Positions 1-39,045 of a stretch of 39,045 nucleotides of DNA are shown here, piece after piece. A program made the position numbers and the translations under genes. This DNA is from Geobacter sp. (GTDB taxonomy: Bacteria > Desulfobacterota > Desulfuromonadia > Geobacterales > Pseudopelobacteraceae), in assembly GCA_009886055.1 (NCBI GenBank), contig VFJM01000382.1, forward strand, positions 1 to 39,045, given 5' to 3'. How positions within the stretch are numbered: position 1 is the first letter of the stretch; each line of letters opens with the position of its first letter. The notes beneath the pieces were generated by a model, which ran no database searches, was not told the origin of the DNA, and was given only the letters and a program-made list of their open reading frames with translations.

Positions 1-579
1 GATGCCTTTGTCACAGCGCTCAATTCGACCGGTTCAACACTTCTGTACTCAAGTTTCCTGGGCGGGACAGGGAATATTGCGGGCGGAGACAAGGCCTTTG
101 GCATCGCTTTGGACGGGAATAAAGATGTTATTGTAGTAGGTCAGACCGACTCCAGCGACTTCCCACTAAAAAATGCTTTCCAGGGGACCGCCGGGACTTC
201 TTTTGACGGTTTCGTTACCAAGATAACCTCCTCAACAATAACACCGACACCCGGCGGAGGAGGGACAACGCCAACGAGCGGTGGCGCAAGCTCGGGGGGG
301 AAAAGCGGTTGCTTCATAGCCACGGCTGCTTACGGCACCCCGATGGCTGAGGATGTCCGCTATCTTCGCGCATTCAGAGATGAATTCCTTATGACGAACG
401 CTCCGGGTAAAGCTTTCGTGAGTTTGTACTACTCTGTAAGTCCCCCGATTGCCGATTTCGTCCGAGATCACGAATCTCTTCGCGCAGTTGCACGGTTTGG
501 ATTGACTCCACTTGTGAAAATGAGCAAAGTCATTGTCAGTGACAGAGCGCTTGAAGCGCAGACAGAAAATTTAAAGTAA
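1..579 (+). CDS. Beta-propeller (SBBP-type) surface protein with CFI-box C-terminal domain, 5'-truncated
   Basis: The reading frame is open from base 1, so the gene starts outside the window and only its last 192 codons are seen. The N-terminal visible part has the pattern of SBBP-type beta-propeller repeats (a 'YSSFLGG' strand followed by '[20 protein letters not shown]'). A Thr/Pro/Gly-rich linker follows, then a C-terminal domain beginning with the 'CFIATAAYG' signature. That signature is the CFI-box C-terminal domain, common on exported proteins of Geobacter relatives. The protein is probably secreted or surface-exposed. The CFI-box may take part in sorting or anchoring, but this is inference. 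The short ORFs on the opposite strand here are shadows. Confidence 0.85.
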
Positions 580-603
580 TCACATAGTATCTGCAGAGCA
601 AGC

Positions 604-637
604 AGGACGGGCGGTCATGGCCATGATCGCCCGTCCT
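604..637. terminator. Perfect long palindrome after the CFI-box gene, probable terminator hairpin
   Basis: The two arms AGGACGGGCG (604-613) and CGCCCGTCCT (628-637) are exact complements, and pairing continues inward through GTCATG/CATGAT. The result is about 16 bp with almost no loop. It lies 25 nt after the stop codon and before htpX, where a terminator is expected. There is only a weak T-rich stretch (CGTTTC) behind it, so intrinsic termination is likely but not certain. Confidence 0.5.
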
Positions 638-755
638 CGTTTCAGCTGTTACTGAACAATGGAACAAATAAAACCCCCCTTGCGCTTTTATCCATTGGTG
701 ACTATTATTCAATCATCCGGTTTGACCGGTATATTGAACAACGCACGAGGTCACT

Positions 756-1610
756 ATGAACACCATGAAAACAACATTCCTGATGGCTCTCTTGACGGTG
801 CTGCTGGTGCTGATCGGCGGCGCAATCGGCGGCAGGGGGGGGATGACCACCGCCTTTCTGCTGGCCGGGGGGATGAATTTTTTCTCCTACTGGTTCTCTG
901 ACAAGATCGTGCTCCGGATGTACGGCGCACAGCCGATTGAGGAGCAGGATAATCCCCGCTTCTACGGGATCGTGCGAAACCTGGCCGGGCGGGCCGGCCT
1001 GCCGATGCCGAAGGTGTATGTCATTCAGGACGACAGCCCGAACGCCTTTGCAACCGGCCGCAATCCTGAACACGCCGCTGTCGCCGCCACCACCGGTATC
1101 ATGAGACTCCTGACCGATGAAGAACTGGCCGGCGTCATGGCGCATGAACTTGGCCACGTCAAAAACCGGGACATCCTGATCTCCACAATTGCCGCCACCT
1201 TTGCCGGTGCAATCACCTATCTGGCCCACATGGCGCAGTGGGGCGCCATGTTCGGCGGCGGACGGAGTGATGATGACGAGAGGGGGGGGATGTTCGGCAT
1301 GCTCTTCATGGCAATCCTCGCGCCGATCGCCGCGATGCTGGTTCAAATGGCGATCTCACGTTCGCGGGAATTCGGCGCTGACGCCGCCGGGGCGCACATC
1401 AGCGGCAATCCTCTTTCTCTTGCCCGGGCACTGCAGAAGCTGGAACTGGGGAGTCAGCAGATTCCGCTGAACGCCAATCCCGCCACCGCACATATGTTCA
1501 TCGTCAACCCGCTGACCGGCGGCGGGATGATGTCGCTCTTCTCCACTCACCCCCCTATTCCGGAACGTGTTCAGCGACTGGAAGACATCTCGAGGACCCA
1601 TGATTATTAG
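756..1610 (+). CDS. htpX: HtpX-family membrane zinc metalloprotease
   Basis: 284 aa, the usual length for HtpX (M48B). Two N-terminal membrane segments (about residues 6-25 and 30-47) precede the zinc-binding motif HELGH at residues 130-134. Further hydrophobic segments follow (about 143-160 and 180-195). After them comes '[12 protein letters not shown]', which carries the third zinc ligand Glu. The family degrades damaged membrane proteins in the inner membrane alongside FtsH, with the active site facing the cytoplasm. The ATG at 756 is preceded by the purine-rich ACGAGG a few bases upstream. The end of the gene overlaps the start of rsmB by 11 nt, so the two are probably co-transcribed and translationally coupled. 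Confidence 0.95.
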
Positions 1611-2973
1611 ACGCACCGCGAAAAACACCTCCTCTGCGAACCCCCGTCAAGCTGCCTGCGAAACCCTGCTGCGCATCAGGAAAGAGGGGGGGTTTGCCGA
1701 TCGCCTGATCGACATCGAGCTTTCCAGCGGCGTATTAAGCGGGCCGGATCGGGGACTGTATGCTGAACTGGTATACGGCGTGCTGCGGCGTCAGGGGACT
1801 CTGGATCATATCCTCCAGCAGCTGCTTGAAAAACCGATGATCGAGCTTGACCCGCTGGCGCTCGTAATCCTGCGAATCGGCCTGTACCAGCTGACCTGCC
1901 TCGACCGAATTCCTGAGTCGGCAGCCGTTAACGAATCGGTCAACCTGGCAAAACTGATCACTCCAGGCACCAGCGGCCTGATCAATGCCGTCCTGAGAAA
2001 TTACCTGCGCCGCCGCGACACGATCACCTTTCCTGATATTGCTGCCAATCCGGCAGCAGCGATAGCAACCCGGCATTCCCAGCCGGAATGGCTGGTTGAG
2101 CAGTGGATCGGGCAACTTGGCGTAGCTGAGGCCCAGCAACTGGCAGAGGCCTCTTCACAACAGCCGCCGTTGACTCTGCGGGTCAACACGCTCCGCTCCA
2201 GCCGCGACGAACTGCTGCAGGAGTTTGAAACGCAGGGAATTGAAGCGACACCCTGCCGCTTCTCACCCGACGGCATCACCATTGCGGGACGCCACACCAT
2301 AAACACCCTCCCCGGCTTTGATGCCGGCCTGTTCGCCGTACAGGATGAGGCATCACAACTTGCCGGACGGCTGCTGGGGGCCGAACCGGGTGAACGGATA
2401 TGGGACGCCTGCTGCGCCCCCGGCGGCAAAAGCTGCCACATCGCGCAGCTGATGGATGATCGTGGTGAATTGATCGCAACCGATATCTCCCGCTCAAAAC
2501 TGACGCTTGTCCAGGACAGCGTCCGTCGGCTCGGGATCGGCTCCGTATCAACGGCGGTTGCCGACCTGCATCAACCCGACACCTTTCCTGAAGGTTATTT
2601 TGACCGCATCCTTCTGGACGCTCCCTGCTCCGGACTGGGGGTTATCCGACGCAATCCGGAGGCGAAATGGCGCCTCTTCTCCGGCGACATCACCCGTCTG
2701 GCAGCGGTCCAGAAAACCCTGTTGAAAAATGCCGCCACCAGATTGAAGCCGGGGGGGACACTGCTCTATTCAACCTGCTCAACTTCCGAGGCGGAAAATG
2801 AGCAGGTGGTGGAGGATTTTCTTTTGCACCATTCCGGGTTCGTGCTAGAAAACCTGAACGATATCTTTCCTGCCTGGAGCGACCTGATCGCGTTTTACGG
2901 CATGTTCAGGGTCTGGCCGCACCGTCACGGCATGGACGGTTTTTTTGCCGCACGAATCAAACGAATAAAATAG
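1600..2973 (+). CDS. rsmB: 16S rRNA (cytosine-5)-methyltransferase RsmB
   Basis: 457 aa from the ATG at 1600, preceded by CGAGGA and overlapping the end of htpX. A longer in-frame GTG at 1567 lies deep inside htpX and is less likely. The N-terminal third is a NusB-like RNA-binding domain (about 15-140). The rest is a Rossmann methyltransferase with the SAM-binding 'DACCAPGGK' at 269-277, 'DAPCSG' with Cys343, and 'YSTCS' with the catalytic Cys393. The two cysteines in these positions are characteristic of the RsmB/Fmu m5C methyltransferases, which modify C967 of 16S rRNA in E. coli. rpe follows after 16 nt. Confidence 0.95.
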
Positions 2974-2989
2974 AATCAGGGAGTTTTAC

Positions 2990-3655
2990 ATGAAAAAAAT
3001 CGCCCCCTCCATCCTGTCTGCCGACTTTTCGCGCCTTGGTGATGAAATCAGGTCCGTCGAGGCGGCCGGTGCCGACTACATCCACATCGACGTCATGGAT
3101 GGCCATTTCGTCCCCAACATCACGATCGGGCCGCTGATCGTCGAAGCCGTCCGCAAGGTAACAACCCTGCCGCTCGATGTGCATCTGATGATTGAGAATC
3201 CCGATCTCTATATCCCTGATTTTGCGGCAGCGGGCGCAGATATTATAGTCGTCCATGCCGAAGCGACCAATCATCTGCACCGCAGCATACAGCTGATCAA
3301 ATCATTCGGGAAAAAAGCGGGTGTTTCTCTCAATCCGGCCACTCCGCTGAATGTTCTCGATTATTGTCTCGATGATCTGGAGCTGGTGCTGCTGATGACT
3401 GTCAACCCGGGATTTGGCGGTCAGAGTTTCATTGAAGCCTGCCTGCCCAAGATCCATTCATTGCGGGCGATGCTCGATCGACGCGGCTCTGAGGCCGAAC
3501 TGGAGGTTGACGGGGGAGTCAAGCCTGCCAACATTGCCCGGATTTCCCACGCAGGCGCAGATGTTTTTGTCGCAGGCAGCGCCGTATTCGGTGCGTACGA
3601 TTACGCGGCCACAATTACGGAGATGAAGCGTCTGGCACATGAACTTCTGCTCTGA
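2990..3655 (+). CDS. rpe: Ribulose-phosphate 3-epimerase
   Basis: 221 aa TIM-barrel enzyme interconverting ribulose-5-phosphate and xylulose-5-phosphate in the pentose phosphate pathway. The sequence opens with the family hallmark '[11 protein letters not shown]'. It retains the metal and catalytic residues His32 and Asp34 ('HIDVMDGHF'), His65 ('DVHLMI') and Asp174 ('EVDGGV'), plus 'NPGFGGQ' at 139-145. The ATG at 2990 has a good Shine-Dalgarno (AGGGAG) and lies 16 nt after rsmB, so rpe is probably the third gene of the htpX-rsmB-rpe unit. The length matches the family. Confidence 0.96.
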
Positions 3656-3730
3656 TTTTATTCGAATTTCCGCAGAGATAGCCGTTTTATTAATTGAGTT
3701 TCAAGATGAGTTGGGATACACTTTCGCGCC

Positions 3731-4717
3731 ATGTCCACCAGCGTACTCATCATAGATGATTCGGTTACCGTTCGGGAGCAGATCATCAGAGCTCTCGAGT
3801 CGTTCAGTCTCTTCACCCGCTATTACGAAGCGGAGGACGGCCTGGAAGGATTCAAAAGACTCCTCTCGACTCCCGTGGATATCGTCCTGTGCGATCTGGA
3901 GATGCCGCGCATCGATGGTTTTAAATTCCTGAGCATGCTTAAATCGCGGCCTGAGCTTCAAGATGTCCCGGTTATCATCCTGACCGGCATGAACGACCAG
4001 GAACGTAAGATCAAGGGGCTTGAACAGGGCGCCAGCGATTACATCACCAAGCCGTTTGACCATGGGGAACTGGTTGCCAGGGTTAAGGTCCACCTCAAAA
4101 TCAAAAAACTGCAGGATGAGCTGAAACACTCCAACGAACTGCTGATGGAGCTTTCCAACACCGATCACCTGACCGGGCTCTTTAACCGCCGCTTCATGAT
4201 GGAATCGCTCGACAAAGAGGTGCAGCGCAGCATTCGCAAAGGGGGTGAGCTGTCGCTGATCTTGATTGATATTGACCATTTCAAGCAGGTCAATGACGGC
4301 TTTGGACATCTGCAGGGTGATGCCGTACTGAAGAAGGTGGCCATGCAGCTGCAGAAGGAGTTACGCCGCTATGACTATGCCGCCCGCTACGGCGGCGAGG
4401 AATTTGTCGCCATCCTGCCGGATTCGTCGCTGAAAGAATCCGTTTTTGTGGCCGATCGGATCCGTCTGGCGGTGCAGAAAACCAGGTTCGACGGCCAGGT
4501 TGCCAACCTCAGCCTGACCGTAAGCCTGGGGGTTGCCTGTTTTTCTCAGGAGTACTGTTCTACTGTTGATGGTTTTATCAAACTGGCTGACGATGCCCTG
4601 TATCGGGCTAAAACCAATGGAAGAAACCGGGTCGAGTTCCATGACCCGGAAGGTGCGAAAGCCCCTGCACCTGATGCTTCCGCATCCGGCCAGGACAACT
4701 CATCTGAACAAGAGTAA
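3731..4717 (+). CDS. Response regulator with GGDEF diguanylate cyclase output
   Basis: 328 aa cytoplasmic protein. The N-terminal receiver domain (about 4-120) has acidic residues Asp9-Asp10, phosphoacceptor Asp55 ('LCDLEMP') and Lys107 ('TKPFD'). A short helical linker (120-142) leads to a GGDEF domain (about 143-305). The active-site signature is GGEEF at 221-225, a functional variant. The RxxD inhibitory site (R212-D215) sits exactly five residues upstream, so product inhibition by c-di-GMP is expected. The layout is that of single-receiver PleD/WspR-type cyclases. No cognate kinase is adjacent. It follows rpe by 75 nt and may have its own promoter. No strong Shine-Dalgarno is visible. Confidence 0.93.
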   Translation: MSTSVLIIDDSVTVREQIIRALESFSLFTRYYEAEDGLEGFKRLLSTPVDIVLCDLEMPRIDGFKFLSMLKSRPELQDVPVIILTGMNDQERKIKGLEQGASDYITKPFDHGELVARVKVHLKIKKLQDELKHSNELLMELSNTDHLTGLFNRRFMMESLDKEVQRSIRKGGELSLILIDIDHFKQVNDGFGHLQGDAVLKKVAMQLQKELRRYDYAARYGGEEFVAILPDSSLKESVFVADRIRLAVQKTRFDGQVANLSLTVSLGVACFSQEYCSTVDGFIKLADDALYRAKTNGRNRVEFHDPEGAKAPAPDASASGQDNSSEQE

Positions 4718-4845
4718 AGAAACAACACGGCATCAATCAATCGTATCTGCCTATCCGAAGTTCGTAACGCCACCTGCTATCAGCCGTTTTACATAGCGTC
4801 TGAAGAGAGGTGGCGCTTCCATTTATTCAGAAAAAGGACTTTTTG

Positions 4846-6402
4846 ATGACCACATATTTAAGTAAGTCAAAAGATGGTTTTTGCGCTTTCCCGTCAAAAA
4901 ACTGCTTCGTTAACGGACGTATCCTGTCTTTCAAGGTCTGGTTATTCACTGCAGCCCTACTCGTGCTCTGCAGCACTCTGGCAGCCCAGGCTGCTCCATT
5001 CGGCAAAATTGACGCTCCGCCGCTCTCCGAACGCTGGTTCGGCATTTATGTAAACAGTGAGCGGGTCGGATTCTACCGGCAACGGATCGACAAGTCGGAG
5101 GACGGCTACCGGATGGAGGGAGACGGAAGTGTTCGGATGAAAGTGATGAGTTTCTCCAAAGAAGCTTCCATGCGGGAGACCTATCTTGTTTCAAAAACCC
5201 TGGCCCTCCGTTCATTTGATGTTGATCAGACCGTAAATGGTTCGTCGTCGCACGTCAGCGGCAAAGTCAGCGGCAGTGCCATCCATATTAAAAGTGAAAT
5301 TAAAGGCAAAATTATCCATAAAATGCTTAAATTCAAAGGGGAGGTTTATCCGAGCCCTGCCCTCAATTTGTATCCGCTGCTGCGTACGGTCGTTGCGGGC
5401 TCGTCGTATAAGATCCAGGCGTTCGATCCGGAGGAACTGAAGATCAAGGAGATACAGATCACGGTGCTGGGCGAGGACAAAACGACCGACGGTCTGCCCG
5501 CTCTCAAGCTCCGAAACAATCTGTATCCATTTGTAAATAATGATATATGGGTCGACGGGCAGGGGAATACGCTTGAGGAATCGGTCCGTGAAGGTCTGGT
5601 AACAACAAAGGTAGAACAACCCAAGGCTCTTGGAGCTTATATCAGTGATTGGGCGCTAGCCAAGAAGGACTTGATTTATGACTTCAGCCTGGTGCGCGTA
5701 CAGCCGCCGATCAAGGATCCAAAGAAGTTGACCGGTCTGGCTGTCGAAATCAGCGACTGGAATGATGCCCTGCCGATGCTGCAGGGTGGTGGGCAGCAGG
5801 TGGAAAAACGGGGCGATGGACGGATAATCTTCAAAACCGGTTCTCTGGTTCAGATATCCCCGGAATCAAAATCACAGGGACCAACGGACGCACAGCTGAA
5901 ACCGGCTGACAAGATTGAGTCCGATGCACCTGTGATAATGGCACAGGCCAAGCTCCTTGCGGCGGGGGTCAACAGTCAGGATGATCTGGCAAAAGTGCTG
6001 GCTTCCTGGACGGCGGATTGGCTGAAAGATACGATTGATGACGGCGGCAGTGCCGTTGCGAGCTTCAAATCGAAGAGCGGCAACTGTCAGACACATGCTC
6101 GTCTCTACACGGCGCTGGCTCGGGCAGCCGGCATTCCGACCCGATTTGTTTCCGGCCTCGTACATCTGGAGGGGAAGGGCTTTCTCTATCACAGCTGGGC
6201 TGAGAGTTTCATAGGAGATCGCTGGGTTTCGGTTGATCCCACCTACAACCAGCTCCCCGCCGATCCCACCCATCTCAAGTTCCTTGAAGGGCATCTTCCG
6301 GAAGATCTGGCTCCGATCATTGCCATCATCGGCCGGATCAAGATGACCGTACTGGAAACAGCGTACGAGATGAGCTCTGAACAGGCCGTTGGGGGAAAGT
6401 AG
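4846..6402 (+). CDS. Exported transglutaminase-like cysteine-protease-fold protein
   Basis: 518 aa from the ATG at 4846, which follows an AAAAAGGA Shine-Dalgarno. An in-frame GTG at 4810 lacks one. A hydrophobic segment at about residues 32-48 followed by 'LAAQAAPF' looks like a signal peptide or anchor. The C-terminal part is a transglutaminase-like core: Cys414 ('SGNCQTHA'), His449 ('YHSWAE') and Asp464 ('SVDPTYNQ') form the expected Cys-His-Asp triad. The N-terminal region (about 60-330) is an uncharacterised beta-rich domain. Such periplasmic proteins act on peptides or cell-wall substrates in other bacteria, but the substrate here is unknown. The gene ends 24 nt from the oppositely oriented M16 peptidase gene. 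No terminator is visible between them. Confidence 0.85.
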   Translation: MTTYLSKSKDGFCAFPSKNCFVNGRILSFKVWLFTAALLVLCSTLAAQAAPFGKIDAPPLSERWFGIYVNSERVGFYRQRIDKSEDGYRMEGDGSVRMKVMSFSKEASMRETYLVSKTLALRSFDVDQTVNGSSSHVSGKVSGSAIHIKSEIKGKIIHKMLKFKGEVYPSPALNLYPLLRTVVAGSSYKIQAFDPEELKIKEIQITVLGEDKTTDGLPALKLRNNLYPFVNNDIWVDGQGNTLEESVREGLVTTKVEQPKALGAYISDWALAKKDLIYDFSLVRVQPPIKDPKKLTGLAVEISDWNDALPMLQGGGQQVEKRGDGRIIFKTGSLVQISPESKSQGPTDAQLKPADKIESDAPVIMAQAKLLAAGVNSQDDLAKVLASWTADWLKDTIDDGGSAVASFKSKSGNCQTHARLYTALARAAGIPTRFVSGLVHLEGKGFLYHSWAESFIGDRWVSVDPTYNQLPADPTHLKFLEGHLPEDLAPIIAIIGRIKMTVLETAYEMSSEQAVGGK

Positions 6403-6426
6403 CCTGGATTCTGATGCACCTGCCGT

Positions 6427-7716
6427 TCAAAACCGTTGCTGATACGCCGCAACCAGTTCCCGTAACGCCTTCTTCACGCCTCGCTTCCACGACCCTACCG
6501 CTACCAGGCGCAGATTTTCCGGGGCAAAGAGCGACCGGGCGGTTTCCTGAAGATCGGCGGCAGTGATCCGGCGCGCTTCACACTGATCCTCCTCAATGCT
6601 TCTGACGACCCCCATCAGCTCACCCCAGCCATATCGTCCCCCCATTTCGTAGGCGGAATCCCGGCTGAACTCAAGGTCAAAAATATAGGAATTGCGAACC
6701 CGCTCCAGTTCGTCTCCGGGAACCGGTGTCGTTGCAATGCGGGACAGCTCCTCAAACGCTGCTTTTACCGCGTGGATCAGGTTCTCCGGAGCTGTCGACA
6801 GATCAAACGCCAGACAGCCTGTTTCGTCGTAGGCTCCGATTGCGCCGTCCACTGAATAAATGATACCAAGCTCCTCCCGCAAGCGTAAATGGAGGCGGGA
6901 GCTGCCTCCACCGGCAAGAATCCGGCGCAAAAAGCGAAGCGCCATAAACCGGCGGTCATCACGGGCAAACCCGAGGAACGCCAGCTGCAGATTCATCTGG
7001 CTGTCAGAGTCCTGTACACAGCGGATTTGTGGCGAAAATTGGCGGAGTGTCACCAGGGGTACCGCCGGCACGCGCTCATCAGGCCACTCTCTAAAGCACT
7101 CCCGGGCAGCGGCAAGAACGGCACGGTTTTTTACCGGTCCGGATACAACAAGGACCGCATTTGAAGGGACATAATAGTTGTTCAGGTGCTGCTTGAGATC
7201 ACTCAGTTCAATGGAGGAGATGCTTTCGAGTGTTCCGACGGTCGGCATCCCCAGCGGGTGTCGGGGCCAGAGCATCCGGCTGACGATGGTGTCCGGATTG
7301 ACCTCCTCCCCCTGCTCGTTCAGGTCCTCCCTGGCTTCCTCGGCGACAATCCGCTTTTCGATCTCGATTCCTGTCAAAAGCGGCTTCATCAGCATCGAGG
7401 CAAAAATTTCCATGCCGCGTTTGATGCTGTCCGGGTGTACCCGTGAATAATAGTAGGTCGATTCGGCATCGGTAGCGGCGTTCGGGGCGCCACCGATAAT
7501 CTCGAAGGCCGACTCGATTGCCAGTGACGAGGGAAATTCGGCAGTTCCCCGAAACAGGCTATGCTCCAGAAAATGGGAAAGCCCTTCCCGCCCGGGGGGA
7601 TCATTTCGACCGCCGACTTTGAGGTAGATCGCCAACTCGGCGGCATGCAGATGCGGCATTTCAACACAGACGACCCGCAGTCCGTTTTTCAGGGTATGGA
7701 GAAAGGAGCGGATCAT
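6427..7716 (-). CDS. M16-family (insulinase-like) zinc peptidase
   Basis: 429 aa. The inverted zinc motif HFLEH is at residues 48-52, and the downstream acidic stretch 'AEEAREDL' supplies the expected third ligand. The length fits a bacterial two-domain M16B peptidase. No signal peptide is apparent, so a cytoplasmic role like that of processing-peptidase homologues is likely. Its ATG overlaps the stop codon of the HIT-family gene (ATGA, 7713-7716), showing translational coupling. It is the last gene of the minus-strand hsdM-HIT-M16 string. It is distinct from the M16 pair at 25562-28470. Confidence 0.92.
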   Translation of the reverse strand: MIRSFLHTLKNGLRVVCVEMPHLHAAELAIYLKVGGRNDPPGREGLSHFLEHSLFRGTAEFPSSLAIESAFEIIGGAPNAATDAESTYYYSRVHPDSIKRGMEIFASMLMKPLLTGIEIEKRIVAEEAREDLNEQGEEVNPDTIVSRMLWPRHPLGMPTVGTLESISSIELSDLKQHLNNYYVPSNAVLVVSGPVKNRAVLAAARECFREWPDERVPAVPLVTLRQFSPQIRCVQDSDSQMNLQLAFLGFARDDRRFMALRFLRRILAGGGSSRLHLRLREELGIIYSVDGAIGAYDETGCLAFDLSTAPENLIHAVKAAFEELSRIATTPVPGDELERVRNSYIFDLEFSRDSAYEMGGRYGWGELMGVVRSIEEDQCEARRITAADLQETARSLFAPENLRLVAVGSWKRGVKKALRELVAAYQQRF

Positions 7717-8135
7717 ATCAGGGCCCCCCGGATATTTTCTATGCGCCGCCGGTATTCATCAGGCGGCAGAAACAGCTCTTCATGCTCCTCGGCCCAGATC
7801 GGGCGCGGCCAGAGCGGTTCGGACGAGAAGCGCGGTACGATGTGCCAGTGAATATGCGGCACCATATTCCCCAGGAGCTCATAATTGATCTTGGCGGGCG
7901 TATATATGGTGTAAAGCGCCTGCGCCACCGAAGCGAGCTCCTCCATAAGAGCAGCGCGCACGCCCTGATCAAGATGGAACAGTTCGGTGGCATGAACTTT
8001 GGTAAACAACAGTGTATAGCCGGGAAAATACTGATCCCGGTTGAGGATTACGTAGGAGTGCGGCAGTTCAATGATCCGCAGATCTGAATCCATATCCCAG
8101 CGGCGACACATCGGACAGTCAGACATATTATTCAT
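7713..8135 (-). CDS. HIT-family nucleotide-binding hydrolase
   Basis: 140 aa with the histidine-triad signature His94-Ile-His96-Trp-His98 ('PHIHWHIV'). HIT proteins hydrolyse or transfer nucleotidyl groups, for example dinucleoside polyphosphates or AMP-lysine. The N-terminal CPMC (residues 7-10) resembles the Cys pair of zinc-containing HIT proteins. The ATG at 8135 is preceded by GGAGAA at ideal spacing and overlaps the end of hsdM by 8 nt. A second ATG nine bases on is possible. The tight overlap places this housekeeping-type gene directly behind hsdM in one transcript. Confidence 0.92.
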   Translation of the reverse strand: MNNMSDCPMCRRWDMDSDLRIIELPHSYVILNRDQYFPGYTLLFTKVHATELFHLDQGVRAALMEELASVAQALYTIYTPAKINYELLGNMVPHIHWHIVPRFSSEPLWPRPIWAEEHEELFLPPDEYRRRIENIRGALI

Positions 8136-9618
8136 CAGGTTCTCCTATATCCTCGGCAATCAATTTCAGCTGTTCCAGAGCGCTTTCCAGATCGGCAATG
8201 ATGTCGAGGCATATCACTCCCGGTTCGGGCAGATTGTCCGAGTCTTCCAGGCTTTCATCACGCAGCCAGAAGATGTCCAGACTGGCCTTGTCGCGGGCCA
8301 TCAGGTCTACATAGCCGTATGAGCGCCAGCGACCGTCAGTGGCCGCCTCGCTCCAGGTGGCTGTGCGATCAAAGCGGTTCTTCGGGTTGTAGAGGGCGAC
8401 GAACTCGTCAATGTCCCGGCGTTGAAGCGGGTTGGTTTTGAGGGTGAAGTGCAGGTTGGTGCGGAGGTCGTAGATCCAGAGTTTCTTCGTCCAGGGTGTT
8501 TCACTGGCCGGCTTCTTGTCGAAGAAGATCACGTTGGCCTTGACCCCCTGGGCATAGAACAGGCCGGTGGGGAGGCGCAACAGGGTGTGTACGTCGCACT
8601 CCTGCAGCAGCTTGCGGCGGATGGTCTCCCCTGCCCCGCCTTCGAAGAGCACGTTGTCCGGCACGACCACGGCGGCGCGGCCGTGCTGCTTGAGCAGGGT
8701 CTTGATGTGCTGAATGAAGTTGAGCTGTTTGTTGGAGGTGGTGGCGCAGAAGTCGTCCCGCTCGATGGTCTCCTTTTCGCTGTACGCCTTGCCGTCCACG
8801 CCGATGATGGTGGTCGAACTTTTCTTGCCGAACGGTGGGTTGGTCAGAATGATGTCGAAGCGCTCACCCGGATCAGAGGCCAGCGAATCGACGCCCGCCT
8901 CGATGGGGAGCGCCTCGCCGCCGATGCCGTGCAGCATCATGTTCATGGCGCAGAGTCGTGCCGTGGCATGCACCAGTTCCCAGCCGCGCAGGGTCTCGGT
9001 TTCCAGGAACCGCTTCTGGTCCCGGTCCAGCTTGTAATGTGTGGGGTCGCTTACATAGGCAAAGGCCGACAGCAGAAAGCCGCCGGTGCCGCAGGCCGGA
9101 TCGCAGATCGTCTCCTTCGGTTTGGGCGCCATCACATCCACAATGGCCTGGATCAAGGGACGGGGGGTGAAGTACTGTCCGGCGCCGCTCTTGGTGTCCT
9201 GGGCGTTCTTTTCCAAAAGCCCCTCGTAGGCTTCACCCTTGACGTCGGCGCTCATGATAGACCAGTTTTCCTTGTCCAGCAGGTCCACCAGCAGGCGGCG
9301 TAGTTTGGCCGGGTCCTGGAACTTGTTCTGGGCACGGCCGAAGATCAGCCCCAGCAGCCCCTTTTCCTGCCCCAGTTTTTCCAGGGTGTGGCGATAGTGA
9401 TCGAAGAGGTCGTCGCCGTCTTTTTTCAGCAGGCTGGGCCAGTCGTAGCCGGATGGGACCAGGCTTTTCTGGTCAAAAGGTTTCTTCGTCCGTTCGTCGG
9501 CCATTTTGAGGAAGAGGAGGAAAGTGAGCTGTTCGACGTAGTCGCCGTAGCTCATCCCGTCGTCGCGCAGGACGTTGCAGTAGTTCCAGAGTTTTTGTAC
9601 GATTGCAGCTGGGGTCAT
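8128..9618 (-). CDS. hsdM: Type I restriction-modification DNA methyltransferase subunit HsdM
   Basis: 496 aa N6-adenine methyltransferase. Motif I 'DPACGTGG' (SAM binding) is at 173-180 and catalytic motif IV 'NPPF' at 260-263. The N-terminal helical HsdM domain occupies about residues 1-140 and the C-terminal tail is acidic. The subunit pairs with HsdS to methylate, and with HsdR to cleave, bipartite target sites. It is unusual in being separated from hsdS by about 1.6 kb that carries two other genes and tRNA-like sequences. Its ATG at 9618 has only a weak Shine-Dalgarno. A candidate -10 box (TATAAT) lies about 26 nt upstream, inside the Arg tRNA-like element. The opposite strand carries a long open frame (8422-9303) that is a shadow. 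Confidence 0.96.
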   Translation of the reverse strand: MTPAAIVQKLWNYCNVLRDDGMSYGDYVEQLTFLLFLKMADERTKKPFDQKSLVPSGYDWPSLLKKDGDDLFDHYRHTLEKLGQEKGLLGLIFGRAQNKFQDPAKLRRLLVDLLDKENWSIMSADVKGEAYEGLLEKNAQDTKSGAGQYFTPRPLIQAIVDVMAPKPKETICDPACGTGGFLLSAFAYVSDPTHYKLDRDQKRFLETETLRGWELVHATARLCAMNMMLHGIGGEALPIEAGVDSLASDPGERFDIILTNPPFGKKSSTTIIGVDGKAYSEKETIERDDFCATTSNKQLNFIQHIKTLLKQHGRAAVVVPDNVLFEGGAGETIRRKLLQECDVHTLLRLPTGLFYAQGVKANVIFFDKKPASETPWTKKLWIYDLRTNLHFTLKTNPLQRRDIDEFVALYNPKNRFDRTATWSEAATDGRWRSYGYVDLMARDKASLDIFWLRDESLEDSDNLPEPGVICLDIIADLESALEQLKLIAEDIGEPDE

Positions 9619-9640
9619 GTATGGTCTCGTTTCATTCTGC

Positions 9641-9678
9641 TTGATTATAGAGCAACGGCCTTCTAAGCCGTGGGTCGC
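9641..9678 (+). other. Degenerate tRNA-Arg(UCU)-like element (D-arm and anticodon arm only)
   Basis: The anticodon arm is perfect: stem ACGGC (9655-9659) with GCCGT (9667-9671), and 7-nt loop CTTCTAA with anticodon TCT at 9662-9664. Upstream 'ATAGAGCA' is the 3' half of a tRNA D-arm, preceded by a weak partner (TTCT). The GGGTCGC after the stem resembles a variable loop. There is no T-arm and no acceptor 3' strand; a perfect hairpin (9679-9713) takes their place. It is not a functional tRNA in the usual sense. Confidence 0.7.
9644..9649 (-). promoter_or_regulatory. Candidate -10 box for hsdM
   Basis: Read on the minus strand the bases are a perfect TATAAT. A start site about 7 nt downstream would leave a leader of about 19 nt before the hsdM ATG at 9618. 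No convincing -35 is seen at the right distance. The box lies in the D-arm part of the Arg(UCU) tRNA-like element, where extra bases relative to a normal tRNA create it. Confidence 0.35.
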
Positions 9679-9713
9679 TCGCGGCCACTAGACTGGGGGT
9701 CTAGTGGCCGCGA
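9679..9713. repeat. Perfect 15-bp inverted repeat with 5-nt loop
   Basis: Arm 9679-9693 (TCGCGGCCACTAGAC) is the exact reverse complement of 9699-9713, with loop TGGGG. There is no T-tract on either side, so it does not look like an intrinsic terminator. It lies exactly where the T-arm of the Arg-like element should be and runs directly into the Leu-like element. Bases TAGTGG within the right arm can alternatively pair with CCGCTA (9780-9785) at the end of the Leu-like element. Confidence 0.85.
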
Positions 9714-9785
9714 TGAATTATTTAGACACAAAGGACTTAAAATCCCTCGTGTTATTACATGCCGGTTCGAATCCGGCCTCCGCTA
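9714..9785 (+). other. Degenerate tRNA-Leu(UAA)-like element (3' half well preserved)
   Basis: The anticodon loop CTTAAAA (9736-9742) carries TAA at 9738-9740. The flanking stem has one mismatch. A class II variable arm follows (CGTG/CATG), then a perfect T-arm GCCGG-TTCGAAT-CCGGC (9761-9777) and a tRNA-like 3' acceptor strand CTCCGCT (9778-9784). The 5' side is damaged: the D-loop GG is replaced ('AATTATTTAGACAC') and no matching 7-nt 5' acceptor strand exists. There is no CCA. The gene looks inactive as a tRNA, although the T and anticodon arms would still fold. Confidence 0.72.
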
Positions 9786-9798
9786 CTGCATAATATTG

Positions 9799-9826
9799 TT
9801 GACAGCAAAATTTTATCAGGTATACA
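9799..9826 (+). promoter_or_regulatory. Sigma-70-type promoter for a small RNA
   Basis: A perfect -35 TTGACA (9799-9804) is followed by 16 nt and TATACA (9821-9826). The predicted start at about 9833 falls at the foot of the closing helix of the structured RNA that ends in a T-tract at 9928. The next plus-strand sequence has no gene, so the promoter most likely serves that RNA alone. Confidence 0.6.
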
Positions 9827-9832
9827 GTCTTA

Positions 9833-9928
9833 ACAGACGGGTAAGTCCTGTTACGTGCCTGAGGTGCTCCCCTCCATCGGTTGGCCATGAGCCTCGGGAT
9901 AATAGACGTAACAGGGGCCGTCTTTTTT
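9833..9928 (+). ncRNA. Candidate small structured RNA of about 95 nt, unknown family
   Basis: The sequence can fold into one long interrupted hairpin. The closing helix is AGACGG (9835-9840) with CCGTCT (9918-9923). Then comes a perfect 10-bp helix CCTGTTACGT (9847-9856) with ACGTAACAGG (9906-9915), and an inner helix CCTGAGG (9858-9864) with CCTCGGG (9892-9898). Internal loops are GTAAGT, GG and ATAATAG. A run of six T ends it (9923-9928), as in a Rho-independent terminator. A consensus-like promoter starts exactly at its foot. It converges on the DUF3800 gene, whose stop codon is only 7 nt away. I do not recognise an RNA family. The minimal reading is a strong terminator with its own promoter. 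No expression data are available. Confidence 0.55.
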
Positions 9929-9934
9929 ATTGTC

Positions 9935-10579
9935 CTATTTCAAATACTCCCCTTCATAGACAATAGCCGATTGGTACACCCGGTACCACTCCTCATCCTC
10001 TCCCTCATGTTTCCTGAATATCCCCCAGCAGAAAAGATCTACAGCCTGCAAGCCAGAGTTGTTATGCGACAGTTCATGGGTTATGAATAGTGGGATATCC
10101 AGCGGTAGTAACCCCTGTAGCTGGTTTTCTACATAGGAGTTAAAGTCCTTGATCTCCTCTTTGTTCTTGCACCTGTCCATAATCAGGTTGACGGTATTGC
10201 CCGCCTTTGAAAGATCAATCTTTTCCAGAAGAAACCGGGCCAGGAAGTTATAAAGCTTCTTCTTGCCAAGCTTGGTACGGAGATTATCGTAAACTCGACT
10301 TTTATTCAGAATCACTGAATAGATTTGCCAGCCATCAGACGAAATATGGCGGTAAAAATATTCTTTGATAACCTGAGTAGTATTTGTACCTTTCAACTCC
10401 TGCGATTTGTTCTTCCTGTTGTTAAGTTTGTTCTTCAAGGTCCTGCGGACACCACGCCGGAACCCTTCAATTGCTTCAGCATTTTCACAAACGAGAAGAG
10501 TTATAACGAACTTTCCGGATGTTTTCGGCTTGCTAAAGTCAAAACCCAAATCGCCGGATTCGTCGAGGAAAATGATCAT
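9935..10579 (-). CDS. DUF3800 protein, predicted RNase H-like nuclease
   Basis: 214 aa. It opens with the DUF3800 hallmark 'FLDESGD' (Asp6, Glu7, Asp10), has a further acidic site at Asp135 ('IMDR'), and closes with 'HNNSGLQAVDLFCWG' containing Asp181. The acidic pattern resembles RNase H-fold nucleases, so nuclease activity is expected but unproven. The ATG at 10579 is preceded by AAGGA. The gene is clearly more A+T- and Lys/Asn-rich than hsdM or hsdR, which suggests separate acquisition. It is flanked on both sides by incomplete tRNA-like elements pointing toward it. It lies between hsdM and the hsdRS-side genes. DUF3800 genes are known from defence and mobile islands, but their role is not established. 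Confidence 0.85.
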   Translation of the reverse strand: MIIFLDESGDLGFDFSKPKTSGKFVITLLVCENAEAIEGFRRGVRRTLKNKLNNRKNKSQELKGTNTTQVIKEYFYRHISSDGWQIYSVILNKSRVYDNLRTKLGKKKLYNFLARFLLEKIDLSKAGNTVNLIMDRCKNKEEIKDFNSYVENQLQGLLPLDIPLFITHELSHNNSGLQAVDLFCWGIFRKHEGEDEEWYRVYQSAIVYEGEYLK

Positions 10580-10601
10580 GTGTGAAGTCCTTCGAATTTT
10601 T

Positions 10602-10647
10602 CCTGTTGATTAACAGCCACCTGCTCTACCAACTGAGCTAAAGGTGG
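10602..10647 (-). other. Truncated tRNA-Asn(GUU)-like element (5' half)
   Basis: On the minus strand the order is CCACC, then TTTA, a canonical D-arm GCTCAGTTGGTAGAGC (10638-10623), and GGTGG. The anticodon loop is CTGTTAA with GTT at 10614-10612. The 3' anticodon strand (TCAAC) pairs poorly with GGTGG. Instead GGTGG is complementary to the 5' CCACC, and CTGTT can pair with the following AACAG. T-arm and 3' acceptor are absent. The element sits in the leader of the DUF3800 gene, 23 nt from its ATG, probably within the hsd transcript. Confidence 0.7.
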
Positions 10648-10650
10648 ACT

Positions 10651-10700
10651 GGCCCTCAGCATTACGAGTGATGTGCTCTAGCACCTGAGCTAAAATGGCA
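10651..10700 (-). other. Truncated tRNA-Thr(CGU)-like element (5' half)
   Basis: On the minus strand TGCCATTTTA is followed by a D-arm (GCTC, loop AGGTGCTA, GAGC). The anticodon arm pairs CATCA with TGCTG (4 of 5 pairs) around loop CTCGTAA; the anticodon CGT is at 10666-10664. The sequence then runs AGGGCC and, after a few bases, straight into the Asn-like element. No T-arm or 3' acceptor is present. It begins 9 nt after the stop codon of the 164-aa gene. Confidence 0.68.
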
Positions 10701-10708
10701 TTCAAAAG

Positions 10709-11203
10709 CTACCACTCTTCCGGATTGAAATCGCGCATGAAATTAATCCAGTCGATCGAGGCTGACCCACGAAAAAGAGCCTTGCCGCTCATACTGATGA
10801 AACTGACCTGTTTGGCTTGCAGCAGTGTGCTTATAACCGGCACAGCATCATAAGGAATAAACGCACTAAAATCCCGATGTTCTCCTCGGATGGTGAGACC
10901 TCCGATTGAACGAGGTTGCGGATCAAGGTATTCCTCTCCAATCAAATTTGAGGTCAGCTTCCTGTCACCGAGCAACATTATTCGAATATCCTTGCCGTCA
11001 AATTTAAATGGATATCGTAAAAGGCCTTTTATCTCAAGGTGGAGGTGTTCCCGATATGACCCGGCAAAAAATCGATCATCGCGATTGACTGTGAAAGAAT
11101 AACTTGTTTGCCAGTCCGCTACTTCGACAATGTACGAACCGTACGCTTCTTGAACCGATTTGCGTACTTTCCGTGGTTTTTTCTCAGCAACGACTTTGAC
11201 CAT
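10709..11203 (-). CDS. Conserved-looking hypothetical protein of the hsd operon
   Basis: 164 aa, starting at the ATG at 11203, which has a strong Shine-Dalgarno (GGGAGG) and lies 10 nt after the hsdS stop. A longer frame up to 11380 overlaps hsdS and is not needed. I do not recognise the family. There is no signal peptide or membrane segment. The first 20 residues are basic (several Lys/Arg). The remainder looks like a soluble alpha/beta protein with alternating hydrophobic stretches ('YSFTVNRDDRFFAGSY', 'IRIMLLGDRKL'). Position and spacing say it is translated with hsdS. A role as accessory factor, restriction control or anti-phage protein is possible but not shown. Confidence 0.8.
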   Translation of the reverse strand: MVKVVAEKKPRKVRKSVQEAYGSYIVEVADWQTSYSFTVNRDDRFFAGSYREHLHLEIKGLLRYPFKFDGKDIRIMLLGDRKLTSNLIGEEYLDPQPRSIGGLTIRGEHRDFSAFIPYDAVPVISTLLQAKQVSFISMSGKALFRGSASIDWINFMRDFNPEEW

Positions 11204-11213
11204 GCGCGCCTCC

Positions 11214-12647
11214 CTACACCAGCCCGCCCGAAAACGCTCGTTGCAGGATCGTCTGCCGCAGCCGTTCGGCGCGTTTGAGGTTGGTTTCGATGGTGGTTTC
11301 GAGTTCTTGGGTGACGGAGAGGCGGCGGTCGATTTCTTCAAGGATTGCCTTTTGCTCTTTAGAGGGCGGCAAAGGAGCATTCACCGTCCTGATGTCATCG
11401 AGGCCAAGCCCAACTTTAGTCGCCCCTCGCTGAAGCTCCTTAAACTGGTCTTGACCTGTTTTGCACGCAAGAAACCAGGCGAGATATGTACTGTTGACAA
11501 TTGTTAGAGGCCGTGCCAGCGATACATGCTGATTGATATAGGCTACTTCAAATCCATCAGGGACCATTCCAATCATGCCAACATCGGCAGTTATAGAAAT
11601 GAGAATATCTCCAGCGACAACACGAGTGCGTGAGCCTTCCGCTCCTTCTGGTGGCTGTACGCGTTGGATATCGGATAAATCCAGCGATATCGTTTCATGG
11701 TCGAGGTTCCCCATTCTCAGGAATATTGGTCCCGTTTCCGAGTAATAACATGCCCAACCTCTCGAACCACTGGTTACAAAAGAGAACAGTTGGTCGCTCT
11801 TCACCCACACCCACCCATCCGGCAATTCTGGCAGATTAGCCGTATCCGGCCCGGCAGGTTCCTTGTATTTCTTCTTCCACGAATCATCCTTCGGGTTGAT
11901 CCCCTTGGCCTTCATCTTCGCCTGTTCTTCGGCTTCCCACTTGGCGTGGCGTTCAGCGAGGATGCGTTTGAGGAGTTGGTCGGCGGGCTCGGCGTTAGGG
12001 TGATCCTTGCGCCACTGTTCGGTAAGTTTGCCTTCGACAGCGGCCTTGAGGACGGCGGCCTTGTAGCGTTTGAGGTTGACCTGTATCCGCTTGAGCGATG
12101 CAACGGCCTCATCCAGCCGTGAGAATTGTTTTTCGATTTCGGCGACGATTCGCTTTTGGTCTTCAGGTGGGGCAAGAGGAAACGGAATCTCTTTGAGAGT
12201 TTCTAAGCGAATACCTTTAACGGTTGTACCCGAACCAATCGATTCCAAGTAATCAGCAATGGAAACAATCCAGTATTCAAGATAGCTTTTGTCAATTCCG
12301 GCTTTAGGAATAAGTGCCTTTAAATCTTGATTGATTGTTGAATCATAAGGAACACGAATAACCTTGCCAAGCCCGACTCTGGTTGCAATGATCACTGTGT
12401 CTGCCGGAATGATATTGGTTGAACTTTCCTTTATGGCAACTTCAGATATGTGGTCAATCGAATCAATTGGCCGACGTGTACGCATATCCTTGATCGTCAA
12501 CCATGGAATTTTGCCTTGCCAATAGCTGGGATTACTTTTTGATGGTGTACCGCCACCAATGATTTTTGATAGAATCTCTCCAAGTGGAACCCATTTCCAA
12601 TTTTTTGGTAATTCTAGTTGGCCGGTTACGGTTCTATGTCTACTCAC
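11214..12647 (-). CDS. hsdS: Type I restriction-modification specificity subunit HsdS
   Basis: 477 aa with the classical two-TRD layout. The first target-recognition domain is about 1-170 ('LPKNWKWVPLGEI' start). A coiled-coil spacer with the 'RIVAEIEKQFSRLDEAVASL' pattern follows. The second TRD begins at 'LPDGWVWV' (about 275-435). A C-terminal helix of similar type ends the protein ('EQKAILEEIDRRL'). HsdS recognises the bipartite DNA site for both methylation and cleavage. The start is a GTG at 12647 that overlaps the hsdR stop (GTGA), giving tight coupling to hsdR. Both TRDs look intact. The target sequence cannot be read from the protein by eye. Confidence 0.95.
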   Translation of the reverse strand: MSRHRTVTGQLELPKNWKWVPLGEILSKIIGGGTPSKSNPSYWQGKIPWLTIKDMRTRRPIDSIDHISEVAIKESSTNIIPADTVIIATRVGLGKVIRVPYDSTINQDLKALIPKAGIDKSYLEYWIVSIADYLESIGSGTTVKGIRLETLKEIPFPLAPPEDQKRIVAEIEKQFSRLDEAVASLKRIQVNLKRYKAAVLKAAVEGKLTEQWRKDHPNAEPADQLLKRILAERHAKWEAEEQAKMKAKGINPKDDSWKKKYKEPAGPDTANLPELPDGWVWVKSDQLFSFVTSGSRGWACYYSETGPIFLRMGNLDHETISLDLSDIQRVQPPEGAEGSRTRVVAGDILISITADVGMIGMVPDGFEVAYINQHVSLARPLTIVNSTYLAWFLACKTGQDQFKELQRGATKVGLGLDDIRTVNAPLPPSKEQKAILEEIDRRLSVTQELETTIETNLKRAERLRQTILQRAFSGGLV

Positions 12648-15535
12648 GCCGCAAGCACCTCATTCAATTCCTCCAACATCCCCCACAACTCCTCTCCAAA
12701 CAACTGATAGACCTTGCCGATCCCGCCGTTCTCCTTGAACGGCGTAAACTCGAAATCATCCCGCCCGATCTCCAGGCTGGCAATAACATGGTCGCGTATC
12801 CGCTCCAGCCACCAGCGCTGCTCGTCACTGAAACCCTTGCCGCTCGCCTCCTGCTTGGCAATCCAAACGGCAAAGCGTTCGTGAACATGCTCCTCGAACG
12901 GCTCCAAAACCGGTTCCTGATGCAGGGCAAAACGGACCAGCGAAACGATATCGGTCCAGAGCCGCCTGCTCCCAACTCCCTTGACCTTAGATGATTCCAG
13001 CGCCGCATAGGCATCCCACAACCGGTCGATACGCCAGAGATACGGCGGCTTCTCGATCATCTCGGCCAGCCCCTTGATCTCGTCATACTTCAACCGCTGG
13101 CGATAGGGGCGGCTGTAGAGAATCTGCAGGGCGGTGATTTCGTCCTTGTGCTCCTCGATGAACTGCTCGAAGGAGTGCACCAGTCCACGGGCCTTATCCA
13201 GCGCATCGGCGTCGAAACCGGCCTCAATGACCTCGTCGGCGCTGACCGTATCAATAATCTGGTCGGCCTTACGCTGCAACTCCAGGATCTTCTCCCGAAG
13301 CTTTGGCTCGCAGAGCGGCTTGACCGCCTGCCGGATCAGCGTGATCCCGGCCTGCCGAACCTGATCCACGGTTGGGTCACTGACACCAAAATCAACCCTC
13401 GCCTGTTCGATCTGCCGTTCCGGGTCGATTGATGCGATCAGGTCACCGGTCAACACCTTCAACCCCTTGCCATCGGTCAGCTTCTCGATCTCCGCCTTGC
13501 CGGCCGAATCAAGCTTCTTCTCCAGACGGGCAAATCGCCCGGCGATTGAGGAGACAACCTCACTCTCCGTATTACCCAGAGCCACGGCCTGCAGCAGCTT
13601 TTCCAGGGAAACGGTCGGTTTCTTCTCCAGCGGGCGGGAATCGGTCTTGTCCTGTTCACAGACGCCCACCGCATCCACAATGACGAAGTGGGTCTTGGCA
13701 ACGGCATCGGGGGTGACCGCCTGCAGGTCGGTGTCGTTGATTACCCGCACCCCACGCCCCTTCATCTGCTCGAAGAAAGAACGGGAACGGATCATGCGCA
13801 TGAAAAAGACGCACTCCAGCGGTTTGATGTCTGTGCCGGTGGCGATCATGTCCACGGTGACGGCGATGCGCGGCATCGGGCTGGTGCGGAACTCGGCGAT
13901 TAGCTCCTCCGGCTTCCTGCCGGTGGTGCGGTAGGTGATCTTCTGGCAGAAGTCGTTCCCCTTGCCGAATTCTTCGCGCACGATGCGGACGATGTCCTCG
14001 GCGTGGGAATCGTCCTTGGCAAATATCAGGGTTTTGGGCACCCAGGTTCGGCCGGGAAAGATCTCGGTCAACACCTTGTCGCGGAAGGTCCGGATCACGG
14101 TGCGGATCTGATCCACGGCCACCACGTCCCGGTCGAGCTGGTTGGCTTCGTAGGTCAGCTCCTCGTCCAGTTGTTCCCACCGCACGGCCCGCGTTTCCCG
14201 CTCACGATGGTCCACGTAATGCCCGGCCTCCACGACCGAGCCCCCCTGGGTGATCTTGGTCCTGATGCGGTAGACATCGTAATTGACGTTGACCCCATCG
14301 GCTACGGCCTGTTCGTGGGGATATTCCATCACCAGGTTCTGGTTGAAGAAGCCGAAGGTCTGCTTGTTGGGGGTGGCTGTCAAGCCGACCAGATAGCCGT
14401 CGAAATACTCCAACACCTGGCGCCAGAGGTTGTAGATCGAGCGGTGGCATTCGTCGGTGACGATCAGGTCGAAGGTCTCGGGCGGGATGGCCGGATTGTA
14501 GACCACCGGCGGCGGCTCCTTGAAGAGGCCGGTCTGGTCGAAGAGCGATTCCTCCTCCAGCTCCGGGGCCAGCTCCTCGCCCCGCAGGATCGAGTAGAGC
14601 CGCTGGATGGTGCAGATGCAAACCCGCGCCGTAGTGTCGAGGCGGCTGCTCTGCAGGTGGTTGACGATGTACTCTTCGGTGAATTTGTACGGAGTATAGG
14701 GTGACTGATACTGCTGAAACTCTTTCAAGGTCTGGCGTCCCAGGTTGGCACGATCCACCAGGAACAACACCCGCCGGGCACCGGCGAACTTGAGCTGACG
14801 GTAGATGAAAGAGACCGAGGTAAACGTCTTGCCCGATCCGGTGGCCATCTGCACCAGCGAGCGGGGACGGTCGGCGGCCAGTGATTTTTCCAGGTTGCCG
14901 ATTGCCGTGAACTGGGCAGGCCAGAGCCCCTCGGAATGCAGCGGCGGCATGCGGCGCAGCCGGCTGCGGTAACAGTCGGGAGACCAGATCACTCCCGGAT
15001 CAGCAACGATTGAATCCGTAGGGGCGAAGCAAGGGGTATCTGCTTCGCCCGATCTTTCAGACGATGGCGACATGGGCGAAGCAGGTGAAACATTTGCTTC
15101 GCCCCTACAGACTTCATCCAGCCACTCGGCCAGTGTTTCGGGACGATGGAAGGAGAATACCTGGCGGGAACGGGGATCAGGATCGAGGCCACTGGTAAAA
15201 CGGGTCTCTATGCCGGTTGACTGATAACGGAAAGTGAGCGGGCGGAACCAGGCAGGGAGCGAGAGCGGCAACCCCTGAGTGTATTTATCAGACTGAATCT
15301 CGACGCCAGAGAGTGTTACCCCGGCCTTCTTGGCCTCGATCACCCCGGCTGCCTTACCATCAATATACAGCAGATAGTCGGCAAAACCGAAGCCGCGCTC
15401 CAGCGGAAACTCGCGGATAGCCACGCCACGACCGGCATGCAGGTTGACGCCTTTTACGTCCTGCACCATCCAGCCGGCCTCGGCAAGCATGAGGTCGATA
15501 TCTATGCGCGCTTCCTGTTCAGGTGTGGGGGACAA
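12644..15535 (-). CDS. hsdR: Type I restriction endonuclease subunit HsdR
   Basis: 963 aa. The N-terminal nuclease domain has Asp53 and Glu67-Ala-Lys69 of a PD-(D/E)xK site. The SF2 translocase motor has Walker A 'ATGSGKT' (231-237), DECH box (361-364) and 'GLTATP' just after it. A C-terminal helical region (from about 700) would contact the methyltransferase. Start is a TTG at 15535, with AGGAG 8 nt upstream. Residues about 143-173 are encoded by a nested palindromic repeat (15018-15108) and form a Ser/Pro/Glu-rich stretch between the nuclease and motor domains. The reading frame is intact through it, so the protein is probably active. It is the first gene of the hsdR-hsdS-unknown-DUF3800 string. 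Confidence 0.95.
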   Translation of the reverse strand: MSPTPEQEARIDIDLMLAEAGWMVQDVKGVNLHAGRGVAIREFPLERGFGFADYLLYIDGKAAGVIEAKKAGVTLSGVEIQSDKYTQGLPLSLPAWFRPLTFRYQSTGIETRFTSGLDPDPRSRQVFSFHRPETLAEWLDEVCRGEANVSPASPMSPSSERSGEADTPCFAPTDSIVADPGVIWSPDCYRSRLRRMPPLHSEGLWPAQFTAIGNLEKSLAADRPRSLVQMATGSGKTFTSVSFIYRQLKFAGARRVLFLVDRANLGRQTLKEFQQYQSPYTPYKFTEEYIVNHLQSSRLDTTARVCICTIQRLYSILRGEELAPELEEESLFDQTGLFKEPPPVVYNPAIPPETFDLIVTDECHRSIYNLWRQVLEYFDGYLVGLTATPNKQTFGFFNQNLVMEYPHEQAVADGVNVNYDVYRIRTKITQGGSVVEAGHYVDHRERETRAVRWEQLDEELTYEANQLDRDVVAVDQIRTVIRTFRDKVLTEIFPGRTWVPKTLIFAKDDSHAEDIVRIVREEFGKGNDFCQKITYRTTGRKPEELIAEFRTSPMPRIAVTVDMIATGTDIKPLECVFFMRMIRSRSFFEQMKGRGVRVINDTDLQAVTPDAVAKTHFVIVDAVGVCEQDKTDSRPLEKKPTVSLEKLLQAVALGNTESEVVSSIAGRFARLEKKLDSAGKAEIEKLTDGKGLKVLTGDLIASIDPERQIEQARVDFGVSDPTVDQVRQAGITLIRQAVKPLCEPKLREKILELQRKADQIIDTVSADEVIEAGFDADALDKARGLVHSFEQFIEEHKDEITALQILYSRPYRQRLKYDEIKGLAEMIEKPPYLWRIDRLWDAYAALESSKVKGVGSRRLWTDIVSLVRFALHQEPVLEPFEEHVHERFAVWIAKQEASGKGFSDEQRWWLERIRDHVIASLEIGRDDFEFTPFKENGGIGKVYQLFGEELWGMLEELNEVLAA
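15018..15108. repeat. Nested palindromic repeat element inside hsdR
   Basis: The outer arms GTAGGGGCGAAGCAA (15018-15032) and TTGCTTCGCCCCTAC (15094-15108) are perfect inverted repeats. Inside lie CTGCTTCGCCC (15040-15050) and its exact complement (15074-15084). The unit can also fold as two hairpins side by side, each built on GGGCGAAGCA. This is the form of short mobile palindromes (REP or MITE type). It is translated in frame as part of HsdR. No other copy was noticed in the window. Confidence 0.8.
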
Positions 15536-15706
15536 TCAGGCCGCTCCTGTTTATATCAGCCAACATTTAAAATGCTGCATTTGTAACAGAAAAACCATAT
15601 CAATGCCAGCACACTGATTTGTCGAACTTTTCGTCGACTGAGTTATTTTTATAGCGATTGGCGCTGAAGCGAAGGAAGTAAAAAAGGACAACGGCTTAAT
15701 GAGCCC

Positions 15707-16933
15707 TTATTCATACCTCAGGGCGTCGATTGGATTGAGTCCGGCCGCTTTTCGGGCCGGGTAGAAGCCGAAGAAAATCCCGACGGCTGCGGAGAAGAGA
15801 AAGGCGATCGTGATGGATTGAACCGAGATCATGGTCGGCCACCCCAGCAGACGGGAGACGACAACAGCCCCCCCTGCCCCCAGGGCGATGCCGATAACAC
15901 CCCCCATCACCGTCAGCATCACCGCCTCGGTCATGAACTGCAGCAGGATGTCATTCTTTTTAGCGCCGATCGCCATCCGGATGCCGATCTCACGGGTGCG
16001 CTCGGTGACCGAAACGAGCATGATGTTCATGATGCCGATGCCGCCTACGATCAGCGAGATTGAAGCAACCGCACCGAGCAGCAGCGACATGGCTTTGGAG
16101 GATTGCTCGGCCACAGCCAGGATTTCGGACAGGTTACGGGTCGAAAAATCAGGTTCCTTGCTGTTGGTGATCCGATGGCGCTGATTGAGGAGCGACTTGA
16201 TCTCGTTTTCAGCCGTATCAATCAGCTCTTCACTCTTTGCCTTGACGATGATGGCGCTGACAATTCCTGTGCGTTGCGCCCGGACCAGGTTACGCTGGGC
16301 AGTGCGCAAAGGCACAAATACGACATCATCCTGATCCTGACCCTGGGGTGACTGTCCCTTGCGATCAAGGACTCCGATGACGGTAAAGGGAATTTTTTTG
16401 ATCCGGATAATACTTCCAACCGGATCGGCAGAGCCGAAAAGGTTGTCGGCTACCGTCTGCCCGAGCAGACAGACTTTCAAGGCTCCGTCCACGTCCTGCT
16501 GGCTGATGGAGCGGCCGCTGACAACAGGCCATTCGCGTATGTCAAACAGCTCTGGCGTCGCACCCATGACAACTGACGACCAGTTCATGTTGCCGCTGAT
16601 GATCTGCCCCGTTGTCCGCACGGTACCGGCAGCGTATGCCACGGAAGGACACTCGGCCATGATCGCCTTGGCGTCGTCACTGGACAGTGTCTGTGCCCCC
16701 CCGCTGCCGGTGCGGAGGCCACCGCTCGTGGTGGAGCCGGGTATGACAAGGACGATGTTGCTGCCGATGCTGGCGATCTGCTGGGAGATTACGTAACTGG
16801 CACCGGAGCCGACCGCCATCATGGCGATCACGGCGGCAATACCGATGATGATGCCGAGCATGGTCAGAAACGATCGCATCTTGTTGGTACGCAGTGCCCG
16901 GAGGGCTATTTTGAGAGTCTGCAGAAGATTCAT
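15707..16933 (-). CDS. MacB/FtsX-type ABC transporter permease
   Basis: 408 aa. The membrane segment near the N-terminus (about 20-45) is followed by a large periplasmic domain (about 50-280). Three C-terminal membrane segments follow (about 285-310, 335-360, 370-395), the MacB-PCD plus FtsX layout. This is the permease half of a MacB-type exporter, separate from its ATPase, unlike the fused E. coli MacB. Its ATG overlaps the stop of the ATPase gene by one base (TGATG). With the adaptor upstream and a TolC-like channel it would move substrates (macrolides, peptides or siderophores in relatives) out of the periplasm. The actual substrate is unknown. Confidence 0.93.
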   Translation of the reverse strand: MNLLQTLKIALRALRTNKMRSFLTMLGIIIGIAAVIAMMAVGSGASYVISQQIASIGSNIVLVIPGSTTSGGLRTGSGGAQTLSSDDAKAIMAECPSVAYAAGTVRTTGQIISGNMNWSSVVMGATPELFDIREWPVVSGRSISQQDVDGALKVCLLGQTVADNLFGSADPVGSIIRIKKIPFTVIGVLDRKGQSPQGQDQDDVVFVPLRTAQRNLVRAQRTGIVSAIIVKAKSEELIDTAENEIKSLLNQRHRITNSKEPDFSTRNLSEILAVAEQSSKAMSLLLGAVASISLIVGGIGIMNIMLVSVTERTREIGIRMAIGAKKNDILLQFMTEAVMLTVMGGVIGIALGAGGAVVVSRLLGWPTMISVQSITIAFLFSAAVGIFFGFYPARKAAGLNPIDALRYE

Positions 16934-17613
16934 CAGTTTGAATCCGAAATGATGCGGCCGTCACGAAAGGTGATCTGCCGCCCCGCGTGGGCAGCTACAT
17001 CATGCTCATGGGTGACCATGATGATCGTGATACCCTGCCGGTTAAGTGTGGTAAAAAGAGCCATGATCTCTTCGCTGGTGCTGCTGTCCAGGTTACCGGT
17101 CGGTTCGTCCGCCAGGAGTAAAGCAGGTTTGTTTACAAGGGCCCGGGCGACGGCAACACGCTGCTGTTGACCTCCGGAAAGCTGGCTGGAGTGGTTGAAT
17201 TCCTTGCCGGCAAGTCCAACCTGATCGAGGACTTCCATGGCTTTTGCGCGACGTTCTTTGGCACCAAGACCGGCGTAGATCAAGGGGAGTTCGATGTTTT
17301 CGACGGCAGGGGTGCGTGCAAGCAGATTGAACCCCTGAAATACGAAGCCGAGCTTTTGATTGCGTATGTCTGCCAGCTGATTGCCGTCCATACCGGCGAC
17401 ATCCAAGCCGTCCAGCAGATACTGACCGGAAGTGGGGCGGTCCAGGCAGCCGATAATATTCATACAGGTGGATTTTCCGCTTCCTGATGCTCCCATGATG
17501 GCGACAAATTCGCCTGCGGCGATATTGAAGGAGACCCCTTTAAGGGCTTCAAACTGCTGGTCGCCCATGCTGAAGACCCGCCTGATATCAGTTAAGGAAA
17601 TGACGCTGCTCAT
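16933..17613 (-). CDS. MacB/LolD-type ABC transporter ATP-binding protein
   Basis: 226 aa ABC ATPase. Walker A is 'GASGSGKST' (41-49), the signature 'LSGGQQQR' is at 145-152 and Walker B 'LLLADEP' at 165-171, with the H-loop 'MVTHEHD' near the end. The compact length and 'EPTGNLDS' signature place it in the MacB/LolD group, whose members power mechanotransmission from cytoplasm to periplasm rather than direct transport through the membrane domain. It sits between the adaptor gene (directly abutting) and the permease gene (1-base overlap), forming a three-gene exporter operon. Confidence 0.95.
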   Translation of the reverse strand: MSSVISLTDIRRVFSMGDQQFEALKGVSFNIAAGEFVAIMGASGSGKSTCMNIIGCLDRPTSGQYLLDGLDVAGMDGNQLADIRNQKLGFVFQGFNLLARTPAVENIELPLIYAGLGAKERRAKAMEVLDQVGLAGKEFNHSSQLSGGQQQRVAVARALVNKPALLLADEPTGNLDSSTSEEIMALFTTLNRQGITIIMVTHEHDVAAHAGRQITFRDGRIISDSN

Positions 17614-18879
17614 TTAGAAGCGCGCCCCCATCGGCGAACCGCCAGTTCCCGCCTTTTTCTTCGCATCACCGCCGATCTGCTCGATAATGACTTCATCACC
17701 CTCCTTAAGTCCGCTCTCTACCAGTTCAATGCTGCTGTTGTTGGCAATTCCGGTTTTTACCGGTGACGCAACCGGTCTCCCCTCCTTGAGCAGATACACC
17801 TGCAAGCCCCTCTCCTTCCCTTTACCGGGAGCACCGCTCCCTCCACCGCTTGGTACGACTCCACCTGCAGGACGCGGGGCGGAAGCCCCGGTGCGGTCAC
17901 CAGTGGTCGCCGCTTTCGTATCATCACCTTTTGATTTCGGCTTGAAACGGAGAGCGGCCGGCGGCAGCTTGAGCACATCGCCCTTCTTCGCCACTTCTAT
18001 CGATACATTGGCCGTCATGCCCGGCTTCAGCTTCAGATCACTATTATCGACAGAAACAACCACGACATAAGTGACCACATTCTGGGTGATGATCGGAGCG
18101 CTGCGAATCTGGATGACCTCGCCTCGGAATGTCTGTTCCGGGTAGGAGTCAACGGTGAAGCTGGCTTTCTGATGAAGCTTGATGCGGCTGATGTCTGCTT
18201 CGTCGACGCTGACTTCGATCTGCATTTTAGTCAGGTCCTGGGCGATTGTGAAGAGCGTCGGGGTCGAAAATGATGCGGCAACTGTCTGGCCGACGTCGAT
18301 TGCACGGGAGATGACAACACCATCAACAGGCGAACGGATGACGGAGTAGCGCAGATTGGTTTTGGATTGCATCAGCGAGCCACGGGTCTGCGCAACGCTC
18401 CCTTCCGCAGCCTTTACCCCTGCTTTGGCCGATTGGAGGGCGGTTTCGGCAACATCGTAGTCTCCTTGCGAGATGATGCCGTCGCTCAGTAGTTTTTTGT
18501 TGCGGTTGAAGGTGCGATCAGCATCGGTCAGTGCGACTTTGGCCTTTTGCAGGTTGGCCTCGGCGCTGAGATAGTTCCCTTGGGACTGCTCCACCGAGGC
18601 GTTAAACAGAGAGGGGTCGATTTCGGCGATGGCCTGTCCCTTTTTGACCTTTGAATTGAAGTCAACGTAGAGCTTCTGGATCGTGCCGGACACCTGGGTG
18701 CCGACCTGGACGGTGGTCACTGCTGAAAGATTGCCGGTAGCGGCGACCGTCGAAACTATTGTACCCCGCTCGATTTTAGCGGTCTTATAGCTGACCTCAG
18801 GTGTACGTTTATAGAAGTAAAAGCCGGCAATGCCGGCAATTAAAATGATGCCGACCAAAATGATGATGTATTTTTTCAT
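17614..18879 (-). CDS. MacA-like periplasmic adaptor (membrane fusion protein)
   Basis: 421 aa. An N-terminal anchor (about residues 4-22, 'IIILVGIILIAGIAGFYFY') is followed by a lipoyl/biotinyl-like half-motif ('GTQVSGTIQKLYVDF'). A coiled-coil hairpin of about 85 residues comes next (97-180), then the second lipoyl half ('VIRSPVDGVVISRAIDVGQ'), a beta-barrel and a membrane-proximal domain. A Gly/Pro/Ser-rich insert of about 40 residues near 325-360 lies inside the last domain and is not typical. The protein would bridge the MacB-like permease and an outer-membrane TolC channel. The nearest TolC gene in the window (35673-36971) is far away. Confidence 0.93.
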   Translation of the reverse strand: MKKYIIILVGIILIAGIAGFYFYKRTPEVSYKTAKIERGTIVSTVAATGNLSAVTTVQVGTQVSGTIQKLYVDFNSKVKKGQAIAEIDPSLFNASVEQSQGNYLSAEANLQKAKVALTDADRTFNRNKKLLSDGIISQGDYDVAETALQSAKAGVKAAEGSVAQTRGSLMQSKTNLRYSVIRSPVDGVVISRAIDVGQTVAASFSTPTLFTIAQDLTKMQIEVSVDEADISRIKLHQKASFTVDSYPEQTFRGEVIQIRSAPIITQNVVTYVVVVSVDNSDLKLKPGMTANVSIEVAKKGDVLKLPPAALRFKPKSKGDDTKAATTGDRTGASAPRPAGGVVPSGGGSGAPGKGKERGLQVYLLKEGRPVASPVKTGIANNSSIELVESGLKEGDEVIIEQIGGDAKKKAGTGGSPMGARF

Positions 18880-18924
18880 GCTGATCTCTCGATATGTCGT
18901 GGTAGCTGGTTACATTCACCAATC

Positions 18925-18933
18925 ATAATAGCA
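18925..18933 (-). promoter_or_regulatory. Extended -10 candidate for the exporter operon
   Basis: The minus strand reads TGCTATTAT, an extended -10 (TGnTATTAT), about 45 nt before the adaptor ATG at 18879. No matching -35 was seen. It lies after the bidirectional terminator, so it would isolate the exporter operon from transcription of the upstream 20-codon ORF. Confidence 0.35.
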
Positions 18934-18951
18934 GATAACAGGCGGCCCGAC

Positions 18952-18992
18952 AAAAAAAAAGCCCCCTGTCTTACGACAGGGGGACTTTTTTT
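18952..18992. terminator. Bidirectional Rho-independent terminator
   Basis: A 9-bp GC-rich stem CCCCCTGTC (18962-18970) and GACAGGGGG (18975-18983) with loop TTAC is flanked by nine A on the left and seven T on the right. It terminates transcription in either direction. On the minus strand it ends the transcript of the 20-codon ORF before the exporter operon. Confidence 0.9.
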
Positions 18993-18998
18993 CCGGAC

Positions 18999-19022
18999 GC
19001 CCGCAACCGGTAGGCAGCGGGC
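18999..19022. other. GC-rich hairpin overlapping the stop of the 20-codon ORF
   Basis: GCCCGC (18999-19004) pairs with GCGGGC (19017-19022) around a 12-nt loop. Its minus-strand 5' arm begins at the first base of the ORF stop codon. Together with the terminator it makes a compact structured 3' region for the small transcript. Confidence 0.5.
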
Positions 19023-19084
19023 TAACTAGGGCAACCCTCTTTGCAGTGGGAAACCGGACGAATTTTAAATCTTGCAGTCCACAT
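19022..19084 (-). CDS. 20-aa Cys-containing peptide ORF with its own promoter and terminator
   Basis: Reads MWTARFKIRPVSHCKEGCPS, then TAG. The ATG at 19084 has a strong Shine-Dalgarno AAAGGAG (19100-19094, 9 nt away). A promoter with TTGACA lies further upstream, and a terminator follows, giving a transcript of about 175 nt with no other gene. The peptide is basic at its N-terminal half and ends in a short Cys-x3-Cys motif (Cys14, Cys18). It could be a small functional peptide, a precursor of a modified peptide, or a leader peptide. No maturase gene is adjacent. The ORF is too short for statistical support by itself; the case rests on the signals around it. Confidence 0.55.
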   Translation of the reverse strand: MWTARFKIRPVSHCKEGCPS

Positions 19085-19135
19085 TGGCAGGGTCTCCTTT
19101 CGATATAAAATTTATTCCCTAACAGGATAGTTTTT

Positions 19136-19163
19136 ATCTTAATACAATTTCAAATCTTGTCAA
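19136..19163 (-). promoter_or_regulatory. Promoter of the 20-codon ORF
   Basis: Perfect -35 TTGACA (19163-19158), 16-nt spacer and TAAGAT (19141-19136). The predicted start near 19129 gives a leader of about 45 nt before the ATG at 19084. Its -35 overlaps the -35 of a rightward promoter on the other strand. Confidence 0.65.
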
Positions 19164-19186
19164 GCGTAAAATTTGAATACTATGAT
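19157..19186 (+). promoter_or_regulatory. Divergent promoter for the 193-aa gene
   Basis: TTGTCA (19157-19162), 18-nt spacer and TATGAT (19181-19186). The start would be near 19193, about 54 nt before the ATG at 19247. The -35 is shared with the leftward promoter through the quasi-palindrome CTTG-T-CAAG (19156-19164). Confidence 0.45.
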
Positions 19187-19246
19187 TGGTGCTGAATCGG
19201 AAAGGATTTAGATTGCAAAATCTGATGCGAATGGCAGAATGCCCGT

Positions 19247-19828
19247 ATGCCGCCCCACAAACCATTATTGGAAATAGCCTGCCAACAGGTTATGGCAGAG
19301 GATGCTTCGGTCTTTTCCGTTCAATGGACCGATTTGCCGGTCACACTAGCCGGAGCTCTTTCTGCGGAAGAACTGCTTGTTCGCTATCTGGGCTTTGTAA
19401 AAAAATGTACTCTGGCTCTGATCCGTCCGGTGATTCTGGCGAACGGCGTCGAATTCCGCCTGATCGGGACAGGAAGGAGCTTGATCAGTTTTTTGCCGCC
19501 GGAGCGTGCAGACGGATTTGCGACGTTGCGAATCTGTGGCGGTTTTCTGGTGCAGCCGCGCCAATGTGATCGCGGCCAACTCCGGTTCGGGGTCGAGCAT
19601 CTACCCGGAACTGTACGGGTTTCCCTCCAGCTCAGTGATTTCTGTCCATTGATTCTTGGCAGCCGTTCACCGTCACTGGTTCGCTTCTGGCTCTACCGCG
19701 CAACCCAGGCAGCAATCCACCGCCTGGTGACGGTTCGTTTTCTGTCTCTGCTCTGTCGCGAACTGGCCGGCCCTTCTGCCGTGGTGCGAGTTGTAAATGT
19801 TGACGTTCGAGGCGGAAAACCCGTCTGA
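19247..19828 (+). CDS. Hypothetical protein, 193 aa
   Basis: I do not recognise this protein. It is an uninterrupted frame starting at an ATG 19247; the frame is closed by a stop just upstream (19223), so no earlier start exists. There is no obvious Shine-Dalgarno. Composition is that of a soluble protein with many Leu/Val/Arg ('RYLGFVKKCTLALIRPVIL', 'RLIGTGRSLISFLPP') and no clear membrane segment or signal peptide. A promoter candidate upstream and lon downstream in the same direction (229-nt gap) support a real gene. A second, overlapping frame (19186-19569) is shorter and Arg/Cys-rich and is treated as a shadow. Confidence 0.6.
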   Translation: MPPHKPLLEIACQQVMAEDASVFSVQWTDLPVTLAGALSAEELLVRYLGFVKKCTLALIRPVILANGVEFRLIGTGRSLISFLPPERADGFATLRICGGFLVQPRQCDRGQLRFGVEHLPGTVRVSLQLSDFCPLILGSRSPSLVRFWLYRATQAAIHRLVTVRFLSLLCRELAGPSAVVRVVNVDVRGGKPV

Positions 19829-19832
19829 TGCT

Positions 19833-19860
19833 TTGCTTGTAGCCTGAAATGTGCTACAAT
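19833..19860 (+). promoter_or_regulatory. Candidate promoter upstream of lon
   Basis: TTGCTT (19833-19838), 16 nt and TACAAT (19855-19860) with an extended -10 TG (TGCTACAAT). It is immediately after the 193-aa gene and gives a leader of about 190 nt before lon. I see no CIRCE element. The rest of the gap 19861-20040 holds nothing I can name. Confidence 0.45.
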
Positions 19861-20057
19861 TCAACACTCGTAATTACGGTCGTACTGTCGCACACCATCG
19901 GTACGTTGGATGTTGTTTTCTGCGGTTTTTCTGCAGGGACTATTTTGTGAACGTACATTATTTCTGTTTATTGGTGCCGGCAGAAGACACCTTCGTTACC
20001 GATACGTATCCTGTTATCGTGGTTGAGTTATAACAAACAAAAAAGGAATGCCAGAAG

Positions 20058-22373
20058 ATGCCGCACGCAACCATCGAAATACCGTCAAGATTGCCGCTTT
20101 ACACCCAGAAAGAGGCCGTTGTTTTCCCCTATATGCTGTTCCCTTTGTATGTCAGCGAAAAGGATATGGCTACTTTCCGTGAGGCAGATTCCTATGACAA
20201 TTATGTCGCACTTGCCTTTGAGCGGCCGGATGACCCAAAAAGCGAGTTTCCGGGAGGGCGATGCGAGATTGGGACACTCTGCAAGGTTATCCAGTTTAAC
20301 AAGCTGGATGACGGACGCTATAAGGTTTCGCTGGAAGGGGTCACCCGTCTGAGGATTCTGGATACCGAACCGGCCGGGGAAGTGACTCTGGCCCATTGCG
20401 AGATTGTGCGGGAGTTCGTTGAAAAAAATCTTGTATCGGACGCGCTGGTTCAAAGTCTGAACGCACTGTTGAAAATCGCGCTTTCTCACGGAAAGCCGCT
20501 CCCTGACGATGTCATGAAGATGATCGACTACATCGATAACCCGGCTCGTCTGTCCGATCTCGTAGCGCTGTATGTCAATTTGCCGACGGTTGACCTGCAG
20601 GAACTGCTGGAAACGACCGATCCGCTGGAACGCCTGAAAAAGGTCTATGTGCATCTGACCAACGAAGTACAGCGGATGCAGGTCAAGAACGAGGTGGCCG
20701 GTGAAGTCACCAAGCGGGTCGGCAAGAACCAGAAGGAATATATCCTGCGCGAACAGATGAAGCACATTCAGGAAGAGCTGGGTGATGAAGATCCCCGCTC
20801 GGCCGATATGAACGAGCTGCGCCGGAAAATCGAAGAGGCCGGACTTCCGGAAGATGTCAAAAACATCGCCGACAAAGAACTGAAGCGACTGGAACGTATC
20901 AACCAGGCCTCGCCGGAATACAACGTATCGCGCACTTATCTCGATTATCTGGCCGGAATGCCGTGGAACACAAGCACGACCGACAGTCTCGACATGGTAC
21001 GGGCCGAGGAGATTCTCAACGAAGATCATTATAATTTGAAAAAGGTCAAAGAGCGCATCCTGGAATTTCTGGCGGTACGCTCACTTAAAGAAAACATGAA
21101 GGGGCCGGTGCTCTGTTTTGTCGGCCCGCCGGGAGTCGGCAAAACCTCGCTGGGCAAGTCAATCGCCCGCTCGATGGGACGAAAATTCGTGCGCATTTCT
21201 CTGGGGGGTGTCCGGGATGAAGCCGAAATCAGAGGGCACCGCCGCACCTATATCGGTGCCCTCCCGGGGCGCATTATCAAGGAGCTCTACCGCTGCGGCG
21301 TCAATAACCCTATCTTTATGCTGGATGAGATCGACAAGCTGGGCAATGACTTCCGAGGCGATCCGGCCAGCGCCCTTCTGGAGGTGCTTGATCCGGAGCA
21401 GAATTTTTCCTTTAACGATCACTATCTGGACGTCGCTTTTGACCTGTCAAAAGTGATGTTCATCACCACCGCCAACCAGCTTGACCCGATCCCCGGCCCG
21501 CTCAAGGATCGCATGGAGGTCATCCGCCTCGCCGGCTACAGCAGTCAGGAGAAGTTGCATATAGCCAAAAACTTTATTATCCGGCGCGAGCTGGAGGAAA
21601 ACGGCCTTGCTGACCGGGGGCTTTCCTTCGATGACGAAGCGCTGGAAAAAATTATCGGTGACTACACCCGCGAGGCTGGCGTGCGTGGTCTGCAGCGCAC
21701 GGTCGCCTCGATCTGCCGCAAGGTGGCCAAGGAGATCACCCAGAACAAGACCACCCGAAGCCGCATTACCCCCGAGATTGTGACGGAACTCCTCGGGCCG
21801 AAAAAATACCATAACGAGGTGGCGGCCGAAAATGACCGCATCGGCGTGGTGACCGGACTTGCCTGGACGGAGACCGGAGGAGATATTCTCTTTATCGAAG
21901 TCACCTCCATGCCGGGCAAACCGGAGCTGATCCTGACCGGGTCACTGGGTGATGTGATGAAGGAGTCCGCCCGGGCGGCACTCTCCTACATAGAGGCGCA
22001 TGCCGAAGAATTCGGCATCAAGCCGGAAGCGTTTGAAAATCGCATCATTCACATTCACGTCCCTTCCGGGGCCATCCCCAAAGACGGACCTTCAGCGGGA
22101 GTCACCATGGTCACGGCGCTGGTTTCGCTCCTGACCGGAAAACCGGCGCGCCGCAATGTCGCCATGACGGGAGAAATCACACTGACCGGACGGGTGCTCG
22201 CAATCGGCGGCTTGAAGGAAAAGGTACTGGCAGCTCATCGGGCAGGTGTCAGCACTGTCGTAGCGCCAGAGCGCAACCGCGACGACCTGGAAGACATCCC
22301 GGAAAACGTCCGGGCCGATCTGCAGTTCATCTTCGTCAGTGAAGCGGCTGAAGCGTTGGCTGCGGCACTCTAG
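20058..22373 (+). CDS. lon: ATP-dependent Lon protease
   Basis: 771 aa, close to the classical length. The N-terminal substrate-binding LAN domain (about 10-200) is followed by a coiled helical linker ('[18 protein letters not shown]'). The AAA+ module has Walker A 'GPPGVGKT' (356-363) and Walker B 'MLDEIDK'. The C-terminal protease domain carries the Ser679/Lys722 dyad ('PKDGPSAGV' and 'GLKEK'), the same numbering as E. coli Lon. Lon degrades misfolded and regulatory proteins in the cytosol. The ATG at 20058 is preceded by a purine-rich AGAAG. The next gene (mlaE) begins directly after its stop codon. Confidence 0.97.
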
Positions 22374-22379
22374 GTGAAT

Positions 22380-23153
22380 ATGAATTTTGCCGCCTTCGAC
22401 AAGGTCCTTCTGATTTTTTTTCACGAACTGCAAAATTACTTCACCCTGGCGGGACGTACATTTGTGCGGATTTTCCGGCGCCCTTTCTATTATCGTGAAT
22501 TTGCCATCCAGTTCGATAAATTGGGGTTTTCGTCCCTGTTCATCTGTACCCTGACCGGCCTTTTCTCCGGCATGGTCATGGCGCTGCAGTCACTGATCCA
22601 GCTCAAGCCGTTTGCGGCGACCAGCTACGTCGGCGGGATGGTGGCGGTGACGATGATCAAGGAGCTTGGACCGGTGCTGGCTGCACTGATGGTAGCCGGA
22701 CGCGTGGGATCGGCCATCACCGCCGAACTGGGCACTATGATGGTGACTGAGCAGGTTGATGCCATGCGGGTTGAAGGCACCGACATTATCAAGCGCCTGG
22801 TAGTACCGCGGTTCAAAGCCATGCTGCTGGCACTGCCGCTCCTGACGGTTGTAACTGACGTGGTCTCTGTTCTGGGTGGCTATATCATGTCGGCCGGCTA
22901 CAACATTAACCCGATCATGTACATCAGCGGGCTGCCTCAGTTCATGTTGTTTCAGGATCTGATCGAGGGGGTGGTGAAACCGGCGGTGTTCGGTGCGATT
23001 ATTGCCATAACCGGCTGTTACGTGGGCCTTAACACAAAGGGCGGAGCAGAGGGTGTCGGCGCGGCCGCCAAGAAGGCCGTGGTGCTTTCTTCGGTTCTGA
23101 TCCTGGTCTCTGATTTCTTCCTGGCAAAGATTTTTCTCGTTTTCAGAGGATAA
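22380..23153 (+). CDS. mlaE: MlaE-family ABC transporter permease (phospholipid transport)
   Basis: 257 aa with several hydrophobic segments and the family core 'IKELGPVLAALMVAGRVGSA', followed by 'ELGTMMVTEQVDAMRVEG'. It is the inner-membrane permease of the Mla/MCE lipid-transport system. The ATG at 22380 has AGGTG just before it, overlapping the lon stop region. An in-frame GTG at 22374 directly after the lon stop is an alternative. The gene is followed by an EVE-domain gene, then mlaF and mlaD, with no mlaB or mlaC in view. Confidence 0.93.
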   Translation: MNFAAFDKVLLIFFHELQNYFTLAGRTFVRIFRRPFYYREFAIQFDKLGFSSLFICTLTGLFSGMVMALQSLIQLKPFAATSYVGGMVAVTMIKELGPVLAALMVAGRVGSAITAELGTMMVTEQVDAMRVEGTDIIKRLVVPRFKAMLLALPLLTVVTDVVSVLGGYIMSAGYNINPIMYISGLPQFMLFQDLIEGVVKPAVFGAIIAITGCYVGLNTKGGAEGVGAAAKKAVVLSSVLILVSDFFLAKIFLVFRG

Positions 23154-23154
23154 T

Positions 23155-23637
23155 ATGGCGTACTGGCTTTTTAAAACCGAACCGGGCTGTTTTTCCATCG
23201 ACGATCTGAAAAAGCGACCTGCTATGACCGAACCGTGGGATGGCGTGCGCAACTTTCAAGCGCGCAATTTTCTGCGGGACCAGGTCGGAGTCGGCGACCG
23301 GGTGCTGTTCTATCACAGCAATATAGCGGAACCTGCCGTGGTTGGTCTGGCTGAGGTCGTACGGGCCGGATATCCTGATGCAACCGCCCTGGATCCGAAC
23401 GCCGAGCACTTCGATCCCAAGGCGTCGGTCGACAACCCGATCTGGTACGTGGTTGATCTGCGCTACGTCGAACATCTGCAAAAGATAGTGACTCTGGAGC
23501 GGATCAAACAAAACCACCTACTGGCCGACATGCCCCTGGTCAAGCGGAGCCGCCTTTCGATTCAGCCGGTAACGGAGTACGAGTGGCGGATTATACTGAC
23601 CATGGGAGGGATGGTGGAAGGGATGAAAGGGCAATGA
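23155..23637 (+). CDS. EVE-domain protein (YTH-like nucleic-acid-binding fold)
   Basis: 160 aa, nearly all one EVE domain. It has the opening 'YWLFKTEPGCFSIDDL', then 'WDGVRNFQARNFL', 'GDRVLFYHSN' and 'VGLAEVVRAGYPD', which are family signatures. EVE domains are related to YTH and ASCH/PUA folds and bind modified bases in DNA or RNA. Some are part of modification-dependent restriction systems, while stand-alone copies are widespread and of unclear role. The gene starts 1 nt after mlaE stops and overlaps the mlaF start (ATGA), so it is translated as part of the lipid-transport operon. Confidence 0.92.
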   Translation: MAYWLFKTEPGCFSIDDLKKRPAMTEPWDGVRNFQARNFLRDQVGVGDRVLFYHSNIAEPAVVGLAEVVRAGYPDATALDPNAEHFDPKASVDNPIWYVVDLRYVEHLQKIVTLERIKQNHLLADMPLVKRSRLSIQPVTEYEWRIILTMGGMVEGMKGQ

Positions 23638-24386
23638 TTTCCAGCGACTCCATCCGCATGGAAAAATTATGTTATTCGATCGGCGGGCGCAAGATCCTGG
23701 CGGATTTCGACTTTCACCTGGAACGCGGCGTTAACCGCACAATTTTGGGGGTCAGCGGTGCAGGGAAGACCACCATCCTCAAGCTGCTGCTCGGCCTTCT
23801 CGATCCTGATTCCGGCTCGGTTTATATCGGTAATCTCCGCATCACCGGCTTGCCGGAATCGAGCTTCATGCAGCAGCGCAAGCGGATCGCGATTGTTTTT
23901 CAAGGTGGGGCGCTGTTTGATTCTATGACGGTCGGGGAGAATGTCGGCTATCGCCTGTTCGAGGAGGGGCGTCTTTCGCAGGGCGAGATAACGAGGGTTG
24001 TACTTGAAAAACTCAGTTTCGTGGGGGTGGAAACGGCCCTTAACCTGTATCCGTCTGAACTGTCTGGCGGCATGAAGAAGCGGGTTGCCATCGCTCGCGC
24101 TCTGGCGGCGGACCCCGATTACATCTTCTTTGACGAACCGACCACCGGGCTTGATCCGATCGGAGTCTACAATATCTGCAACCTGATACAGCGGCTGCAG
24201 GCAGAGGGGAAGACGACCCTGATGGTCACTCACGATCTCACGACCGCATTTGCGACCTCACAGCGATTCACCTTCCTGTATAAGGCGCATATGCTGTTTG
24301 AGGGGAGTGAAGAGGAGATGAAAACCAGCAGCATCCCCGAGGTTCGCGAGTTTCTGGAACCGACGGACAGGTCGCTGTTTATATGA
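23634..24386 (+). CDS. mlaF: MlaF-family ABC transporter ATP-binding protein
   Basis: 250 aa from the ATG at 23634, which overlaps the EVE stop (ATGA) and has AAAGGG upstream. A longer frame to 23583 runs inside the EVE gene. Walker A 'GVSGAGKTT' (39-47), signature 'LSGGMKKR' and Walker B 'YIFFDEPTTGLDP' are intact, and the 'SGGMKKRVAIARAL' form is typical of MlaF/Mkl. It powers the MlaE permease at the cytoplasmic face of the inner membrane to move phospholipid between the membranes. It is separated from mlaE by the EVE gene. Confidence 0.94.
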   Translation: MISSDSIRMEKLCYSIGGRKILADFDFHLERGVNRTILGVSGAGKTTILKLLLGLLDPDSGSVYIGNLRITGLPESSFMQQRKRIAIVFQGGALFDSMTVGENVGYRLFEEGRLSQGEITRVVLEKLSFVGVETALNLYPSELSGGMKKRVAIARALAADPDYIFFDEPTTGLDPIGVYNICNLIQRLQAEGKTTLMVTHDLTTAFATSQRFTFLYKAHMLFEGSEEEMKTSSIPEVREFLEPTDRSLFI

Positions 24387-24431
24387 CATTCGCATCACCA
24401 TGTGAAATTGACAGGAACGGGTGGGACAGAT

Positions 24432-25514
24432 ATGAAACGAAGTAATCAGATCGGCTGGGCTCAGGTGCGGGGAGGTATTTTCATCTTTCTGGCGCTGATC
24501 TTTTTTGCCGGCGGGGTCCTGCTGATGGGACAAAAAACCAAGATGTTTGTCACCAAGGGGGCCATGAGGGTCGTCATGAGTGATGTTGTCGGCTTGAAAG
24601 TCGGCGCTCCGGTCTGGCTGGCAGGGGTGGACGTCGGCCTTGTCACCGACATCCTGTTTGCAGATCCGAAGGGCAGTAATGAGGTCAGTATCGATATCGA
24701 AGTCGATACCGAAGCGATGAAGAAAATCGGCGCCGATTCGAAAGTAACGATCAAAACCCGCGGGCTGATGGGTGAGAAATATGTCGACATACTCCCTTCA
24801 AAACAGTACTCCGATACCCCCCCTGCCCTACTGCAGGGGACATCGGCTGCCAAACTGGATGATGTCATTCAGAAGGCTGGCACCGCCTTTGACAAGGTTA
24901 ACGAGATCATCGACAACATTGACAAGGGGAAAGGGACACTCGGGAAGCTTAACAAGGACGAAACGCTCTACAGCAATGTTGCCCGCCTCGCCGTTGAAAT
25001 GAAAGATCTGGTAGTCACGATAAACCGTGGCGACGGAACTCTCGGCAAACTCAACCGCGATCCGGAGCCGTACAACAAGCTGATCAGCATTCTTAACCGT
25101 GCCGACCGTACACTGCAGGACATTCAGGCTTCTGACGGGACGCTTAACAAATTGATCTACGACAAGACGCTCTACACGAAGCTGACATCACTTGCCGACA
25201 AGAGTATCCTGGCAGCCGATGATGTCCGTGATCTGAAGAAACAAATCATGTCAAAAGAGGGCACGGTCGGACTGCTCCTTAACAATCGGGAGTTTTATGA
25301 CAAGGGCATTTCTCTCCTTAACAGGGCAGAATCATCGGTCAAGGCGATCGAAGAGGTAACCGCAAAAGTCAAAGGGGGAGACGGGACTGCCGGCAGACTG
25401 GTGAACGACATAGCGCTCTATGACAAAATGAACAAGATGGTCGACGATCTGGATGATCTGGTAAAAGATTTCAAGGAAGATCCGCGGAAATATATCAAGT
25501 TTTCGGTGTTTTAG
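24432..25514 (+). CDS. mlaD: MCE-domain lipid-transport protein (MlaD-like) with C-terminal repeats
   Basis: 360 aa, longer than E. coli MlaD (about 180). An N-terminal membrane anchor (about 13-33) is followed by the MCE domain (about 40-120, 'GLKVGAPVWLAGVDVG'). The C-terminal half holds five repeats whose core is G-T-x-G-x-L-x-x-D-x-x-x-Y (cores near nt 24930, 25030, 25135, 25255 and 25378), separated by helical spacers of about 33-41 residues. The ATG at 24432 follows GGTGGGA. A GTG at 24402 is an alternative. The protein would form the periplasmic hexamer that receives lipids from MlaEF. Confidence 0.92.
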   Translation: MKRSNQIGWAQVRGGIFIFLALIFFAGGVLLMGQKTKMFVTKGAMRVVMSDVVGLKVGAPVWLAGVDVGLVTDILFADPKGSNEVSIDIEVDTEAMKKIGADSKVTIKTRGLMGEKYVDILPSKQYSDTPPALLQGTSAAKLDDVIQKAGTAFDKVNEIIDNIDKGKGTLGKLNKDETLYSNVARLAVEMKDLVVTINRGDGTLGKLNRDPEPYNKLISILNRADRTLQDIQASDGTLNKLIYDKTLYTKLTSLADKSILAADDVRDLKKQIMSKEGTVGLLLNNREFYDKGISLLNRAESSVKAIEEVTAKVKGGDGTAGRLVNDIALYDKMNKMVDDLDDLVKDFKEDPRKYIKFSVF

Positions 25515-25526
25515 TACGATAGAAGT

Positions 25527-25543
25527 TATCCTGTTTATCAGGG
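25527..25543. repeat. Short repeated motif, copy 1 of 2
   Basis: TATCCTGTTTATCAGGG also occurs exactly at 30626-30642. It contains a small palindrome (CCTG-TTTAT-CAGG). This copy lies in the gap between mlaD and the M16 gene. Confidence 0.5.
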
Positions 25544-25561
25544 TTAAAGGGAGTACAGGAT

Positions 25562-27046
25562 ATGAAGCGAATAGTGGTCATAGTTACCCTGTTGGCACTG
25601 AGTGCCGCTAACATACACGCAGCAACGCTCGAAGAGAAGGTCGTCGAACACTCGATGAAAAACGGCATGAAACTGCTGATGGTGGAGCGGCATACCTCAC
25701 CGACAGTTTCTGCCTGGATCCGTTTCAGAGTCGGAAGCGTCGATGAACGCAGCGATGAGCGCGGTATTGCCCACCTGCTTGAACATATGCTCTTCAAGGG
25801 GACAACCACGCTCGGTACAACAGATTACGCCGCCGAAAAGCCGATCCTTGATAAGATCGAGGTTGTCGCCCGGGCGTTGACGGCCGAGAAAGCGCGGCGT
25901 GACAACGCGGACAAGGGAAAGGTAGCTGAGTTGGAGAAACAGCTGGCCGCCCTGGAAGCCGATGCGTCAAAATATGTCATAAAGGATGAATTTTTCGAAC
26001 TGTATTCAAAGAACGGCGGCACCGGCTACAACGCCTTTACCAGCCGGGACGGCACGACCTATCTGATCAGCCTCCCCTCCAACAAACTGGAACTGTGGGC
26101 CGCCATCGAATCTGACCGCCTGCAGAATGCGGTGCTGCGGGAATTCTACACCGAACGCTCGGTTGTGATGGAGGAGCGCCGCAGATCGTATGACGCGGAC
26201 CCTGAGAGCAAACTGTGGGAAATATTTGTGGCTTCCAGCTTCCTGGCCCACTCCTACGGTCAGCCGACGATCGGCTGGATGTCCGACATTGAGAATCTGA
26301 CCCGCAGCAAGGCAGAACAGTTTTTTCATAGTTACTATGCGCCCAATAATGCCATCGTAGCTGTTGTGGGAGATATTGATACCGGGAAGACGATCGCCAT
26401 GGTCGAGCGCTATTTCGGCGCGATCAAGCCGGGAAAAGAGATCCCGCCGGTAACCGCCCAAGAACCGAAACAGTCAGGGGAACGGCGCATCGAACTGGTG
26501 GCGGAGGCCGAACCGACGGTGATAATGGGTTTTCACAAGCCGGCCATCGGCACCCCGGATGACTACGTGTTCGACGTGATAAACATGATTCTGGGGAGTG
26601 GCCGGACCTCCCGCTTTTACAAAAAACTGGTTATTGAAAAGCAGATCACCTCAGATATCGGCGCGTTTGATGCTCCAGGGCACCGCTATCCGAACCTGTT
26701 CGTCGTCAGCGCCAATCCGCGTGCTCCGCATACGGTTAAAGAGGTCGAAGAGGCCATTCAGGCCGAGATGGATCTGCTGAAAACAACGCCGGTCGCCGAA
26801 CGTGACCTGCTGCGTATCCTCAACAAGATAGAGTATGAGGAGGCTCGCCGGATGGGAACGAATGGTGGCCTGGCACGCAATCTGACCGAGTATGAGGCGA
26901 CGACCGGCAGCTGGCGCTATATGACCGAACATCGCGGTAAAATTGCCACGGTCACGCCGGCTGACATCATGCGAGTGGCCGCCACCTACTTCACCCGCGA
27001 GAACCGCACCGTCGGATTTATCACAAAAAAAGGGGGAGACAAATGA
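25562..27046 (+). CDS. M16 peptidase, catalytic subunit (exported)
   Basis: 494 aa with a signal peptide (about 1-20, cut near 'NIHA-AT') and the inverted zinc motif HLLEH (71-75). An unusual coiled-coil-like insert of about 60 residues (85-145, rich in Lys/Glu/Ala, 'AELEKQLAALEAD') separates the zinc helix from the conserved 'NGGTGYNAFTSRDGTTY'. It is a periplasmic metallopeptidase of the M16B/pitrilysin group. Its stop overlaps the start of a second M16 gene (ATGA, 27043-27046). The partner lacks the zinc motif, so the two probably form a heterodimer. The ATG at 25562 is preceded by AAAGGGAG. Confidence 0.93.
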   Translation: MKRIVVIVTLLALSAANIHAATLEEKVVEHSMKNGMKLLMVERHTSPTVSAWIRFRVGSVDERSDERGIAHLLEHMLFKGTTTLGTTDYAAEKPILDKIEVVARALTAEKARRDNADKGKVAELEKQLAALEADASKYVIKDEFFELYSKNGGTGYNAFTSRDGTTYLISLPSNKLELWAAIESDRLQNAVLREFYTERSVVMEERRRSYDADPESKLWEIFVASSFLAHSYGQPTIGWMSDIENLTRSKAEQFFHSYYAPNNAIVAVVGDIDTGKTIAMVERYFGAIKPGKEIPPVTAQEPKQSGERRIELVAEAEPTVIMGFHKPAIGTPDDYVFDVINMILGSGRTSRFYKKLVIEKQITSDIGAFDAPGHRYPNLFVVSANPRAPHTVKEVEEAIQAEMDLLKTTPVAERDLLRILNKIEYEEARRMGTNGGLARNLTEYEATTGSWRYMTEHRGKIATVTPADIMRVAATYFTRENRTVGFITKKGGDK

Positions 27047-28470
27047 AACAGTTTCTACTTTCCATCTGCTTCCTCGTCATCTCGATCGCACCGGCCAATG
27101 CTGCGGATCACCACCTGTCAAATCCCCGGACCATGAAGTTCCCCGAATTGAACTTTCAGATTCCCACAGCCGAACGGGTTGTTCTGGAGTGCGGGACGCC
27201 GGTCTATCTGCTGCGCGACACCGAACTGCCGATTATCAACATGACCGCTATGGTACGGGTCGGATCGGTCTATGAACCGGCCTCACAATCGGGGCTTTCC
27301 GGCATGGTCGCGAGTGTTATGCGCAGCGGCGGAGGCGGAGGCTTGGCTCCGGAAAAGATGGATGACGAGCTCGAATTCATGGCTTCCTCGGTTGAAAGCG
27401 GCATCGGGATCGATATGGGGACGGTCTCGCTGACGGCACTCAAAAAGAATTTCACCCCTACGCTGCAGATTTTCAGCGATGTCCTGCTGCGCCCCGATTT
27501 CAGTGAAAAGCGGGTTGAAATTGCCCGCAGGCAAACGATTGAAAGTTTACGGCGCCAGAATGACGATCCCAAGGAGATTGCCGGGCGCGAGGTCAATCGG
27601 GCCATCTATGCCGGGCACCCGTTGGGCGAAATCACGACCTTCGAGTCGATCAGCGCCATCACCCGCCGGGATCTGGTTGATTTCCACCGCCGCTTTTATC
27701 GGCTTGACAACATGATCCTTGCGGTTTCAGGAGATTTTGATCGAACTGTTCTGCTCAAAGAGCTGAATGCAGCCTTTAAGACCGACAGCAAACGGGGTGC
27801 TCTGATGTTACCGGAGGTACCCCAGCCGAAACAGCTGTTTCAGGGGGAGGTGCTCTACGGCAAAAAAGAGGTTAATCAGACCGTCATCCGCATGGGGCAT
27901 CTGGGCTTGACCAAGGACAGTCCTGATATCTACGCCGTGCGCCTTCTGGACTACATTCTGGGGGGGAGCTTCACGTCACGGTTGACGATGGAGATTCGCA
28001 CCAATCAGGGGCTGGCCTACAACGTCGGCAGCCACTTCGATATCGGCCGCCGCTTTACCGGCAGTTTTATTGCCGAGACTGAAACCAAGGCGGAATCATC
28101 CGTCAAAGCTATCAACCTGATGAAAAAGATAATCACCGACCTGACGAAAGAGCCGGTCAGCGACGGGGAACTGAATGCCGCCCGGGAATACATGATCAAC
28201 TCGTTCATGTTCGGCTTCACAAGTCCTGCTTCGATTGTAACCCAGCGGGCCCGCCTCGAATATTACGGGTACCCTGACGGTTACCTTGAACGGTATCGTG
28301 ACAATATTGCCAAAGTAACAAAAACGGATATACTGACTGCCGCTCGGAAATACCTGCACCCGGACGCATTCAAACTGGTTGTTGTCGGTGATGAGGCAAA
28401 GTTCGACCAGAAGCTCGCAACGCTGGGGGTCGTGCGGGAGATTGACCTGAAGCTGAATATTCCAAAGTGA
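27043..28470 (+). CDS. M16 peptidase homologue, non-catalytic partner (exported)
   Basis: 475 aa with signal peptide (about 1-21, 'APANA-AD'). In place of the HxxEH zinc motif it has 'GLSGMVASVMRSGG', so it cannot bind zinc in the normal way. The remaining M16 fold is intact ('YAVRLLDYILGGSFTSRL' and the Gly/Arg-Tyr-rich C-terminal domain). Pairs of one active and one inactive M16 protein are known to form heterodimers in which the partner builds the substrate chamber. The gene overlaps the catalytic gene (ATGA), supporting that arrangement. It ends 34 nt before the oppositely oriented FAD oxidoreductase, and no terminator is visible between them. Confidence 0.93.
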   Translation: MKQFLLSICFLVISIAPANAADHHLSNPRTMKFPELNFQIPTAERVVLECGTPVYLLRDTELPIINMTAMVRVGSVYEPASQSGLSGMVASVMRSGGGGGLAPEKMDDELEFMASSVESGIGIDMGTVSLTALKKNFTPTLQIFSDVLLRPDFSEKRVEIARRQTIESLRRQNDDPKEIAGREVNRAIYAGHPLGEITTFESISAITRRDLVDFHRRFYRLDNMILAVSGDFDRTVLLKELNAAFKTDSKRGALMLPEVPQPKQLFQGEVLYGKKEVNQTVIRMGHLGLTKDSPDIYAVRLLDYILGGSFTSRLTMEIRTNQGLAYNVGSHFDIGRRFTGSFIAETETKAESSVKAINLMKKIITDLTKEPVSDGELNAAREYMINSFMFGFTSPASIVTQRARLEYYGYPDGYLERYRDNIAKVTKTDILTAARKYLHPDAFKLVVVGDEAKFDQKLATLGVVREIDLKLNIPK

Positions 28471-28503
28471 GGAGAATTTTGAGGTGAATCTGGGGCGGGG
28501 TAG

Positions 28504-30078
28504 CTACGCCAATCTCCCTGCGATAACGTCCGCTATCTTGATGCCATCGACGGCGGAACTCATGATGCCGCCGGCATAACCGGCTCCTTCACCGGCAGGA
28601 TACAGACCTTTGACGCCAACGGACTCAAAACTGCTGTCGCGCAGGACCCGTACGGGTGATGAGGTGCGGGACTCGATGCCGATCAAGGTTGCCTCTGCGG
28701 TTACGAACCCCTTCAGCTTGCGGCCGAAATCGACAATCCCGTCCCGCAGCGTGTCGATGATAAATGATGGCAGCACAGAATCCAGTTCCGTCTCGCAGAT
28801 TCCGGGACGGTAACTCGTTCTGGCCGGTCCCTTCCCCGGAAGCCGCAAAAAATCGAGCAGGTTCTGGGCAGGTGCCCGGTACCCTCCTCCGCCCAGTTCA
28901 AATGCCCGCTGCTCCCACTTGCGTTGCAGCCGCACCCCTGCCAGTGGGCCCGCCCCGTCAAAATCATCCTCCCGGACGTTGACAACCAGAGCGCTGTTAG
29001 CATAGGGTGAGTTGCGCAGTTGGCCGCTCATGCCGTTGGTAACGACTCCCCCCGCTTCGGAGGCCCCTCCGACCACTACCCCGCCCGGACACATGCAGAA
29101 TGAATACGCGCTGCGCCCGCTGGAACTGTTGTTCCAGGTGACCGCATAGTCTGCTGCCGGCAGGTTTGGCTGTTTCCCGCTGCCGTACTGGATCCGGTTT
29201 ATCAGATCCTGCGGGTGTTCGACCCTGAGCCCCATTGCGAACGGTTTCCGTTGCAACGGCACGTTCAGCCGCTCCAGCAGTTCAAACGTGTCCCGTGCGC
29301 TATGTCCGCTGGCCAGAATCAGATGGTCGCACGGAATTTCCTCCGCATTATTCAGAGTCACTGCTGCAACCTGGCCACCCGTGATTCCCAGACCGGTCAT
29401 ACGACATCCGAAACGGATGGAAAAGCCCTTACCAAGGAGCTCCCGACGGATCGCGCTGATTACCGTCCTCAAACGATCGGTACCAATGTGCGGTTTGGCA
29501 AGGTAGCGCACCTCCGCCTGGGCTCCGAAGGCCGCCAACTTTTCCAGCACCCACGACGCCAGCGGATCTTTGGAGCGGCAGGTCAGCTTACCATCCGAAA
29601 AAGTTCCGGCCCCACCCTCGCCGAACTGGACGTTGGATTCAGGATCAAGAATGCCGTCTTTCCAGAAGCGCTGCACGGACAGCGCCCGTTGCTCTACCGG
29701 TTCACCGCGCTCGATGATCGTTGCGGTCAGTCCGTACTCTGCCAGACGCAGGGCGGCAAATAGGCCGGCCGGACCGCTGCCGACGATGACGATGCGTTTG
29801 GATGACTGAATCTGTGCCGGTGCCGTACCCGTTTGATCGTCCAGCCACTCCAGCGCCGGGTCAACCCCCAGGCGTTTCCGGATCGCTTCATCGCCGGAAA
29901 AGGAGAGCGTGTAGACCAGTTTGATCTGCGGCTTTTTGCGGGCATCTATCCCCTTGCGGATGATGCGGACATTTCCCAGAGACGCCTGCGGCACGGATAG
30001 TTTCGCCGCCAGTACTGCCGGCAGGGTATCTTCATGATCATGAGGGGTAAGGGAAAGGTTACGATAGATATAAGGCAT
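28504..30078 (-). CDS. FAD-dependent oxidoreductase (COG2509 type)
   Basis: 524 aa. A short N-terminal domain (about 1-90) is followed by a Rossmann FAD-binding motif 'VGSGPAGLFAALRLAEYG' (GxGxxG at 100-105) and an adenine-binding acid ('IIERGEP'). Later signatures 'QFGEGGAGTFSDGKLTCRSKD' and the C-terminal 'YPAGEGAGYAGGIMSSAVDG' are those of the COG2509 uncharacterised FAD-dependent dehydrogenases. The substrate is unknown. The gene starts 4 nt after the stop of a single-domain response regulator and probably shares its transcript. Confidence 0.9.
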   Translation of the reverse strand: MPYIYRNLSLTPHDHEDTLPAVLAAKLSVPQASLGNVRIIRKGIDARKKPQIKLVYTLSFSGDEAIRKRLGVDPALEWLDDQTGTAPAQIQSSKRIVIVGSGPAGLFAALRLAEYGLTATIIERGEPVEQRALSVQRFWKDGILDPESNVQFGEGGAGTFSDGKLTCRSKDPLASWVLEKLAAFGAQAEVRYLAKPHIGTDRLRTVISAIRRELLGKGFSIRFGCRMTGLGITGGQVAAVTLNNAEEIPCDHLILASGHSARDTFELLERLNVPLQRKPFAMGLRVEHPQDLINRIQYGSGKQPNLPAADYAVTWNNSSSGRSAYSFCMCPGGVVVGGASEAGGVVTNGMSGQLRNSPYANSALVVNVREDDFDGAGPLAGVRLQRKWEQRAFELGGGGYRAPAQNLLDFLRLPGKGPARTSYRPGICETELDSVLPSFIIDTLRDGIVDFGRKLKGFVTAEATLIGIESRTSSPVRVLRDSSFESVGVKGLYPAGEGAGYAGGIMSSAVDGIKIADVIAGRLA

Positions 30079-30082
30079 GGCG

Positions 30083-30481
30083 TCAGCTCTGCAGGTACTT
30101 TTCGCGCTCCAGAATCTGCTCTACGATGATCACGATATCAACCGGGCGTGTGGTCTTGGGGATATGGAACCTCGCGCCCATTTCAGGGACGTCGTGCTCA
30201 TGGGGTGTTTCCTGAAACATGGACGTCAACAACATGATCACGGGAGGGGTGTCGCCAGCCAGTCGGCTGATCTCCATGCAGGTGCTGACCCCGCCCATGC
30301 GCGGCATTACCAGATCGGAAATGACGACGTCGGGTACCGTTTCAAGATAGACCTTCACACCTTCAATACCGTCATTGGCGGTGGATACAGAAAATCCGTA
30401 TTCACTGAAAATGTCAGCCAGCACCTTCAGGAAAAACGGGTCATCATCGATGATAAGAACTTTTCTGAGTGATCGGGTCAT
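30083..30481 (-). CDS. Single-domain response regulator (receiver only)
   Basis: 132 aa, one receiver domain: acidic pocket Asp12-Asp13, phosphoacceptor Asp56 ('VISDLVMP') and a conserved Lys near 'HIPKTT'. There is no output domain, so it would act as a phosphorelay intermediate or bind a partner protein. The ATG at 30481 lacks a clear Shine-Dalgarno. A palindrome GCACT-ATC-AGTGC (30486-30498) lies immediately upstream of the start and could be an operator or a translation-controlling hairpin. The 228-nt gap up to the histidine kinase gene carries a small repeat but no gene I can support. Confidence 0.92.
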   Translation of the reverse strand: MTRSLRKVLIIDDDPFFLKVLADIFSEYGFSVSTANDGIEGVKVYLETVPDVVISDLVMPRMGGVSTCMEISRLAGDTPPVIMLLTSMFQETPHEHDVPEMGARFHIPKTTRPVDIVIIVEQILEREKYLQS

Positions 30482-30625
30482 GACGGCACTATCAGTGCGT
30501 TAAAAATTGATTCTGCGTTTTTAGTCCGATAGAAATAATTACTGCGTTACTTTTTGCAGAAATTACTTCGTGAACATGCTTATCACGGCTTTTGGGACTG
30601 GCAGAAAACATTTCGTTAATGCACC

Positions 30626-30642
30626 TATCCTGTTTATCAGGG
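30626..30642. repeat. Short repeated motif, copy 2 of 2
   Basis: Exact second copy of the 17-nt motif at 25527-25543, lying in the gap between the receiver protein and the histidine kinase. Confidence 0.5.
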
Positions 30643-30709
30643 CCTGGAAGGATTATTGACAGCGGCTGCATACTACACCACCTCAACCGAAAAAAGAAAG
30701 GAAGAATGT

Positions 30710-31900
30710 TTATTGGCAGGCCGGAAACTCCAGGCGGAATGTGGTCCCTTCCGGTGACGAATATTCAACCTCCATGCTCCCTTCGTACATCCGGGTTATC
30801 CTCTGTGCAACCGGAAGTCCCATTCCGGTGCCGCGACTCTTTGTACTGAAAAAAGGCTCAAATATGTTGGAGAGGACATCCTCCGCAATTCCGGTGCCGC
30901 TGTCACTCACCCTGACAACCACCCGGCCGTCCTTTTCAAAAACCTCAATTGCGAGGCGGCCACCGCGGCTCATTGCATCCATCGCGTTCAGAAAGAGATT
31001 GGTAAAGATCTGCCCCAACTCTGTCGGGTCAGCGGTAATGGGCGGTGGTATACAATGATACAGCCGATCAACCTGGATTTTTCTGGATTCAATCTGGGGC
31101 GAAAAGGCTTCAATTGCGTTGTCGATCACCTGATCGATCTGCACGTTGGACGAGATGACGCGGTTTCTCCGGGATGAATCCAACAATTTTCGGATAATTG
31201 AATCTATGCGATCAACTTCTTTCAGAATTTTCGCCTGGTGTTCAAGTTGATCCGGTTCAGTCGTTGTCTGGCGCATTAGTTGAACAAACAGGGAAATTGA
31301 GTTAAGCGGGTTGCGGATCTCGTGAGCCATGCCTGCCGAAAGATAGCCCATCGCCGCGAGTTTTTCTGACTGGATAATCTCCCCCTGAACATTCTGAAGC
31401 GCCTCTGATTTTTCGCGTACCCGTTTCTGGAGCTCCAGATTCCACTGTTCAATTTCAAAAAGTAACTGCTCCTGCTGTTTTTGCAACTCGCGGTTGTGAA
31501 GTTCGATTTCACGGATTCTCAACACGTTTTTAAGCCGCTCGACCAGATTATTATTATTAAACGGCTTGAGAATATACTCTGAAGCACCGCTTTTCATCAA
31601 TTCAACGGCGACCTCTTCGTTCCCCTTGCCGGTTAACATCACGACGTATGTGTCGGGAAAACGGGTCTTGATCTGCTGTAGAGCAGACAGACCGTCCATC
31701 TCCGGCATCATATAATCGAGAAGAACCAGCTCCGGAGAATGGCGGGATATGAGTTCAAAACCTTCGTTTGCACGATCTGCAATATACGGCTGAAAACCGT
31801 TCTTTGAAAGTATCAGCGAGGTCAGTTCGAGGATGTTCCTGTCGTCATCGATAATGACAACAGAGATTTTTGAGTTGCGAGAACCCGATTCTGTCAGCAT
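30710..31900 (-). CDS. Hybrid: receiver domain plus histidine kinase
   Basis: 396 aa, soluble. The N-terminal receiver (about 12-125) has Asp18-Asp20 and phosphoacceptor Asp62 ('LLDYMMP'). A long coiled coil (about 128-185) leads to a HisKA domain with the H box 'MAHEIRNP' (phosphorylated His193). The ATPase domain has the N box 'NLFLNAMDAM', G1 'DSGTGIAED' and G2 'GTGMGLPVA'. With no membrane segment, it is controlled by phosphorylation of its receiver rather than by an external sensor. It is followed by a receiver-only protein, a plausible partner. Confidence 0.93.
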   Translation of the reverse strand: MLTESGSRNSKISVVIIDDDRNILELTSLILSKNGFQPYIADRANEGFELISRHSPELVLLDYMMPEMDGLSALQQIKTRFPDTYVVMLTGKGNEEVAVELMKSGASEYILKPFNNNNLVERLKNVLRIREIELHNRELQKQQEQLLFEIEQWNLELQKRVREKSEALQNVQGEIIQSEKLAAMGYLSAGMAHEIRNPLNSISLFVQLMRQTTTEPDQLEHQAKILKEVDRIDSIIRKLLDSSRRNRVISSNVQIDQVIDNAIEAFSPQIESRKIQVDRLYHCIPPPITADPTELGQIFTNLFLNAMDAMSRGGRLAIEVFEKDGRVVVRVSDSGTGIAEDVLSNIFEPFFSTKSRGTGMGLPVAQRITRMYEGSMEVEYSSPEGTTFRLEFPACQ

Positions 31901-31934
31901 GGTAAGATAGCTCTTTTCATAGCTCTTGCCCGGT

Positions 31935-32390
31935 TCACCTCTGAACGGCAGGGAGCCTGACAGTCAGAACAGGGCAACTGGCAGAGCGCACAACCCGTTC
32001 TGCCGTGCTGCCGAAGAGAATACGGTCAAGGCCGGTTCTGCCATGAGTTCCGAGTACGATCAGCGACGCATCGATTTTTGCCGCCGCCGCCGTAATTTCG
32101 TCGCAAGGGATGCCGGTTACGATAGATGTTTTGTAATTTGAAAACGTCCCTAATTTTGAACTGCAGAATGTTTCCATCATCTTGACCGCACTTTCTTCGA
32201 TCTCTTTCTCAAGCTGCTCAAAAGAGATGTGCGGCACATAGAAACCGCGTAAATCGACAGGCTCATTGATAACGTGAATAATCGTAAGTTCTGCATTGAA
32301 CTGAGTCGCCAGTGTCAGGGCATAGTCAAAGGCACATTCGGAGTTTTCCGAAAAGTCGATGGCGGTAAGAATCTTTGTAAACGGTTTCAT
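31935..32390 (-). CDS. Universal stress protein (UspA family)
   Basis: 151 aa single Usp domain. The N-terminal 'ILTAIDFSENSECAFDYAL' and the C-terminal ATP-binding motif 'GTHGRTGLDRILFGSTAE' (G-x2-G-x9-G-S/T form) are complete, so nucleotide binding is expected. It lies in a minus-strand cluster with the receiver and histidine kinase genes, which suggests a stress- or growth-control context. The specific trigger is unknown. Confidence 0.94.
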   Translation of the reverse strand: MKPFTKILTAIDFSENSECAFDYALTLATQFNAELTIIHVINEPVDLRGFYVPHISFEQLEKEIEESAVKMMETFCSSKLGTFSNYKTSIVTGIPCDEITAAAAKIDASLIVLGTHGRTGLDRILFGSTAERVVRSASCPVLTVRLPAVQR

Positions 32391-32419
32391 AAAAATCCTC
32401 CTGAAATTCTGTGGGCTGT

Positions 32420-32794
32420 TCAGATGGTTTTGAAAATCTTGTTGATGACTTTTTTGAGATCGTCATATTTGACCGGTTTATTAATGTATTCAAAAGCGCC
32501 CAGCGTCATGGCTTCGAGATACGACTCAACTTCGCCGTAGGCGGTGATCATGATAACATTACTGGCAGGATGGTGGCGGTTAAGCTCGCGTAGAAACATC
32601 AATCCGTTCATCTCCGGCATATTAAGATCGGTAATGATCAGCTCTACATTCTTGCTGCGCAGAAAATTGAGAGCCTCCACACCGTTCTTTGCTGAGGAGA
32701 CATCATAGCCTTCATGGGTAAGAATCCTGGAAAGCGCGATCCGGGCATTTTCCTCATCATCCACAACCAGTATCCTTTTATATCCCTGTTCCAC
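32420..32794 (-). CDS. Single-domain response regulator
   Basis: 124 aa from a GTG at 32794 with GGAG 7 nt upstream. A longer frame up to 32854 would run through the promoter and is rejected. Receiver domain: Asp12-Asp13, phosphoacceptor Asp56 ('IITDLNMP') and Lys near 'YINKPVKYDD'. There is no output domain. It is the first gene of the cluster that continues into the universal stress protein and the REC-histidine kinase. Its strong upstream promoter suggests steady expression. Confidence 0.93.
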   Translation of the reverse strand: MEQGYKRILVVDDEENARIALSRILTHEGYDVSSAKNGVEALNFLRSKNVELIITDLNMPEMNGLMFLRELNRHHPASNVIMITAYGEVESYLEAMTLGAFEYINKPVKYDDLKKVINKIFKTI

Positions 32795-32826
32795 GGAGGT
32801 TCTCCTGCACGGTTCGAAGTACAGGA

Positions 32827-32854
32827 AGTCTAGCATGGAGCACCGGACTGTCAA
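32827..32854 (-). promoter_or_regulatory. Promoter of the receiver-USP-kinase cluster
   Basis: Perfect -35 TTGACA (32854-32849), 16-nt spacer and TAGACT (32832-32827) with an extended TG (TGCTAGACT). The predicted start near 32820 leaves 26 nt before the GTG at 32794. This fixes the start of the first gene of the cluster. Confidence 0.7.
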
Positions 32855-32915
32855 GACCCTGTTTTTTTATTTGTGTCTGATAGGGGACATGCGTGGGTGG
32901 GAAAACGTCCTGAAA

Positions 32916-33791
32916 TTACTGTTTGATGCCGTCTGCATCAAGCTCAACGTAAGCCGGCTTTCCAGGGGGGCCGAGCAATTTGTACGGTTTGCCGTTCAGT
33001 TCAACGTCGACTCCGCCGGCATTGCTCAATTCCAGTGTGACTTTTTTTTCTGCCTTCCACTCGATGATATCCCCGATGGCAAGCTCATACTGTTGTGGTC
33101 TGGCTCCGTCAACAGTCGAGGTTAGCGTGCCGTTCTGGGTAACCGTTATTTTCAGAATGAAGCCGCCGTTAGCATCTGCCGGCCGTTTCGTTACAGCCTT
33201 TTTTTCATTATCGGTCGGTTCTGCAGGACGTTTTTCAACCTTTGGGGGGATCTCCCTCTCTGCCTTCCTGACCCGTACGGAGCTTTGTACGATCTGGACT
33301 GCGGCATTTTGCCGGGGCTGGGCAGTGACCGCAGGCGGTTGCGGCTGACGGACAAGGGGTGCCGGAGGATGCTTGAAGAAGGTCGCGGTAATCAGGATCA
33401 CTGCCAGCAAAAAAGCCGGAAACAACATTTTTTTGAGTGTTATAAGACGGCGCGGCTGACGACCTGGAGTGGTTGACGTGCGGGCAGGCTCCGGTTTCTC
33501 ACCCTGAACGCCGAAAAGTTTGTCATACATCCGTGCGACATCGTCGGAGTTCAGACCGAGGTAGGTGGCGTAGATACGAAGAAAACCCTTGAGATAGGCC
33601 TGATTGGCAAATTCACGAATCCGGTCTTCTTCCAGTGCTTTCAGGTGGGATACACCGATTTTTGTGGTTTCCGAGGCTTCTTCAAGCGTAATCCCGTGAA
33701 ATTCCCGACAACGGCGAAGAACAGCCCCCGGGGAGCTGCCAACTATTTCCGGCGAAGATGAACCCGGATCTGACACTCTGGCTCCTCTCAC
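32916..33791 (-). CDS. RodZ-like membrane protein with N-terminal helix-turn-helix
   Basis: 291 aa. The N-terminal HTH_25-type domain (about 22-90, 'EEASETTKIGVSHLKALEEDR') is followed by a basic linker, one membrane segment (about 119-139) and a Pro/Lys-rich periplasmic linker. The C-terminal DUF4115 beta domain is about 210-291. This is the RodZ layout, which ties MreB and cell-wall growth to the membrane. The start codon GTG at 33791 overlaps the stop of the TPR gene (GTGA). A second GTG at 33776 with AGGAG is also possible. Confidence 0.85.
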   Translation of the reverse strand: MRGARVSDPGSSSPEIVGSSPGAVLRRCREFHGITLEEASETTKIGVSHLKALEEDRIREFANQAYLKGFLRIYATYLGLNSDDVARMYDKLFGVQGEKPEPARTSTTPGRQPRRLITLKKMLFPAFLLAVILITATFFKHPPAPLVRQPQPPAVTAQPRQNAAVQIVQSSVRVRKAEREIPPKVEKRPAEPTDNEKKAVTKRPADANGGFILKITVTQNGTLTSTVDGARPQQYELAIGDIIEWKAEKKVTLELSNAGGVDVELNGKPYKLLGPPGKPAYVELDADGIKQ

Positions 33792-34549
33792 TTGATAAGA
33801 TCCAGATACACGAGAGCTGCGCGACCCAGCTCGCTGTCGGGAATAAGCCGTACCGCCTCTTTGAATGAGGCGCGGGCGGCAGCAATCCTGTTCAGCTTGA
33901 GCTGTGCCTGCCCCAGATAATAGTAGGCCGCTCCATAATCACGATAGATATTAAGCGCCTTGGTATATTCGACGATCGCCTTGTCGCTCTTGTCCATGGC
34001 AAACCAGACCCGCCCCAGGGAAAGCCGCACGACGGGACTACGCGGATTCATGGCAGCTACTGCCTGCAGCTCTTCCAATGCTTTGGGGTAATCACCTTTT
34101 CCCAGATAGGCCAGTCCCAGATTGATGCACGCATTTTCATTGTTGTCGTAAAAAAGATCATCTTTTACAATTTTAAACTGCTGAATAGCACTGTCCCAGC
34201 GTTTCAGATCAAGGTAGGCGACCCCCAGATCATTGCGTGCAGCGGAAAAACTCGGCTTCAGCAGGATCGCTTTCAATAGCTTTGCTTCGGCAAGATCCGG
34301 GCGCTTTTTCCCGATAAAAGCCATGCCGAGATAATAGAGGACATCCGGATTCTCGGGATCAATCTTCTCGGCCTCGGTCAGTTCAAACAGAGCCGAAGAA
34401 TAATTGCGCTCTCCAAGATAGGAAAGCCCCATTTGATAATGATAGGAAGCCGGATTTGGCTTGTCATCGTTCTGACCCCGACCGGATACGCACCCCGAAG
34501 CGGACAGAAACAGTATCATTACAACCATTGAGTAGAAACTTTTTTTCAT
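33788..34549 (-). CDS. TPR lipoprotein, PilF/PilW-like
   Basis: 253 aa from the ATG at 34549. A lipoprotein signal peptide ends in the lipobox 'LSASGC' (mature Cys about residue 19). The rest is about six consecutive TPR units (34-residue periodicity). The family member PilF/PilW is an outer-membrane pilotin for type IV pilus secretin, but other TPR lipoproteins share this layout, so the role is inferred. An upstream in-frame start at 34639 would bury the signal peptide and is rejected. It overlaps the RodZ-like gene, and PfkB lies immediately upstream. Confidence 0.8.
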   Translation of the reverse strand: MKKSFYSMVVMILFLSASGCVSGRGQNDDKPNPASYHYQMGLSYLGERNYSSALFELTEAEKIDPENPDVLYYLGMAFIGKKRPDLAEAKLLKAILLKPSFSAARNDLGVAYLDLKRWDSAIQQFKIVKDDLFYDNNENACINLGLAYLGKGDYPKALEELQAVAAMNPRSPVVRLSLGRVWFAMDKSDKAIVEYTKALNIYRDYGAAYYYLGQAQLKLNRIAAARASFKEAVRLIPDSELGRAALVYLDLIK

Positions 34550-34649
34550 GGTATACCAGTCATACAATCTGCATTGATAGGGGCGCAAACCTGCGCCCAT
34601 GCTGCAACTGCCGACATGCCACCAGAGCGTATGCGTCACTCACCCTGCT

Positions 34650-35564
34650 TCAGAAAGAAATATCCCTGAAGCTTGTCAGCGCCTTGAAATTGCCGAAGCG
34701 GGCTTGTATCTCTTTATACTCAAGTCGCTTCATACGGTTAAGGCTGAAATCCTCTACGTTGAAAGAGGCCATAACGCTCCCGAAGACGATCGCCTGACGA
34801 AGCCCCTCCTCAGACAGATCTCCCGTATTTGCCAGATAGCCCATGAATCCACCGGCAAACGTGTCTCCCGCACCGGTCGGATCAAAAACCTCCTCCAGCG
34901 GATAGGCCGGGGCAGCAAAAACCGTCTCGGCGGTGAACATCAGAACACCGTACTCTCCCCGTTTGACGACCAGCCGCTTGCAGCCGAGGGCAATGATCTG
35001 TCGGGCGGCCTTGACCAGGTTGACTTCCCCGGTGAACTGCCGCGCTTCACCTTCGTTGATGATGACAATGTCAACCTTCTGAAGCACCTTCTTCAGAGCT
35101 TCCGGCTTTGAGGAGATCCAGAAGTTCATCGTGTCACATGCCACAAGCTTCGGTTTCCTGACCTGCTCCAGCACCTTCATCTGCAGATCGGGGTCAATAT
35201 TGGCAAGAAAGAGGTATTCCGCATCGCGGTAGGATTCCGGCAGGTCAGGCTGGAAATCCATCAGTACGTTAAGCTGGGTGTCAAGCGTCTGGGCTTCGTT
35301 CAGGTCATACCCATAGCGACCGCTCCAGTGGAACGTCTTGCCCGGGATGCGCTGCAAACCGGTGGTATCGATGTTGCGCCCCTGCAGAAAAGTGACATGC
35401 TCTTCCGGGAAATCTTCTCCGACAACCGCAACCAGTGACACATCGGCAAAGAAGCTGGCCGAGGTAGAAAAATAGGTGGCCGACCCCCCCAGAACATTCT
35501 CTTCCCTCCCGAAGGGGGTTTCAACGGTGTCAAACGCCACTGTGCCGACAACAACAATACTCAT
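34650..35564 (-). CDS. PfkB-family carbohydrate kinase
   Basis: 304 aa with both family signatures: the N-terminal 'GGSATYFSTSASFF' region and the C-terminal 'DPTGAGDTFAGGFMGYL' (anion hole and catalytic Asp). It phosphorylates a sugar or nucleoside with ATP, but the substrate is not recognisable by eye. No sugar-specific neighbour identifies it. The ATG at 35564 has GGAGAA upstream. It is transcribed in the same direction as TolC upstream (108-nt gap) and the TPR lipoprotein downstream. Confidence 0.9.
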   Translation of the reverse strand: MSIVVVGTVAFDTVETPFGREENVLGGSATYFSTSASFFADVSLVAVVGEDFPEEHVTFLQGRNIDTTGLQRIPGKTFHWSGRYGYDLNEAQTLDTQLNVLMDFQPDLPESYRDAEYLFLANIDPDLQMKVLEQVRKPKLVACDTMNFWISSKPEALKKVLQKVDIVIINEGEARQFTGEVNLVKAARQIIALGCKRLVVKRGEYGVLMFTAETVFAAPAYPLEEVFDPTGAGDTFAGGFMGYLANTGDLSEEGLRQAIVFGSVMASFNVEDFSLNRMKRLEYKEIQARFGNFKALTSFRDISF

Positions 35565-35672
35565 TGGTTTCTCCTGCTGGAAAAATTAATAGTGCAAAGT
35601 AACACGCTGCTCAAAATGAGTCAAAAGGATTGTCGAAAGGTCTATAACACCGTGTCGGGGTGAAGCCGCGAG

Positions 35673-36971
35673 TTACTCCCCTGCAACCCCCATCGACCAG
35701 AGATAATTGACCTGCGCCACTCGGTAGTCGCGTTGAGCCCGCGCCATATTGCTCCTGGCCTGGAGCAGGTTCAGCTGGGCGTCATCAACCTCAAGCCTGA
35801 TCTTGACGCCGAATTCATACCCCTTTTCCGCCATCTGGACCAGACGCGCGGCCTGCTTTACCGTACCGGAGAGCGCTTTGAGTATCTCGGCTGACTCGCG
35901 GTATGAAAATTCCGCCTGACGGACTTCGAGAATGATCGAATCCAGCAGCCTGGTCTCTTCGATCCTTTTTGTGCGCAGGTCGCTTCTGGCCTGAGCAACC
36001 TTGCCGCTCGTCCGCAGACCGTCAAAAAACGGGAACGTCATATAGAGGCCGATATTCCACGCCGCACCGTTAACATCCTGTGCCGGGCCTGGGTCATTCA
36101 GGCTTGTCCAGTGCCATCCGGCGCCCCCTTTCAGGTCAAGGCGCGGTTTGTTTTCCGCATTGGCGATCGTTACCAGTTCGTCATAGATGCCGATGCGCAG
36201 GCGCAGATCAGACAGCTCCGGGCGACGCGTACCGGCGATCCGCACTGCTTCGTCATAGCTCGCAGGCAGGGGGCGTTCGTCTGCCGGCGCTTCAAGTGAT
36301 CCGGAGACATCGACCTCTTCGCTCCCCATGGCGAGCAGAAAGCGGAGCCGTTCGCGAGCCATCCGGACGCTGTTTTCAGAGCGGATTACTTCCGGCATCG
36401 TGTTTTCGGTCGCTACTTCCGCCGCCAGTACGTCATAATCTGTCGCAACTCCGGCACTGAACTTGCGCGATGCTTCTTCCAGATGCCGCTGTTTCTGTGA
36501 CCGGTTTTCCTGTGCCAGCCGGGACAGCTCCCGCGCCAACTGAATGTCGTGATAGGCCGCCACGACATCACGGTAGGCTGCCTGGCGATACAGCCGCAAC
36601 TGCTGGTCGGCGGTTTTCAGCCCAACCTCGGCGGCGCGGATGGCGGCATTCAGTTTACCCCAGGTATAAAGCGGCTGGGATACGGTCAGGTCAACCGTCC
36701 GGCTAAACTGGCGCTGAACGACAGTCCCATATATATACTGACTTTCGTCCTTTGAGAACAGAGCAGTGCCGTTGAGAGACAGTTGCGGCAGCGCGGCAGC
36801 ACGCTCTTCAACATATTTCCCCTGGACATACTGTGCATATTCGCGCGCTTTTTCGATATCGCGGTTTTTCTCCATCGCAATCGAAATGGCCTGATCGAGA
36901 GTCAGCTCTTTTGTTTCGGCACTGCATATCATCGGAATGAGCACTACGAGAATCATACATGCATAATTCAT
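35673..36971 (-). CDS. TolC-family outer-membrane channel
   Basis: 432 aa with signal peptide ('MICSA-ET', about residue 18) and the two-fold repeated helical coiled-coil/beta-strand pattern of TolC. 'LTLDQAISIAMEKNRDI' opens the first repeat. 'ARRPELSDLRLRIGIYDEL' style segments mark the second. It would form a trimeric outer-membrane exit duct. In this window it lies after the tail of an RND pump and pabBC, consistent with an RND-type efflux partner. The ATG at 36971 follows AAAGGAG at 8 nt. Confidence 0.9.
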   Translation of the reverse strand: MNYACMILVVLIPMICSAETKELTLDQAISIAMEKNRDIEKAREYAQYVQGKYVEERAAALPQLSLNGTALFSKDESQYIYGTVVQRQFSRTVDLTVSQPLYTWGKLNAAIRAAEVGLKTADQQLRLYRQAAYRDVVAAYHDIQLARELSRLAQENRSQKQRHLEEASRKFSAGVATDYDVLAAEVATENTMPEVIRSENSVRMARERLRFLLAMGSEEVDVSGSLEAPADERPLPASYDEAVRIAGTRRPELSDLRLRIGIYDELVTIANAENKPRLDLKGGAGWHWTSLNDPGPAQDVNGAAWNIGLYMTFPFFDGLRTSGKVAQARSDLRTKRIEETRLLDSIILEVRQAEFSYRESAEILKALSGTVKQAARLVQMAEKGYEFGVKIRLEVDDAQLNLLQARSNMARAQRDYRVAQVNYLWSMGVAGE

Positions 36972-37131
36972 TGCCGAATTCTCCTTTCAACCTATAATCA
37001 GCCTGTTATCCGCAACCATTCAAAAGGACACGAACAAAACATAAAATCAAAACAATCGATTCTTTTGGTTAAACCTGAACGTTTTTACCCGTTTTCTTTC
37101 GTGCCTTTTCTGCCGTTCGTGGATACATGTT

Positions 37132-38874
37132 TCAAATAACGACTCCACGCCGCCAGCCTCGCACCGAGTTAATCAGCCACACCTCTTCGGCTCGTTCGAT
37201 ATCATCGGGATACAGGAGTTGCTCGGTGATTTTCTCCTGTTCAAGCAGTTCTTCCCGCAGCACTCCCGGCAGCAGACCGCAGGCGAGCGGAGGGGTGACA
37301 AGTTGACCGCCCATTTTTACAACCAGGGTATGGTAACTCCCCTCGGTTAATTGGCCATGCTCATTGAGCAGCAGTACCTCGTCGCAATCGGGACACGCTG
37401 ATCGGGCGATGTCGAGCAGCTCACGACGGGTGGTCTTGTGGTAACGCATGGTATCAGCAGAATCAACCTTGATGGTGCTGACGGCGACACGTAACGTGAC
37501 ACTGCTCTCCTGCAGTAATTCAGAAGATATCTCGATACTGCCATTCGCCGACAGAAGAAGGCGAACCTTGCAAAGCCCGGGCGTTTGTGCGGCATGAGAG
37601 GACAGCGAGCAGCGTATCTTTTCCCGGTCGCAGAAAAAACCAAAGTACCCCGCTGAAGCTGTCAGCCTGGCTACGTGTCTGTCCAGGAGCGTGTAGCAGC
37701 CGTTCTCCAGCCTCAACGATTCAACCAGCTGAAAATCATGGTCCTGCCGATTGGTGAACGCCCCTTTGCTCAAACATTCGGCATATTCCGACGCCGCATC
37801 AGAATCCCAGGTGACGGCACTCCCGACCCCCATCGTCAGCTTGTTCTTGTGCGCATCGAATACCAGGGTGCGGATGGCGACTGAAAAAAGCGCCTCGCCA
37901 CCAGGGGCAACGCATCCGATCGCCCCGCAGTAGACGCCACGCGGTGCGTTTTCTAGTTCGGTGATTATTTCCATGCTGCGCCGTTTGGGGGCGCCGGTCA
38001 CCGAACCACAGGGAAACAGGGCCTTAAAGATGTCCGTCAGGCCGGTATTCGCAGGGAGTTGTGCCGAAACGGTGGAGGTCATCTGGTGTACGGTCGGATA
38101 TGTTTCAACCTCGAATAGTGCATCTACCGTTACGGTACCGGTCTCAGCCACAATGCCGAGATCGTTGCGCAGCAGGTCTACGATCATCAGGTTCTCGGCC
38201 TTCTCCTTGGGGCTGTTCCGCAACTGTTCAACTGCGGCAAGATCTTCGCCCGCCGAGCACCCGCGACGTGCGGTCCCCTTCATCGGACGGGTGGTAATTT
38301 TGCCGTCTTTCAATGAGAAGAACAGCTCCGGCGAAGCCGAGAGAATGGCGAAACGGCCAAGGTCAAGATACGAGCAGAACTGAGCCCGCTGCGCGGTGCC
38401 GATCCGCGAGTACAAATCACGCAGGTTTCCCTTGAAAGTCCCCTGCAGCGGAAATGTGTAATTGACCTGATAACAATCACCGGCGGCAATATACTCGCGG
38501 ATTCCCTCCACGCCACCGCTGTACTCTTCAAGACTTTTCAGCGGTTCAAGCAGGGTATCTGCAGAAGGGAGATGAAGCTCTGCACCTCCATCGACGTTGT
38601 ATCGTTCTCGGAAGAGAGCAAACCAGGCAAGCGGGAGCCCTTCTACCGGCGGAGCGGATGGAAGATCCGGATTGAGTGCGGACGCTGCTTCGTAGGCGAC
38701 AAAGCCGGCCGCGTACAGGCCGTTCGCTGCCGCCTGTTCTACCTGGCTCAGAACTTCGAGCACCTGACTGATGTGAGTTGCTGCAACGGTTTTAACATAG
38801 CCGCCGAAGCGCCATGAAGAGGCGAAACGGCCACCGCCGAATGAATCGAAGAGTATTGTTGGGATTTCAGGCAT
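37132..38874 (-). CDS. Fused aminodeoxychorismate synthase component I and aminodeoxychorismate lyase (PabBC)
   Basis: 580 aa from the ATG at 38874 (AAAGGG upstream; a longer frame to 38916 lies inside the RND gene). The N-terminal two thirds are a chorismate-binding synthase with 'PMKGTARRG' (the lysine that distinguishes PabB from anthranilate synthase) and 'GSVTGAPKRRSMEII'. The C-terminal third is a PLP-dependent class IV enzyme with 'YHKTTRRELL' (Schiff-base Lys) and 'EHGQLTEGSYHTLVV', the PabC lyase. The fusion makes 4-aminobenzoate for folate. The glutaminase PabA is not in view. The gene overlaps the stop of the RND pump gene. Confidence 0.94.
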   Translation of the reverse strand: MPEIPTILFDSFGGGRFASSWRFGGYVKTVAATHISQVLEVLSQVEQAAANGLYAAGFVAYEAASALNPDLPSAPPVEGLPLAWFALFRERYNVDGGAELHLPSADTLLEPLKSLEEYSGGVEGIREYIAAGDCYQVNYTFPLQGTFKGNLRDLYSRIGTAQRAQFCSYLDLGRFAILSASPELFFSLKDGKITTRPMKGTARRGCSAGEDLAAVEQLRNSPKEKAENLMIVDLLRNDLGIVAETGTVTVDALFEVETYPTVHQMTSTVSAQLPANTGLTDIFKALFPCGSVTGAPKRRSMEIITELENAPRGVYCGAIGCVAPGGEALFSVAIRTLVFDAHKNKLTMGVGSAVTWDSDAASEYAECLSKGAFTNRQDHDFQLVESLRLENGCYTLLDRHVARLTASAGYFGFFCDREKIRCSLSSHAAQTPGLCKVRLLLSANGSIEISSELLQESSVTLRVAVSTIKVDSADTMRYHKTTRRELLDIARSACPDCDEVLLLNEHGQLTEGSYHTLVVKMGGQLVTPPLACGLLPGVLREELLEQEKITEQLLYPDDIERAEEVWLINSVRGWRRGVVI

Positions 38875-39045
38875 TATGCCCTTTCCATCTCCGCTTAAGC
38901 CAGCTCCCCAGATCATCCATCAGTGTGTACATCACCGGAACCACCAGCAGTGTCAGCAGGGTCGAAGTCAGGAGCCCGCCAACCACGGCGCGGGCCATCG
39001 GGGCGCGCCCTTCGGCTCCGGCGCCGATTGCCAGAAAGAGCGGCA
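38867..39045 (-). CDS. RND efflux transporter, C-terminal end (3'-partial at window edge)
   Basis: The frame is open from the window end (first full codon at 39043) to a TGA at 38869-38867, 58 residues. It carries the last transmembrane helix of an AcrB/CusA-type RND transporter ('GRAPMARAVVGGLLTS' and 'VVPVMYTLMDDL'), ending in a basic tail. The stop codon overlaps the pabBC start, and TolC lies downstream. The rest of the pump is outside the window. Confidence 0.93.
   Translation of the reverse strand, partial: PLFLAIGAGAEGRAPMARAVVGGLLTSTLLTLLVVPVMYTLMDDLGSWLKRRWKGHNA

Follow-up and report, generated by a model that had tools for sequence, protein, structure and literature searches.

Incomplete tRNA pieces centred on anticodon loops beside variable defence genes in a type I restriction locus of Geobacter sp. 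and related genomes

The tRNA pieces of the window and the DUF3800 gene

Why does a type I restriction locus of Geobacter sp. carry several incomplete tRNA sequences, all of them pointing toward the same gene? The window analysed here (the whole 39,045-nucleotide stretch of contig VFJM01000382.1) contains hsdR, hsdS and hsdM, that is, all the genes of a type I restriction-modification locus. A gene for a DUF3800 protein sits between hsdM and a hypothetical gene. The features of this region are as follows:

8128-9618, minus strand: hsdM, type I restriction-modification (PF02384, 1.3e-70; PF12161, 5.7e-12)
9647-9676, plus strand: Arg(TCT) piece with an intact anticodon arm (tRNA nt 20-49); 29/30 identical to the tRNA-Arg(TCT) of G005, a member of the genus, E 2.6e-9
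9679-9713 (core 9686-9707), plus strand: Pro(GGG) anticodon arm, tRNA-Pro nt 26-47; 22/22 identical to host tRNA-Pro
9723-9749, plus strand: Leu(TAA) anticodon arm; 26/27 identical to tRNA-Leu(TAA) of G495, E 1.9e-7
9758-9785, plus strand: 3' part of tRNA-Leu(CAA); 27/28 identical to nt 56-83 of the host tRNA
9799-9826, plus strand: likely DUF3800-V promoter (TTGACA, 16 nt, TATACA; read by eye)
9830-9927, plus strand: DUF3800-V structured RNA (RF02964); covariance model 46.4 bits, cut-off 37.4
9935-10579, minus strand: DUF3800 protein gene (PF12686, 5.8e-15; 56.7 bits, cut-off 21)
10607-10644, minus strand: Asn(GTT) 5' half; 37/38 identical to host tRNA-Asn nt 4-41, E 4e-14 by BLAST; in the alignment the cassette junction comes directly after the anticodon loop
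10654-10699, minus strand: Thr(CGT) 5' half, tRNA nt 1-46; 43/46 identical to tRNA-Thr(CGT) of the genus, E 4e-14
10709-11203, minus strand: hypothetical gene upstream of the Thr-Asn block; no Pfam match over any cut-off
11214-12647, minus strand: hsdS (PF01420, 3.3e-33)
12644-15535, minus strand: hsdR (PF04851, 1.9e-33; PF08463, 3e-37)

The tRNA pieces were recovered by BLAST with 116 tRNA sequences of related genomes at E-values of 6e-7 to 4e-14. As the same 13 sequences read backwards gave only one match at E ≤ 0.01 (E = 0.010), these pieces are not due to chance. For most of them, a near-exact match was found among the tRNA genes of the host lineage. ARAGORN detected no complete tRNA anywhere in the 39-kb window and the Rfam tRNA models gave only sub-threshold matches to it, in agreement with a sequence-only reading that had proposed four incomplete, inward-facing elements: Arg(TCT), Leu(TAA), Asn(GTT) and Thr(CGT). 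All four were recovered and every piece of the window points toward the DUF3800 gene, but the list had overlooked a fifth piece, the Pro(GGG) arm. The Leu element had been taken for a single tRNA with a broken 5' half; the Leu piece is real but proved to be a chimera, a Leu(TAA) arm followed by the 3' part of Leu(CAA). Of the D-arm ascribed to the Arg piece, only the 3' part is present. The array lies directly upstream of hsdM and faces away from it, and its Pro hairpin forms 14 contiguous pairs around the loop, compared with 7 in the parent tRNA.

The predicted structure of the DUF3800 protein (mean pLDDT 81.9) gave RNase HII (1eke, E 2.7e-5) as its best Foldseek match, which together with the PF12686 match points to a predicted RNase HII-like fold. 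DUF3800 RNAs were reportedly named in a 2017 paper. The subfamily present in the window has a conserved RNA of its own, DUF3800-V; it scored over the cut-off and is convergent with the adjoining DUF3800 gene, with a T-run after the RNA and the 3' end of the gene 7 nt away. The TTGACA and TATACA hexamers are both kept in the alignment of the window, G494 and G022. The promoter scanner reported the same TTGACA with a different second hexamer, among 3 promoters found, a count close to that of shuffles (mean 2.0, sd 1.2). With this conserved pair, read by eye, lying between them, it is unlikely that DUF3800-V and the tRNA pieces form a single transcript.

It had also been suggested that the tRNA elements serve the DUF3800 protein as guide or antitoxin RNA, with their recurrence beside other DUF3800 loci as a check and homologous loci without them as evidence against. 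Such loci were the majority, since 15 of the 19 scanned carry no pieces. The other four are the window, L102 (= G494), G022 and G495, the last with a DUF3800 remnant of the first 91 residues only. No pieces were seen at L103-L108, L085 or eight DUF3800-V loci (those whose DUF3800 gene has 211 or more matched residues) in the scan with the tRNA library of one order, which host-specific pieces elsewhere could escape; the L103 stretch ends soon after its DUF3800 gene. The Asn piece is also found upstream of Fic genes in G022 and G035. A general role as DUF3800 guide or antitoxin RNA is thus rejected, and as only 4 of the 19 DUF3800 loci carry the pieces, they belong to the restriction-locus hot spot and not to DUF3800.

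Recurrence beside hsdM and variation of the cassettes

Eight genomes from three families have similar pieces next to their orthologous hsdM genes. The hsdM side carries arrays of up to six anticodon arms (Pro, fMet and Leu CAG, TAG, CAA and TAA), all on the same strand and about 30 nt apart (median 30 nt over 14 intervals). On the opposite side, a block of Thr and Asn 5' halves precedes an accessory gene coding for DUF3800 or Fic. G044, with only 37 nt of contig upstream of hsdM, was left aside. In G496, whose hsdM locus is 95% identical in protein, the 24 kb of sequence read held no piece.

The pieces are centred on the anticodon loop. In the alignment, four different leaders, those of two DUF3800 genes and two Fic genes, join the shared Asn piece at most 3 bases from its loop, as in the anticodon-loop fragments of tDNA islands. 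Species share the breakpoints (Thr at about nt 46, Asn at about nt 41) as well as derived bases, and the order of shared units is preserved in 9 of 11 comparisons.

The content of the cassette varies among orthologous hsd loci (examples are DUF3800 plus DUF3800-V, and Fic plus a small Fic_N-like gene), and the same outer neighbours flank the locus in the window and G035. G022 has one Thr-Asn block ahead of a Fic gene, with the Thr piece strongly decayed, and another ahead of a DUF3800 gene. When the window was compared with G022, identity was 167/217 at hsdM fourfold sites but 13/54 at those of DUF3800 and 11/25 in the leader, and the pieces were identical at 43/46 (Thr), 37/42 (Asn) and 21/21 (Pro) positions. 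The cassette has thus changed between conserved pieces. A claim of purifying selection that relied on DUF3800 synonymous sites alone was withdrawn as too strong: with 77% identity at the hsdM fourfold sites of these two genomes, saturation is confined to the cassette and does not extend to the locus as a whole.

The right-hand unit of G495 is identical at 65 of 65 positions to tRNA-Ser(CGA) from nt 21 to the 3' end, and the cassette-adjacent unit retains a tRNA 3' part both there and in the window. The Leu(CAG) arms of G050 and G056 match the tRNA of their own genome over 34 and 29 nt and each other's over 13.

Conservation and folding of the anticodon arms

The 33 pieces were compared with their parent tRNAs. 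Substitutions were least frequent in loops (1/231), followed by stems (30/330) and flanks (79/330), although the selection of pieces by BLAST and by eye using loop strings biases loop conservation upward. Counting just the 11 pieces of Thr and Asn that were positioned by synteny, substitutions affect 1/77 loop, 17/110 stem and 32/110 flank positions. Alignment with host tRNAs, a check that the sequence-only reading had named, thus bore out its view that anticodon arms are selectively retained and do not decay uniformly. Two arms, Leu(TAG) of G056 and Arg of G495, fell below the BLAST cut-off and were read by eye; the decayed Thr copy before the G022 Fic gene is outside the 33. The parents came partly from other genomes: Arg for G000, G494 and G035 from G005, Leu(TAA) for G000 from G495, Pro and fMet for all genomes from G000, and Thr and Asn from the genus.

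The sole loop change, in the Thr piece of G495, yields TGT, another Thr anticodon. The Arg arm of the same genome has two double compensatory stem changes with the loop kept, and G000 Pro and G050 Leu(TAG) have longer stems. The arrays fold better than shuffled sequences, with z of -4.6 (window), -3.2 (G050) and -2.3 (G056). Of 11 gene-side arms, 10 fold less well than the parent tRNA because half of the Asn stem is lost, and the Thr and Asn pieces largely retain their D-arms.

Possible roles of the arms

We could not match this arrangement, in which tRNA-gene pieces cut around the anticodon loop border defence genes at about 30-base intervals, to any described system, and no paper on such an anticodon-arm array was recognised in the part of the literature covered by the search. 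Our best reading, with a probability of about 45%, is that the arms are attachment-like recombination sites where defence cassettes are exchanged. The pieces would derive from host-lineage tRNA genes and mark the borders of exchangeable cassettes in the restriction locus, with the Thr-Asn block ahead of the cassette on one side and, upstream of hsdM, an accumulated same-strand array with arms about 30 nt apart. The sites would act, or would have acted, at the DNA level, the 7-bp anticodon loop being the putative strand-exchange overlap and the stem the inverted core arms; the recombinase joining cassettes at the loops would either have been provided in trans or have been lost since. Such a recombinase presumably made the sites and may still use them, and the retained 3' parts of the cassette-adjacent units suggest that the arrays grow on the cassette side. 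If so, it would be understood how a single restriction locus comes to take up unrelated defence genes, and tRNA attachment sites would prove to be used in tandem, away from tRNA genes.

The proposed loop and stem geometry is that of tRNA attachment sites of tyrosine recombinases as given in an earlier paper (PMC8371274). Further support comes from the loops being the least changed part, the four leaders joined behind the Asn loop, the cassettes that vary between conserved pieces and the own-genome matches of the Leu(CAG) arms. Our pieces resemble the anticodon-loop class of these sites in the 7-bp loop flanked by a stem palindrome and in the tRNA-derived identity blocks; the Ser(CGA) unit of G495, which spans from before the anticodon arm to the 3' end, is the block that an integrase site at the anticodon loop would carry. 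Unlike those sites and tDNA islands, the window has no intact tRNA with a displaced end fragment (ARAGORN), most right-hand pieces are tRNA-internal, and several tRNA species stand side by side. A motif screen, not an HMM search, of 14 stretches (array loci and others) showed no tyrosine-recombinase motif, no integron integrase was seen, and no integrase was found among selected ORFs run against Pfam. The native Pro, Arg, Thr and Asn tRNA genes found no support as integrase hot spots, a recombinase motif being found in the same kind of screen beside 1/85 such loci (two of them hsd pieces) and 3/60 control tRNA loci.

Several observations speak against the recombination reading. Different tRNAs supplied the left and the right pieces, and these face each other, so that the cassette is not spanned by any one pair of sites. 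Arms without either tRNA end are not the usual integrase scar, as had been argued from the sequence. The compensatory changes of G495 Arg and the longer Pro and Leu(TAG) stems point to hairpins rather than a fixed recombinase core, and a minimal attachment site would not need the D-arms of Thr and Asn. In favour of the reading, G000, G026 and G028 have native tRNA-Thr(CGT) genes that break off at nt 45-48, near the break of the hsd Thr pieces (nt 46-47); against it, other native Thr scars (G018, G020) break earlier, near nt 26. According to the Islander paper (PMC4383910), internal tRNA fragments are discarded and 5' fragments are rare (159/3919 islands); internal fragments dropped by rule in an island finder can hold signal.

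It is possible, though on the doubtful side, that the locus holds a new kind of genetic element: an ordered, host-matched array of anticodon stem-loops that is replenished from the cell's tRNA genes, about 30 nt at a time, and retained in the defence locus because its loops are used, either as a multi-specific landing pad where the integrases of invaders bring in defence cassettes or as RNA decoys against factors that attack tRNA. Rather unlikely is the main rival of the recombination reading, in which the arrays and the Thr-Asn block are transcribed and their anticodon stem-loops act as RNA, be it as anticodon-nuclease decoys or, for Thr-Asn near the start codon, as a translational operator for tRNA-binding proteins. 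The almost invariant loops with a loop change that still reads Thr, the compensated Arg stem, the folding of the arrays, their common strand and even spacing, and a G056 array that ends about 30 nt upstream of a small same-strand gene would all suit such mimics, which would be a new class tied to phage defence. Nevertheless, the gene-side arms fold poorly, the hsdM-side arrays run against hsdM, the promoter scanner reported no promoter for the window array, and the ten tRNAs used show no apparent common anticodon-nuclease specificity. Passive relics, imported by hot-spot recombination and kept similar by recency or gene conversion with tRNA genes, are unlikely. The own-genome matches of the Leu(CAG) arms and the chimeric Leu element show turnover, G496 does without pieces, and template switching can enlarge palindromes; in spite of this, breakpoints and derived bases are common to species, order is mostly kept, spacing is even, and Pro is identical in the window and G022, a pair that differs at 23% of hsdM fourfold sites. 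It is very unlikely that the arms were recruited as terminator or insulator hairpins between genes and owe nothing but their incidental origin to tRNAs: the window Pro hairpin scored as terminator-like (2 found; shuffles 1.2, sd 1.0) but is the only window arm to do so, and the most conserved part, the loop, is irrelevant to termination. The decayed phage tRNA array offered earlier as the plain alternative, which fits several tRNA species lying close together, is rejected as extremely improbable, given the higher identity to host-lineage tRNA genes and the breakpoints shared between species. Plasmids, phages and viral contigs yielded no array, and one plasmid and 121 of 50,697 phage records matched only part of the Thr-Asn query (L102:3870-4000), none of the phage records over 80% of its length; the 20 phage matches listed of the 121 cover the Asn part only, at 87.5-91.3% identity. 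The G050 array had no match in the phage or plasmid collections, nor three patterns in viral contigs.

Other known systems share single traits with the locus. Integron cassette arrays hold unrelated genes separated by a recurrent short element, much as Fic and DUF3800 of G022 each follow a Thr-Asn block, but the elements here are tRNA pieces. The leader of thrS is a tRNA-mimic operator, and the Thr(CGT) anticodon arm likewise lies upstream of a start codon; however, it has no synthetase gene beside it and is joined to an Asn 5' half, and most arrays lie outside leaders. The anticodon-nuclease gene prrC resides within type I hsd loci, which the window resembles in its accessory defence gene and tRNA theme, but no anticodon nuclease was recognised in the window. 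The RNA and gene of the window are members of the DUF3800-V module, but elsewhere among the genomes scanned this module does not include tRNA pieces.

A genome-wide repeat family was not supported within the genus by the Pro and Arg patterns in 39 genomes. Only G000, G022 and G019 have more than one exact copy of the Pro arm, both G019 copies being complete tRNAs; of 30 other places retrieved, 29 are within complete tRNAs and the last is interrupted where its contig stops. In 27 of the 39 genomes the exact 22-nt Arg pattern is present, twice only in G035, and the 28 places retrieved comprise 26 complete tRNAs plus two hsd pieces, one in G000 and one in G035. For Thr, truncated native copies occur outside complete tRNAs.

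Partial tRNA-gene copies in the hsd locus

The window contains no complete tRNA. When it was searched using 116 tRNA sequences of related genomes as queries, the following pieces were detected in its type I hsd locus:

9647-9676, plus strand, Arg-TCT piece
9686-9707, plus strand, Pro-GGG piece
9723-9749, plus strand, Leu-TAA arm
9758-9785, plus strand, 3' part of Leu-CAA
10607-10644, minus strand, Asn-GTT piece
10654-10699, minus strand, Thr-CGT piece

The Arg, Leu, Asn and Thr pieces were thus recovered from among the tRNA-like elements proposed in the sequence-only reading, which had overlooked the Pro arm. As a control, the same 13 sequences were searched backwards and gave a single match (E 0.010). 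Read on the minus strand, the gene order is hsdR, hsdS, a hypothetical gene, Thr, Asn, DUF3800, the DUF3800-V RNA, Leu, Pro, Arg and hsdM, with DUF3800-V, Leu, Pro and Arg lying on the plus strand. It should be noted that the sequence flanking the Arg piece gives a TATAAT pointing at hsdM (9644-9649, minus strand), as it does in genome G494, and this may be an hsdM promoter element.

The pieces are real, recurrent and not due to chance. The search for hsdM in 141 genomes of the order yielded 12 loci at 79% identity or more, seven of which contain pieces (the window, or G000, and G494, G022, G035, G056, G495 and G050). The pieces were absent from the stretches read in G496, G002, G042 and G483, and the G044 contig ends too close to hsdM for a judgement. 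G025, located via Fic, carries a Pro arm flanked by a remnant of Fic on one side and, at a distance of about 0.7 kb, by one of hsdM on the other, bringing the genomes with pieces to eight. In the 15 hsdM loci of lower identity (44-59%), no piece lay inside the flanks. The orthology of the loci was judged by hsdM; common outer neighbours were seen only for the window and G035.

Arrays of anticodon arms on the hsdM side, by genome (units in the direction opposite to hsdM)
G000: Arg-Pro-Leu(TAA)
G494: Arg-Pro-fMet
G022: Pro
G025: Pro
G035: Arg
G495: Arg-Ser(CGA)
G050: Pro-fMet-Leu(CAG)-Leu(TAG)-Leu(CAA)-Leu(TAA)
G056: Arg-Leu(TAG)-fMet-Leu(CAG)-Leu(TAA)

The G056 array lies between hsdS and the gene ahead of hsdM. 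The loop-to-loop distances were 33, 43, 31, 30, 30, 36, 36, 29, 29, 30, 30, 34, 25 and 30 (median 30). The order of shared pairs was kept in 9 of 11 comparisons, which are not independent, as the G000 and G494 arrays are probably one lineage.

DUF3800 and the other accessory genes

The window DUF3800 protein (PF12686) gave a predicted structure with a mean pLDDT of 81.9, and the solved structures closest to this predicted fold were RNases HII (E 2.7e-5, TM 0.61), in agreement with PMC10910872, which gives an RNase H fold for a different DUF3800 protein. The adjoining RNA is a member of the curated family DUF3800-V, which scored over the cut-off in four of the seven loci located via the DUF3800 protein (L102, L103, L106, L107). 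Among 395 genomes sampled from the phylum, 17 matched the RNA at E <= 0.001, and 14 of these exceeded the cut-off. A TTGACA-16-TATACA pair precedes this RNA in the alignment of the window, G494 and G022, as read by eye; a promoter scan of the window was close to the shuffle level. In G037, a DUF3800-V-like RNA (L003 1501-1750, 37 bits, slightly under the cut-off) is followed, by eye, apparently by no more of DUF3800 than its 3' end.

The special link to DUF3800 that had been proposed was not supported. At E <= 0.01, 15 of the 19 DUF3800 loci scanned had no such piece: L103-L108, L085, and eight DUF3800-V loci whose DUF3800 gene is present over at least 211 residues (L086, L089, L090, L092, L095, L096, L099, L100). 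L096 showed a 15-nt match within the DUF3800 gene, and L099 a complete tRNA-Arg(ACG) (1139-1215), about 300 nt from a sub-cut-off DUF3800-V match. The Thr-Asn block of two 5' halves stands upstream of DUF3800 in the window, G494 (L102), G022 and G495, the last retaining only residues 1-91 (L250 5408-5686). Fic genes also have an Asn piece ahead of them, accompanied in G035 by the anticodon arm of Thr and in G022 by a Thr that has decayed. The pieces are therefore not specific to DUF3800. By eye, L250 3772-6672 also holds a longer DUF3800-like ORF upstream of the G495 remnant and a 268-aa replication-like ORF after it.

The accessory content varies among the loci and includes DUF3800 and Fic plus a Fic_N-like gene. 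G035 carries DUF6933, NTP_transf_8 and PifA-like proteins, and in G494 a Schlafen AlbA_2 protein (L102 2608-3636; PF04326, 5.7e-20) separates hsdS from the Thr-Asn-DUF3800 unit. A small gene that begins with MKKSLLETNPYLK recurs close to Fic, to the Thr-Asn block or to the array (L041 6656, L074 10545, L102 3838, L249 6337 and 3269); its Fic_N likeness is weak (E 0.0014 for L102, under the cut-off), and it is possibly an antitoxin. In G022, an IS200-like Y1 transposase gene lies between hsdR and hsdS (L041 2456-3106; PF01797, 1.2e-7).

Origin and role of the pieces

At fourfold sites, the window and G022 were identical at 167/217 positions in hsdM and at 13/54 in DUF3800. The leader from Asn to the start matched at 11/25 positions, the Thr, Asn and Pro pieces at 43/46, 37/42 and 21/21, and DUF3800-V at 90/94; G022 lacks the Arg arm. 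Taken jointly, these values indicate that the DUF3800 gene between the pieces has been replaced or has evolved much faster. When the six Thr-Asn blocks were aligned, agreement ran through the Asn loop plus at most three bases, after which four leaders diverge. We consider the best reading, at a probability of about 45%, to be that the pieces would be attachment-like sites at the cassette borders. The second-ranked explanation, that the pieces are RNA mimics, appears unlikely, and the third-ranked, that they are relics, slightly more so.

Matches to the pieces were found among host-lineage tRNA genes, and the identification as a decayed phage tRNA array, offered earlier as the plain alternative, was rejected. 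The Leu(CAG) arms of G050 and G056 match the tRNA of their own genome over 34 and 29 nt and that of the other genome over 13. The Thr pieces of the hsd loci follow tRNA-Thr as far as nt 46-47. Native copies of tRNA-Thr(CGT) are truncated at nt 45 in G000 (L043 551-613, G000:C35), 45 in G026 (L064) and 48 in G028 (L059), and behind each stands a second tRNA-Thr(CGT), different and complete. The breakpoint in G018 and G020 comes sooner, around nt 26. The Ser piece of G495 is identical to tRNA-Ser(CGA) from nt 21 through the end (65/65). The own-genome matching, the Thr breakpoints and the Ser piece fit site-specific recombination at anticodon loops, a site geometry described in PMC8371274. However, an integrase motif was found in none of 14 stretches and adjoined 1 of 85 loci of four tRNA types (Pro, Arg, Thr, Asn) versus 3 of 60 control loci, and internal tRNA fragments are not the usual integration scars according to PMC4383910, all of which counts against recombination.

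Relative to the parent tRNAs, 33 pieces showed substitutions at 1/231 loop, 30/330 five-pair stem and 79/330 flank positions, a count biased toward loop conservation because the pieces were chosen with loops known. The G495 Arg arm differs from tRNA-Arg(TCT) of its own genome by two double compensatory changes, with the loop unchanged. The contiguous stem exceeds that of the parent in the Pro arms of G000 (14 vs. 7) and G494 (8 vs. 7) and in Leu(TAG) of G050 (10 vs. 5); it is below the parent's in G025 Pro, G056 Leu(TAG), G050 Leu(CAA) and Leu(TAA), G000 Leu(TAA) and Thr, and all six Asn pieces. The hsdM-side arms folded better than their parents in 12 of 22 cases, worse in 7 and equally in 3, and 10 of 11 gene-side arms folded worse. 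The arrays folded better than shuffles (z -4.6 in the window, -3.2 in G050, -2.3 in G056). The literature search, in which subscription journals were thinly covered, yielded no recognised description of such an array.

In G277, a 3' piece of tRNA-Asp(GTC) (nt 29-77, 92% identity) was seen at L087 1225-1273. A DUF3800-V RNA lies about 230 nt away, and no DUF3800 gene was detectable in this locus. The piece resembles an ordinary integration scar running from the anticodon to the 3' end.
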